The notes beneath the pieces are model-generated. The model was not told the DNA's origin, did no database searches, and saw only the letters and a list, made by a program, of their open reading frames with translations. Below are positions 1 through 49,555 of a stretch of DNA of 49,555 bases, piece after piece. A program made the position numbers and the translations under genes. Source of the stretch: Collimonas silvisoli (lineage in GTDB: Bacteria > Pseudomonadota > Gammaproteobacteria > Burkholderiales > Burkholderiaceae_D); contig NZ_JAGQEG010000038.1 of NCBI RefSeq assembly GCF_018305005.1, positions 1-49,555 of the forward strand. The letters run 5' to 3'. The first letter of the stretch is position 1; the number at the start of each line of letters is the position of its first letter.

Positions 1-2
1 TT

Positions 3-3000
3 GCCGGCTACCATTCAGAGAAGAACCACGCGAACGATACCGCTATCACCCAGGTCGCCAGCAATGTCGGCAGCCTGCAAGGCAATGTCAGCCTCAGCGC
101 GGGCGACAAATACACCCAGACGGCGAGCAATGTGCTGGCCAAGAACGATATCAACATCGTCGCCAAATCCATCGATATCAATACTGCCGCCAACACAGGC
201 AGTAGCGATCAGAGCAGTGCTGATCTGAAAATAGGCGCGTTTGCCAGAGTCAGTTCGCCGCTGATCGATCTTGGCAACAATCTGGAGAATGCGAAGAAAT
301 CGGATGGCCGCCTGCAAGCCATGCAAGGACTGGCAGCGGCAGCGAACGGGTATCAAATTGCCAGCGCCGCCAATGCCGTTGCAGGCGGGGCCGGGAGCGG
401 TGAATTGCTGAAAGCCGAAGTCGGTGTCGGCTTTGCCAGCGCCAATAGCCAGGATCGCAGCAGTTATAACCAGGCCCAGGGCAGCAGTGTCCAGGGGGGC
501 GGCAACGTCAGCCTGACCAGCACCGCAGGCGATATCCACGCCACCGGCGCGCATATCGCCGCTGGGGATGTGCCAGGTAAAACCTTGACACTGGATTCGG
601 CCCGCAACATCCTGCTCGATGCCGGGCAGAGCACCGCGACGAGCAGCGGCAGCAATCATAGCGCGGGTGTCGAAGTGGGCGTGGGGTATGAGGTCGGTGC
701 GAAAACGGGTTTCTATGCCTATGTCAGTGCCAACGTCGGCAATGGCAATTACAACAATAGCGCCACGACCAACAGCAACACGCAGTTGAGCGGCGACACC
801 GTCACCTTAAAATCCCAAGGCGACACGACGTTGAAGGGCGCGACTGTCAAAGCCGATACGATCAATGCCGATGTCGGCGGCAAGTTGGCGATTGAATCGG
901 TGCAAGATACCAGCGTCCAGCACAACGAACAAAGCAGTGTGGGCGGGCGGGTACAGATCTCCTTCGGCACGGCGTGGGAGGCCTCGGGCAACGTGGGGCA
1001 ATCGACGGCCAACGGCAGCAGCAACGCTGTCAATCAGCAGTCAGGCCTGTTTGCCGGCAATGGCGGTTATCACGTTACGGCCGATACGGTGGCCTTGAAG
1101 GGCGGTGCGATTGCCAGCAGCAATGCTGGCAAGTCCGATCTGACGGCCAAGTCCATCACGTTTGAGAATCTCACCAATAAGATGGATTACTCGGCAGACA
1201 CGGTGAGTATGTCGGGTGGCGTGAGCGGTGGTAGCAGCAACGGCAATAGCAAAGGCGAGGCGCCAGCGCAAACCAGCACCGGCGCCAGCAATCCGAACGT
1301 CACTCCCGGCATTCCATTGTTGGAGAGCGGCAGTGCCAGCTCTACCACTTACGGCACCCTCACCGACGGCAACATCACGATTGGCGGCCAGCGCATGACA
1401 AGTGCGGCCGGCTTGGGCGCGCACACCGATCTGGCGACGGCCCATACCGCCATCGCGCCCTTGCCTGACCTGAAGAATGTCATGAACAATCAGCAGGCCA
1501 TGGCAGCCGCCGCCAACACCGTGATTGCTACCAGCGCGCAGATCGGCAACGATTTAGGTCAGGCAGCGAACAAGCAAGCCCAGCAAGCGGATGCAAAGGT
1601 CAAAAGCGCCGATGCCGACATAGGAAATGCGCAAGCCGTTCTGGACAATAAAGACAGCACGGAACAGCAAAAGGCGGATGCCCAGCAAGCGCTCAATCTC
1701 GCCACCGAAAACCGCAACAACGCACAACTGGCGTACAACGATGCAAAGGCAACAGCGGATAGCTGGGGACCGACGGGCAGCAATAGTCGCGCCTTGAAAG
1801 TCGTGACAGGGATCTTAGTCGGCGGTGTTGCCGGTCAAGGGGCTGGTCAGCTTGCGGCTAATGCCAGCGCGCCGTATGTGGCCAACGCGATAGGGGATTA
1901 TTTCGCGCAACCCGGCCATGAAAACCAGACGGCGCAGGTCCTCACTCACGCCGTACTGGGTGCTATTCTCGCCGCCGCCAATGGCAGCAGCGCCGCAGCC
2001 GGGGCCGGTGCAGGCGCATCAGGCGAACTTGCCGCACAGGTGCTGACTCGTGAGTTGTATCCGACTGCCTATGATGCCGATGGCACCTTCCATCCTGAAA
2101 AATTAGACACCAATCAGATCAATACGGTGATTGCCTTATCGACGGCAGTGGGCGCACTGGTGGCTGGGGCAACGGGTGGCTCGGCGCTCGATGCCAATGT
2201 AGGTGCGAGTATTGCCGCGAATGCGGTGACGAACAACTGGTTATCAAAAAAAGAGAAACAGAAAGAGAAGGAACTTTCGTATGGTTGTTTTGTAAGTAAA
2301 AGTGATGACGCGTGTAAACAGCTCGGTAATTTGCAAGCGGAAGATGATCGTCGTAACAAAGAACTAGCTAACGTCAAGGATGCGCTGAAAGAGATTTCGG
2401 GTACACCAGCCGAAAAATTGGCGAATCAGCTGGATGCTATTGAAACAAAAATCTGCCAGGCTCCATCGGATTGTTCCAAGAATCCGGATTGGCTGGCCGT
2501 TGATCAGGTATTTCATTATGCGAGGAGCAGGGCGCAGGGGCTAGAAGGTGTCTATCCCGAGCAATGGGCGCTGATGGCGCTAGGGGCTTTTGATCTAACC
2601 GTCGCGGCGATCAACGGGGCCAAATACTTGGCGACCGAGCAGTTTGCTGCTTCGGGTAGCGCAATGGCTATAGGTAAAACAGTTTCTTTCGTAAATGGTG
2701 CAAGAGTTGAAGGTAATTTTTATCGCGATGGCAGTATCGTAGATATAGCTGAACATTTTGGACAATTCCAGGGGGGCGCGTCTTTATTAGCGCCGGCGGA
2801 AAGTTTTGGAAAATATGCGAATGTTGGGCGACCAGATGGATTGTTTGTTTCAACAAACCAATATATAAATAAATTGCTTGCCGAAACACAAGGAAATAAC
2901 ACATTGATTAAACAGCAACTCGGTATTGAACCTCAATATTGGAACGGTCCGCTAGTAAGAATCGACATTCCCAATCCATTACAATTCAATCCACGTCTCC

Positions 3001-3137
3001 CTTCCGGATTAGAGGGTGGAGCAAATTCTCAATTTATGCGCGGTGGATATACGCCTGGAAGTGCACCGGAAATCACCATTAACTCGGTTCCGGTCAAATC
3101 TGTAAATCCATCTCCAGTTAGTGGGAGCGGAAAATGA
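3..3137 (+). CDS. CdiA / filamentous haemagglutinin, C-terminal part (5' truncated by window)
   Basis: The reading frame is open at the window start, so only the last ~1045 residues are present. The first two thirds is Ser/Asn/Gly/Ala-rich with recurring beta-helix phrases (GDTVTLKSQGDTTLKGATV, GGNVSLTSTAGDI) typical of haemagglutinin repeats of two-partner-secreted exoproteins. A Lys/Gln-rich coiled-coil-like stretch (about 1560-1740) follows, then a Gly/Ala hydrophobic pretoxin segment ending in AVTNNWLS, which resembles the VENN boundary of CdiA but reads VTNN. Behind it (from about 2250) base composition becomes AT-rich and the protein becomes Cys-containing and globular, as in exchangeable CdiA-CT toxins. 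The last ~80 residues contain LPSGLEGGANSQF and GGYTPGS, a segment I associate with polymorphic toxin C-termini but cannot assign to an enzyme class. A putative immunity gene overlaps the stop codon. Confidence 0.85.
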   Translation, partial: AGYHSEKNHANDTAITQVASNVGSLQGNVSLSAGDKYTQTASNVLAKNDINIVAKSIDINTAANTGSSDQSSADLKIGAFARVSSPLIDLGNNLENAKKSDGRLQAMQGLAAAANGYQIASAANAVAGGAGSGELLKAEVGVGFASANSQDRSSYNQAQGSSVQGGGNVSLTSTAGDIHATGAHIAAGDVPGKTLTLDSARNILLDAGQSTATSSGSNHSAGVEVGVGYEVGAKTGFYAYVSANVGNGNYNNSATTNSNTQLSGDTVTLKSQGDTTLKGATVKADTINADVGGKLAIESVQDTSVQHNEQSSVGGRVQISFGTAWEASGNVGQSTANGSSNAVNQQSGLFAGNGGYHVTADTVALKGGAIASSNAGKSDLTAKSITFENLTNKMDYSADTVSMSGGVSGGSSNGNSKGEAPAQTSTGASNPNVTPGIPLLESGSASSTTYGTLTDGNITIGGQRMTSAAGLGAHTDLATAHTAIAPLPDLKNVMNNQQAMAAAANTVIATSAQIGNDLGQAANKQAQQADAKVKSADADIGNAQAVLDNKDSTEQQKADAQQALNLATENRNNAQLAYNDAKATADSWGPTGSNSRALKVVTGILVGGVAGQGAGQLAANASAPYVANAIGDYFAQPGHENQTAQVLTHAVLGAILAAANGSSAAAGAGAGASGELAAQVLTRELYPTAYDADGTFHPEKLDTNQINTVIALSTAVGALVAGATGGSALDANVGASIAANAVTNNWLSKKEKQKEKELSYGCFVSKSDDACKQLGNLQAEDDRRNKELANVKDALKEISGTPAEKLANQLDAIETKICQAPSDCSKNPDWLAVDQVFHYARSRAQGLEGVYPEQWALMALGAFDLTVAAINGAKYLATEQFAASGSAMAIGKTVSFVNGARVEGNFYRDGSIVDIAEHFGQFQGGASLLAPAESFGKYANVGRPDGLFVSTNQYINKLLAETQGNNTLIKQQLGIEPQYWNGPLVRIDIPNPLQFNPRLPSGLEGGANSQFMRGGYTPGSAPEITINSVPVKSVNPSPVSGSGK

Positions 3138-3358
3138 AAGTCATTCGTCAAGTAGATTGGACTTATAGCTTATACGAAGATGAAAATGGCAGATATATCT
3201 TAGAAGTTGTTATTCCATCGTCAAAGGCTGCTTGGGCTAACTATGACAAACAGTTCGTACTTCCTTGGTATGAAAAAATTTTCATTCGTTTATTTCCAAA
3301 GCGAACAGATGTATTAGCGGATAAATTTTTAGAAATAGAAAAAAAAATGCAGAAATAG
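3134..3358 (+). CDS. Putative CdiI-type immunity protein
   Basis: A 74-residue acidic/aromatic protein (MKVIRQVDWTYSLYEDENG...) whose ATG overlaps the CdiA stop codon as ATGA, so translation is probably coupled. It has no signal peptide or membrane segment. Position immediately behind a CdiA toxin domain, small size and AT-rich composition unlike the chromosomal genes around it are the usual signs of an immunity protein that neutralises its cognate toxin in the cytoplasm. I do not recognise its sequence family, so the call rests on context. It ends with a Lys/Glu-rich helix (LEIEKKMQK). Confidence 0.6.
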   Translation: MKVIRQVDWTYSLYEDENGRYILEVVIPSSKAAWANYDKQFVLPWYEKIFIRLFPKRTDVLADKFLEIEKKMQK

Positions 3359-3462
3359 GGTACATGCTGTCGATGTGTCGAGACTATCCATACTGAAAGC
3401 GGAAACAGCTTTTAGAAGACGCTAAATAACGGCAGTCTCGATAAATTAATAAGTCCAATACC

Positions 3463-3627
3463 ATGAATTACACAGCGCAGATAAAGCGTTTAAGCGACGA
3501 TGTGGAAGAAGAAGTTGTTCTACGCATTAACGGAGTTGAACTCACATGTTTTGTAACCGGGTGTTTAGTGAATACACGGAGTGATGATCTCATCGAGGCT
3601 TGTCTTTCATCGCATTCTTACGTCTAA
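3463..3627 (+). pseudogene. Orphan immunity-like small ORF, probably a truncated remnant
   Basis: An ATG at 3463 opens a 54-codon frame reading MNYTAQIKRLSDDVEEEVVL and then RINGVELTCFVTGC, ending at TAA 3625-3627. The 'INGVE(L/I)xCF' core resembles the start of small immunity-type proteins seen behind CDI loci, but the protein stops about where such proteins continue, and its end overlaps the 3' end of the opposite-strand repressor gene. A recombination scar that cut off the gene's tail is the simplest reading. No strong Shine-Dalgarno is visible. Assignment is tentative. Confidence 0.35.
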
Positions 3628-4045
3628 CAACAATCTTTTCGACACGAGATGCCATATCAAGAATAGATGAGCGGCCTCGGGGAGTTGATTTAGCAAATAG
3701 GTCAATTAGCTTAGTTAGGTCGCTTACATCAATCATTGCTTTGTCGCCCATCCCTTGCGGCAGCGCAAATTTATTGGCATTGCTTTTTCGTTCAGCCGCC
3801 ATTTCGCTCTCGCCGAACTGCAACTTTGCGGGTGATGACTTCAGAAGTTCAGCTAGCAACACAATTTTGTCTTGGCGCGGCATCGCCTGACCATGTGTAT
3901 AGCGGCGTGCCATTTCATAACTGATCGATAATTTGGTTTTTATGTCAGCCACCGTAATGGCGTGGTCTTTCATAGCTGCTTGAACGCGGCTGGCGAAACC
4001 CGGATATTTGCCCGGCATACCTTTGGATTCTTTGCTGTCTACCAT
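3590..4045 (-). CDS. XRE/CI-like helix-turn-helix repressor
   Basis: A ~151-residue cytoplasmic protein. The N-terminal half reads FASRVQAAMKDHAITVADIKTKLSISYEMARRYTHGQAMPRQDKIVLLAELL, which fits the XRE HTH pattern (turn at SISYEMARRYTHG, followed by the 'P' and 'LA..L' of the fourth helix). The C-terminal ~80 residues are basic and contain no Ser/Lys peptidase motif of LexA-type CI proteins, so it is not an SOS-cleaved repressor. The ATG at 4045 is preferred over an upstream in-frame TTG at 4063. It faces a Cro-like gene across an operator array (4091-4145) and probably controls both. It may be a leftover of a prophage or other integrated element; no integrase is in view. Confidence 0.75.
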   Translation of the reverse strand: MVDSKESKGMPGKYPGFASRVQAAMKDHAITVADIKTKLSISYEMARRYTHGQAMPRQDKIVLLAELLKSSPAKLQFGESEMAAERKSNANKFALPQGMGDKAMIDVSDLTKLIDLFAKSTPRGRSSILDMASRVEKIVVRRKNAMKDKPR

Positions 4046-4090
4046 AGGTAGCAGAATAGGCAAAACTTATAGTTGTGTCACCGCAATTTT

Positions 4091-4112
4091 AAGTAGTTGT
4101 CAAAAACTACTT
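4091..4112. promoter_or_regulatory. Operator dyad between CI-like and Cro-like genes
   Basis: A perfect inverted repeat with arms AAGTAGTT and AACTACTT and a 6-base spacer lies in the 113-bp intergenic space of the divergent regulator pair. Together with the looser dyad next to it, it gives four AAGTAG/CTACTT half-sites. Likely binding site of one or both HTH proteins (inference). Confidence 0.6.
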
Positions 4113-4145
4113 AAAGTAGTAATATCAGTTCAAATACTCTACTTT
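4113..4145. promoter_or_regulatory. Second, widely spaced operator dyad
   Basis: AAAGTAG at 4113-4119 and CTACTTT at 4139-4145 repeat the half-site of the neighbouring dyad with a 19-base spacer. The right half-site lies about 14 bp upstream of the Cro-like ATG, so binding there would block its translation start region or promoter. Confidence 0.45.
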
Positions 4146-4158
4146 GAACCTACATCAA

Positions 4159-4410
4159 ATGGCACAACCCCCCATCTCTAACCCGGTTTCCGAAGCAATC
4201 GATCATCTTGGCGGCGACAAAGCGGTCGCTAAACGTGCAGGATTGAAAACCTCATGGGCCGTCACGAAGTGGCGGACAAAACTACCCGCCGAGCGAACCA
4301 TCTGGCTAGCCAAAGAAACCGGGTTCACTTACACACCACATATTTTGAATCCTGTGATTTATCCCAATCCACAGGACGGCCTGCCGACAAAGAAGAAGAC
4401 CCGGCCATGA
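4159..4410 (+). CDS. Cro/YdaS-like small HTH protein
   Basis: An 83-residue protein containing AIDHLGGDKAVAKRAGLKTSWAVTKW, a pattern typical of Cro/YdaS-type DNA-binding proteins ('LGG...A...G....V..W'), followed by LPAERTIWLAKETGF, the usual end of that fold. The ATG at 4159 is chosen over an in-frame TTG at 4144; no good ribosome-binding site separates the two. It is divergent from the CI-like repressor, matching a lambda-like bistable switch layout. Nothing phage-like follows, so the switch may be orphaned. Confidence 0.65.
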   Translation: MAQPPISNPVSEAIDHLGGDKAVAKRAGLKTSWAVTKWRTKLPAERTIWLAKETGFTYTPHILNPVIYPNPQDGLPTKKKTRP

Positions 4411-4529
4411 TTGATTAATTCCGCCGTACTAATTCTCGCGTTCACATCAGTTACTACTCATCTATTTAAGACCTCTCTTTGAGACAACCGTCCGCAATTA
4501 ATTGCACAGAAGATCAAAAGGAAAACAAA

Positions 4530-5309
4530 ATGAGCCAACTTTCAACCTACTTCCCCCTCAAGAACAAGGTCGCGCTGATCACCGGTGCGGCACGCGGCAT
4601 GGCGCTGCAGATCGCCTGCGCGCTTTCCGCCGCCGGTGCGCGGTTGGCGATTCTGGATGGGCTGGAAAGAGAAGGGCGCATCATCACCGGGTTGCTCAAC
4701 GACGGGCAAGCCAAAGCAAAATTCTGGCGACTCGATGTTAGCGACGGCAACGCGGTGCAGAGAGTGATCGCCGCTGTCGAGGCGCATTTCGGCCGCATCG
4801 ATATTCTGGTCAACAGCGCCGGCGTCGATGCCGACAATCCGTCCGCGCAGGGGCTGCCGCTAAGGCAATGGGAGAGGGCGATGCAGCTCAACGTCAAAGG
4901 CAGCATCCTGTGCAGCAAGCATGTGCTGGCCGCCATGGAGCGGGCCGGCGGCGGTTCCATCGTCAATGTGCTGTCGCTGTGCAATATGGATGATGAGCGC
5001 CAGGAGGCGGCCGATCATGTCGCCAAAACCGCACTGCGCATGGCCAACCTGAATGCCATGCGTTACGCCGCACGCAACGTTCGCGTCAATTCCATCCACC
5101 CTAGTCTGGTGCGCCCGCCGGCGCTGGCGGTAGCCATGCGTGAGCGCGGTGATCTGCCGCAGGTATTGAGCGACAGGGCCGAGCTGCAAATGTTGGGCCG
5201 CAGCGGTTCGGCCACCGATGTCGCGGCGGCGATCTTGTATCTGGTGTCGGACGCCAGCCGCTTTGTCAGCGGCAACGAGCTGGTGATTGATGCCGGGTAT
5301 GGCAGGTAG
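4530..5309 (+). CDS. Short-chain dehydrogenase/reductase-fold protein lacking the catalytic Tyr
   Basis: A 259-residue single-domain Rossmann protein. The cofactor loop reads ITGAARGMA (TGxxxGxG with the last Gly changed to Ala), NSAG and the adenine-site D (RLDVSD) are present, and the SDR Ser is kept in IVNVLSL. Where the family has YxxxK the sequence is DHVAK: the Lys remains but the Tyr is Asp. The C-terminus (FVSGNELVIDAGYGR) is normal, so the gene is full length. The start ATG 4530 follows AAAAGGAAAAC. It may be a degenerate dehydrogenase, an NAD(P)-binding non-enzyme, or an enzyme with altered chemistry. Its 3' end is duplicated elsewhere (14099-14279). Confidence 0.85.
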   Translation: MSQLSTYFPLKNKVALITGAARGMALQIACALSAAGARLAILDGLEREGRIITGLLNDGQAKAKFWRLDVSDGNAVQRVIAAVEAHFGRIDILVNSAGVDADNPSAQGLPLRQWERAMQLNVKGSILCSKHVLAAMERAGGGSIVNVLSLCNMDDERQEAADHVAKTALRMANLNAMRYAARNVRVNSIHPSLVRPPALAVAMRERGDLPQVLSDRAELQMLGRSGSATDVAAAILYLVSDASRFVSGNELVIDAGYGR

Positions 5310-5333
5310 CCGCCGTATGTTGACTGCGCTGAA

Positions 5334-5813
5334 TTACAGCGATTTATGGAATAGAACGCGATGTTGTCCTTCGCCGGCATAATTAAGAGCCACCGGGATG
5401 CCATCGATTTCACCGGATCCGGGAAGAAGCCTAAATCCCAGTTTGCGATGAAATGCGATAGAACCGGTATTGACCACAGATGTGATGCTGCGCACCTCTG
5501 TGCAGCCCTGGGCGCTGACCACCTTGAAGAAATGTTCGTAGAGCATGCGGGCGAAGCCGCTGGCACGTACAGCAGGACTTACGCCCACGAAGTGGATGTA
5601 TGCGACTTTGGGATCAGACTGCGATACAAAGCCGATCAGAAATGCTTGGACAGCGTCCGATGGGCCTATGGCGAAACTGGTTGCGTTTAAATGTTCGAAA
5701 AATATGCGATGAACTAATGCTCGAACAGGACGACCGCCCCACCAGTCATCGACTGCAGAAGAGACGAACTCGTAATCCAAAGATTCAAGGGTGCGGATAA
5801 TGTGTGCAGTCAT
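5334..5813 (-). CDS. GNAT-family N-acetyltransferase
   Basis: A 159-residue single-domain protein. AYIHFVGVSPAVRASGFARML matches GNAT motif A (beta4, then the acetyl-CoA pyrophosphate loop R-A-S-G-F-A, a variant of Q/RxxGxG/A), and ITSVVNTGSIAFHRKLGFRL matches motif B (N..SI.FH.K.GF). The substrate cannot be inferred. It is convergent with the SDR gene, 24 bp apart. A truncated, frameshifted copy of its 3' half lies at 6018-6253. Confidence 0.8.
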   Translation of the reverse strand: MTAHIIRTLESLDYEFVSSAVDDWWGGRPVRALVHRIFFEHLNATSFAIGPSDAVQAFLIGFVSQSDPKVAYIHFVGVSPAVRASGFARMLYEHFFKVVSAQGCTEVRSITSVVNTGSIAFHRKLGFRLLPGSGEIDGIPVALNYAGEGQHRVLFHKSL

Positions 5814-6017
5814 CGATTAGCCTTTCCATTAATTAAGCAGTTTTTATTTGACGCATGAGTCGTACAGTTCTCCGTAGCTGAAACGGAGGATGAGGGAATA
5901 AAACTCTCATCTTACCCGACGTACTTTGACACAAAGAGGCTAATGATGTGCGAAGTCGAGGCAGGCCGTTTGAAGAATTTCTCAATGATCAATGGTTCTC
6001 GACATTGTACGAGGCAC

Positions 6018-6253
6018 GTATGGCAGGTAGCCGCAGTATATTGGCTGCGCTGAACTACAGCGATTTATGGGACAGGGCGCGATGTTGTCCTTCGCCAGCA
6101 GAGTTAAGAGCCACAGGGATGCCATCGATTTCACCGGACCGGGAAGCAGCGTAGATCCTAGCTTGCGATGAAATGCGATAGAACCGGTATTGACGACAGG
6201 TGCGATGCTTCGCACCTTTGTACAGCCCTGGGCACTGACCACGCTGAAGAAAT
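6018..6253 (-). pseudogene. Degenerate duplicate of the SDR-GNAT junction (GNAT 3' fragment)
   Basis: About 236 bp closely repeats 5297-5533: it starts at the same GTATGGCAGGTAGCCG sequence that spans the SDR stop codon and runs through the 3' half of the GNAT gene. Read on the minus strand it gives VSAQGCTKVRSIAPVVNTGS and FHRKLG, then loses frame because one base is missing in the CCGGATCC/CCGGACC stretch. The start of the gene is absent; the copy abuts the 3' end of the RND permease gene. Region 5814-6017 shows nothing else. Confidence 0.75.
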
Positions 6254-6275
6254 TAGACGGCAATCCAGACAATTG

Positions 6276-9200
6276 TCAAATTGCTTCAGGCGGCGTCTCG
6301 GTGCGCTTGCGACGCAGTCGTTGCACCAGCCTGTCCATGTATAAATAGACGACGGGTGTGGTGTACAAGGTCAGCACTTGAGATAGCAGCAGTCCGCCAA
6401 CCATGGCGATGCCCAGCGGCCGCCGCAGCTCCGATCCCGCGCCCGTACCCAGAGCCAGCGGTAATGCGCCCAGCAGCGCCACCATGGTGGTCATCATTAT
6501 CGGCCTGAAGCGCAACAGGCAGGCGCGATAGATCGCCTCTTCCGGCGCAAGGCCGCCGGCTTCTTCGACGATGGCGACGTCAACCATCATGATCCCATTC
6601 TTTTTAACGATGCCGATCAGCAGCATGACGCCGATCAGCGCCACCAGAGAGAAGTCGTAGTGCAGCAGTATCAGGGCCAGCAAACCGCCGATCCCGGCCG
6701 AAGGCAGGGTCGACATGATCGTAATCGGATGGATAACGCTTTCGTACAGCATGCCGAGAACGATGAAGATTGCCAGCAATGCCGCCAAAATCAGGAAGGG
6801 TTGATTTGCCAGCGACTCTTGAAAAGCTTGCGCGCTGCCTGCAAAAATCGAGGTCAGGCCTGCCGGCTTGGCAATCGAGCGCTCTTTCGCATTGATGGCG
6901 TCGATGGCGTCGCCAAGCGCTTGTCCTGGAGCCAGGTTGAACGACAAGGTTGCCGCTGGAAACTGGCCATCATGATTGACCGTCAGCGGCGCCGCTGAAT
7001 GTTCGAACTTGCTGATAGCGCTCAGGAGCACCGGCACGCCGCTCTTCGACGGCACGTAAATGCGCGCTAGCGCGCTTTCGTCGAGCTGGAAGCGCGGGGC
7101 GACTTCCAGGATCACCCGGTAGACATGGACCTGGGTATAAAAACTCGCCACCTGGCGCTGGCCGAATGCGTCATATAAGGTGTCGTCCACCGCTTGCGTG
7201 CTGACACCCAGGCGCGCCATCGCCTCTCTATCAAGAGCAATTTGCAAACGCGGCGCGGTGGGTTCGGTATCTCCTTCGACATCGCGAATCTGGGGAATGG
7301 TTCGCAGCGCCGCCAGCATGCGCGGCGTCCATAGCTGCAGTTCGGCCAGGTTGGCGTCGCGCAGCGTGTACTGGAATTGCGTCTTGCTGACGCGCGCGCC
7401 AATCTGCAAATCCTGGCGGGCTTGCATATGCAGCGTGATTTCCGGAATATTCTTGACCCGCTTATTGATGCGATCGATGACTTCGTATACTGAGGCGCGG
7501 CGCTGTTCAAACGGCTTCAGATCGATCAGCAAGCGGCCCACATTGAGCGATGGATCGCCTTCGATCCAGAAATAAACGTTCTGGATATCTTGATCTTGCC
7601 TGACCACGTTCGCCAGCGATTGCATCTGGCGCAGCATCGCAGAATATGAAATATCGGGCGACGCTTCTGTAACGCCGGCGATCAAGCCGTTATCCTGCTG
7701 CGGGAAAAACCCCTTGGGAATGTAAACGTAGATGCCAAGCGTCACCACCAGCGTCGCCAGCATCACGCCTAGTGTTATCCGCTGATGTCGCAGCACTAGC
7801 CGCAAGCCGCGAGCATAACCCTGGCGCATGCGTTCGAGCGTGCTCTCGCAACGCTGGTGGAACCATCCGCGGTGGACACTTTGAACGCTCAGGAAGCGGG
7901 CGCACAATACCGGCGTCAGGGTCAGCGACACCACGCCGGAAATCAGGATGGCAATCGCGGCGGTGTCGGCAAATTCACGGAACAGTCGGCCGACGACGCC
8001 GCCCATGAACAGCAGCGGTATGAATACCGCCACCAGGGAAATCGTCATTGAAAAAATCGTGAAGCCGATTTCACGCGATCCCCTGAACGCTGCTTCCTGG
8101 GGATCCATGCCCTCTTCTACATGCCGCAGAATATTTTCCAGCATCACGATTGCGTCGTCCACCACAAAGCCGATGGAAATGGTGAGCGCCATCAGAGAAA
8201 CGTTGTCCAGCGTGTAGCCTAATCCATACATGGCCGCCATAGTGCCGAACAGCGACAGCGGAATGACGATTGCGGGAATCAGGGTTGCGCGCACGCTGCC
8301 GAGGAAAAGGTAGACGACGAACACCACCAGCAGGCAAGTCAGGATAAGCGTGAATTGCACGTCGCTGACGGATGAGCGTATGGTCTGGGTACGATCACCC
8401 AACAGCACCAGGTGCAACGAAGGCGGGAGATTGCGCTCAAGCGTGGGCAACACCTCTTTGATTTTGGCAACGGTGGCGTTAACGTTGAATCCGATCTGCT
8501 TGTGCACATCGATCAATACCGCTTGATGCTGGCCTAGCCAGGCGCTCTGCTTGACATCTTCCACGCTGGTAACGACCACGCCCGCATCCCGCACTTTGAC
8601 CGTTGCACCGTTGCGCGACGCCAATGCAACGGCGCCATATTGCGCCGCTTCGCTGAGCTGATCGTTGGTGTCTAGCGTGATTGACTGCCGGGTTCCGCTC
8701 AAGGTCCCCTTCGGACTATTGGCAGTCGCTTCGACAATCCGCTGCCGCACGTCTTCCATCGTCAGCCCCATCGTCGCCACCCGGTTCGGATCCATTTGAA
8801 TCCGCACCGCGGGTTTCTGGCGGCCGTGATAATCGATCGCGCCTACGCCGCGCACGCGCGCAATTTCAGGCGTCAGAAAATTCTCGACATAGTCGTCGAC
8901 CTGACCGATCGGCATGTTGTCGGCATAGACGGCAATCGTCATCAGCAAGGCATCCGACGGATTCTTTTTCTCGAAGGTCGGCGGGTGCGGCAGATTCTTG
9001 GGCAGATCGCCCAGCGCTGCATTAATGGCGCTTTGCACGTCCAGCGCTGCTGCATCGACGCCGCGTGCCAGATCGAACTGCACGCTGATCGAGCTGGCAC
9101 CGAGCGAACTGGTCGAAGTCAAGGAGGTGACGCCGGGCAGGATCGCCAGCGCTCGCTCTAGCGGAGAAGTAATTGAAGACGCGACGGTTTCCGCACTGGC

Positions 9201-9359
9201 GCCGGGCAAATCGGCATTCACCGAAATGGTCGGGATATCGACTTGAGGAACGCCGGCAATCGGCAATTGCGTATAACTGGCGACGCCAATGAACATCAGC
9301 CCCAGCATCAGCAAGAATGTCGCTACCGGGCGCCGGATAAACCATGCGGAAAGGTTCAA
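6276..9359 (-). CDS. RND multidrug efflux permease (HAE1/MdtB-MdtC type)
   Basis: At 1027 residues it has the normal RND inner-membrane pump length. It begins MNLSAWFIRRPVATFLLMLGL, has GFVVDDAIVMLENILRH in TM4 (the proton-relay Asp pair) and LIGIVKKNGIMMVDVAI in TM10 (relay Lys), and two large periplasmic loops. These mark a proton-driven exporter of drugs, dyes or detergents from periplasm and inner leaflet, working as a trimer with an adaptor and an outer-membrane channel. It follows its adaptor gene by 4 bp and starts with TTG, suggesting coupled, lowered translation. No TolC-type gene lies in the window, so a channel must be supplied elsewhere. MdtB/MdtC-like loop wording is closer than AcrB. 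Confidence 0.93.
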   Translation of the reverse strand: MNLSAWFIRRPVATFLLMLGLMFIGVASYTQLPIAGVPQVDIPTISVNADLPGASAETVASSITSPLERALAILPGVTSLTSTSSLGASSISVQFDLARGVDAAALDVQSAINAALGDLPKNLPHPPTFEKKNPSDALLMTIAVYADNMPIGQVDDYVENFLTPEIARVRGVGAIDYHGRQKPAVRIQMDPNRVATMGLTMEDVRQRIVEATANSPKGTLSGTRQSITLDTNDQLSEAAQYGAVALASRNGATVKVRDAGVVVTSVEDVKQSAWLGQHQAVLIDVHKQIGFNVNATVAKIKEVLPTLERNLPPSLHLVLLGDRTQTIRSSVSDVQFTLILTCLLVVFVVYLFLGSVRATLIPAIVIPLSLFGTMAAMYGLGYTLDNVSLMALTISIGFVVDDAIVMLENILRHVEEGMDPQEAAFRGSREIGFTIFSMTISLVAVFIPLLFMGGVVGRLFREFADTAAIAILISGVVSLTLTPVLCARFLSVQSVHRGWFHQRCESTLERMRQGYARGLRLVLRHQRITLGVMLATLVVTLGIYVYIPKGFFPQQDNGLIAGVTEASPDISYSAMLRQMQSLANVVRQDQDIQNVYFWIEGDPSLNVGRLLIDLKPFEQRRASVYEVIDRINKRVKNIPEITLHMQARQDLQIGARVSKTQFQYTLRDANLAELQLWTPRMLAALRTIPQIRDVEGDTEPTAPRLQIALDREAMARLGVSTQAVDDTLYDAFGQRQVASFYTQVHVYRVILEVAPRFQLDESALARIYVPSKSGVPVLLSAISKFEHSAAPLTVNHDGQFPAATLSFNLAPGQALGDAIDAINAKERSIAKPAGLTSIFAGSAQAFQESLANQPFLILAALLAIFIVLGMLYESVIHPITIMSTLPSAGIGGLLALILLHYDFSLVALIGVMLLIGIVKKNGIMMVDVAIVEEAGGLAPEEAIYRACLLRFRPIMMTTMVALLGALPLALGTGAGSELRRPLGIAMVGGLLLSQVLTLYTTPVVYLYMDRLVQRLRRKRTETPPEAI

Positions 9360-9363
9360 GATC

Positions 9364-10551
9364 TCAGTCCAGATGAGCGTGAAGTGCGGTATTTATCTCG
9401 GGCTTGGCTGACGACGCCGTCGTCACAGAATCCTTGACCTCGACTCGCGCGCCAGCCTGAAGCTGGAACTGTCCCTCCACGACGATCCGTTCGCCGCCAG
9501 CGAGTCCGGCAAGAATGACAGTGCGATTATCCGATACCGGGCCGGCCGTCACCTCTCTTGGTTCAGCCACATTTTTAGACGTCACCACATACACAAAAGG
9601 ATGTTGCGCTCCGGTCTGGATAGCCGTGGAGGGAACCGATACTGCATCCGGCAGTTCGTTCAACACTACACGCACCGCTGTGAACGCTCCTGGCCACAGA
9701 TTTTCCCGTGCATTCTTGAAGATCGCCTTGCAGCGGATGGTGCCGGTAGCGGCGTCGATCTGGCTCTCGATAAGAGTAAGTTCGCCTTCGTCCAGCACAT
9801 TTTTGCCGTCTTCCGCCAAGGCCATGACGTGTAAGGCCTGGCGCTCCTGCTGCTGGCGCAGAACTGGCAACAACACCTGAGGCAGCGAGAAGACCACGGC
9901 AATCGGCTGAATCTGGCTAACCACCACCAATCCGTTGGTATCGTTAGCGTGCACCAGATTGCCGGCGTCCACCAGCCTGGCGCCCAGACGTCCATCGATA
10001 GGGGTGCGGATCGTGGTGTAGCCCAGTTGTAGCTGAGCCATGTCGATTTGTGCTTGATCGCCGCTGAGGGTGGCGCGCTGTTGTTCGAGCAAGGCGCGTG
10101 TGGTGTCGAGAATTTGCGTGGTGCCGGAATCGCGCTGCGCCAGAAATTCGTAGCGCTCCAAATCATGTTTGGTGTTGGCGAATTGGGCGCTGTCTTTTTG
10201 CTTCTGGGCCTGGGCGGCGCGCAGTTGGACTTCAAAAGGCTGCCGATCGAGTTCGATCAGAATCTCCCCACGTTTGACTTTCGTGCCTTCCTGGAACAGC
10301 ACCTTGTTGATTTGAGCATCAACCCGCGCATGCACTACAACGGTATTCAGCGCCTGGACCGTGGCCGCGCTGTCCAGATAACTACGCACGTTTTTGCGCT
10401 CTGCCAGCACAACTTTGACCGGCACTGCTTTTTCCGCGTCAGCGGTTTTCTTGCCGCTCTGGCCAAACAAGCCCAATTGGGTGCCGGCGATGTATAAAGC
10501 TGCTACTGCGGCTGCTACGCCGGCCAGCCACCATGATTTTGCCGATTTCAT
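9364..10551 (-). CDS. RND efflux periplasmic adaptor (membrane fusion protein, MdtA-like)
   Basis: A 395-residue protein with an N-terminal membrane anchor (WWLAGVAAAVAALYIAG), a first lipoyl half-motif (VVVHARVDAQINKVLFQEGTKVKRGEILIELD), a coiled-coil hairpin rich in Gln/Ala (about 105-165), the second lipoyl half (YTTIRTPIDGRLGARLVDAGNLVHAND) and a beta-barrel plus membrane-proximal domain (PGAFTAVRVVL...VPSTAIQTG...VFVYVV-like). It links the pump to the outer-membrane channel. It is the first gene of a two-gene operon. The 340-bp space upstream, shared with the divergent lipoprotein gene, shows no TetR or other regulator gene nearby. Confidence 0.92.
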   Translation of the reverse strand: MKSAKSWWLAGVAAAVAALYIAGTQLGLFGQSGKKTADAEKAVPVKVVLAERKNVRSYLDSAATVQALNTVVVHARVDAQINKVLFQEGTKVKRGEILIELDRQPFEVQLRAAQAQKQKDSAQFANTKHDLERYEFLAQRDSGTTQILDTTRALLEQQRATLSGDQAQIDMAQLQLGYTTIRTPIDGRLGARLVDAGNLVHANDTNGLVVVSQIQPIAVVFSLPQVLLPVLRQQQERQALHVMALAEDGKNVLDEGELTLIESQIDAATGTIRCKAIFKNARENLWPGAFTAVRVVLNELPDAVSVPSTAIQTGAQHPFVYVVTSKNVAEPREVTAGPVSDNRTVILAGLAGGERIVVEGQFQLQAGARVEVKDSVTTASSAKPEINTALHAHLD

Positions 10552-10891
10552 GCTTTATCTTTTTGATCTAGAAGATGGGCGCGTATCCAGCGCGAACAGA
10601 GTCAAAGCGGCATCAAATACATTTGTACGAAAGGAAATATTCTCAACCCGGGTACACATGCACAACTCTGCGCGATTGCGAATCTATCAGTCAATACTTA
10701 GCAATAACTTAGCCTCTTGCGTCTGTTGCTGCGCGGCTGCACGCAAGCATTCATTGTAATGATCCAGTCACAAAACAAGCCGATATTTCTGCGTACTAAC
10801 GGGGCCGCATAAACGTTGCGACAGAGTCGCAGCGCATAGTCCCCGGGATAGGAAAACCGCAAACTCTCGATTGTTATCGGAAAATCAAAAC
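10552..10891. other. Divergent intergenic region, RND operon / lipoprotein
   Basis: Contains the start regions of both divergent genes. No coding frame, strong inverted repeat or clear promoter could be picked out by eye. Confidence 0.5.
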
Positions 10892-12019
10892 ATGATGAAG
10901 ATCTTGCAAATAAACTCCGTTCTTATCATTGCAGCCAGCTTGTCGCTGGCGGCCTGCGGCGGCAGCAGCGGAGATAATTCGCTGGCGCCGGCAACCACGT
11001 CGGCTCAGCCGCCGGTGGCAAATACCGCAACCGCAAGCGGTTACTCGCTTTCTGTATTTGCCAAAGCTCCCACTACCACTAGCAAGCCGGATTCCATTAT
11101 CCAATTTGGCGGCAGTGTATACATTGCTTATCAAAATGCAGGCGAGGTCAAGGATGGATCGGTTCCGGGCATTAGCAACGCTATCGTTCAATATGATTTG
11201 AAGGGCAACCCGATCAAGACGTATACGGCTCCGGGGCATGTTGATGGCTTGTTAGGGCGTAAGGACACGAATGCTCTATGGGTTTTGGCAAACGAAGACG
11301 GAAACCCGCTGCTAACCATTATTGATCTGGCGTCCGGGGCACAGAAGACGTATTCTGCAACTGTCAATCCGACCGCGCATGGCGGCGGTTTCGACGACAT
11401 GCAGCTTATCAACGGCGTGGTCTACGTGAGCGCCTCCGCCCCTGCCACCGCGGGCACGCCGGCGCCAACCGTGGTTGCACTTACCCTGAATCCAAACGGC
11501 AGCACGTTTGACGTAGCTCCGGTGCTGGCAGGTAACGCCCAGGCAACTGACATTACGCCATCGGTTGGCGGCGCCACCAATCCCAATTACGGTAAGCTGG
11601 TGCCATTACTACTCTCCGATCCGGATTCGATGGAGACCGACCCATCGGGCAATCTTGTGCTGGACAGCCAGAGCGACGGAAAACTGGTTTTCATCAGCAA
11701 TCCAGGACCGGCGCAAACTGTCAGCGTATTGTCTTTGACACTGTATAACGACAAGGATGGTCCGACTGAACCGGTCGACGACACCCGCTTCGTTCCCGCT
11801 GCCGGAACCAACGGCAATACGTTCATGCTGTTTACCGATGCGTCAAATACGACCTATCGCGTAGACGCGCCGTTTAAACAAGGGGATGCGTATAGCGCCG
11901 GCCAAGGTCAAGTCATGCAGCTGGATAAAACTACTGGTCATCTGACGCCGGTGGTTGCCGGCATAGGCGTGGCGTCGGCGCTTCAGGATCCGCACGGCAT
12001 TGCGTTTATTACACCTTGA
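10892..12019 (+). CDS. Beta-propeller-like lipoprotein of unknown function
   Basis: A 375-residue protein starting MMKILQINSVLIIAASLSLAACGG; LAAC is a lipobox, so the mature protein is probably lipid-anchored outside the inner membrane. The start ATG 10892 gives a proper signal peptide; a TTG 21 bases upstream does not improve it. The mature part has repeating 'xxDxxGNPIKTY', 'NALWVLANEDGN', 'DPSGNLVLDSQSDGKLVFI' blades and ends in PHGIAFITP, the phrasing of NHL/SMP-30-like propellers. No catalytic residues could be assigned. It stands alone and converges on the PLD-like gene, with no clear terminator in the 72-bp gap. Confidence 0.65.
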   Translation: MMKILQINSVLIIAASLSLAACGGSSGDNSLAPATTSAQPPVANTATASGYSLSVFAKAPTTTSKPDSIIQFGGSVYIAYQNAGEVKDGSVPGISNAIVQYDLKGNPIKTYTAPGHVDGLLGRKDTNALWVLANEDGNPLLTIIDLASGAQKTYSATVNPTAHGGGFDDMQLINGVVYVSASAPATAGTPAPTVVALTLNPNGSTFDVAPVLAGNAQATDITPSVGGATNPNYGKLVPLLLSDPDSMETDPSGNLVLDSQSDGKLVFISNPGPAQTVSVLSLTLYNDKDGPTEPVDDTRFVPAAGTNGNTFMLFTDASNTTYRVDAPFKQGDAYSAGQGQVMQLDKTTGHLTPVVAGIGVASALQDPHGIAFITP

Positions 12020-12091
12020 TCACACCGTAATGTCGATCATCGATCTGGGATTGCTGCTCACTTCAATGCCAGATCGAGTTTCAGGAAAATC

Positions 12092-13912
12092 TCAGGCAAA
12101 CAACAAGCGATCAGTGCAATGGAAATCGCTGGGATTGAAATAAGGCTTGGCCCAGCCGTCAGTGGTAGATAAAAACCAGCCAGCGGCAAGCGCAGCCTGC
12201 TGTTTCGACGCAGGCACTTTGCCTTTCAATGGCGATGGTGCGCTCGCCATCCGATTGAGAAACTGGAAATGATCCACCAGCCCCACTGCCTCGATCGCGA
12301 ACACCGTTGCAACATCTCCGTCATAAATCGCCAGCAGGTTATCCCCGTTCGCCTGCTCGCCGCCCAAGGCAAGGTTGGATGAGCCGCAATAAACAACAGG
12401 ATCGTCGCCGTTGAAATCGCACACGACAAATTTGTGATGAATCTGGTGTCCAATGCCGCCGATCGACCGGACTTGGTCAAACGGTGGAGGGAGAACCGAT
12501 TTTCCTGGCTTTCCGGTCACCAGCACGCCGGTTTTCTTCCCTGGCGCATACAAGGAAATGCCACTGCTACTATCCGAAATCCCATAGCTGAAGATATTGT
12601 CATCGGCGTGCAAATTTTTCAGCGCCGTATAGACCGGGCTGGTGCCATTGTCGATCTCCATGACGGCGAACAATACGCTGGCCTCCTTGGTCGATTTCTT
12701 TCCTTCCTGCTGAATGCGGGTTGCAACATCGTCAAGAATTTTACTTGCGAATTGCGCCGTGTGAGGCGCGAACGTGATATCGGTTTGGGGCGATGTGCCC
12801 TGAGGGATCGAAAAGGTGGCAGAGGTAAATGGCGATTGCAGATAAGGCTTGAGCTGAATCCCGCCTTGCCATACGGCCTCGAATAGTTTGCCGTATTCTG
12901 CGGCTACGCTGGGATCATCGAAGACCAGCACATGGTTCGAGTTGACATAAAGGCCAGTGACAGAAAAATTGGTTGATCCGGTCAGCACCTTCAGCGCGCT
13001 TTCCGGCTTGAACGAAACGAACACCTTGTCATGGGCGAAACGCTTGAAATGACCACGCAAGATATCGGCGGGGCTCTTGGCGACGACTCTGAACTGGGCC
13101 TCGAATTCATCCTCTGGCGTCGGCTTTGCCGCAGAGTGATGCAGAGATGCATTATCCAGGATGATCCGCACCCGGCCCTGGCTTGCCAGCGCCAGCAGGA
13201 TCTTGCATATATCCGGTTCGTTAAGGTCATAAGCGAAGACGTCGAGATATTGCGAGGTGTCCTGCAACACTTCGTTCAGCAACTCAAAAATCCTGGCTCG
13301 GGCCGTCAGCCCAAGCCAGGCATACTCATCGGCAAAGGTGTACTGTGCTCCGGCGGCATTCGTCCCTGACACCTGTGCCGTATCAAACAGCAACTCGCCG
13401 GTCTTGGGCCGGATCGGCGCATCGATGCCGAAATGGTGAGTAAACGCCTGGGACTGCGTGTAGCCGCGCGTAAAACCGAGCTTGAATTTATTCTTTGCAA
13501 ACGACCCTACATAGACGCTGACCGCTACGCCAAGCGTCGTATCAAGTGCAATAAGCGACTGCTTGCTGTCAAAGTATCTTGGGAAGATCGTATAGGTGTA
13601 TTCTCCGAAAAACGGGTTTGTTCCCTGGTGAACCGAGCCCGGCACATGCAGCCAGCGGAATTTGTGTATGGGTGCATTAGCCGTTGAATTGGCCGGCTCG
13701 CCGGCAACCTGGGCATGCGCGCCTGGAGTTTCAAACTGGAGCGTGTTGTACAGGTAGTATGGCGCCTGGCCTTTTGGCTGACAGTGGATCGTGAAACCCG
13801 CCAGATTCTGGGCGCTTTTGGACTGGAGCAAGTTAAACGCCAACAAGGTTTTGCAATCCCCGACGTGGGCGGTGACGGACAACAACAGCGATTGGGCGGT
13901 GACAGACGTCAT
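12092..13912 (-). CDS. Phospholipase D-like domain protein
   Basis: A 606-residue protein with no signal peptide. A C-terminal HKD motif is complete: HHKFVVCD followed by YCGSSNLALGG (HxKx4D...GSxxN). An earlier motif, HDKVFVSF followed by LTGSTNFS, keeps His and Lys but not the Asp. Two HKD motifs from one chain normally build one active site, with phosphatidyl- or phosphodiester-transfer chemistry. The N-terminal ~200 residues are beta-rich and unassigned. The ATG 13912 has GGAGAAT in front. It could be a lipid hydrolase, a nuclease or an interbacterial effector; the lack of a secretion signal leaves this open. Confidence 0.8.
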   Translation of the reverse strand: MTSVTAQSLLLSVTAHVGDCKTLLAFNLLQSKSAQNLAGFTIHCQPKGQAPYYLYNTLQFETPGAHAQVAGEPANSTANAPIHKFRWLHVPGSVHQGTNPFFGEYTYTIFPRYFDSKQSLIALDTTLGVAVSVYVGSFAKNKFKLGFTRGYTQSQAFTHHFGIDAPIRPKTGELLFDTAQVSGTNAAGAQYTFADEYAWLGLTARARIFELLNEVLQDTSQYLDVFAYDLNEPDICKILLALASQGRVRIILDNASLHHSAAKPTPEDEFEAQFRVVAKSPADILRGHFKRFAHDKVFVSFKPESALKVLTGSTNFSVTGLYVNSNHVLVFDDPSVAAEYGKLFEAVWQGGIQLKPYLQSPFTSATFSIPQGTSPQTDITFAPHTAQFASKILDDVATRIQQEGKKSTKEASVLFAVMEIDNGTSPVYTALKNLHADDNIFSYGISDSSSGISLYAPGKKTGVLVTGKPGKSVLPPPFDQVRSIGGIGHQIHHKFVVCDFNGDDPVVYCGSSNLALGGEQANGDNLLAIYDGDVATVFAIEAVGLVDHFQFLNRMASAPSPLKGKVPASKQQAALAAGWFLSTTDGWAKPYFNPSDFHCTDRLLFA

Positions 13913-14098
13913 TGCTATTCTCCAAATTCAGTTAAGCACCTAATGGCTCGATGCGCTGATACTTGAAGCGCAATATCTGCTACAGAATGCGCTTCTGCGT
14001 GATGCGCCCAGCCCGGCTGACGGGGAATTGCAAAAATATTAGCGAGGAAATATTACGCAGCCATGACTTAAGGGATTGAAAATTGATTAACCCTGATA

Positions 14099-14279
14099 TG
14101 GTGCGGCTAGCCATGCGTGAGCGCAGTGATCTGCCCCGGATATTGAGCGACAGGGCCGAGCTGCAATGTTGGGCAGCAGTGGTTAGGTCACCGATGTCGC
14201 GGCGATCTTGTATCTGGTATCGGACGCCAGCCGCTTTGTCAGCGGCAATGAGCTGGTGATTGATGCGGGATATGGCAGG
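14099..14279 (+). pseudogene. 3' fragment of the SDR gene (second copy)
   Basis: About 180 bp closely repeats the 3' end of the SDR gene (5119-5306), including GCCATGCGTGAGCGC and GGTGATTGATGC, with small deletions that destroy the frame. It ends at TATGGCAGG, the same sequence at which the GNAT-side duplicate (6018) begins. Immediately behind it lies one copy of an 18-bp direct repeat and the stress cassette. Confidence 0.75.
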
Positions 14280-14292
14280 CATCATGTCAGCT
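14275..14292. repeat. 18-bp direct repeat, left copy
   Basis: GCAGGCATCATGTCAGCT occurs here and again at 19050-19067 in the same orientation, enclosing the hfq-grpE-dnaK-hsp20 cassette. It overlaps the end of the SDR fragment by a few bases. Confidence 0.8.
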
Positions 14293-14383
14293 AAGCTCCA
14301 TACCTTGGCTCTAGAGAACGAGAACGTTGCTGAAATTTCCTACTGGGGTACACTAGTAGTCTCCATAAATATCGAGAACTGCC

Positions 14384-14626
14384 GTGAACAACAAGGGACA
14401 AATGTTACAAGACCTATTTCTAAATACTTTGCGCAAGGAGCGCGTTCCAGTGTCGATGTTTCTGGTCAACGGCATCAAGCTGCAAGGCCATATCGAATCG
14501 TTCGACCAGTATGTCGTCATGCTTCGCAGCACAAATATCCAGTTGGTATACAAGCATGCGATCTCAACGGTGGTTCCTTCCCGCGACATCAAGTGGGCTG
14601 ATGACGTAGAAAAAAATAACCTTTAA
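14384..14626 (+). CDS. hfq: Hfq paralogue (Sm-like RNA chaperone)
   Basis: An 80-residue protein with the full Hfq core: [20 protein letters not shown], Sm1 ([21 protein letters not shown]) and Sm2 ([12 protein letters not shown]) with the proximal-face YKH. Hfq forms a hexamer that pairs sRNAs with mRNAs. The GTG at 14384 is chosen because the N-terminus then aligns with the usual MSNKGQ. The Sm1-Sm2 linker is unusual (RSTNIQ) and the tail is short and acidic ([15 protein letters not shown]). It is not in the usual der-hfq-hflX setting, so it is likely a second hfq. It leads a stress cassette with grpE 115 bp downstream. TTGCTG (14327) and TACACT (14349) with a 16-bp spacer could be its promoter (weak). 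Confidence 0.93.
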
Positions 14627-14741
14627 CCTTTGGTAGGAATTGCTTGCGGCTGATCTGCTGCTGATCTTGATTGCCGGTATTTGCCTTACGCGCAACCGTT
14701 CTCGTTCCTGACAACACCTGGGGGACAAAGGAGAATGTTCC

Positions 14742-15383
14742 ATGCAAAATCAGGAAAATCGTCAAGAGAAAAAACAAGAGGGCGCATCCGAAGCTCTTGA
14801 TCGCGAATCAACAACGCCACCGTTGCAAGCGGGCGCCTCAGAAAACCAACCGCCAGCGCCGGATAAAGAGGCGCCTGTCTCTGAGCCTGTCTCAACGCCG
14901 GCTGAACCCGGTGTTGAGGAGAAGCTTGCCATGTCAGAGGCAAAACTCGCCGAGTTGCAGAATGACTATCTGCGCGCCAGAGCCGAATTGGAAAATGTGC
15001 GCCGCCGCGTGCAGGAAGAGATTGCGCGCGCCCACAAATATGCCATTGAAGGTTTCGCCAAAAGCTTGACGCCCGTCAAGGACAGCCTGGAAACCGCGCT
15101 AAAGATAGAAACGCCATCCGTTGAATCCTTGATGGAAGGCGTCGAGATCACATTGAAGCAACTCAATTCAGCCTTTGAACAAAACAAATTGACGGAAATT
15201 AATCCTATGCCCGGCGAGACGCTCGACCCAGCCAAGCATGAGGCGATTTCAATGATCCCAGCCGATCAGAATGCCAATACTATCGTCACTGTGCTGCAAA
15301 AGGGATACATGATTTCCGACCGGCTATTGCGTCCTGCATTGGTGACGGTGGCGAAAGAAAAACCAAGCAGCGGCAAGGCTTGA
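14742..15383 (+). CDS. grpE: GrpE, nucleotide exchange factor of DnaK
   Basis: A 213-residue protein. The first ~65 residues are Glu/Pro/Gln-rich and disordered; then comes the long coiled-coil (AKLAELQNDYLRARAELENVRRRVQEEI), the four-helix part (YAIEGFAKSLTPVKDSLETAL) and the beta-wing domain (NPMPGETLDPAKHEAISMI...TIVTVLQKGYMISDRLLRPALVTVAK), all characteristic of GrpE. It releases ADP from DnaK. AAAGGAG lies 9 bases before the ATG. It is followed by dnaK after 106 bp, but no dnaJ or hrcA is present, so this looks like an extra grpE-dnaK set rather than the core heat-shock locus. Confidence 0.95.
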   Translation: MQNQENRQEKKQEGASEALDRESTTPPLQAGASENQPPAPDKEAPVSEPVSTPAEPGVEEKLAMSEAKLAELQNDYLRARAELENVRRRVQEEIARAHKYAIEGFAKSLTPVKDSLETALKIETPSVESLMEGVEITLKQLNSAFEQNKLTEINPMPGETLDPAKHEAISMIPADQNANTIVTVLQKGYMISDRLLRPALVTVAKEKPSSGKA

Positions 15384-15406
15384 AAAGCGGTCGCCAGTTA
15401 ATATAT
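15379..15406 (+). promoter_or_regulatory. Possible sigma32-type promoter for dnaK
   Basis: CTTGAAA at 15379-15385 (overlapping the grpE stop) matches the heat-shock -35 consensus, followed after 13 bases by TAATATAT, which keeps only the ATAT part of the -10. The same layout with a better -10 precedes hsp20. Weak on its own. Confidence 0.35.
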
Positions 15407-15489
15407 TTGACTTAAGCACGTTGATTTAACCCCGTTGATTCAAGCCCGCCAAATTTTCGGTGCCGGAATGATTCGCGAAGGAGTTGGCT

Positions 15490-17415
15490 ATGAGCAAGAT
15501 GATTGGTATCGATCTCGGCACCACGAATTCCTGCGTTGCGATTATGGAAAGTGGCCAATCCAAGGTTTTGGAGAATTCGGAAGGAGCGCGCACCACTCCC
15601 TCCATAGTCGGTTATCAGGATGACGGCGAGATTCTGGTCGGCGCGCCGGCCAAGAGGCAAGCCATCACCAATCCAAAGAACACCCTGTATGCCGTCAAGC
15701 GGCTTATCGGTCGTAAGTTCGAAGAAAAGGAAGTGCAGAAGGACATTCATCTGATGCCGTATCAGATCATCAAGGCAGACAACGGCGATGCGTGGATTGA
15801 GGTGCGCGGCACAAAACTGGCGCCGCCGCAAATTTCCGCGGAAGTCTTGCGCAAGATGAAAAAAACGGCTGAAGACTACCTCGGCGCTGAGGTGACCGAG
15901 GCAGTGATCACGGTCCCGGCGTATTTCAATGACTCTCAGCGCCAGGCGACCAAGGATGCGGGACGTATCGCCGGCCTGGATGTGAAACGCATCATCAATG
16001 AGCCGACCGCGGCCGCGCTGGCGTTCGGCCTGGATAAATCCGGCAAGGCCGATCGCAAAATCGCCGTGTACGATCTGGGCGGCGGCACGTTCGATATTTC
16101 AATCATCGAAATTGCCGATGTCGAAGGCGAGAAGCAGTTCGAAGTATTGTCCACCAATGGCGACACCTTTCTCGGCGGCGAAGATTTCGATCAGCGCATC
16201 ATCGATTACATCATCGACGAGTTCAAGAAAATCAACGGTATCGATTTGAGCAAGGATGCGATTGCACTGCAGCGCATCAAGAGCGCGGCTGAACGCGCCA
16301 AGATCGAGCTGTCGTCGACCCAGCAAACGGAAATCAATGAGCCGTACATTGCCATGGCAAATGGCGCTCCGTTGCATATGAATTTGAAGATCACGCGCGC
16401 AAAGCTGGAATCGCTGGTGGAGGAGCTGATTCAAAAAACCATCGAGCCTTGCCGTATCGCGCTCAAGGATGCAGACGTCGATCTTAGCAAGATAGACGAC
16501 GTCATTCTGGTCGGCGGCATGACCCGCATGCCGAAAGTACAGGAGACGGTCAAGGAGATCTTCGGCCGCGAGCCGCGTAAAGACGTCAATCCAGATGAGG
16601 CCGTCGCCGTCGGCGCCGCGATCCAGGGATCGGTGCTATCCGGCGAACGCACCGATTTGCTGCTGATGGATGTGACCCCGCTGTCGCTAGGCATCGAAAC
16701 GCTGGGCGGCGTGATGAGCAAGATGATTCAAAAGAACACTACGATTCCGACCAAATTCAGCCAAGTGTTTTCCACTGCCGACGACAACCAGCCGGCGGTA
16801 ACGATCAAGATATATCAGGGGGAGCGCGAGATAGTGGCCGGCAACAAGCTGCTGGGCGAATTCAATCTTGAAGGCATTCCGCCGTCACCGCGCGGCATGC
16901 CGCAGATAGAAGTGACCTTCGACATCGACGCCAACGGCATTTTGCATGTAAGCGCGAAGGACAAGGCCACCGGCAAGGAAAACAAGATCACCATCAAGGC
17001 AAACTCCGGTCTGACCGAAGCGGAGATCCAGAAGATGGTGCGCGACGCCGCCGCCCATGCGGACGAAGACATGCGCGTGAAAGCGCTGACCGAGAGCCGC
17101 AATCATGGCGATGCGCTAGTGCATGCTACGCGCAAGTCCTTGCTTGAATATGGCGACAAGCTGGAGGCCGGCGAAAAGACAGGCATCGAAACCGCCATCA
17201 AGGAACTGGAAGAGGCGTTGAAGGGTAATGACAAGTCGAGCATCGATGAGAAAATCGCCGCGCTTTCAAGTTCGGCGCAAAAACTCGGCGAGAAGATGTA
17301 CGCAAATAGTCAGTCGCAAGAAGCTGCCGGGGCTGGCAACGCGGCGTCGAGCGATGCGCATCAACGGCAAGACGATGACGTAGTGGACGCTGACTTTAAA
17401 GAAGTGAAGAAATAA
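15490..17415 (+). CDS. dnaK: DnaK (Hsp70 chaperone)
   Basis: A full-length 641-residue Hsp70. Visible signatures are [14 protein letters not shown] (phosphate 1), [16 protein letters not shown] (phosphate 2), [17 protein letters not shown] (adenosine/hinge), the substrate-binding domain start [20 protein letters not shown], and the C-terminus [14 protein letters not shown]. It refolds client proteins in an ATP cycle with J-protein and GrpE. The ATG 15490 follows GAAGGAG by 7 bases; a TTG two codons earlier is inside the spacing region. No co-chaperone dnaJ is adjacent, so it must borrow a J-protein or use a specialised one. Confidence 0.97.
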
Positions 17416-17500
17416 CACATCTCTACTTTTTGCAAGAAGCGCCAGCCAGAACGCGACGTGGAGCAAGCTGGCGGACAGATGTTCGTGGAGTATCGTTGCT

Positions 17501-17761
17501 GTGAGTACCAAAACACTTGCCGAGTTGCCGCGGAACGAACAGGATGATTTTGCAGCGGTGTGCGCTGAACATGGCTTGGAAACTGTTCAATTCCTCGTCT
17601 ATGTCGAAGAGTTATATCCAGTGGTAGGAGGCGGGTGTATTCAACGCCAGGCATATGTCGAGCGATCGTCGAACCAGGTGGCGCGAACATACCCGGCAGG
17701 TTTCGGAGCATCGTGGATCATAGCTTTCTCGGTGGATCTGGTCGAAGGTGAGTTTGACTGA
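17501..17761 (+). CDS. Small conserved-looking hypothetical protein of the stress cassette
   Basis: An 86-residue acidic protein beginning at GTG 17501 (MSTKTLAELPRNEQDDFAAV) with EELYPVVGGGCIQRQAYVER and a hydrophobic end (FGASWIIAFSVDLVEGEFD). I do not recognise a domain. The amino-acid texture is that of a folded cytoplasmic protein, with no signal or transmembrane segment. It lies 85 bp after dnaK on the same strand with no terminator between, so it is probably co-transcribed with it. Confidence 0.55.
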   Translation: MSTKTLAELPRNEQDDFAAVCAEHGLETVQFLVYVEELYPVVGGGCIQRQAYVERSSNQVARTYPAGFGASWIIAFSVDLVEGEFD

Positions 17762-17821
17762 CGTTCTACCTCATTCGCCTTGAGTGGCAAGATTGCTTTT
17801 GCATTCGTTGATCAAGACCTG

Positions 17822-17841
17822 AATTCCCTTGGGGAATTTTA
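17822..17841 (+). terminator. Weak hairpin after the dnaK-downstream gene
   Basis: AATTCCC, a 3-base loop and GGGAATT followed by TTAG. A 7-bp stem with a very short U run; at best a weak terminator or a 3' processing signal separating dnaK transcription from the downstream small gene. Confidence 0.3.
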
Positions 17842-18009
17842 GCCATTGCTGCCTTGTCAAAGCGGGTATTGAAAAAATGCGAAGTTTGCCTTAATCTTTT
17901 TACTCCCATCGCAACCGGCGGTGATTTCTACGCAGAATACGGGTTTTCCCGTGTTCGATGCAGATATGAAAATTGATGGTTTTACTACACATTTTTCAGG
18001 AGTGAAGAA

Positions 18010-18297
18010 ATGCAAATTTCCTTTCTTAACGCGGTAACCTACGATCCAAATTCAGACAACGTTATTGTTCCAATTGTCGTCGATGACAAGCTTGCCAGAT
18101 GCAATGTCACCAAGGAATGCCTGGATAAAAAATTTCATGCAGGCCCCCAGCCGGAAGATCGTCTCGCTACTTACAGGGGGCACCGGATTGAGATTCAACG
18201 GGCGCTTATCCGTAAGCTGAAAACCACAGGATTTCGTAGCGATGTAGCACTATCGGCTAACGATTTCAATGAAAAGACCGAGCTGATTAATAATTGA
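18010..18297 (+). CDS. DUF1488-like small protein
   Basis: A 95-residue cytoplasmic protein: MQISFLNAVTYDPNSDNVIVPIVVDDKLARCNVTKECLDKKF...YRGHRIEIQRALIRKLK. The 'F.....YD...D.V.....VD.....C.V..E.L...F' and the basic C-terminal helix fit small DUF1488-type proteins, which have no known biochemical role. CAGGAG precedes the ATG by 8 bases. It sits between dnaK and hsp20 in the stress cassette; such small DUFs often travel with heat-shock genes, but a chaperone function is not shown. Confidence 0.6.
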   Translation: MQISFLNAVTYDPNSDNVIVPIVVDDKLARCNVTKECLDKKFHAGPQPEDRLATYRGHRIEIQRALIRKLKTTGFRSDVALSANDFNEKTELINN

Positions 18298-18368
18298 AAT
18301 TGTCGTAAAGCATGTCTTGGAATGTGGCTTTTCACTCTCAAGATAAGCGCATTTTTCTGTCCCTCAAT

Positions 18369-18397
18369 CTTGAAATTCCATATTAAATTTCTTATAT
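18369..18397 (+). promoter_or_regulatory. Sigma32-type heat-shock promoter of hsp20
   Basis: CTTGAAA at 18369-18375 is a perfect match to the heat-shock -35 element; after 14 bases comes TCTTATAT (18390-18397), which keeps 5 of 8 positions of CCCCATNT, including the ATAT. Predicted transcription start is near 18404, directly before a GC-rich hairpin. Confidence 0.55.
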
Positions 18398-18407
18398 ATT
18401 GAGTACC

Positions 18408-18453
18408 GGGAGCGCCGCTCCCTTATCGACGAGAGAAATGAAAGGAGGGCACA
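18408..18453 (+). promoter_or_regulatory. Structured 5' leader of hsp20, possible RNA thermometer
   Basis: GGGAGC-GCC-GCTCCC (18408-18422) is a perfect 6-bp hairpin at the mRNA's 5' end. The CTCCCTT in its right arm (18418-18424) can alternatively pair, with one bulged base, with the AAGGAG of the Shine-Dalgarno sequence at 18441-18449. This gives a choice between a free and a masked ribosome site, as in heat-sensing leaders of small heat-shock genes. Inferred from base pairing only. Confidence 0.35.
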
Positions 18454-18933
18454 CTGAATATCGTCAGGCGTGATAGCTCACCTCTTTCGAGATACCGTTC
18501 TGGATCGCTGGACGACCAGTTCGGACGGCTGATTGAAAATATGTTTGAAGACTTCTTAACGCCGCTCATGCCATATTCTTCTTTTTCAAGGCAAGGCGAA
18601 GATGGGCTTGTCAGTCCACGACTGAACGTAGTTGAAACTGAAAAAACGTTTGAAGTGGAGGCGGAGTTGCCGGGAGTCTCAAAAGAAGATGTCAAGGTAA
18701 CCGTCGACGATCGACGGGTGTTGATTGAGGCCGAGTCAAAGCATGAATCGACAAAAAAAGAAGGGAAAAATATTATCTATGCTGAGCGCACCACCAGTAA
18801 ATTCGCGCGCAGTTTTACACTGCCGGTTCCAGTCAATGACGTCAATGCGCAAGCGAAACTTGAAAATGGCATCCTGACGCTAACCCTGCCGAAAACAGAA
18901 ACAACACACGCTAGGCGATTAACGGTTCGGTAA
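18454..18933 (+). CDS. Small heat-shock protein, Hsp20/alpha-crystallin family (CTG start)
   Basis: The frame before the first ATG (18541) reads MNIVRRDSSPLSRYRSGSLD if CTG 18454 is used as start; this is the standard opening of bacterial class A Hsp20 proteins, and CTG is preceded by an ideal AAAGGAGGG four bases away. An ATG start would have no ribosome site and would delete 29 residues. The 159-residue protein has the alpha-crystallin domain (PRLNVVETEKTFEVEAELPG...LENGILTLTLPK), which includes the conserved A-x-L-x-N-G-I-L near the C-terminus. It is an ATP-independent holdase that passes unfolded clients to DnaK, which is encoded in the same cassette. Transcription is probably heat-shock controlled, and a strong terminator follows. 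Confidence 0.9.
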   Translation: MNIVRRDSSPLSRYRSGSLDDQFGRLIENMFEDFLTPLMPYSSFSRQGEDGLVSPRLNVVETEKTFEVEAELPGVSKEDVKVTVDDRRVLIEAESKHESTKKEGKNIIYAERTTSKFARSFTLPVPVNDVNAQAKLENGILTLTLPKTETTHARRLTVR

Positions 18934-18950
18934 ACCGCGTTTCAGAAAAG

Positions 18951-18981
18951 GCCGTACGGGGAAGGAGCGTACGGCTTTTTT
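18951..18981 (+). terminator. Rho-independent terminator of the stress cassette
   Basis: GCCGTACG, a 9-base loop and CGTACGGC followed by six T. Perfect 8-bp stem 17 bp after the hsp20 stop. Confidence 0.9.
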
Positions 18982-19049
18982 GGGGTTCTTCACGGATTGC
19001 CAGCCGCCATAAAATTTGACGCTGCAGCACTGTTGAGTGCTGAGCTAAT

Positions 19050-19067
19050 GCAGGCATCATGTCAGCT
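19050..19067. repeat. 18-bp direct repeat, right copy
   Basis: Exact copy of the sequence at 14275-14292 in the same orientation, 69 bp after the hsp20 terminator. The two copies frame a 4.8-kb segment holding only stress genes. Confidence 0.8.
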
Positions 19068-19093
19068 GAAATCGCAAAGGCGTCGACGAAAAA

Positions 19094-19687
19094 TTATTTC
19101 TCCTGAACCGGGGATGCAGCAGGCAGCGTCGGCGTGGAAATCAGATTATTCAATCCTGCCCGCTCTACGGCGGAAATCATTGCTTGATAGCCTTCCGTGC
19201 TATCACGGTACAGCAGCACGACAGAAAAACCTTGCTCCGCCGGATCGTCGGACGCCAGCACTTCCGCCTCGCCGCCCGCGGCGCGGAGCCGTGAAACGAT
19301 TACCTGCGCGCGCTGTTCGAAAGCAAATACCGCCCCGACATATCGACGCTTTGCGGTCTCCGATCTGGCGGCGCTAACCTGATATGCATTGCCGTCGCCG
19401 GGCACCAGGAGCAGACCGCGTTCCTGCAGCGATTTCTGGAAAAGCGTGAAAACTTCATCAGGTGAAAGTGGATCGGTTGAAGCAAGACTAATTGTTCCCT
19501 GTACTTCCTGAGCCAGGCGAATCTTCTTCCCCGAATATTGGCTGACCAGGCGTACCGCATCAGGCAATCCAATATCTCGCCAAATGACATAAAACCGGTC
19601 ATCGCAAAAGACTGCCGTTGCATGTGACAACAATAGAAACGCTAATAGATATGTCGCGATCTTTTTGAATATTGATATCTGAAACAT
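19094..19687 (-). CDS. Exported protein with secretin N-domain-like region
   Basis: About 197 residues. MFQISIFKKIATYLLAFLLLSHATAVFC is a signal peptide. The mature part reads RFYVIWRDIGLPDAVRLVSQYSGKKIRLAQEVQGTISLASTDPLSPDEVFTLFQKSLQERGLLLVPGDGNAYQV, which follows the N0 domain pattern of GspD/secretin proteins (I.....I..GK.......V.G..........L......L...GL....G). A second domain (RRYVGAVFAFEQRAQVIVSRLRAAGGEAEV) resembles the N1 (KH-like) domain. The secretin pore domain is missing, so it cannot be a channel. ATG 19687 is preferred over TTG 19699, although the AGGAG is unusually close. No secretion genes adjoin it. Confidence 0.6.
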   Translation of the reverse strand: MFQISIFKKIATYLLAFLLLSHATAVFCDDRFYVIWRDIGLPDAVRLVSQYSGKKIRLAQEVQGTISLASTDPLSPDEVFTLFQKSLQERGLLLVPGDGNAYQVSAARSETAKRRYVGAVFAFEQRAQVIVSRLRAAGGEAEVLASDDPAEQGFSVVLLYRDSTEGYQAMISAVERAGLNNLISTPTLPAASPVQEK

Positions 19688-19798
19688 ATCTCCTGACAAT
19701 TATCGTGGCATTGCCGCAGATACTTTCTACGGGCAGATTGCCGGTAAAGGGCGGACTGCCGACATGTGCTGGCGCGATGCATGTCGACAGTCAGAACG

Positions 19799-22168
19799 TC
19801 ACATCAACGCGGCGATCTGTGCTGCGCTCAAAGCTCCTCGATAAATGCGGAATTCATCTATCAAGCCGTCGAAGTACGGATCACTGGCGTACTGTGACCT
19901 CCCGATCCAGTTCTGGCTGGTACTGCCCAGGTGGAACGGTGCAAGCACCATCGCGGTATTGGCGCCAACTGCGCTGCCGTTCACGTACAAGGTCCCGACA
20001 TTGCCCGACAGGGTGATAGCGACATGCGCCCATTGCCCGATCGGCATTGCGGTATTGCTGTCGATCCCTTGCTCGCCGCTACTGCCATTGACCGTCATGG
20101 CAAAGCGTGGAAATCCACTGTTATTGCGTGTCGCTAACATCATGTAGTGGCCGGTGCCGGTGCCGAAATCAAACACCCGCGCCCATTTTTGCGATGCATT
20201 CCAATAGACCCAGGCCGCGATCGTGATATCCGAAACATCGGCCACAATGTCGGCCGGCAGACTGACGTAACCGTTGCTGCCGTTAAGTGACACTGCACTG
20301 CCTTTTTTGCCTATTCCCCAAGTCGCTCCGTTGGTCAGCGTTCCGGTGTGACCCTTACCGCTGGAATCGGCGGCCGTAGTGCCGCTGCCGTCATCGAACG
20401 CCAGATAGGTCTGCAATTGCACAGCCGTAATCGCAGTCGCCTCGTTCGATGCTGAAGTGAGTCCGGATGGCGTTACAGCGGTGACGACATAGTAATAGGT
20501 GCCGGCGGCCAGGCCACTGTCGGTATAGGTCAGCAGATCGGTGATGCCAGTCGCGACGGTTGTATAAGGTCCACCGGCAGTCGTGCCGCGCTTGACGTCG
20601 TAACTGCTTGCATACGCGCTGCCCCACCACGACAGGATCACTTGCCCCGGATTCGCGATCGCGGTCAGGCCGCTTGGCGCCGCGCCGCTTGCAATCGGGT
20701 CGCGCGTGCAGGTTAGCGTGCCATAGCCCAATTGATCGTAGCCGCCGCTGTTAGGTCCATAGTTGCCGCCGCCGCCTTCCGGCTGGATCAGCGCTGCGAA
20801 TTTCCGGGAATACGGCGCGGCCAATCCTTTACGGTTGACGTAATGGTTATAAACCAAAGCCCACGCCGGCCGCACGGTGCCTTGTGCAATCGTCGACAAG
20901 GCGGTTTGATTGACTCTGTCGATATTGTTGTAAGTGACATAAGGTACTGTATAAAACGTATTGCCTGATTCAATCAGATTGGCTTTGGCGACGTATTCGG
21001 CGCCGGCAAGAAAACGGTTATTGTCATAGCCATACAGGTCTACTCCCTGATTCCATGCCATTTCGCAAATCGGTCCCATCAATGCGATGCCGAGCGTGTT
21101 GTGTCCCTGGTCGCGGCCGGTTTCTTGCCACTGCCCCAGATAACCTGGATGCATGTAGTAGACGGCTTGCGAAACGGCGCCGTTGCCGGCCCCGTGCTTG
21201 AAGTAATCGACGGCTTCGTTAAACATGGCACGGTCATCGCATAACACGCCGATAGCCATGATCGAGGCCATATTGCACAAGTCCCAATTAGCCCAGTAGT
21301 GGGTAACTTCGGTATTGTTGTGACGGATCAGGAAATCATGATTGATCGGGTAAAAGACTGTCCGCATCATGTTCTGAAAACTGGCAAGATCGGCAGCAGC
21401 CCAACCGCTATAAGAGCGCATGATTTCGGCCGCATTGGCGAACTGGTAGCCCTGGAGGCCGGCGACCAGATCGCCATTCGTATCGCCGCCTATTCCTGTC
21501 AGCGTCGACGACCAGGCGTTCAAGATAGTCACGGCCTTATCGGCATAGGCGGTGTCACCCGAAATTTTCCACCGCAGTGCGCAGGCATAGGCGGCGGCGA
21601 TGTCCTTATACAGAATAGAGTAGTTCTGCGCATGTACGTGATCGTTCCCGCGATAAATCATCGTTTGCGGACGAGGCCTGTAACCCAAGCTGGCGTGGCT
21701 GTTAGTGATCAGGACGTTCCAGCCGTTGATCCACGGCGACGCTTTCGCCTTCACCTTTTGGCTCATCCGGTCAAAATCGGCCTGGGTATGCAGCAGGCCT
21801 GGATGAATAAATGCATTGCTGACAGGAGCTGGCGTCGCTTCCGGTGTAGCCGGCGCTGCTTCTGGTGGCGCAGGTGTAGCCGGCGTCTGGTTGGAAGTGG
21901 CAGGGAGGTTATGCGCTGCCGTTACGGACGTCATTGCTGGCATCGGCACGACAGCCGTGGCAGACGAGCCGCCGCTGCTGGTTATGAGTGTACCGCCCCC
22001 GTCGCCACAGCCCGCCAGCAACAAGGCGCCAAGGCTGGAAATGAAATGACGGCGCGACATGCCGTTGGCGTGCTGTTCGCCACTGGATGCATCGCTTGTA
22101 TCGACAAGTGTCTGCGACGATTTGTGATTGGCATCGATCACCGGATTATTCACGCTCTTGTCTTTCAA
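19799..22168 (-). CDS. Tat-exported alginate lyase-family lipoprotein with FN3 and LamG modules
   Basis: Up to 789 residues. MSRRHFISSLGALLLAGCG (from residue 37) is a twin-arginine signal with lipobox, so ATG 22060 is an alternative start. A Pro/Ala/Thr linker is followed by the catalytic domain (about 115-480): AFIHPGLLHTQADFDRMSQKV, ISGDTAYADKAVTILNAW, NTEVTHYWANWDLCNM and QETGRDQGHNTLG, the phrasing of the PL5-like alginate lyase superfamily; His and Asn in NWDLCN/HYWANW and RDQGHN are the likely active-site residues. Then a fibronectin III domain (SGLTAIANPGQVILSWWGS...) and a C-terminal laminin-G-like sugar-binding module (AYLAFDDGSGTTAADSSGKGHTG-type start). It would cleave uronic-acid polysaccharide outside the cell. 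It is divergent from a GH28 gene, with a shared operator-like palindrome. Confidence 0.8.
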   Translation of the reverse strand: MKDKSVNNPVIDANHKSSQTLVDTSDASSGEQHANGMSRRHFISSLGALLLAGCGDGGGTLITSSGGSSATAVVPMPAMTSVTAAHNLPATSNQTPATPAPPEAAPATPEATPAPVSNAFIHPGLLHTQADFDRMSQKVKAKASPWINGWNVLITNSHASLGYRPRPQTMIYRGNDHVHAQNYSILYKDIAAAYACALRWKISGDTAYADKAVTILNAWSSTLTGIGGDTNGDLVAGLQGYQFANAAEIMRSYSGWAAADLASFQNMMRTVFYPINHDFLIRHNNTEVTHYWANWDLCNMASIMAIGVLCDDRAMFNEAVDYFKHGAGNGAVSQAVYYMHPGYLGQWQETGRDQGHNTLGIALMGPICEMAWNQGVDLYGYDNNRFLAGAEYVAKANLIESGNTFYTVPYVTYNNIDRVNQTALSTIAQGTVRPAWALVYNHYVNRKGLAAPYSRKFAALIQPEGGGGNYGPNSGGYDQLGYGTLTCTRDPIASGAAPSGLTAIANPGQVILSWWGSAYASSYDVKRGTTAGGPYTTVATGITDLLTYTDSGLAAGTYYYVVTAVTPSGLTSASNEATAITAVQLQTYLAFDDGSGTTAADSSGKGHTGTLTNGATWGIGKKGSAVSLNGSNGYVSLPADIVADVSDITIAAWVYWNASQKWARVFDFGTGTGHYMMLATRNNSGFPRFAMTVNGSSGEQGIDSNTAMPIGQWAHVAITLSGNVGTLYVNGSAVGANTAMVLAPFHLGSTSQNWIGRSQYASDPYFDGLIDEFRIYRGALSAAQIAALM

Positions 22169-22706
22169 CGATATTGTTTTGGAAATGACAGGGGGAGATT
22201 GAATGTCGTCTGGCCGCGATGTACGCCCGTTGATGTTTCACATGCAGTTTGCTGCCACGTTCAGACGGCTGAACAGGCATGATCAACTCGATGTTCAACG
22301 CCGATTCCGGCGGCGTCGAAACAAATTTTCGGCACGGTATTCAATCCGGGAGTTTCATCGCAAATATTGTGCCAATAGCGAATAAGCGGTTGCCGTCCTC
22401 AATTTGTGTTAGCGCTAACAAAATTTGTCAGTTTTTTTGCTTTTCGGTTAAGTTTTTTCCACGGCTAGGCGTTACAACTGCGGATCGCTTTTTCGGAGTG
22501 TTCTTCTGGATTCGTTCGGTTGCGCGTTCAACATCCGATGTGGCATGGATCGTGCCTGTGATGTCGCTCGAACATGACTGCACGCGCATCTGGTCAGTAT
22601 CGTCTCTGCACCTTCACTGTTCGAAATCCCTGCTGAAGAAATAATTTTTCCCTTTTTATAAGGCGGAAAAGATTGTTCTTGCGGATACCTTTATCTTTTG
22701 GAAAAT
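22169..22706. other. Divergent intergenic region, lyase / GH28
   Basis: 538 bp with no convincing gene. It holds the LacI-type palindrome at 22407-22420. The AT-rich right third (22620-22700) probably carries the GH28 promoter, but no clear -35/-10 pair stands out. Confidence 0.5.
22407..22420. promoter_or_regulatory. LacI/GalR-type operator palindrome
   Basis: TGTTAGCGCTAACA is a perfect 14-bp palindrome with the central CG and TGTTA..TAACA arms typical of LacI/GalR-family operators; the A/T-rich flanks (AATTTG / AAATTT) partly extend the symmetry. It lies between two divergent polysaccharide-degrading genes and so probably controls both. No LacI-family gene is in the window. Confidence 0.6.
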
Positions 22707-24593
22707 ATGACGTCTTTTTTGAAAAAGCATTCTTTTATAACTACCTTTATCTGTCTGATTCTCTGCGCTTGCGGGGGCGGTGCAAGCGATGCCGGAACCG
22801 GTTCCGGCGCCAGCGGTACGGGTAGCGTAGGAAACGTAGTCAGCAACTCAACTAGCACAGGCTCAACTAGCACAGGCTCAACTAGCACAGGCTCAACTAG
22901 CACAGGTTCAACTAACACAGGTTCAACTAACACAGGTTCAACTAGCACAGGCTCAACTAGCACAGGTTCAACTAACACAGGTTCAACTAACACAGGTTCA
23001 ACTAGCACAGGTTCAACTAGCACAGGTTCAACTAGCACAGGTTCAACTAGCACAGGCTCAACCGGCACAGGCATCACCTCAACCAATGTGGATGCTGCGC
23101 TTCCCGCTGAGCCGCAGCTGCCTAAAACGGTATGCGCTGCATTGACAGCTAATCTGCAGCAGACGGCTGGATTGCTGCCTGCCTCGATTGACGCCAGTCT
23201 GGCCAATTCAAATCCGGATACTGTGCGGATTCAAGCAGCAATCTCCAGTTGCCCTGCAGGGCAAGCGGTGACGCTGACTACCGGAAGCAGCGGCCAGAAT
23301 GCCTTCCTTTCAGGTCCGATAACTTTGACCAGTGGCGTTACTCTCTGGATTGATCAGGGCGTGACTCTATTCGCGTCGCGTAGTCCTGTAGATTTCGACA
23401 CAGGCGCCGGCAATTGCGGCACCGCTGCAGGTGACGGCAAGTCCTGCAATGCCCTGATCACCGCCAGCAAGACGCAAAACAGCGGAGTGGTAGGCGACGG
23501 TATTATCGACGGCCGTGGCGGCAGTGTCTTAACGTCTGGCGCCAACGCTGGAATAATGACTTGGTGGGACGTTGCCATGCTGAATAAATCGACGGGAAAG
23601 AGTCAGAATAATCCTCGTATGATCCAGATTTTCGGCGGCAGCAACTTCACGCTGTATCGTATTACCGTCCAGAATGCACCGGCATTCCATGTGGTGCCTA
23701 ATACCGTCAGCGGTTTTACGGCTTGGGGGGTAAAAATTCTGACGCCGACCCTGGCTTACTCCAAGCCGGGTTATGCCTGCCCGGCAGGAAGCAGCCCGGA
23801 TCCGACCACGCCAGCTACCTCGCCAAGCACTTGCTTTACGCCGGAAACCACAAAAAATACGGATGGAATCGATCCTGGCCAATCGAATAATGTGTTGATC
23901 GCTTATTCCTATTTCAGCGGCGGCGATGACAATATTGCGATCAAGGCGAGTGGATCGGCGGCGGCGCTCTCGCATCGGATTGTCCACAGTCATTTCTATT
24001 ATGGCCATGGCATGTCGATCGGCAGCGAGACGAATTCGGGCGTCGATGGCATCGAGATGCGGGATCTGTCGATCGATGGCCAGGACTCTCAAAACGGCGT
24101 GGGCATACGGATCAAGTCGGATGATGGTCGCGGTGGCGAGGTAAAGAACATCAGCTATCAGCAGATCTGCATGCGTAACGTCAAGGAGCCGATGATATTC
24201 GATCCTTACTACAGCCCTGGAAATCACACTTCGGCGCCGAATTTTCACGACATTACGGTCAGCGGCTTTCATTATTTGGGCAGCGCAAAATATGGCGGCG
24301 GCACGCTCACCTTCAATGGTTATGCTTACAACGGCACGCTCAATCCGTTGAAGATTACTTTGGATAACGTCATATTCGATTCTGCGCCGAAGATATCGAA
24401 CGCCAGTCACAACGGTGGCCCGACGCCGCCGTCGAACACGCAGTTCATCATGGGGCCGGGGCCGGTCAACTTCACGGTCGCATCTTCAGCGGCGAATAAC
24501 GTGACGATAACCGAGCTGCCGAAAAACAGTCAGTCAGCGCTTGATTGCAGCCAGGCCTTCGTCTCGTTTCCATCTTCTGCATCTCCCTTTTAG
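22707..24593 (+). CDS. GH28-family polygalacturonase-like lipoprotein
   Basis: About 628 residues. MTSFLKKHSFITTFICLILCACGGG is a lipoprotein signal. A 75-residue GSTST-repeat linker (about 48-122) separates it from a right-handed beta-helix with all GH28 signatures in order: NTDG (384), GDD (406), GHG (433) and RIK (468), i.e. the catalytic Asp triad, the conserved His and the substrate-binding Arg/Lys. GH28 enzymes hydrolyse homogalacturonan or rhamnogalacturonan. The ATG 22707 is preferred to TTG 22698. Cell-surface attachment by lipid and a flexible spacer fits attack on bulky pectin. A short perfect hairpin with T run follows. Confidence 0.88.
   Translation: MTSFLKKHSFITTFICLILCACGGGASDAGTGSGASGTGSVGNVVSNSTSTGSTSTGSTSTGSTSTGSTNTGSTNTGSTSTGSTSTGSTNTGSTNTGSTSTGSTSTGSTSTGSTSTGSTGTGITSTNVDAALPAEPQLPKTVCAALTANLQQTAGLLPASIDASLANSNPDTVRIQAAISSCPAGQAVTLTTGSSGQNAFLSGPITLTSGVTLWIDQGVTLFASRSPVDFDTGAGNCGTAAGDGKSCNALITASKTQNSGVVGDGIIDGRGGSVLTSGANAGIMTWWDVAMLNKSTGKSQNNPRMIQIFGGSNFTLYRITVQNAPAFHVVPNTVSGFTAWGVKILTPTLAYSKPGYACPAGSSPDPTTPATSPSTCFTPETTKNTDGIDPGQSNNVLIAYSYFSGGDDNIAIKASGSAAALSHRIVHSHFYYGHGMSIGSETNSGVDGIEMRDLSIDGQDSQNGVGIRIKSDDGRGGEVKNISYQQICMRNVKEPMIFDPYYSPGNHTSAPNFHDITVSGFHYLGSAKYGGGTLTFNGYAYNGTLNPLKITLDNVIFDSAPKISNASHNGGPTPPSNTQFIMGPGPVNFTVASSAANNVTITELPKNSQSALDCSQAFVSFPSSASPF
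22848..23072 (+). repeat. 15-bp tandem repeat (GSTST/GSTNT linker)
   Basis: Fifteen contiguous 15-bp units of the type TCAACTAGCACAGGC, with variation at three bases (C/T in GGC/GGT, AGC/AAC, and one CCGGC unit). Being a multiple of three, unit gain or loss changes linker length without changing frame. Encodes STSTG, STNTG and one STGTG. Confidence 0.95.
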
Positions 24594-24723
24594 CGGTTGC
24601 CGGCATATGTATCGGGTGACATGGAGAAGAAAATATCCCGTCTGCATATGTGGCGGCAGATGGGAAATTCCATGTCGTTCGACATGCAACGGCGCCGTTG
24701 GCGTCCCGGCGTCTTTGACGTGC

Positions 24724-24741
24724 AAAACAGCGGCTGTTTTT
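24724..24741. terminator. Candidate bidirectional terminator after GH28
   Basis: AAAACAG-CGG-CTGTTTT is a perfect 7-bp stem with A run before and T run after. Lies between the convergent GH28 and MarR-GNAT genes; the low-GC stem makes it moderate. Confidence 0.45.
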
Positions 24742-24797
24742 ACATGCGAAATGATGCTGTTTTAATGCGGATATGCCGTCAGGTCAAATTCAGTTGC

Positions 24798-25781
24798 TCA
24801 GTGTCGTGATTGGCTGGATTGACGACTAAATCGTTGTTCGACAACAGTCTTTCCCCATTGCGATCCCTCTGCTTCGTCTGTCAGTTCGAAGCCTGACGAC
24901 TGGTACAGATGACGCGCCGCGTCGAGGCCTTTGAGAGTCCATAAATACGTCTGGTCAAACCGTGCGTCGGCAAAATCCAATGCGAGTGAGAGCAGCCGAC
25001 GCCCGACGCCTGATCCGCGCAATGAATCATCGACAATGAACCAGCGCAAATGCGCGCTGTTCGCAACTTCATCTCCGTCTATCGCGATCGAGGCCAGTGT
25101 CCTGCCGTTTTCGACGTAGAGCCAGAGCGCCTTATTCCTAGAAGGTAGGGCCTGGGCAAATTCGGCCAGTTCCGTGGCCACTTTTCTTTCGAAGAAGATG
25201 CCGAATCCCGACATTTGCGAATAGAAGCGCGCGTGCAGGCTTGCTATGTCGCCGATACACCCAGGTTGGTAGCCCAGTTGAATTTGCTCATCTATCGTCC
25301 TGTCTTGCCGTGGGGCTTTGCCGGCGTTGTTTCGCGCCAGCGCATCCGTGTAAAGTGCAAGAGATCGGACCAAGGCCTGCTGATCGGCAGGAGCCAGCTG
25401 TCGCAATGCGCTGGATACCTGATCCGTTGCAAATCGATCGATTTTCTTACGTAATTTTTTTCCGGCATCGGTCAGATAGAGCCTGAAACAACGGCCGTCG
25501 TCGTCAACACTTTCGCGAGTCAATAATCCGAGCGCTTCAAGTTTGGCCACTTGCCGGCTCGTATTCGACTTGTCCAGCCGCAGTACGCTCGCCAGGTTGC
25601 GCGCCTGGATACCCGGCGCCAGGCCGATCTCGATGATTGCGTGTACAGCTGACGGCGCAAGATCGCTATCTGCCAAAGACTGCCGCATGAAACCCAGTTC
25701 GCGAACCAGTTTCCGGGAAAACTCGCGTAGCGCGAGAATCGTATGCTCCTTAGGACGAAACCAGAAATTGAAATAGTCCAT
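24798..25781 (-). CDS. MarR-family regulator fused to a GNAT acetyltransferase
   Basis: A 327-residue two-domain protein. The N-terminal winged helix reads LGFMRQSLADSDLAPSAVHAIIEIGLAPGIQARNLASVLRLDKSNTSRQVAKLEALGLLTRE followed by the wing DDDGRCFRLYLTDAGKKL, typical of MarR. From about residue 175 a GNAT domain follows, with LRWFIVDDSLRGSGVGRRLLSLALDFA (acetyl-CoA loop RGSGVG) and YLWTLKGLDAARHLYQSSGFEL. Such fusions are known but their substrates are mostly unknown. ATG 25781 is chosen because GAGGTGGAGC precedes it and because two tandem palindromes lie just upstream, pointing to autorepression; starting at 25811 would place them inside the gene. Confidence 0.88.
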   Translation of the reverse strand: MDYFNFWFRPKEHTILALREFSRKLVRELGFMRQSLADSDLAPSAVHAIIEIGLAPGIQARNLASVLRLDKSNTSRQVAKLEALGLLTRESVDDDGRCFRLYLTDAGKKLRKKIDRFATDQVSSALRQLAPADQQALVRSLALYTDALARNNAGKAPRQDRTIDEQIQLGYQPGCIGDIASLHARFYSQMSGFGIFFERKVATELAEFAQALPSRNKALWLYVENGRTLASIAIDGDEVANSAHLRWFIVDDSLRGSGVGRRLLSLALDFADARFDQTYLWTLKGLDAARHLYQSSGFELTDEAEGSQWGKTVVEQRFSRQSSQSRH

Positions 25782-25797
25782 GCTCCACCTCAATAAA

Positions 25798-25833
25798 GTT
25801 GCGTATCGCAACCAATATACTTGCGAGGCGCAA
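25798..25833. promoter_or_regulatory. Tandem MarR-type operators
   Basis: GTTGCGTATCGCAAC (25798-25812, perfect) and TTGCGAGGCGCAA (25821-25833, perfect TTGCG-N3-CGCAA). Centres are 22 bp apart, two helical turns, so two dimers can bind one face. Located directly upstream of the MarR-GNAT start. Confidence 0.65.
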
Positions 25834-25985
25834 CTAGATCAAGTCAAAATTGATTTAAGGAAATATCCACTATGAAATCGAAAATTAGCATTTATTTGCT
25901 ATTTTTCATCTTCAAAGTGGGCTTATTCGAGTGGTTCCGGACAATCGGCCGTCACGCCGATTTCAACCACATCGACGATCCGGCA

Positions 25986-27653
25986 TCATGCGGCCAGCCG
26001 CCGCGATTGCGATTGCGACACCGGCCGCACTGCGCCGGTCCTGACGTCGCTGCCGCGCATGGACAATACCGAGGCCGTCTGAGCCGGATCCAGCGTGAAC
26101 ACGCTGATCACCGCCGCCAGGTTTGCTGCCTGCTCTTTCAGCGATTCGGCAGCAGCGGCGGCTTCCTCGACCAGCGCGGCATTCTGCTGCGTGACCTGAT
26201 CCATCTGCCCGATCGCCTGGTTGACTTGTTCGATGCCGCCGCTCTGTTCTTCGCTAGCGGCGGTAATCTCCGCCATGATGTCGCTCACGCGCTTGACGCT
26301 ACTGACGATCTGTTCCATGGTTGATCCCGCTTCATTGACCAGCTTGCTGCCGGCGTCGACCTTTTCCACCGAATCGCCGATCAGGGCTTTGATTTCTTTT
26401 GCCGCAGACGCGGAGCGTTGCGCCAGATTGCGCACTTCAGCGGCGACTACCGCGAAACCGCGCCCCTGTTCGCCGGCCCGAGCGGCTTCAACCGCGGCGT
26501 TCAACGCCAGGATATTGGTCTGAAACGCAATGCCGTCGATCACCGCAATGATGTCGACAATTTTTCTGGCTGAATCGTGGATCGAGCCCATGGTTGCCAC
26601 CACCCGGGACACCACAGCACCGCCCTCAAGCGCAATGCCGGAAGCAGTTGCGGCCATTTGATTGGCCTGGAGGGCATTGTCGGCATTCTGTTTTACCGTC
26701 GACGTTAGTTCTTCCATCGATGCGGCGGTTTGTTCCAGCGATGCGGCTTGCTGTTCGGTGCGTGCCGACAGATCCTGATTGCCGGCCGCGATCTGGCCCG
26801 AGGCCGAGGCCATCGTCTCGATGCCGCTGCGGCAGCGGCCGACTATGCTCTGCAAGCTTTCATTCATCTGACGCAAGGCGCCCAGCAATTCGCCAATCTC
26901 ATCTTTGCGTCCCGTCTCAATCCGGCTGGTCAGGTCGCCGTCGGCAACCGTGCGGGCAATCTTGACGGCGGAACGCAACGGTCCGGTAATGCCGTTGATG
27001 ATCCAGTAGGTCAGCACGCTGCCGATGAGCGTGCCGATGACTACTACCGCCAGTAAAAACCGCAACGCCAGAGCATTTCTTTGCGATGCCTCGTTTTCAC
27101 TTTGCTGCATCAAGTCTTTTGACTGCTGCGCAACGAAGGCGACGATGTCATCGATCTTTTTTGTCGGTTCGCGATCCATCCCGGCGACCAGCTTGTCGAC
27201 AACGTGGGCGCTGCCCGCTGCTGCCGGATCGAACTGCGTGAGGGCAGACAGATATTTTTTCGCCAGCTCGGCATTGGTCTGGTTGGCCTCCGCAATAAGC
27301 GACGTGTCGAGGCCCAACTGGCTGAGCGTTTGCCCTAACTGTTTGAGCCCGTCTCTGGATTCCTCCCCCTTTCTTACAAAGGCATTTTTATGCTTCTCAA
27401 ACGCAGCGCTGTCATTACCTCTTAACAGGAGATCTTTCCATTCCTGGATCTCTATTTTGAAATCAACCTGCGCTTTCCTGGCAAGATTCACGGCTTGTTG
27501 AAAGTTAGCCGCGCTTTTCATCATGTCGGCGGTCCGTGCATTGCTCTCGTAGAGCGAACGCCAGCCGATCATTCCCATCAAGACGGAAGTCAGTATCAGC
27601 AATGTCGATAGCGCGGTGAGTCTGGCGGATATTTTTAGATTAGAGATATTCAT
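25986..27653 (-). CDS. Methyl-accepting chemotaxis protein
   Basis: A 555-residue inner-membrane receptor. TM1 ([20 protein letters not shown]) and TM2 (near 195-220, [21 protein letters not shown]) bracket a ~165-residue periplasmic four-helix-bundle-type sensor. A HAMP domain follows ([27 protein letters not shown]), then the signalling coiled coil with the hairpin tip [42 protein letters not shown], which contacts CheA/CheW. The end (SQSRRLAA) lacks a CheR-tethering pentapeptide. The ATG 27653 opens exactly at [12 protein letters not shown]; the longer upstream frame is unlikely. The ligand is unknown. Confidence 0.92.
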
Positions 27654-28028
27654 TGTTTTTTTAATAGTGAGAAAAATCTTGATGGACAATAAATAACATT
27701 GCACGGGATACGCCTGTCGACTATCGATACAACAACGCCAATACCTCCGGGGACGCGGCATCACGAACACTGTGCCGTTGTTGGGGTTTACGGCAGGCGA
27801 AATCAAAACTTGAAAGTTCATTTGTAACCGAACATAAACGGATGTCGAATTTGTTGGCATATACAAAATATTTAGCGAGGAAGTTTTCTGGATTGATGTT
27901 CTGAGCCGTTCGGTCGCTGTCACTGATGCAGTTTTCTGGAAGCGTCGGGAAGGCCGATTTTTCTAAATATCTTTGTGCCTTAGCCGTTAATGCCCAATGT
28001 GATAGTCATGCACTAACTGGAGGCAGGT
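27654..28028. other. Intergenic region between chemoreceptor and split small gene
   Basis: Holds the chemoreceptor leader (minus strand) and, at 27964-27990, a sigma28-type promoter for the plus strand. No other gene seen. Confidence 0.5.
27964..27990 (+). promoter_or_regulatory. Sigma28 (FliA)-type promoter
   Basis: TAAATATC, an 11-base spacer and GCCGTTAA. The -10 matches GCCGATAA at 7 of 8 positions, the -35 keeps TAAA and one further T, and the spacing is exactly that of flagellar late promoters. It lies 38 bp upstream of the ATG of the split small gene, next to a chemoreceptor. Confidence 0.5.
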
Positions 28029-28133
28029 ATGAAGTCGATAAATACAGAATTAAGCCCATTGCCATTTGAAAAGGTATCCATCGTCGAGGCCAAATCGGTG
28101 CTTGATGGCGCCGATGTCGCGCCCAAAACGGAG

Positions 28134-28145
28134 GTGCAGCGGTGG
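28134..28145. repeat. 12-bp target-site duplication, left
   Basis: GTGCAGCGGTGG, repeated exactly at 28340-28351 on the other side of the inserted element. Confidence 0.85.
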
Positions 28146-28339
28146 TAATGCCGTTCAGTTAAGGTTACGGGGGAATGGCGTTAGCTGCGTCATTGGCGAC
28201 CCCGTCATTCCCGCGAACGCGGGAATCCATTTTTAATCACCATGCTCTGCAACATGGATCCCCGCGTTCGCGGGGATGACGGAATGACCGCATCGGTCCA
28301 TTTAAAGAATGCCGTTCTGGGCTTAACTGAACGGCATTA
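28146..28339. mobile_element. 194-bp MITE with IS4-type ends and inner REP-like doublet
   Basis: Perfect 18-bp terminal inverted repeats (TAATGCCGTTCAGTTAAG and its complement) bounded by a 12-bp direct repeat. It has no coding capacity. Inside are two palindromes, TTCCCGCGAACGCGGGAA (28208-28225) and TCCCCGCGTTCGCGGGGA (28259-28276), in inverted orientation with near-identical flanks, so the centre can fold into a long hairpin. The ends are identical to the left end of the IS4-family element at 48815, which could supply transposase; a 12-bp duplication fits IS4-group insertion. Confidence 0.85.
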
Positions 28340-28351
28340 GTGCAGCGGTGG
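28340..28351. repeat. 12-bp target-site duplication, right
   Basis: Second copy of GTGCAGCGGTGG, the first four codons of the gene part behind the insertion. Confidence 0.85.
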
Positions 28352-28763
28352 GAGTTTTTTCGGCGCCGGGAAGCTCGGAAAGATCATGACTTGTGTGAAC
28401 TGACTTACCAGTGGTTTGCAAAATTGCCTGCAAATGAAAAGCCGTGGGAGCTGGCCAGATATTTTCCGCGGATCGCCAATGAACTGGCCCAGAGTTGGGA
28501 GCGGCCGGCGGCATGCATGAGATGCCTGGAGCAGCTCCTGCTGGATAACAGGGGAGGTCGCCAGGGCTTCCCGGTGAAGGTGGCGCGAGAGATCATGGCG
28601 CTGCAGCGCTATTTCAATCAGGTCGTGTTTTCCAGCGCGTCTCGTCAGCAAGGCGTCTCGCATCATTGAGGCAGTTGATCGCGGTACAGTCCATCGGATT
28701 ACGCCGGCATGTTTCGCCCTCCCGGCAAAGATGGGCGCGTTCTGCCGGGGTCGGCGAGAAGCG

Positions 28764-29612
28764 CTAGCGGCGGTTGAACATGGTTTTCAGGCGATGAATC
28801 GCGCGCCAGGATCGGCTTTGCTTAAAAGCGTCGAGCTGGGCTTCGGCGCGGTCGGCGCGTTGCTTCTCCATCAATAACGCGTTCTCGAATTCCGCCACCG
28901 GATGGCTGAACTTGTGCCCGTAGCAAAACTGGAAGTCATCCAGATTGCAGGGAGGGATTTCGAAAGCGCCTGACCAGTGCAGTTGTTCTTCTGCCAGATA
29001 GAAGGTGTTCAGGCCGTCAAACAGAACGGGACGGTAAGATGCATCGGTGATGATTTTTTCCCACGGCTGATCGCGGTTCCATGGAGTCTCTATCAGAATG
29101 ATCCAGGGCCGCCATTTGGTGAAATCCATGCCGCGCAGCACAGACTCTTCGTGGCCTTCAACGTCTATCTTCAGGAAGTGTATGGGGCCTTGCACATGTT
29201 CTTCGCAAATGGAGGCCAAGGTCCGGGAGTTGACGGTTTGACTCTGCAACGGCATGCCGGAGTCTCGATAGCGCTGGGCTGTATCGGCGTCAGCAGTCGA
29301 GAGCCCGGTTCCGGCAACCGCGTAAAAAGTGCGGGCTTGATTGGCGTCGCCAGCGACACATTGCAGGTTTATGTCCTTGGGTCTTTGTAGGCACAGCGGA
29401 TCGTAAAACTCCTGAAGCGGCTCAATGTTAATGCCGTTCCAGCCGCGCTCGTAAAATGCCCGCGTTACAGAATCATGCGATGGGTGATTGGCGCCGACAT
29501 CGATATAAAACCCGTTCTCGACATATCTGAGCACGCGCCACAACCTGATGTCTTCGAAATTCTGTGCATAAGAAATGAACGTCACTGTCTTTTCCTGTTG
29601 GTCAAATTGCAT
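28764..29612 (-). CDS. FkbM-family methyltransferase
   Basis: A ~282-residue protein. ENGFYIDVGANHPSHDSVTRAFYERGWNGINIEP is the SAM-binding start of FkbM enzymes, and IHFLKIDVEGHEESVLRGMDF is the second FkbM signature. The C-terminal ~45 residues form a coiled coil (EKQRADRAEAQLDAFKQSRSW) as found in sugar- and LPS-modifying enzymes, where it serves for membrane or partner docking. The probable role is O-methylation of a glycan or natural product. ATG 29612 is chosen over a TTG nine bases upstream. It is monocistronic; no glycosyltransferase genes adjoin it. Confidence 0.85.
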   Translation of the reverse strand: MQFDQQEKTVTFISYAQNFEDIRLWRVLRYVENGFYIDVGANHPSHDSVTRAFYERGWNGINIEPLQEFYDPLCLQRPKDINLQCVAGDANQARTFYAVAGTGLSTADADTAQRYRDSGMPLQSQTVNSRTLASICEEHVQGPIHFLKIDVEGHEESVLRGMDFTKWRPWIILIETPWNRDQPWEKIITDASYRPVLFDGLNTFYLAEEQLHWSGAFEIPPCNLDDFQFCYGHKFSHPVAEFENALLMEKQRADRAEAQLDAFKQSRSWRAIHRLKTMFNRR

Positions 29613-29779
29613 TATTGGCAATGGCGCACATGCGGTGATTTATTGTGCATGTGAAGTTAAGGAAAATCCAACTTTGCATCAAAATGGGGAAATGTAAATT
29701 TAGTCGCCATGGTCGTCTGAAATTTATTCCCGGCCGTAAATTAATCTCGTATTATTGATACATATTGTTACAGTTATGG

Positions 29780-29808
29780 CCTGGCGCCGGGCAGCCGGGA
29801 GTTTTTTT
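29780..29808 (+). terminator. Hairpin with T run upstream of the LuxR gene
   Basis: CCTGGC (29780-29785) pairs with GCCGGG (29794-29799, one G-U), followed by AG and seven T. It could end read-through from the left or be a leader attenuator of the luxR-type gene 107 bp downstream. Confidence 0.4.
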
Positions 29809-29915
29809 ATGCTTTAGTGATTTATCACTTGGTAACGGTTGATGGGTGGTGGGCGGTAGCGAGCAAATCCGCACACATCCTGTGTAGAAAAAAATCATCA
29901 GTTACTGGACAAAAA

Positions 29916-31067
29916 ATGAGCGCGACCGAACGATCGAGTTACGACGATTTGCTTAGCCTCCTTTACGACGCCGTCATGGCGCCAGGTGGTTTTCAGGGTT
30001 TTATCGAAGCGTTTTGTAGTGTGTTTCGGCTGAAGGCTGCAACGCTGTTGATTCGACACGTCAACACGCAAGAAATGAAAGGCTTGTGGGTACATGGCAT
30101 TGCCAAGGAGTGGTTTGAAAGCTATGCACTCGAATACGCCAGTGAGGATATCCTCGCACACCATATGACGGCTTCGCCAATTGCACTTTTTTACGCGAGC
30201 AATCTCGATCTCCCGCATCCCGAACGATTTCCCGAAAACCGCTTTTACCGGGAATGGATTGAGCCGCAAGGCGTTGCTTATGCTGCCGGAGGAATCGTTC
30301 TGCGCGAAGGGGCATGGGTTACTGAATTTTTTCTGCAGCGTGCTCCCGAACATCTAGCTTTCATGCGCGAAGAACTGAATGAATTTAATCAAGTGATTCC
30401 GCATTTACAGCGTGCGATCCAGATGCGTCAGCGTTTCACCGAACTGCAATTGGGTCACAGCTTCATGTCTGGCAGCCTCGATGTTCTCGCGATGCCGACA
30501 TTGTTGTTCGACGAGTACAGCCGCGTGGTTCATACCAACCGCAATGCCAATGCGCTGCTGAGCAGCGGCATCAGTTTGTCGATCGAGGGCGGCCATTTGT
30601 TCACCAGCGATGCCGCGGCAACGCGCGGTCTGAATCTGGAGCTTACCAATGCGATCCGTGCCAGCCGCGGCAGCGGGGCAGAACTGGCTGGCGTAGTCCT
30701 GCTGCCTCGGCTTGAGCGCTTGCCCTTGATGCTGATGATCGCGCCCTTGCGTCTGGCCGGGGCTTTTCCTGTGCAGGGCGCCGCACTGCTGTTTATTTTT
30801 GATCCGGAGATGACTCCCACCATTACCTCGGATCTGGTGCGCCGCCTGTTCGGACTGTCCGAAGCCGAAGCAGAACTTGCGGTTGCCTTGTGCAGCGGGA
30901 AAACCTTGGACGACGTTGCAAAGGAGCGCGGCACCTCGATGAATACCATCAAGAGCCAGATCAAGAGTATTTTTCTCAAGACCGGCACCAAACGCCAGTC
31001 AGAACTCGTATCTCTGTTGTTGGCCAGCCCGGCTTATTTCCTGGAGCAGAAGCGGTATCCCGGGTAA
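29916..31067 (+). CDS. LuxR-family transcriptional regulator
   Basis: A 383-residue protein. The last ~65 residues (LFGLSEAEAELAVALCSGKTLDDVAKERGTSMNTIKSQIKSIFLKTGTKRQSELVSLL) form a LuxR/FixJ HTH: the 'L(S/T)..E' start, recognition helix MNTIKSQIKSIFLKT and final 'L' pattern are all present. The N-terminal ~300 residues are PAS/GAF-like in texture, without a receiver Asp or the acyl-homoserine-lactone pocket residues (W-Y-D-P-W), so it is a solo regulator with unknown signal. ATG 29916 is chosen; upstream in-frame sequence has no good start. Target genes are unknown. Confidence 0.85.
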   Translation: MSATERSSYDDLLSLLYDAVMAPGGFQGFIEAFCSVFRLKAATLLIRHVNTQEMKGLWVHGIAKEWFESYALEYASEDILAHHMTASPIALFYASNLDLPHPERFPENRFYREWIEPQGVAYAAGGIVLREGAWVTEFFLQRAPEHLAFMREELNEFNQVIPHLQRAIQMRQRFTELQLGHSFMSGSLDVLAMPTLLFDEYSRVVHTNRNANALLSSGISLSIEGGHLFTSDAAATRGLNLELTNAIRASRGSGAELAGVVLLPRLERLPLMLMIAPLRLAGAFPVQGAALLFIFDPEMTPTITSDLVRRLFGLSEAEAELAVALCSGKTLDDVAKERGTSMNTIKSQIKSIFLKTGTKRQSELVSLLLASPAYFLEQKRYPG

Positions 31068-31372
31068 TGCAGCTCATCGATGCCCGCGTAGCAATCATCG
31101 CAAACGTTCTTCAATTGTTCTTCAATTCCATCGCCCGCATCCCGTTTCTTTCGGTGAAAGCCGATCTCTTCTGGCGGCTATCACCCGTTTGGGTGATAGC
31201 TTCGCCGGCCTATTCTCGTTAATCTTCACGGCAATGACACAGCGAATTGGCGAAAAATAAGGGCCGGCATATTTACCTGCCATCGATATTCAGTCTTGCA
31301 GTTAATACGACCGAACTAAATTCCAGGGGATTTCTCCTGAGCGCTTAGTTCAAATTTTTGGGGAGCTAAATA
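31068..31372. other. Intergenic region between LuxR gene and lipoprotein
   Basis: No gene. Contains a perfect inverted repeat at 31177-31200 (GCTATCACCC-GTTT-GGGTGATAGC). It has no T run, so it is either a protein-binding dyad or an RNA stem. Confidence 0.6.
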
Positions 31373-33475
31373 ATGAATAAAAAAATAGAAACACTGGCGC
31401 TTGTGTTTGCTAGCGCCGCCATGGTGACGCTGGCCGGATGCGGCGGTGGCAGCAGCAGTTCCGGCGGCAGTCCCGCGGCTCCTGCTGCTGCCGCAGCTGC
31501 GAGCGTTCAAGGTACCGCCGCCACTGGCGCAGCGTTAGCCAATGCGGCGGTTGCCGTCACCAACAGCAGCGGTAATTCGCCCTGCCAGGAAACATCTATC
31601 ACCACCACCGCACTGGGCAGTTACACCTGCACCCTGAAAGCGGGGGAGGCCGCGCCGTTTTTTGTGGTTGTCACCGACCCCGCAGGCAATACTGCACCAT
31701 TGGTGAGCGTGGCAACCAGCACGCCGGCAGCGGGTGCTGCGCTGACAGTCAACGCCACACCGCTGACGACGGCCATCCTGGCGCAGTTGAGCGCCGATGG
31801 CAATCCGATGACGCTGGTCAGCAGCAAGGCGATTGACACAGCGGCGCTGGCCAAGGTGACCGCCAACGTCCTGGCGCAACTGGCCAACGTGCTGACAGCA
31901 ATTGGCGCTCCAGCCGGTTACGACCCGTTCGCGACCAGCATCACTGCGGCCACCGCGTCAGGCACAGGCAATACGGCCGATCAGATCCTGGATGTTGTGA
32001 AAGTGGTCACCGATCCCGCCACCGGCAAACTGGCGCTGAGTACGGTGGGCAGCCCGACGCCGGTGACCTTGGCAACGGCGACCAATACCGGCACTGCTGT
32101 TGCAGCACCGACCTACAGCGTTTCAGATCTGTCGCAAGCGGCTCAGATCACGGCCCAGGCCTTCAAAGCGTGTTTTGCGCTGCCGACCGCGCAGCGTGTG
32201 TTGGCCACGAATACCGCCACTCCCGCATCGCAGGGCGGCCCTGAAGTGACTTCGGCAGCCGCCGCCTGCCAGAGTCTGGTCGCCGACACGAGTAATGCGG
32301 CCAAGATGAATTTTCTGCACAACGGCTACAGCGCGGCCCAGCTTCTATACGGCATCTTGACCAGCGACAGCATGACAGGCGCGCAGTTCAGCGTGCCTGA
32401 GATCATGGCGTTTTATCCGGCAGCGAACACCGCTGCCGGCGCCGATGAGGCTGTACTGAATATCCGCTACCTGGACGCCAACGGCAATCCTGGCAACGTG
32501 ATTACGGTGGCGCGCAACCTGGCCAATACCGCATCGACCGCGCGACCGACTAACTGGTGGCTGGTGGGCAATCAGAATCCTGTCGATGTCACGCTGAAAC
32601 TGACGATTCGCCGCGTGGAGCAGTTGAATTCGGCGTTGAGTCCGTCCAACAGTAACCTATTCAGCACATTCCAGACTGGCATCCAGGTCAACGTAAATTC
32701 CAAAGGACCCGGCAGCATCAACAGTCTCGGTTCCTTGGCGGTGGCGCGAATCTCCGGCCCCGGTTTGCCGGGTAACGGCGCTTCGGGCACAGGGCTGGTA
32801 TACGTTGCGCCAATCCAGCAGGGGCAGCTCGGCATGGATCTGTTTAATAAAACCGGCGACATCACCCTTGCTGCCGGGGCCCGCTGCGGCAATAGCAATA
32901 ATTTAACTTACAACTGCCCGAACTTCTGGTTCAGCCGGACTTCCGGTATCACTGGCGCCGCTGCCACTACTTTGGCAAGCAACCAGACCGGCCTGGTTTG
33001 GGCGCAACCCGCTGACAGCGTGAACCCACAATTATTCGTCAAAGGCACCAAGTACAAAATTGAGTTGTTCTATGGCTCGGACAAAACAACACCTATCGTC
33101 CTCTACAAAACTTTACTATCCGATCTGATCCAGGCGGAACAAGCTGTCAACCTGCCATGGAATAAGCCGGGGCCGCAAACACTGAGCGCGCTCGATCCGG
33201 CCGGCAGCCTGGCCGGCGCCCAGACCAACCTCACGGTCGATTGGGTGCAGAACATAGCAGCTCAACAAATCAGCGGGGTGCAAGCAATCGTGGACAGTAG
33301 CGGCAGTTATGGGCAGATGCTTGCTGTGCCAAGAGGAGCAAGCTCCGCGGTTTTAAGCGCGGTACCTGCATTCAGCGCGCTTGCCGTTGGGAATGCGCCA
33401 CCAAGCCGTACTTTGCTGTTCGCCTACAGGATGCTTGACAACAGCAACAAGACAGCCGTCTATCGCTATAACTGA
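31373..33475 (+). CDS. Large lipoprotein of unknown function
   Basis: A 700-residue protein. MNKKIETLALVFASAAMVTLAGCGGG is a lipoprotein signal with LAGC lipobox, followed by a Ser/Gly/Pro/Ala linker. Residues ~45-100 (VQGTAATGAALANAAVAVTNSSG...TTTALGSYTCTLKAG) resemble a carboxypeptidase-regulatory-like/Ig beta-sandwich. The rest is Ala/Thr/Asn-rich and unassigned; Cys pairs in the middle suggest a periplasmic or surface location. GGGGAG precedes the ATG. A strong terminator follows, so it is a single-gene unit. Confidence 0.75.
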   Translation: MNKKIETLALVFASAAMVTLAGCGGGSSSSGGSPAAPAAAAAASVQGTAATGAALANAAVAVTNSSGNSPCQETSITTTALGSYTCTLKAGEAAPFFVVVTDPAGNTAPLVSVATSTPAAGAALTVNATPLTTAILAQLSADGNPMTLVSSKAIDTAALAKVTANVLAQLANVLTAIGAPAGYDPFATSITAATASGTGNTADQILDVVKVVTDPATGKLALSTVGSPTPVTLATATNTGTAVAAPTYSVSDLSQAAQITAQAFKACFALPTAQRVLATNTATPASQGGPEVTSAAAACQSLVADTSNAAKMNFLHNGYSAAQLLYGILTSDSMTGAQFSVPEIMAFYPAANTAAGADEAVLNIRYLDANGNPGNVITVARNLANTASTARPTNWWLVGNQNPVDVTLKLTIRRVEQLNSALSPSNSNLFSTFQTGIQVNVNSKGPGSINSLGSLAVARISGPGLPGNGASGTGLVYVAPIQQGQLGMDLFNKTGDITLAAGARCGNSNNLTYNCPNFWFSRTSGITGAAATTLASNQTGLVWAQPADSVNPQLFVKGTKYKIELFYGSDKTTPIVLYKTLLSDLIQAEQAVNLPWNKPGPQTLSALDPAGSLAGAQTNLTVDWVQNIAAQQISGVQAIVDSSGSYGQMLAVPRGASSAVLSAVPAFSALAVGNAPPSRTLLFAYRMLDNSNKTAVYRYN

Positions 33476-33513
33476 CGCTGGCTTCACGCATCCAGATTTT
33501 ATTGGCCATCCAG

Positions 33514-33549
33514 ATCCCTGCGAGTGATTACGCTTGCAGGGATTTTTTT
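33514..33549 (+). terminator. Rho-independent terminator of the large lipoprotein gene
   Basis: ATCCCTGC, a 14-base loop and GCAGGGAT followed by a run of T. Perfect 8-bp stem, 39 bp after the stop codon. Confidence 0.85.
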
Positions 33550-33625
33550 CGTTGGTCATCGTGAAAGACGCCATCAACCATGTCATATCCGGTTTTTGAA
33601 AATCCCCGAAATTACACTCATGTAT

Positions 33626-33730
33626 TCAATAGTAGTGATGGTGAACATACTCTTGATACACCTCATCGACGATCCAGGCCGCGATGATTGAAAACGGAAT
33701 CAACAGAACAAGTGCTAAGCCGATTTCCAT
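33626..33730 (-). CDS. Possible 34-residue single-span membrane protein
   Basis: MEIGLALVLLIPFSIIAAWIVD followed by EVYQEYVHHHYY. One hydrophobic span with an acidic/aromatic, His- and Tyr-rich tail is the typical shape of small bacterial membrane proteins. The ribosome site is weak (AAGGGTG, too far upstream). It lies alone in a 750-bp gap. Confidence 0.35.
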   Translation of the reverse strand: MEIGLALVLLIPFSIIAAWIVDEVYQEYVHHHYY

Positions 33731-34227
33731 AAAATAAGATCACCCTTCGATGAACCCTCTTTCAATGATTTCAGGTTCAGACTAATAAATCCCGCCTGGA
33801 TTGCAAGAGCACACTCATATCCTTTTTTCATAAATCTCAGGCACTACCGCTGCCCTTAACAATTTGCCTCAATCACTATTTCATGAAAAGGCTATTCATC
33901 TGTCGGGGTGCGATCACGTTGAAGGAGATTGCCGCAATTGGTGATAAGAATTCATGAGTTGAAAGGCGCTACTATTGCTGCTGATAAAATCGGCGCAGCG
34001 TCTGTATCTCGGGTCCCGCAGTTACGACCCGAATCATACGCATGCATCACGATTCACAGAAAACGGTCACGCAGGTGAAGAGGCCAGTTTCTTCAGATAA
34101 CAACAATAGCGTATTTGTTGGCCATCCTTTGACTGTCGAACAATTGAACAATTGCGCAAGGAAGTTGAAGAGGGAATCTCTCTGTTTCGGCAAATTCTAC
34201 TCAACCGTCACAATCAAAGGACAGTCG
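33731..34227. other. Gene-poor stretch before fosA
   Basis: No convincing gene. A frame opens in phase with fosA at ATG 34042, but it has no ribosome site and its first 62 codons are unlike any FosA, so I treat it as leader DNA. Confidence 0.5.
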
Positions 34228-34638
34228 GTGCTCACCGGAATTAATCACATAACGCTTGCGGTCAGGGACTTGGCGACTGGTATTGATTTTTACCAAGGGC
34301 TCTTGGGTTTTAGGCTCGCTGCCCGCGGGGATGCCGGCGCATATCTTTCGCTTGGCGAGCTATGGTTATGTCTTTCGCTTGATGAGACCCAAACTAAAAA
34401 TCCGCAAACAGATTACACGCACTACGCATTCTCCATTTCCCCATCGAACTTCGCAGACTTTCAAGAAAAACTGAGAGCTGAAGGCGTTGCAGCGTGGAAG
34501 GATAACAAGAGTGAGGGCGATTCTTTCTACTTTCTCGATCCGGACGGACACAAACTTGAAGCCCATGTTGGAGACTTGGCGACGAGACTCGCTCAGTGCC
34601 GGATCCGGCCCTATTCAGGCATGAAATTTTTTGACTGA
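34228..34638 (+). CDS. fosA: FosA-type fosfomycin thiol transferase (VOC fold)
   Basis: With GTG 34228 as start the protein is 136 residues, the normal FosA length, and begins [22 protein letters not shown]. Metal ligands fall at His7, His65 (YTHYAF) and Glu111 (GHKLEAHVG), with Thr9 in place, and the K+/fosfomycin loop [18 protein letters not shown] and the Arg at 120 are present. FosA opens the fosfomycin epoxide with glutathione, using Mn2+. AAAGGA lies 7 bases before the GTG. A longer start at ATG 34042 would add 62 unrelated residues. Confidence 0.88.
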
Positions 34639-34780
34639 CCGGCCTTGGACAATTCCAGTTTTTAAGAGCTTTCAGTCTCAATGAAATCTGAGCAGCTTTG
34701 CGGGAGGATTACCGGGGCAGGTTGCCGGATCTCTCGATCTCATGGAGCGCAGCGGCAACTAAATCGACGAATAAGCCCGC

Positions 34781-34814
34781 AAAAATAAAAAAGGCAGCAC
34801 CATGAGGCGCTGCC
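34781..34814 (-). terminator. Rho-independent terminator of the purine permease gene
   Basis: On the minus strand: GGCAGC, a 10-base loop and GCTGCC, then TTTTTTATTTTT. It lies 58 bp behind the permease stop codon. Confidence 0.8.
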
Positions 34815-34871
34815 CAAATCGACTATTCAAGGAGAACTAAAAAAGTCGAAGCTACCAGGATATATAAGATC

Positions 34872-36260
34872 TCAGATCGCCCAGCCGCCGGCGTAGAAGA
34901 CTGCGAGCGCAATCGCAATCGCGACTGTGCCTACGTTCAGTTTGCGGAACTCGCCCGAAACCACGCGGCCAATCACCAGCGTGCAGAAACCAAGCATGAT
35001 GCCGGTCACGATGTTGCATGTCAGTACGATGAACACCGCGCATACCAGACCAGCCATGGCGTCGACCGTATCGTCCATATGCATGCGGCTGACACTGCCT
35101 AGCATCAGCAAGCCGACATACATCAGCGCGGGTGCGGTTGCATAGGAAGGCACCAGGCCGGCCAGCGGCGAAAAGAAAATCACCGCCAGGAACAACAGGC
35201 CGACCACCACCGCAGTCAAGCCGGTGCGGGCGCCGGCGGCTGTGCCCACTGTCGATTCGATGTAAGCGGCAGCAGGAGCGCCACCGACCAGGCCGGCAAA
35301 AATCGAGCTGAGGGAATCGGCTGTCAGCGCTTTGCCGCCGTTGTGGATATAACCTTTTTCATTGACTTGTCCGGCTTGGCCGGCCACTGCGCGAATCGTG
35401 CCGGTGGCGTCGAACACCGCCGTCATTACCAGCGCCAGCACACTTGGCAGCACGGCCATGCTGAGTGCGCCCTTGATGTCCATCGCGCCGATCAATGAAG
35501 CGTGGCCAGGGGAGCTCAGCGCCGGCATGGCAAACACGCCGGTGAACTTGACGGCAGGATCGAAGATCAGGCCGATGACCGACAAGGTGATCACTACCAG
35601 CAAGATGCCGCCCGGTACACGGCGCCGCTCAAGACCGAAAATGGCAGCCAAGCCGATGATGCTCATCACCACCGGGAACGCGGTAATGTGGCCGAGTGCG
35701 ACCGGCAACCCGGGAGCGGCATTTTTCACCACCAGTCCGACATCGCTGGAGGCGATCAGCAGCAGGAACAAGCCGATGCCGACGCCGGTGCCGTGCGCTA
35801 CGCCGGCCGGCAGGTTTTGCAGGATCCAGGAACGGATGCCGGTCACGGATATGGCGGTAAACACCAGGCCCATCAAGAACACCGCGCCGAGCGCCACGGC
35901 TGGCGACAAACCTTTACCAAGCACCAGGCCGAAGGCGGTGAAAGCGGTCAGCGAAATCGCGCAGCCTACCGCGATCGGCAAACGCGCCCACAGGCCCATC
36001 AACAGCGAGCCGACAGCGGTAGTCAGGCAGACCGCAACGAACACGGCGCTGACATCGAAGCCCGCCTTGCCCAACATGCCAGGCACCACAAAAACCGAAT
36101 ACACCATCGCCAGGAAAGTGGTGATGCCGGCGACTACTTCACGGCGCTGGGTGCTGCCGCGCGCGGTGATCTGAAAGTATTGATCGAGTTTGCCTGCGCC
36201 GACGGCGATAGGCTCTCCCAGGCCCACAACAGGCTGGGGCTGGAGTTGTTGTTCCATCAT
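34872..36260 (-). CDS. NCS2/AzgA-family purine permease
   Basis: A 462-residue inner-membrane transporter with about 12-14 hydrophobic segments. [47 protein letters not shown] and the segment [28 protein letters not shown] are hallmarks of the AzgA/AdeP-GhxP group of NCS2 proteins (E. coli adenine and guanine-hypoxanthine permeases); the FD.TGT and IES..G.A.GGRTGL-like segments build the substrate and proton site. AAGGAG precedes ATG ATG at 36260. The exact purine cannot be told. Its own terminator follows. Confidence 0.85.
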
Positions 36261-36650
36261 GATCGAGCTGCTCCTTATATGTCCTTGAAGCGGCCGTCAC
36301 TCGACCGTCATCAGGGTGTCTCGTGTTATGTTTTTGAATAGTCAGCGACCAAACGCCGAACCCTGGTAGCTGGACTGCTCGTCATTTGAAAGGATGGTGA
36401 GCTCGGCGAATACAGCTTAGGGTATTGGCGGCAGCGAACCCATCATGGGAGCTCAATAGCCGCCATTTGCATTTCCATATGCGGAGAAGCGGCGGCAGAG
36501 CGGCGGCAAAACAGCGAAGTTGCTAGTTTGGCAGGGGCGAGCGGCGCATGAGGAGAGCCTCGGAAAACGGGAAATTACGGGTTGAACTCAAGCTGGACGG
36601 CGGCAATCGTGCTCTGATCCGAGGGCCGCCCGATTGGCTATTGCCCGTAT
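36261..36650. other. Intergenic region upstream of the purine permease
   Basis: 390 bp with the permease promoter region on the minus strand. I looked for a purine-type aptamer and saw none. No gene supported. Confidence 0.5.
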
Positions 36651-36908
36651 TCAGTCATGAAAGGTGTAAGCCAGGTCATGCCAATTGTGCGATGTTTTCG
36701 CACCTTTCCGCTTGCTGGCGAAACGCATGTTCATGATTTCCCGCTGCGCCAGCGCATCGCGCTCGGGGTCGCCGCAGCTCTTTTTGATTTTCACATCGGT
36801 GACGTGGCCGGCTGTATCTAGATAAACGCGCACCAGCACCCGGTCTGTCGCCGTCGCCGCCGACGTCGATTTCACCGTTCCCGATAGCAATTTGTCGATG
36901 AGGCTCAT
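36651..36908 (-). CDS. Small TonB C-terminal-like protein
   Basis: 85 residues from ATG 36908 (MSLIDKLLSGTVKSTSAATA). RVLVRVYLDTAGHVTDVKIKKSCGDPERDALAQREIMNMRF follows the TonB C-terminal pattern (V...I...G.V....I..SSG....D..A...I...F). There is no transmembrane anchor or Pro-rich spacer, so it cannot act as a classical TonB. An in-frame TTG at 36965 overlaps the stop of the upstream aminopeptidase gene and is a possible coupled start adding 19 residues. The two genes form an operon. Confidence 0.6.
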   Translation of the reverse strand: MSLIDKLLSGTVKSTSAATATDRVLVRVYLDTAGHVTDVKIKKSCGDPERDALAQREIMNMRFASKRKGAKTSHNWHDLAYTFHD

Positions 36909-36961
36909 AGGTACATCCCGGTTCGGAATAATGGTAGAAATTATACGGCCCTGATCTGCGC

Positions 36962-38026
36962 TCAAACCTGCCAGGCGCCGTTGCGGTAGACCTGCTCATC
37001 ATCAAGATAGACCGCATCGGTTACCGCAAAAACGTCGATGTGATATCTGGCATTGGCGCGCTTGATGCTGGCTTTGTTGTAGACGCCGTGTTTGGCGCCT
37101 AGCGACAGATGGATGCCGCACATGCGCTCGTAAGTGCCGATATCGCTGACCATGCGTTCCCGCGAAAACGCACGGTTCATGCCAAAGCCCAATTCCCGCA
37201 GCCACACTTCACCTTCGTCGGCGCGGATATTGGCCAGCACCTGGTCGAAATCGGGAGTGGAATCCAGCACTGCGCTGACCCGGCCTTTGACGATCACCAA
37301 TGTAATCGGCTGTTGCGGTCGGTTGACGTGGAATGAGGTGTCGCCAAAAACAAAGATACGCACCCGTCCGTTCACCGCTTCCAGATCTTGCGCTTCGGTG
37401 AATACTTCGCCGATGGGGAACTGGCCGCCGACGTTGTTCATCTCGCTGTAGTCGCCTATGTTCAGCTTGGCCGGCTCGAACGGAGAAGCAAACACCAGGC
37501 GTTCGCCGCCGCTCTCGACGACACCCATGCGGGCGCTGTCAATCCGCGCTTTCAAGGCGTAGCCGACGCCGCGATAGTAGCCGGGGTCATATGCCAGCGA
37601 TTCGATGTAGTAGAGGGCTTGCGGCCCTGGCATGCGCGACAGATGCGGATGCTCTATCACCTTGAGTCCGCGCTTGAACAGTTCGACCCGTATGCGGAAT
37701 GCCTCAAGACGGAAGTTGGTCGATTGAATCAGGATGACCAGGTCGTTCGCTTCAAGCGTCGCAAAAGCAGCCAGTACGGCGTCCGGCACGACGGCGTCAA
37801 AGTCGATGAATGTCGCAGCCGGCAGGCAGCGCCGGTAGGCTTCCGTGAGGGCGACGGCGAGATCGCAACGCGTATCCGATACCACCATCGCGGCATGCGG
37901 CGGCGCATGCTGGATTGCCATGGAGAGAATATCGCGCAGATGCTTTTCCGCAGCGCCAACCGCCTCCTGGGTCATGCTGCAGGCGGGGCGACCGACGGTT
38001 TCTAGGTTAGCAGTTGAGATGAACAT
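36962..38026 (-). CDS. M29-like aminopeptidase (aminopeptidase T fold)
   Basis: About 354 residues, cytoplasmic. GQFPIGEVFTEA, ELGFGMNRAF, CGIHLSLGAKHG and RYHIDVF reproduce the ordered metal-ligand motifs of M29 metallopeptidases (E, E/N, H..., H.D). The same fold is used by 2,5-dihydroxypyridine dioxygenase (NicX), so a ring-cleaving dioxygenase is an alternative; no pyridine pathway genes adjoin it. The N-terminal ~180 residues are the M29 Rossmann-like domain. ATG 38026 is preferred over the TTG one codon earlier. Confidence 0.65.
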   Translation of the reverse strand: MFISTANLETVGRPACSMTQEAVGAAEKHLRDILSMAIQHAPPHAAMVVSDTRCDLAVALTEAYRRCLPAATFIDFDAVVPDAVLAAFATLEANDLVILIQSTNFRLEAFRIRVELFKRGLKVIEHPHLSRMPGPQALYYIESLAYDPGYYRGVGYALKARIDSARMGVVESGGERLVFASPFEPAKLNIGDYSEMNNVGGQFPIGEVFTEAQDLEAVNGRVRIFVFGDTSFHVNRPQQPITLVIVKGRVSAVLDSTPDFDQVLANIRADEGEVWLRELGFGMNRAFSRERMVSDIGTYERMCGIHLSLGAKHGVYNKASIKRANARYHIDVFAVTDAVYLDDEQVYRNGAWQV

Positions 38027-38266
38027 CAATTTACCGTTTCGGGGAAGACAGGGAACGCCGTCCCATAAGGCCAGGTCTTAATGGCGACGCGCTTCCTGCT
38101 GGATCAGCATTTTAATCGACAACCAGGCTTGGGGCCGATTTTGGGGTGGTTTTGAGCGGGTCCGGCGCAAGGCTGGAGTGGATGCAAGCGGACAAGGTTT
38201 GTTGCGCTTCCGGGCTACGCAAGAAGAGGGGGCAGCGACAGATCTATCGCGCCGCTCTTAAACGAC

Positions 38267-38533
38267 TCAGTCTGCGAGACCTTTGGTCAGCAGCTCGGCC
38301 ACCAGCTGATTGAGGTCAAGCTCGCGTTCTTTGGCCAGCGTTTGCAGCTGCTGCACCAGGCTGCCGTTCAGTTTGACCGCAAACGGCACCAGGCCCAGCG
38401 CCTGATCGCGCTTGCGCTGCTCGCGTCGATCGATGGCGGCGACGTCGCTGTTGCCGAAGCCGGCAGCGCCGGGGGCGCTCATTTTGCCCATGAGTTTCTT
38501 GGCGTCGCTCTTTGCCATTCCGGTCTTTTTCAC
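38267..38533 (-). CDS. Small RHH-like conserved protein
   Basis: 88 residues: MKKTGMAKSDAKKLMGKMSAPGA, a linker, then LVPFAVKLNGSLVQQLQTLAKERELDLNQLVAELLTKGL, which has the strand-helix-helix rhythm of ribbon-helix-helix DNA-binding proteins. The N-terminus is Lys-rich. The GTG start at 38533 is preceded by AGGA; ATG 38518 is an alternative. No toxin gene adjoins it, so an antitoxin role is not supported. Confidence 0.55.
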   Translation of the reverse strand: MKKTGMAKSDAKKLMGKMSAPGAAGFGNSDVAAIDRREQRKRDQALGLVPFAVKLNGSLVQQLQTLAKERELDLNQLVAELLTKGLAD

Positions 38534-38682
38534 TATTGATATCCTGGTTGATAGACGTTAATCGGTTGCGCGCAGTATACGCTTGGCTGCACCGCGCCGG
38601 CGTTTTCCTATTCTGCTTGAATCGGCAGATGTATCGGGCGGCCGCCTGATTCGCCTTATTCACCGTATTAACCGCGTTAACC

Positions 38683-39504
38683 TTATTCGCGCCGCTTCCA
38701 GCTCATGGCCCAGGAATAGAGCCCGACCAATGCGCCGAACTGTATCAAACTCGATCCGAGCAGGTAGATGAGGGGATGCCAAAGCAGCGAATACCGCAGC
38801 ATCACCCAAGCCGCGAACGTGTATTGAACAGGCGTCAGCACAATCAGGTAGCTGATTGCCATTAGCGTCAGCAGAATCTTGCGTGGAAGGCCGAAATCGA
38901 AAATATTGTAAAGCAGCCCGTATATCCACGGCGTCAGAAAAATCAGCAGCATCGACGCTTGCGTGAGTGCAGAAATGGAGGACGCCGACTGATAGGGAAA
39001 TTGCGCTGCCCAGAAATAAAAATACAGCTGGCTCATCGCTTGAATCATGCTGACCACGCGCAGTGCATAAGATATCGGCAGCATGCGGCCCGGCAGCAAG
39101 GTGCTGCCGATCAGGAGCGTAATGGTGATCAACATGCCGCTCCACCATTGCAAGGGATTGGGAAGCGCTGCTTGAACGAAAGCGTAGGGGACGGATTGCA
39201 TCCCCGGAAAGGACGTCTTGTCTGTTTTCAGCAGCAATTCGCTGGCGAGGCCATTGGCCCAGAATCTGATGACTCCCGACCAGAATTCTGCAATCAAGGG
39301 CCATGCAAGCAAGGTGCAAAGAAAAATAGTGGCCGGTACCAGCAAAACATCCACCCAGCGGGTACGCGGGAAAGACAAGCGCCGCAAGGCACGGTGTGTC
39401 TGTATCAACTGGCCGCCAAAGCCGAGAAAACGCGGATTGATCGCAGCGTCCGGCAGCTTGTCCGTGTCGGACAAATGAGTTGAGGCGTCTGGCCTGGATT
39501 TCAT
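38683..39504 (-). CDS. Polytopic membrane protein, last gene of EPS operon
   Basis: 273 residues from ATG 39504, which overlaps the YaiO-like stop codon as ATGA. A soluble N-terminus (~55 residues) is followed by about six hydrophobic segments (VDVLLVPATIFLCTLLAWPL, WWSGMLITITLLIGSTLL, ASMLLIFLTPWIYGLLYNIF, ILLTLMAISYLIVLTPVQYTF and others). I do not recognise the family. Its place at the end of a tightly coupled polysaccharide operon suggests a transport or assembly role. Confidence 0.65.
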   Translation of the reverse strand: MKSRPDASTHLSDTDKLPDAAINPRFLGFGGQLIQTHRALRRLSFPRTRWVDVLLVPATIFLCTLLAWPLIAEFWSGVIRFWANGLASELLLKTDKTSFPGMQSVPYAFVQAALPNPLQWWSGMLITITLLIGSTLLPGRMLPISYALRVVSMIQAMSQLYFYFWAAQFPYQSASSISALTQASMLLIFLTPWIYGLLYNIFDFGLPRKILLTLMAISYLIVLTPVQYTFAAWVMLRYSLLWHPLIYLLGSSLIQFGALVGLYSWAMSWKRRE

Positions 39505-40508
39505 CTGAAACTCCAGCGCCAGCCGAGATTGAATGAGAGCCGATCGTAGAGCGGACTTCGGTAATACTCCAGCCCTGCCAATAACATGCTGTCGCGGGTG
39601 ATTCTTTCGCGCCATTGGACGTTGGCGGTATTGCTCTTGAAATTCACCAGTGCCGAGCCGCCTGGCAAGACCTTGTAGGTTTCCTTGGCATGCTCATAGC
39701 GAACGATGATGGCGCGGCGATCGTCGCTGCCAAAGGTCGCGGCAATGTATTGGCTGGGACCCAGTATCTTGCCGGGGTCGGCCCAGTTCAAGCGCAGGCC
39801 GCCTTCTACCACCAGGCCCTTATGGTAAACGATGCCGGTGAACAGCAATCCCTGGTCGGCGCGGGCGCTTTCATTGCCTTTGGCGTAGTAGGCGCCGACG
39901 CCGGCGACATACTGGCGTTCACTGCCGAATTTTCGATAACCGGTGGTATCGATGCGCCAGCTCGGAAACAGCGGGCTGTTGCCGGTGCCGACGGCGACGG
40001 TGCTGTAATAGTCTTGCGAGAAATCGTGCGTAAGAGAGAGATTGCCATAGTTGCCGGAAAATCCGAATCGGGATTGCTGCGTCAACTCTCCCTGTACCAC
40101 GCCTGCCGACGTCACCGCCATGCCGTGCAGCGATATCATGCGGGCATGGCCATAGCCGTGCGTCATGTGGCCGTTCCCGCCTGCCAGTTCAAGCGCGCCA
40201 CGTTCGGGGGCTAATTCCGGCTCCTTGCTTACAGAAGTATCGGTCGCTGTCGCCGCAGCAGGGTCTGTGACGGCCACCGCCTTGTCGTCAACTGCGGCCG
40301 ATTCCGCCGGCGCGCTATACAGCGACAATAAGCGAAGGGGCTGGACGCCGGACGCCGGCATGGCGGCATCAATCCCGGCCGCCGCATGGCAAGAATAGGC
40401 GGCCACGCCCAAAGACAGCCCGAGCGTTGCCAACGCTGTTCTCGCTACCAATGTTCTATGGCGAGCCGCTATCCGGATAGCGTTGTTATTGGTGGTTGTA
40501 GTATTCAA
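39501..40508 (-). CDS. YaiO-like outer-membrane beta-barrel protein
   Basis: 335 residues. The N-terminus has a long signal peptide (LVARTALATLGLSLGVAAYSCHAAA) and an Ala/Pro/Val-rich periplasmic stretch. From about residue 110 the sequence alternates polar/hydrophobic strands (SRFGFSGNYGNLSLTHDFSQDYYSTVAVGTGN, FGSERQYVAGVGAYYAKG) and ends with an aromatic Phe-Arg after LSFNLGWRWSFR, typical of barrels; the start of the barrel resembles YaiO. Probably the outer-membrane exit for the polymer. Overlaps the deacetylase-like gene by 4 bp. Confidence 0.75.
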   Translation of the reverse strand: MNTTTTNNNAIRIAARHRTLVARTALATLGLSLGVAAYSCHAAAGIDAAMPASGVQPLRLLSLYSAPAESAAVDDKAVAVTDPAAATATDTSVSKEPELAPERGALELAGGNGHMTHGYGHARMISLHGMAVTSAGVVQGELTQQSRFGFSGNYGNLSLTHDFSQDYYSTVAVGTGNSPLFPSWRIDTTGYRKFGSERQYVAGVGAYYAKGNESARADQGLLFTGIVYHKGLVVEGGLRLNWADPGKILGPSQYIAATFGSDDRRAIIVRYEHAKETYKVLPGGSALVNFKSNTANVQWRERITRDSMLLAGLEYYRSPLYDRLSFNLGWRWSFR

Positions 40509-42358
40509 TGCGCTACCTTCTTTCTCAACGGTGTTGAAATACGAAGTTGCTTGACGTCGCCGGCGATTACAGCCCAGCTCTCGCCGCGTTGTTCCACTCT
40601 CGCTTTACCGCCGGTCACGCGCGGCTCGGCATAGAGCGAGACAGGAAATAACCAGGTCAGCTGATTCAATGAGATGGTATTGGCTGCATCGATCACCACC
40701 GCATTGCGGTCATTTGAAATATTCCATACCGTCTGTTCGCGGCGACTCATGAAGCGAGCAAGATCGGTCATGGTGCGCCAGCGAAATATCCCCTTTCTTT
40801 CAGCTTCGTCAGCGGCAAGCATCAACTGGTTGATGGCATCGGGATACATGACCGCTCCTGGCGGGTGGAAATAAATCAGCCGTATCTGACCGGTATTTTC
40901 GGTAAATCGCACCAGCGATGTCAACCAGTTGCTGATTTCACTTTCCGGAACGTGCTCAATGTAAGCTTCCTCAATCGTGCTGATGTGACCGTAAGTCTGC
41001 ACCGGAAACGACCAGATGTGCTGGTCGCGGCGGCCGTCGCGATAGGTATGGGTCGGCCCTTGTCCGATGTTTCCGGTGAAGTAGTATGCCTGAACATGTT
41101 CTGCTTCAAGCCAGTCGGTTATCCAGACCGGTTGATTGCCGTTAGGCGCCGAATATTCGGTTTGCTTGTGTCCGATCAGTTGCTCGACCGTCTCGGAATT
41201 TTGCACCAGGTAGGAAGTCATCTGCTGCTCGTTGTCGTCGGACACGTGGTTGCCGAACCAGTCGTGTATCCAGCCGCCGTGGCTGCCGATTTCATTTCCC
41301 CGTTCCAGCAAGCCGCGTAATATTTCCTGAAACGCCGGGTTGTGGTTCAGGTCAATGCCAAGGCCGTCGCCGAATTCCCGCTGATCCGGACCGGCAGTGA
41401 CATGGATGCTGAACGGCCCGCGTTTAAACACGCCGGCTTTAATCAGCTGGTCCATTGCAGGAATACAGATCTTGGCGTCGCAGTGCCAATTCAAGACCAG
41501 TCCGCCTATCGCTTCCGGCGCTGCAGACAATTGCGGCTGCCCCATGATGCGGTTGGCGAAGTAGTGCAAAAAGCCATGCATCAATATGCCGTCGGTACGC
41601 AGCTTCAAATAACCCAGCGGCAGATTGACAAACAGAACCCGTCCTTTGCCGGCAGTGTGTTCGCCGGCAATCACGGTGTTGCCTTCGGCCCGCATGTGCA
41701 CTGTTCCGGCATAGGAACTCGCGGTGCGCAGGACCGGGTAGCGCAACGTATTTTCGCCGTAACCTGACAGGACCGCCCGGCCGCCGCTCGCTATCCATCG
41801 GCCTGGCGGCAGATATAGTTGTTCCATGATTTGCGCGCTGCCGGAGATGGTCGGGTTAAAGGACATTTTCTGGTGTAGCGTCTGGTACATCGCATAGTCG
41901 GTTCCGGCCAGCTTTGAAAAGCGCGATGCCGGTTCTGCATAATAGCCGTTCTCGTCCAATATGCCGGCATCGCCTACCAGCATCAAGGCTCCGCCATTCT
42001 CTACAAACTGGCTGATCCGGTTAACCAGCGCCGTGCTGATCTGACGATGGATAGTGTCCGGCAAAATCACGCCGGCAAATGGACGCTCGCCTTTCAGGCC
42101 ACGGCGTGAGAATTCCGACGCTGTAACGGCTTCCAGACGGATCCCTTCTTCCGCGGCGCCATCCAGCCATGCCGCTGAAAACAGCCGGCTGGTGTCGGAC
42201 AGGTCGTCCGGCAAGACCAGGGCAATCGTATCGCTTTGCCATTGCGCGGGACTGACTTGATTGATGCGATACACCCAGGTTGCTACGCCGCCAATGATGG
42301 CGGCGACCAACAGCGTCAGCCATATCTTGGACAGCTTGCGCGGGCGTGGAGCGATCAT
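40505..42358 (-). CDS. Membrane-anchored polysaccharide deacetylase-like fusion protein
   Basis: 617 residues. One N-terminal transmembrane anchor (IWLTLLVAAIIGGVATWVY) is followed by a Rossmann/GATase-like domain (about 40-280; FVENGGALMLVGDAG, GKGRVLFVNLPLGYL) and a deacetylase-fold domain (about 285-560). In the latter HCD at 292-294 is the probable NodB motif 1, SHGGWIH (359-365) motif 2 with two His, and YFHPPG (496-501) a late motif. It is divergent from classic NodB, and the family may have lost or changed activity. Periplasmic N-deacetylation of an amino-sugar polymer would fit the WecB/GT2 in the operon. Overlaps its neighbours by 4 bp on both sides. Confidence 0.7.
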   Translation of the reverse strand: MIAPRPRKLSKIWLTLLVAAIIGGVATWVYRINQVSPAQWQSDTIALVLPDDLSDTSRLFSAAWLDGAAEEGIRLEAVTASEFSRRGLKGERPFAGVILPDTIHRQISTALVNRISQFVENGGALMLVGDAGILDENGYYAEPASRFSKLAGTDYAMYQTLHQKMSFNPTISGSAQIMEQLYLPPGRWIASGGRAVLSGYGENTLRYPVLRTASSYAGTVHMRAEGNTVIAGEHTAGKGRVLFVNLPLGYLKLRTDGILMHGFLHYFANRIMGQPQLSAAPEAIGGLVLNWHCDAKICIPAMDQLIKAGVFKRGPFSIHVTAGPDQREFGDGLGIDLNHNPAFQEILRGLLERGNEIGSHGGWIHDWFGNHVSDDNEQQMTSYLVQNSETVEQLIGHKQTEYSAPNGNQPVWITDWLEAEHVQAYYFTGNIGQGPTHTYRDGRRDQHIWSFPVQTYGHISTIEEAYIEHVPESEISNWLTSLVRFTENTGQIRLIYFHPPGAVMYPDAINQLMLAADEAERKGIFRWRTMTDLARFMSRREQTVWNISNDRNAVVIDAANTISLNQLTWLFPVSLYAEPRVTGGKARVEQRGESWAVIAGDVKQLRISTPLRKKVAH

Positions 42359-43434
42359 GATGGCTGGCTCATATCCCCGGTTATGTCATTGCTTATATCG
42401 CTGCCCGTATCCTTGGTTTTCAGCGCATTTGCCAAGCCGACGCGTACGCCTTCCTCAACAATGTTCCAGCGGCCCGCGGCGCGCCAGGCGTTGGAGTTTC
42501 CGAGCCAGGTGCGCGCTGTTGCCGCATCGCCGGCCTGGTAAGCCGCCCAGGCGATCAAGCCCCACGGGAAATGATCGCTTTCGCCGGCCAGCCATTTTTG
42601 ACCATAGTGCGCCATCCATACCTGCCAGTAGCGTTTCCCGCTTGCTCCGGTGCGCAGGTTGTATAGCCATAGATAAACCGGCGCCACGGCATTCGGATAG
42701 AAGCCGATCGGCGCCGGCGGCAGGCTGGCGCGTTCCGGTTCAAGGGCGCCATCCGGATCGTAGCCATAGGCAAATCGAAGCCCTTTCAGCATGCCGGCGG
42801 CGCTTGGCAAGGCTGCCAGCTGAACCGAAAAGCGTGCTGCCGCCGAGCGATCGCGGCGTAGCTGGGTCAACGCTCCGATCACTTCGACATTGTCGGCAAA
42901 ATAAGCAGCGCTGCCGCCGGATAACGCGCGGAATGTCTGTTGAGCAGGATTCCAGAGAGTGGCCAAATGCTGCAGGGATCTGGCGCAGCTGGCAGCCAGC
43001 ACCCTATCCCCTGGTAAAACGTCGGTCGCCGTCAAGCACCATAGTGCATCCAGGGAATCGTCCGCATCGGCGGGCCCGCAGGCGACCCAGTCAGCCGCGC
43101 CGCTGCGGCAGATTCGCGGGAAGGGGCCATTTTCCTGTTGGAACGGCAGCAGCCAATGGGCAAACGCTGATGCCGCCACGGTGACATCTACGCCCAGTCG
43201 ATGCGCGGCCAGCAGCGCTTTGAGCGCGAAGTAAGGCTCGACATAATCACCTTTTGGAAAGACGGTGATGGCGCCGTCTGGCTGAATGAAATCGGCAAAC
43301 ATGGCTTCGCTTTGCATTGGCGCAGATTGCCCTGCTGCCGTCGCCGGCGTCATGCAGCTGAAACACAAAACACAAGCGAGCGCACACCATATCGATGGTG
43401 CAGCCTGAGGCGCCTTGCTGGTATCAAGCCGCAT
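42355..43434 (-). CDS. Exported alpha/alpha-barrel protein of EPS operon
   Basis: 359 residues. A signal peptide is visible (SIWCALACVLCFSCMTPATAAGQ). The rest shows repeated helical hairpins with glycosidase-like phrases (YVEPYFALKALLAAHRLGVD, NGPFPRICRSG, DADDSLDALWCL, FPWGLIAWAAYQAGD) that fit an (alpha/alpha)6 toroid such as GH8-type enzymes; an acidic DADD at the centre could be catalytic. A polymer-trimming or lyase role is plausible but not shown. AGGGAG precedes the ATG; it overlaps the previous gene by 11 bp. Confidence 0.6.
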   Translation of the reverse strand: MRLDTSKAPQAAPSIWCALACVLCFSCMTPATAAGQSAPMQSEAMFADFIQPDGAITVFPKGDYVEPYFALKALLAAHRLGVDVTVAASAFAHWLLPFQQENGPFPRICRSGAADWVACGPADADDSLDALWCLTATDVLPGDRVLAASCARSLQHLATLWNPAQQTFRALSGGSAAYFADNVEVIGALTQLRRDRSAAARFSVQLAALPSAAGMLKGLRFAYGYDPDGALEPERASLPPAPIGFYPNAVAPVYLWLYNLRTGASGKRYWQVWMAHYGQKWLAGESDHFPWGLIAWAAYQAGDAATARTWLGNSNAWRAAGRWNIVEEGVRVGLANALKTKDTGSDISNDITGDMSQPS

Positions 43435-44500
43435 CGGATATCTCCCTTGCCGTCACCGTTGCGCCGTCTTGGGTAGTAATCACGCCATGCACGATGCAGC
43501 CTGCAGCGATGGTCAATTTCCGACAGATCATGGTTGTAGCTGCGTCGGGAGTGCCAATGCGGCAATCGGGGCCGATCACGATATCGTTTTGACTGATGAC
43601 CGGACCAAGAACTGAACAATCCCGCGCCAGCACAATATTTTTGTTGGAAACAATACTGCCGGCAATGCGGGTGCGCTGTTCCAGGAGCAGGTCGCCATAA
43701 CTCTTGATGTTGCCGAATACCGTTGTGCCGGCCAGCACACGGTATGCTCCACGCACCACAAAATCGCCATTCTGATAGCTGTCGGAGGATGCTTCGGCGC
43801 CGTCATCGAGAACCTGGCGCACGCGCGTCACCCCGGACGCCAACGCCTCGGGCGCCGCTGCGGCGGTGCCGCTGGAAACGCCGAAGCGCATGCTTGGCGC
43901 GCCGGCGCGCACAAATCGGCTGCCATCGGCAAAGTTTATTTGCTTGATCGCGGTGATGCGGCCGTCAATCGATGCGTTGCTGCCGACGTGGATCAAGAGA
44001 GCGTCGATCCAGCGATGCACCACCGTATCGGCGCCCAGCGTGATGACGCCCTGTGCAGAGCAGGCGCGCAGGCTTGCTCCGGCGCCGACCGACAGATTCG
44101 AGGCTGCAAACAGATCGGCCTGGTTGTGGCTGCCTGGCGGCAAACGAGCGTCGTGCACGAAGATGACGATACCGTTCTTTTTCCGCAGTATGTTCAAGGT
44201 TTCAGGATGATAGCCGGCGTTGGCGTCAGCGCCGAGGCGTTGGTGTACGATGCTCAGATTGTTGCCGATGCTAACGGTCCGATCGGTTTGCAAGTTCTGC
44301 AATTTCTGAAAATCTACAGCGGGCATGGTGGTAATGCGCAGGCGAAAGCTGTCGGCGAAATAGCGCAGTTTATTTACCTCGTTCCTTCTGACCGGCAACG
44401 GCGCGACATCGGTAGGGCGCAACCACTCGCATACCGCTGGAATGTATGGCAGCAAGGCGATCAGGATTACGCAGAGCAATAAGAGTGCCGGGAAGGCCAT
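43424..44500 (-). CDS. Membrane-anchored bactofilin-like beta-helix protein
   Basis: 358 residues from ATG 44500, two bases after the GT2 stop. One N-terminal transmembrane segment (FPALLLLCVILIALLPYIPAV) is followed by a ~115-residue linker domain and then turn-rich beta-helix repeats: VGAGASLRACSAQGVITLGADTVV, ...VHVGSNASIDGRITAI, TVFGNIKSYGDLLLEQRTRIAGSIVSNKNIVLARDCSVLGPVI. The 'G.I....I.....V.G.I' spacing is that of bactofilins, here fused to a membrane anchor. It may form a scaffold for the synthase. Assignment is by pattern. Confidence 0.6.
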   Translation of the reverse strand: MAFPALLLLCVILIALLPYIPAVCEWLRPTDVAPLPVRRNEVNKLRYFADSFRLRITTMPAVDFQKLQNLQTDRTVSIGNNLSIVHQRLGADANAGYHPETLNILRKKNGIVIFVHDARLPPGSHNQADLFAASNLSVGAGASLRACSAQGVITLGADTVVHRWIDALLIHVGSNASIDGRITAIKQINFADGSRFVRAGAPSMRFGVSSGTAAAAPEALASGVTRVRQVLDDGAEASSDSYQNGDFVVRGAYRVLAGTTVFGNIKSYGDLLLEQRTRIAGSIVSNKNIVLARDCSVLGPVISQNDIVIGPDCRIGTPDAATTMICRKLTIAAGCIVHGVITTQDGATVTAREISDAA

Positions 44501-44502
44501 GA

Positions 44503-45990
44503 TTAGAAGATCTTTCGGTTGAATTCGACGGGAGAATCTATCTGCGCGCTTGCGGGCGGCAAGATGAGTTCTTGGATAGGGGGTGCCGTGGCAACCCTGA
44601 ATCTTTCTGTTTTCTGCCATACCAGCTCGCGTTTCCGCATCAAATCCAGAATTTGGCTGATGGTCGCACGGGTGATGGATATCAGGCTGACCAGGAAGCC
44701 GAATATGTTCAGCGGCAGCAAGCGGACACGATTGCGATTGCCGTCCAGATAAGTGGCGGCCGCAATCTCAAAAAAAGCCGCATTGGTGCCAAACGCCCCA
44801 GAGGCGACCAGGCCGCTTAAAGCCAGCCATCCGAACAGCCATTGGTGCGACGTCATGAAAAACTGAACGACCGTCAGTGTCCAGCCGATGAGCAGCAAGG
44901 GCGGCATGATGAAGACGCACAGCAGAAGCGCGCCGTCTACTCTTTCACGCAGGCTGATCCGGGGATTCCTCAGTAAGTCCATCAAATTGCGGCCCATTAC
45001 CTGATTGTGTCCGCGCGCCCACCTGCTGATTTGCCTGATGCGGACCGGCCAGACTTCCGGAACTTCTTCGTAGCACTCCGAACGATTTTGATAAACCGTT
45101 TTCCAGCCGTTTTGCAAAAGGCGAAAAGTGACATCGGTATCTTCCGCCAGCATATCGCCGTTCCAGCCGCCGATTTCCTCCAGCGCGCAGCGCCTTACGC
45201 CGCCGACAGTGCCGCCATACTGCGGCACCAGGCCAAGATTCATGCGCGCAGCCTGATCAACCTGGTAGCCGCCGGCCCGTTCCAGATCGAGCAAGCGTGT
45301 CAAGAGATTGGTGCCGGCGTTGATGGGCACTACACGGCCCATGATGGCGCCGACTTCCGGATCAAAAAACGGCGCGACAAGTTGCTTTATCAAGCCGCGT
45401 GCAGGGAGATAGTCGGCGTCAAAAACGATAATGATTTCGGCCTGTATTTTCTCCGTGGCGTCGCGCAATGCGGCGGCTTTGCCAGGGCGTCCGGCGCTAC
45501 GATGGAACAGCATGAAGCGATCGGGATTGGCGGCGGCAATGCGATCGATAATTTCACGCGTGCCATCCGTGGAGCGATCATTCAGGGGCATGATGATCAG
45601 TTTGTCGCGAGGATAGTCGACTTCGAGCAAGGCGTTCAACGCATCCGCAATTACTTTCTCTTCATTGTGAGCGGCAACGCACACAACGACTTGCGGCCAC
45701 GACGCTTGTTCGATATCGAGATAAGGCTGGCGCTGCCGTCCAAACAGGCGGTTAAGGGTGAACAGGTAGTGTCGAATCGTATAGAGGACCAGTAAAAATA
45801 TGATGCATCCGAGTACGGCTGTCATCAGATCCAGCTCTATCGTCCGGGCGCTGAATTCCAGAGGCGAAGAGCGTGCTTCCGCGGCCATGGCGATGAGAGA
45901 AAGAAATGCGCAGCGCGCCTTTGTTTTGGAGGGCCGCCCACACATTGCACGAATAGCTGTTTTACGAAGAGTACGCAGTGAGCAATTCAT
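44503..45990 (-). CDS. Processive family-2 glycosyltransferase (polysaccharide synthase)
   Basis: 495 residues. A hydrophobic segment near residue 55-75, a cytoplasmic GT-A domain with NDRSTDGT, DADY (191-194), AEDTD (282-286) and QISRW (320-324), and then several C-terminal transmembrane segments (LLLCVFIMPPLLLIGWTLTV, WLFGWLALSGLVASGAFG). D, DxD, TED-like and QxxRW define processive synthases such as BcsA, HasA and PgaC, which polymerise and thread the chain through the membrane. AAGGAG precedes ATG 45990. With WecB in the operon the donor may be UDP-GlcNAc or UDP-ManNAc. Confidence 0.9.
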   Translation of the reverse strand: MNCSLRTLRKTAIRAMCGRPSKTKARCAFLSLIAMAAEARSSPLEFSARTIELDLMTAVLGCIIFLLVLYTIRHYLFTLNRLFGRQRQPYLDIEQASWPQVVVCVAAHNEEKVIADALNALLEVDYPRDKLIIMPLNDRSTDGTREIIDRIAAANPDRFMLFHRSAGRPGKAAALRDATEKIQAEIIIVFDADYLPARGLIKQLVAPFFDPEVGAIMGRVVPINAGTNLLTRLLDLERAGGYQVDQAARMNLGLVPQYGGTVGGVRRCALEEIGGWNGDMLAEDTDVTFRLLQNGWKTVYQNRSECYEEVPEVWPVRIRQISRWARGHNQVMGRNLMDLLRNPRISLRERVDGALLLCVFIMPPLLLIGWTLTVVQFFMTSHQWLFGWLALSGLVASGAFGTNAAFFEIAAATYLDGNRNRVRLLPLNIFGFLVSLISITRATISQILDLMRKRELVWQKTERFRVATAPPIQELILPPASAQIDSPVEFNRKIF

Positions 45991-46024
45991 AAACCGCTCC
46001 TTGAAATGAGATCGTCTGCCAGAC

Positions 46025-47209
46025 TTACTGAAGGAGCGTTGCCGCCAGCTGCGCTGTTTCTACCTGATCAAATTTTTCCACTCCAAATTCATCTGTCGCT
46101 CTGCCGCATAGAACGTCAACTATCCGCTCCGCCGCTCTGCCGTCGCCGTAGGGATTGATCCGATAAGTCGCCTGCTCCCAGGCGCAATCATCATCGTAGA
46201 GTTGCTCGACCGCGGCAACGATGCGTGCCGGGTCGGTGCCGACCAGTTGCACCGTGCCGGCGCTGACCGCTTCCGGACGTTCCGTGACATTGCGCATCAC
46301 CAGCACCGGCTTGCCCAGCGCCGGCGCCTCCTCCTGCACGCCGCCGGAGTCGGTCAATATCACATGAGCACGCTGCATCAGGCGTACGAACAGCAGATAA
46401 TCCAGCGGTTCGATCAGATGCACATTAGGCAGGTGGGATAGCGCCGCCAGCACCGGTATCTGCACGTTCGGATTGAGATGCACCGGATAGACGATCTGTA
46501 TGTCGGAGCGTTGCGACAGTTTCACCAGCGCATCGCAGATTTCTATGAAACCGGCGCCAAAATTTTCGCGCCGATGGCCGGTCACGAGCAGCAATTTCTG
46601 GTTCGCTCTAAGGTAAGGTAAATGCGCGTCAAGATTTTCGCGCAGATGGCGGTCCAGTGCAATCCGTCGGGTTGTCATGTGCAGCGCGTCAATCACGGTG
46701 TTGCCGGTGACGATGGCGCGGCCGGCCAGGTGTTCCGCGGTGAGGTTGGCTTTTGCCCGGGTGGTAGGGGCAAACAGCAGATCGCTGACGACATCGACAT
46801 AACGACGATTCATTTCTTCCGGCCAGGGTTGCGTCAGGTCGCCCGTGCGCAGGCCTGCTTCGACATGCGCCACCGGTATGTGTCGATGAAATGCCGCCAA
46901 TGCGGCCATCATGGCGGTGGTGGTGTCGCCGTGCACCAGGATCCGATCTGGTTTCACCGCTTCGAGCACCGGGTCGAGCAAGGCAATCAGGCGCGCACCC
47001 AAACCGTTCAGCGCCTGGTTTGGCAGCATCGCGTCGAGGCTGTGATCCGCCTTGATTTCAAACAAATCAAGCACTTGCTGCAGCATGAGCCGATGTTGAC
47101 CCGTAACGCAGACCAGCGATTCGATTGCAGTTTCGTGGGAAAGCGCCTTGACGACAGGGGCCATTTTTACGGCCTCTGGGCGCGTACCAAAGATAGAGAG
47201 AACTTTCAT
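46025..47209 (-). CDS. wecB: UDP-N-acetylglucosamine 2-epimerase
   Basis: A 394-residue cytosolic enzyme of normal family length. MKVLSIFGTRPEAVKMAPVV, HGDTTTAMMAALAAF, HVEAGLRTGD, GHRRENFGAGF, PVHLNPNV and ILTDSGGVQEEAPALGKPVLVMRNVTERPEA are the WecB/GtaB-type epimerase signatures. It interconverts UDP-GlcNAc and UDP-ManNAc. It is the promoter-proximal gene of the exopolysaccharide operon, 34 bp before the synthase gene. Whether this is the only wecB cannot be told. Confidence 0.92.
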   Translation of the reverse strand: MKVLSIFGTRPEAVKMAPVVKALSHETAIESLVCVTGQHRLMLQQVLDLFEIKADHSLDAMLPNQALNGLGARLIALLDPVLEAVKPDRILVHGDTTTAMMAALAAFHRHIPVAHVEAGLRTGDLTQPWPEEMNRRYVDVVSDLLFAPTTRAKANLTAEHLAGRAIVTGNTVIDALHMTTRRIALDRHLRENLDAHLPYLRANQKLLLVTGHRRENFGAGFIEICDALVKLSQRSDIQIVYPVHLNPNVQIPVLAALSHLPNVHLIEPLDYLLFVRLMQRAHVILTDSGGVQEEAPALGKPVLVMRNVTERPEAVSAGTVQLVGTDPARIVAAVEQLYDDDCAWEQATYRINPYGDGRAAERIVDVLCGRATDEFGVEKFDQVETAQLAATLLQ

Positions 47210-47813
47210 TTGTACCCTCGACTAGTCGAGTTAACTTGCACCCTGTCGAGACGAATCTCGCGAGGTCCTTTGGTTCTTCGTTCTTGATACAAATGCCGAT
47301 CCGGCTCAGAGCCCTGAAAAACAGGGAAGGCCACTGCCCATGCAATATGTGTGAGCAATGACAAACATTAAATTTTTATTGAATTATTCTTGCAGATAAA
47401 TTTCCGTTTGAAAACTGTATCCAATGTTACTTAATAATGCAATTATCACAATAATGATATTCATTGATTTTGTTTATTATCTTTTGTTAAACAATGTGAC
47501 GGAATTATAACTGACAAAAGCTGGCCCATCACAAGCTAGTTTTGCGTTGACTTTGCGCTGACTAAAAAGGAGAGGGAGGCGCTTAAAGGTAGTTTCGAGC
47601 AGTTTCGGCGGGAGCTGAGCGTCGGGATGGATAGACGATGATCGGTGCTTGGTGGATTGATCAAAGCAAGCAGCAGCTGACATGGATCTACATGCCCGGG
47701 CCAAGCAGGAAATACGGTTTCGAGATTATCATTGTGCACATTGCGCCGCCGGCGCAGACCGGTTCAAACACGTATTCAAATCGCTTATTCAAATACTCTT
47801 ACGCCCATCGCCA
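47210..47813. other. AT-rich intergenic region upstream of EPS operon
   Basis: 604 bp between divergent wecB and the dehydrogenase. The stretch 47345-47520 is much richer in A/T than the surroundings and probably holds the operon promoter. A 14-bp palindrome at 47217-47230 lies 8 bp before the wecB start. No gene supported. Confidence 0.6.
47217..47230. promoter_or_regulatory. Palindrome in the wecB leader
   Basis: CTCGACTAGTCGAG, a perfect 14-bp palindrome ending 8 bp from the wecB ATG; may be a regulator site or a leader stem that masks translation initiation. Confidence 0.35.
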
Positions 47814-48746
47814 ATGCTTTCTACTCTCTTGATTCTTAATCCATTGTCCGACCAAAGTCTGCAGCGCATCGCGCAGGACTTCCAGATTGTCTATGCGCCC
47901 ACCGCCGAGCAGCGCCGCGCCGCCGTCGCCAGTCATGCCGACGCCATACGAGCCGTGCTGACCATCGGTTCGATCGGCTTGTGCGCGGAAGAAATTGCGG
48001 CCTTGCCGAAGCTGGAGCTGATTTGTGCACTAGGCGCAGGCTTTGAGAACATCGATCTGGCGGCCGCGCGCGAGCGTGGCATCACGGTGTCCAACGGCGC
48101 CGGCACCAATGACGCTTGCGTTGCAGATCACGCCATGGGTTTGCTGCTGGCGACGGTGCGCGGCATTCCACAGCTGGGGGTGGCGCTGCATCAAGGCATC
48201 TGGCGCGACGCCCTGCCTTTGCAGCCCAGCGTGTCCGGCAAGCGTCTCGGGATTATCGGGCTGGGCACCATCGGCAAACAGATTGCGCGGCGTGCCGCAG
48301 GCTTCGATATGACGATCGGCTATCACAATCGTTCGGCGCGCGATGATGTGCCGTTCGAGTATTTCGCGTCGCCGCTGGCGCTGGCGCAATGGGCCGATTT
48401 CCTGGTGGTTGCCACCCCCGGCGGTGCGGCTACCCGCCACATGATCAATCGACCGGTGCTGGATGCGTTGGGAGCACAGGGTTTTGTCGTCAATATTGCG
48501 CGCGGCAGTGTGGTTGATACCGCGGCGCTGGCGTCAGCCTTGCGCGAAGGGCGGGTGGCCGGCGCCGGCCTCGATGTCTACGAGAGCGAGCCGCTGCCGC
48601 CGGCGGAATTGCTGGGTTTGCCGAACGCCGTGCTGACCCCGCATGTGGCGGGCTGGTCGCCGGAGTCGGTGGCTGAGACGGTCCGTCTGTTTCTGGAAAA
48701 CGCCAGGCGGCATTTTTCGGGGCAAGCGGTGCTGACGCCGGTTTGA
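47814..48746 (+). CDS. D-isomer-specific 2-hydroxyacid dehydrogenase
   Basis: 310 residues. The NAD-binding half carries GIIGLGTIGKQIARRAAGFDM (GxGxxG), and the catalytic Arg (NIARGSVVD), Glu (YESEPLPP) and His (LTPHVAGWS) are all present. Such enzymes reduce glyoxylate, hydroxypyruvate or related 2-keto acids. The ATG at 47814 gives the normal N-terminus (MLSTLLILNPLSDQSLQRI); sequence upstream in frame (47682) does not look like this family. It is transcribed away from the EPS operon. Confidence 0.88.
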   Translation: MLSTLLILNPLSDQSLQRIAQDFQIVYAPTAEQRRAAVASHADAIRAVLTIGSIGLCAEEIAALPKLELICALGAGFENIDLAAARERGITVSNGAGTNDACVADHAMGLLLATVRGIPQLGVALHQGIWRDALPLQPSVSGKRLGIIGLGTIGKQIARRAAGFDMTIGYHNRSARDDVPFEYFASPLALAQWADFLVVATPGGAATRHMINRPVLDALGAQGFVVNIARGSVVDTAALASALREGRVAGAGLDVYESEPLPPAELLGLPNAVLTPHVAGWSPESVAETVRLFLENARRHFSGQAVLTPV

Positions 48747-48815
48747 GGTGACGATTGATGGGTAACGATTAATAGATAACGATTAGTGCTTGAAAAAAAT
48801 CCGGCTCGACGCCGT

Positions 48816-48849
48816 AATGCCGTTCAGTTAAGACTGAACGGCATTTTTG
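48816..48849 (+). terminator. Hairpin formed by the IS end, terminator-like
   Basis: AATGCCGTTCAGT, loop TAAG, and ACTGAACGGCATT followed by TTTG form a perfect 13-bp stem with a short U run. The left repeat base of the IS end therefore doubles as a transcription stop between the dehydrogenase gene and the transposase. Confidence 0.6.
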
Positions 48850-48894
48850 TTTTTAAGTGTTGTAAACGCAATTGGAGGCTGTTAACCTGCGTCC

Positions 48895-49555
48895 ATGCTT
48901 GATGACGCGATCCATTTTATGACTGAAGCTCAGGAGGCGCCCAACTGGGAGCGCCTGGGGCAGCATTTACCATATGAGTGGATAGAGCAGGCAATCAATT
49001 ACACCGGCAAGGCGAGCATCCGGCACCGTCGGCTCCCAGCCGAGCAGGTGGTCTGGCTGGTAGTTGCCTTGGCGCTGTATCGGCATCAATCCATCAGCGA
49101 AGTCATCGACGATTTGGATCTGGCCTTGCCGGATGCCCAAGTTCCGTTCGTCAGCAAGAGTGCGGTCGCGCAAGCACGCCAGCGACTTGGGGCGGCGCCG
49201 TTACAAGCGCTGTTTGAGTTATCCGCCCGCGCGTGGTGCGATCAAGACAGCAAGCACTACCAATTCAAGGGTTTGAGGTTGTTCGCCATGGACGGCACAA
49301 CCTTAAAAACGGTTGATACGCCAGAACACCGTCAGCATTTCGGCGCCCAACGCTACGCCTGTGCCGTGTCGAGCTATCCTCAGATACGCGGGGTCACGCT
49401 AACGGATGTCGCGACGCACCTAATTCGTAGTGCTGCCTTTGGTCCCTACGGTACGCACGAAATGCAGTATGCTAAAGAACTGGTTTCCTCTATTCCCGGC
49501 GATTCCCTCACGGCCTTTGACAAAGGCTTTTTGTCGGCGGAAATCTTATGCAACT
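48895..49555 (+). CDS. IS4-family transposase (3' end outside window)
   Basis: ATG 48895 opens a frame reading MLDDAIHFMTEAQEAPNWER and remaining open to the window end (220 residues). SKSAVAQARQRLG is the N-terminal DNA-binding motif of IS4 proteins; LFAMDGTTLK holds the first catalytic Asp and LTAFDKGFLSAEIL the second. The Glu of the DDE triad lies beyond the window. The gene looks intact as far as seen. Confidence 0.9.
   Translation, partial: MLDDAIHFMTEAQEAPNWERLGQHLPYEWIEQAINYTGKASIRHRRLPAEQVVWLVVALALYRHQSISEVIDDLDLALPDAQVPFVSKSAVAQARQRLGAAPLQALFELSARAWCDQDSKHYQFKGLRLFAMDGTTLKTVDTPEHRQHFGAQRYACAVSSYPQIRGVTLTDVATHLIRSAAFGPYGTHEMQYAKELVSSIPGDSLTAFDKGFLSAEILCN

Follow-up and report, generated by a model that had tools for sequence, protein, structure and literature searches.

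A putative foreign chaperone cassette with an accessory Hfq, bounded by 18-bp direct repeats, in Collimonas silvisoli

Described transmissible stress islands (tLST/TLPQC) centre on the ClpG disaggregase, and their core unit is given as dna-hsp20-clpG in excerpts of two reports (PMC8290217; PMC7685784). Transcription of clpG-GI is described in one of these excerpts as independent of sigma-32 (PMC7685784). In an excerpt on Burkholderia cenocepacia, the lxa locus (BCAM0275-0323) appears as a cluster of 50 genes, six of them encoding universal stress proteins, in which BCAM0277 (DUF1488) adjoins BCAM0278 (alpha-crystallin heat-shock protein), and both rise over chronic infection time (PMC6127331). 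The same species reportedly has a second Hfq, hfq2 (PMC3474761 and others). Further chaperone islands occur on Burkholderiaceae plasmids of B. anthina, P. phenoliruptrix (pSYMBR3459) and C. necator.

We analysed a window of 49,555 nucleotides of the C. silvisoli genome (contig NZ_JAGQEG010000038.1). Between two exact copies of an 18-mer, the genes hfq2, grpE2, dnaK2, orf86, a DUF1488 gene and hsp20 follow each other in one direction up to a terminator and occupy the available space. We saw no dnaJ, transposase or integrase gene in this interval. The features of the region are:

14103 to 14279, + strand: 3'-terminal remnant (broken copy) of an SDR gene; the intact SDR matches it at 91% in its 3' end (5127-5306 of the window)
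14275 to 14292, + strand: left 18-mer copy, of which the first 5 bases are also the end of the SDR remnant
14336 to 14383, + strand: upstream region of hfq2, common to accessory hfq genes of other genera (upstream DNA alignment)
14384 to 14626, + strand: hfq2, accessory Hfq of 80 aa with a GTG start (PF17209, E 9e-30), 76% identical to core Hfq over residues 1-71
14742 to 15383, + strand: grpE2, 213 aa (PF01025), 66% identical to core GrpE over 160 aa
15490 to 17415, + strand: dnaK2, 641 aa (PF00012), 84% identical to core DnaK, without dnaJ downstream; examined by tree and AU tests
17501 to 17761, + strand: orf86, small conserved protein of 86 aa, no Pfam family
18010 to 18297, + strand: DUF1488 protein of 95 aa (PF07369, E 5e-15), with a 66% identical relative in genome G028
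18369 to 18397, + strand: weak sigma-32-like promoter match 5' of hsp20, 11 of 14 letters
18454 to 18933, + strand: hsp20 (PF00011), start probably CTG at 18454, first ATG at 18541
18945 to 18981, + strand: intrinsic terminator 3' of hsp20, 14-pair stem and T run (z -2.29)
19050 to 19067, + strand: right copy of the 18-mer; homology to genome G061 starts at 19052, 2 bases inside the copy
19094 to 19699, - strand: GspD N0-domain-like gene (PF21305), 94% identical in G061, part of the conserved right-hand flank

As far as the excerpts describe the tLST/TLPQC islands, the cassette resembles them in combining apparent xenologues of core genes (hfq, grpE, dnaK) with a small heat-shock protein, and its grpE2-dnaK2 pair likewise has no good sigma-32-like match, comparable to clpG-GI. 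Unlike these islands, it has no ORF as large as ClpG, dnaK2 being the largest in 14275-19067; grpE-dnaK and hfq are found instead, with hsp20 present, and the ORFs scanned include no flanking mobile element. Our best reading is that the cassette works like the tLST/TLPQC islands yet is not a member of them.

Related accessory grpE-dnaK islands are found in six other genomes of the family (G002, G055, G066, G103, G151 and G224), and we found no published description of them. Nine of the 12 second copies read across the family have grpE-dnaK without an adjacent dnaJ. HdeD-like (DUF308) and DUF5335 genes adjoin the pair in six of the 12 loci, and some islands also have thioredoxin, a further resemblance to tLST/TLPQC. 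Because of these neighbours, the likeness to transmissible protein-quality-control islands with other genes, drawn in an earlier sequence-only reading of this DNA, proved apt. The islands share with the window a grpE-dnaK pair without adjacent dnaJ (the island of G002 is cut by a contig end), mostly the absence of a sigma-32-like promoter, several DnaK residues and, in three cases, a nearby hsp20 of the same N-terminal type. In contrast, their HdeD-like, DUF5335, PRC, 79-aa, reductase or thioredoxin genes are absent from the window, which adds hfq2, orf86 and DUF1488. The stretches read in G066 and G103 also contain a CbpA-like J-protein relative. The cassette and these islands point to a second design of stress island, with an accessory Hsp70-GrpE that has neither an adjacent DnaJ nor a sigma-32 promoter. 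An accessory Hfq beside such a pair would let a single package act on RNA as well as protein.

The cassette shares a DUF1488-hsp20 neighbour pair with the lxa locus, and differs from it in that none of the six cassette ORFs has a universal stress protein domain; the lxa excerpt names no dnaK. The plasmid islands are similar in having an accessory DnaK (77-78%, B. anthina and C. necator) with small heat-shock proteins, and on C. necator pBB1 a relative of orf86 adjoins hsp20. They differ in their groESL-dnaK and sigma-factor-like gene, and grpE2, hfq2 and DUF1488 had no match in the plasmid stretches fetched. The hfq2 of B. cenocepacia, likewise the second hfq of a betaproteobacterium, has in the part of the report consulted only its name in common with the Hfq2 described here. 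Neither the combination of hfq with grpE-dnaK nor the full gene set was present in any other locus read. A plasmid-borne set was rejected, as searches with the DNA, hfq2, grpE2, DUF1488 and orf86 gave no joint match among the plasmid matches listed (15 of 147, 25 of 88, 25 of 77, 0, and 6 of 6, respectively), and a phage-borne set was rejected as viral contigs yielded one distant hfq. An anti-phage system was likewise discarded (no PADLOC match at E ≤ 0.01 for the six cassette proteins).

The exact 18-mer repeat on which the sequence-only reading was built is confirmed. When the window was dinucleotide-shuffled 100 times, matches with at most three mismatches averaged 0.05, and no shuffle contained two. 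The whole genome has ten places at this tolerance, comprising the two exact copies in the window, two with two mismatches and six with three (reversed-pattern controls: 1 + 1 matches); six of the eight near-matches were inspected, and their surroundings are unlike those in the window. Window shuffles and genome scan together rule out a chance or widespread 18-mer, and the exact repeat stands at both ends of the cassette and nowhere else in the genome, as in a target-site duplication. The second hfq and the extra grpE-dnaK without dnaJ were also correctly recognized, with core hfq and grpE-dnaK-dnaJ loci present elsewhere in the genome. Because the 18-mer is not widespread and these core loci exist, both objections foreseen at the outset, a common 18-mer and a sole hfq and dnaK of the chromosome, fall away. 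The broken SDR copy is real as well, and its match to the intact gene stops at GCAGG, the opening bases of the first 18-mer. The statement that nothing but stress genes lies between the repeats holds for the chaperone genes, but orf86 and DUF1488 are not established stress genes.

The nearest relative, G061, aligns to positions 19052-24613 of the window at 90%, after which homology ends. Its comparison with the window gives a sharp right edge and, on the left, no homology beyond a 24-base patch. No clean empty site was found in G061, where other DNA adjoins the 18-mer-like bases and the match to the SDR is only 21/24. A joined-flank model of the empty site scored 377 versus 383 for the unjoined alternative, and 127 of 300 shuffles were equally good. 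The left neighbour, a PLD gene, has relatives in seven of 14 other genomes of the genus, but their match stops before the SDR remnant and thus provides no left flank for an empty-site comparison. The domain scan found no recombinase among the cassette ORFs and no transposase or integrase in nine ORFs between 12.1 and 22.2 kb. No tRNA was found in the window, and an inverted match of the cassette ends scored 13 against a shuffle mean of 14. Movement as one unit is conjectural: the gene set recurs in no other locus read, neither a clean empty site nor a recombinase was found, and the closest relatives are scattered. The earlier observation stands, and its interpretation as a whole is partly supported.

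Among 15 genomes of the genus, the present one (G000) alone has two grpE genes, and it alone has two hfq genes among the eight searched (none in the seven others). The first grpE search scored at most ten candidates per genome, by which a second grpE could escape notice; a repeat search of 21 genomes that scored every candidate left the counts unchanged. A position of DnaK2 within the DnaK clade of the genus was rejected (lnL 40.8 lower, p-AU 0.0108). Grouping with five island DnaKs was not rejected (AU p 0.35), grouping with seven accessory DnaKs gave an AU p of 0.105, and the tree settles no sister for DnaK2. DnaK2 has seven residues that are absent from all core rows and present in at least three of the five island rows, versus zero to two in 33 core rows. 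GrpE2 has one island residue, which is no excess (core rows 0-1, one outlier 3), and no supported placement in the GrpE tree. Eight rows with a stop codon in the aligned stretch were dropped from the GrpE tree and one short row from the DnaK tree. By the AU test, DnaK2 is not a copy of the genus's own DnaK; foreign origin was tested for DnaK2 alone among the putative xenologues, GrpE2 being uninformative. At residues 151, 167, 170, 171 and 173 and in most of its linker, DnaK2 is identical to core DnaK. These positions presumably include DnaJ contacts; some later numbering checkpoints were misaligned.

A sigma-32-like promoter precedes all 11 core grpE genes (scores of 11-14 of 14). In contrast, grpE2 scores 8 of 14, which 97 of 100 shuffles equalled, and no good sigma-32-like match was found upstream of grpE2 or dnaK2. 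Ten accessory grpE genes score 9-11, nine of them lacking such a promoter and one being borderline; the split is imperfect, as core grpE of G062 and accessory grpE of G162 both score 11. Since grpE2-dnaK2 have no good sigma-32-like match, they are probably outside the usual heat-shock feedback. The heat-shock promoter proposed for hsp20 is weak: CTTGAAA is perfect, but the -10 is poor, and five of 200 shuffles were as good.

On balance, and with only slightly better than even confidence, we favour a foreign protein-homeostasis cassette that would provide extra chaperone capacity outside sigma-32 control. Duplication of the core hfq and grpE-dnaK within the genome would account for the high identity of DnaK2 to core DnaK, but we consider it extremely improbable, because the AU test (p 0.011) rejects it for dnaK, GrpE2 is 66% identical to its core counterpart, and Hfq2 resembles the accessory Hfqs of other genera. 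With these it shares, unlike core hfq, the GTG start and upstream DNA: blastn gives 83% to G016 over 14336-14596, and TACTG..GTACACT lies upstream in both (no grpE or dnaK occurs in the G016 stretch read). An old heritage of the genus, lost in the sampled relatives, with the 18-mer a coincidence, is improbable too. The absence of a second grpE from the 14 other genomes, the lack of an hsp20 match at E ≤ 1e-10 in 12 of 15 and the position of DnaK2 outside the genus clade all argue against it, even though G028, of the same genus, has an orf86 relative as well as a DUF1488 relative whose upstream DNA is also shared.

A less likely but more serious alternative is an accretion hot spot, in which hfq2, grpE2-dnaK2, orf86, DUF1488 and hsp20 came separately beside a decayed SDR, the 18-mer being an unrelated local duplication. 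The closest relatives of the cassette genes indeed lie in different genomes and contexts (hfq2 in G016, DUF1488 in G028, hsp20 in G100, a paralogue of orf86 at another site of this genome), and GC3 is uneven along the cassette, from 46% to 70%. Separate arrivals fit less well with six co-directional, terminator-ended genes that fill the space between exact 18-mers without an equally close third copy, and with grpE, dnaK and an hsp20 of the window's type lying together in three related islands. In the favoured reading of a foreign cassette, seemingly a compact acquired stress package whose general type is known but whose gene mix is unusual, we infer entry as one unit beside the gspD-N0-like gene, by which 18 bases of host flank would have been duplicated at the ends. 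The GC3 of DUF1488 and hsp20, 46-47% versus 52-71% in eight non-cassette genes of the window, favours this reading. The cassette would supply an Hsp70 motor (DnaK2), its exchange factor (GrpE2), a holdase (Hsp20), two small accessory proteins and a second Hfq. Hsp20 would hold unfolding proteins, DnaK2-GrpE2 would refold them with host DnaJ, and Hfq2 would probably act at the RNA level in the same stress. A more specific version is doubtful: a transferable unit bounded by the 18 bp, in which an accessory Hfq, with a conserved promoter region of its own, accompanies a sigma-32-independent DnaK-GrpE borrowing host DnaJ and a holdase, and Hfq2 might tune the stress output, for example by sparing the host heat-shock circuit.

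Relatives of both small genes have been reported or seen beside hsp20 elsewhere. The orf86 profile found relatives in 10 of 300 genomes of the order, this genome included. Compared by sequence with solved structures, orf86 and DUF1488 gave weak matches alone (E 0.14 or worse), and the single-sequence fold of orf86 had a mean pLDDT of 47, too poor for a structure search. In G028 the DUF1488 gene stands alone. Its leader folds well in the window (z -4.1 for 126 bases, z -2.0 for 101 bases) but poorly in G028 (z 0.30 and 1.42), and we therefore claim no conserved switch. Rfam gave no match in the region up to E 2, and an RNA thermometer upstream of hsp20 was rejected (z 0.36 and -0.26). Searched with the window query at E ≤ 1e-10, this genome yielded no Hsp20 other than that of the cassette; the 63% identical relative of hsp20 in G100 has no other cassette genes in its 1.5-kb flanks. 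Hsp20 is probably longer than the first ATG implies, as 25 of 29 relatives have an ATG at the position of the in-frame CTG (18454-18456), which is preceded by AGGAGG.

An exact 18-mer occurs twice in the window, at 14275 and 19050, and brackets a gene set, just as the sequence-only reading had described. Between the two copies lie, all on the plus strand, hfq2, grpE2, dnaK2, an 86-aa ORF (orf86), a DUF1488 gene and hsp20. A terminator closes this six-gene cassette, and neither dnaJ nor a recombinase was found between the 18-mers. The impression that hfq and grpE-dnaK (without dnaJ) were extra copies was confirmed. The core hfq resides on contig C180 of the same genome (76% identity to the hfq2 product) and the core grpE-dnaK-dnaJ on contig C166 (DnaK 84% and GrpE 66% over 160 aa versus the cassette copies). 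In the 5.66-Mb genome (241 contigs), every further place resembling the 18-mer has at least two mismatches; 10 genomic places match with at most three mismatches, versus 2 for reversed-pattern controls. Hence, the 18-mer is not widespread and the cassette does not contain the only hfq and dnaK of the chromosome, the two possibilities that the sequence-only reading had raised against itself.

The hfq gene was present in 143 of the 145 family genomes surveyed, with two or more copies in 16, and grpE in 290 of 294, with two or more copies in at least 19. The genome of the window was the only one with two or more hfq genes among the 8 genus genomes of the hfq survey, and the only one with two or more grpE genes among the 15 genus genomes of the grpE survey. 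The latter scored at most 10 first-look candidates per genome; a recount of all candidates in 21 genomes gave identical counts. No other cassette gene was found in the flanks (up to 8 kb on each side) of 80 named hfq loci (E 1e-3). Extra hfq genes occurred in 15 other genomes, and in the five whose second loci were inspected (G016, G030, G084, G097 and G118) neither grpE nor a close dnaK relative was found; the G097 locus merely had distant Hsp70-like genes close by. The complete six-gene set was absent from every other locus inspected. The locus is real and so far genome-specific, and the combination of hfq with Hsp70 in one cassette is unusual.

The DnaK tree (47 rows) placed the genus copies in a single clade (100/99), with DnaK2 outside. 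Forcing DnaK2 into this clade was rejected (p 0.0108), while grouping it with five island DnaKs (p 0.35) or with seven accessory DnaKs (p 0.105) was not. DnaK2 has 48 residues not seen in 33 core rows, of which seven recur in at least three of the five island rows; the same count was 0-2 for core rows and 3-8 for the remaining rows from accessory copies and plasmids. Such sharing could equally stem from convergence at sites under relaxed constraint. GrpE2 gave no signal in the same kind of test, with one such residue versus 0-1 in core rows and one outlier of 3.

The other genes have different relatives. In its residues and its GTG start (ATG in core hfq), Hfq2 resembles the accessory Hfqs of G016, G030, G084 and G118, and the DNA upstream of hfq2 is alike in the window, G016, G030 and G084. 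The DUF1488 gene and its upstream bases share 71% DNA identity with a lone gene in G028, a genome of the same genus, and for hsp20 a gene with 63% identity occurs in G100, its 1.5-kb flanks free of other cassette genes. Of all the evidence, this patchwork speaks most strongly against entry as a single unit. Loci L111, L112, L114 and L115, together with window 14336-14626, represent a putative accessory Hfq lineage with a GTG start at differing loci in several genera.

The right flank was closest to genome G061 (90% over window 19052-24613). Because this alignment starts two bases within the right 18-mer, that copy belongs to the original flank; the left one is the apparent duplicate. The corresponding 18 bases in G061 differ at four positions. 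The left 18-mer overlaps the last bases of the SDR remnant, a broken 3' gene end at 14103-14279. On the opposite side of the 18-mer-like bases G061 has different DNA, with a 21/24 match to SDR (score 33 versus a best of 28 among 200 shuffles). A gap-tolerant joined-flank model for G061 was equalled by 127 of 300 shuffles and scored no better than the unjoined flank (377 versus 383). The PLD gene, the left neighbour, has relatives in 7 of the 14 other genus genomes, whose match stops near 13.95 kb. Neither G061 nor these PLD relatives yielded a clean empty site. SDR 3'-end relatives are plentiful in the genome (contigs C71, C73, C172 and others), with 14 left-flank matches including the query itself. 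Window 5297-5533 and 6018-6253 form a duplicated stretch (88-89% identical) that adjoins the intact SDR and an ORF classed by eye as acetyltransferase-like.

The sigma-32 consensus used was CTTGAAA-N11-16-CCCCATNT; the scan covered less true upstream DNA where a match began inside the protein. Core grpE promoters matched 11-14 of 14 letters in all 11 genomes, equalled by 0/100 shuffles in 10 genomes and 5/100 in G062. The grpE2 promoter matched only 8 of 14 (97/100 shuffles equally good), and ten accessory grpE promoters 9-11, the top score being that of G162 (4/100), where the accessory dnaK is preceded by another score of 11 (2/100). The two score ranges thus share one value, reached by a single core grpE (G062) and a single accessory grpE (G162). 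Upstream of core dnaK, 9 of the 11 genes scored at least 11 (at most 3/100 shuffles equally good) and two scored lower; dnaK2 scored 10 (8/100). Given these weak scores, grpE2-dnaK2 probably lies outside the sigma-32 regulon. Transcription of clpG-GI is described as sigma-32 independent in an excerpt of PMC7685784, and a sigma-32-free Hsp70 is a coherent theme. The hsp20 gene had been called heat-shock-promoted; a sigma-32 match does precede it, but a partial one (11 of 14).

The chaperone cassette was probably acquired. Acquisition is the best overall explanation, at slightly above even confidence; the lack of support from GrpE2 and the overlap in promoter scores both lower that confidence a little. 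In such a cassette Hsp20 would hold, DnaK2-GrpE2 with the host DnaJ would refold, and Hfq2 would act on RNA. The cassette is a putative variant among transmissible stress islands. It falls outside tLST, which is built round ClpG, since none of its ORFs reaches ClpG size. Plasmid islands of Burkholderiaceae (L105, L107 and L108) differ in having accessory groESL-dnaK with sHsp and a sigma-factor-like gene.

Twelve second-copy grpE loci (L153, L260-L270) were inspected; two G283 fragments were set aside, and the other weak second or third copies, in G115, G160, G162, G184, G193, G224 and G237 were left out. Nine had grpE-dnaK without adjacent dnaJ; the others had dnaJ (G087), were cut by a contig end (G002) or had grpE alone (G024). 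A CbpA-like J-protein relative (37-41%) occurred in three of the nine stretches (G066, G103 and G281), adjoining dnaK in G281. DUF5335 and an HdeD-like gene were common to six of the 12 (G002, G055, G066, G103, G151 and G224), of which five also had a PRC gene and three thioredoxin. Panel proteins for this comparison came from G151, whose island by Pfam includes pyridine-nucleotide reductase, thioredoxin, DUF5335, DUF308, PRC and HSP20. The islands of G103, G151 and G224 also contain an hsp20 with the N-terminal type seen in the window. Loci L153, L260, L262, L264, L265 and L266 form a recurrent family island with DUF5335, the HdeD-like gene and grpE-dnaK without adjacent dnaJ. Depending on the gene, most or some of these loci add PRC, reductase, thioredoxin, hsp20 and a 79-aa protein. 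No published account of this arrangement was found in open-licence PMC text.

The hsp20 query (E<=1e-10) had a single match in the genome of the window and none in 12 of the 15 genus genomes, so the cassette may supply a new function rather than a spare. At window 18454-18456, hsp20 has an in-frame CTG with a good ribosome-binding site upstream; in 25 of 29 relatives the codon here is ATG. Starting at CTG may reduce the yield of Hsp20, or translation may begin at ATG 18541 instead. In Burkholderia cenocepacia, BCAM0277-0278 (DUF1488 with an Hsp20 neighbour) rise together, according to part of PMC6127331. DUF1488 has a solved fold, 2gpi, as noted in a passage of PMC2954204; phmmer found no link between 2gpi and the cassette protein. 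The DUF1488 leader (17900-18025) is predicted to fold far beyond shuffles (z -4.1) with its ribosome-binding site paired, and the G028 leader had no comparable fold. The orf86 product belongs to a real family, whose members turned up in 10 of 300 genomes of the order, among them that of the window. Its relative on pBB1 adjoins hsp20, in a stretch that also contains a second hsp20-like ORF and cbpA-like and cbpM-like ORFs, named by eye.
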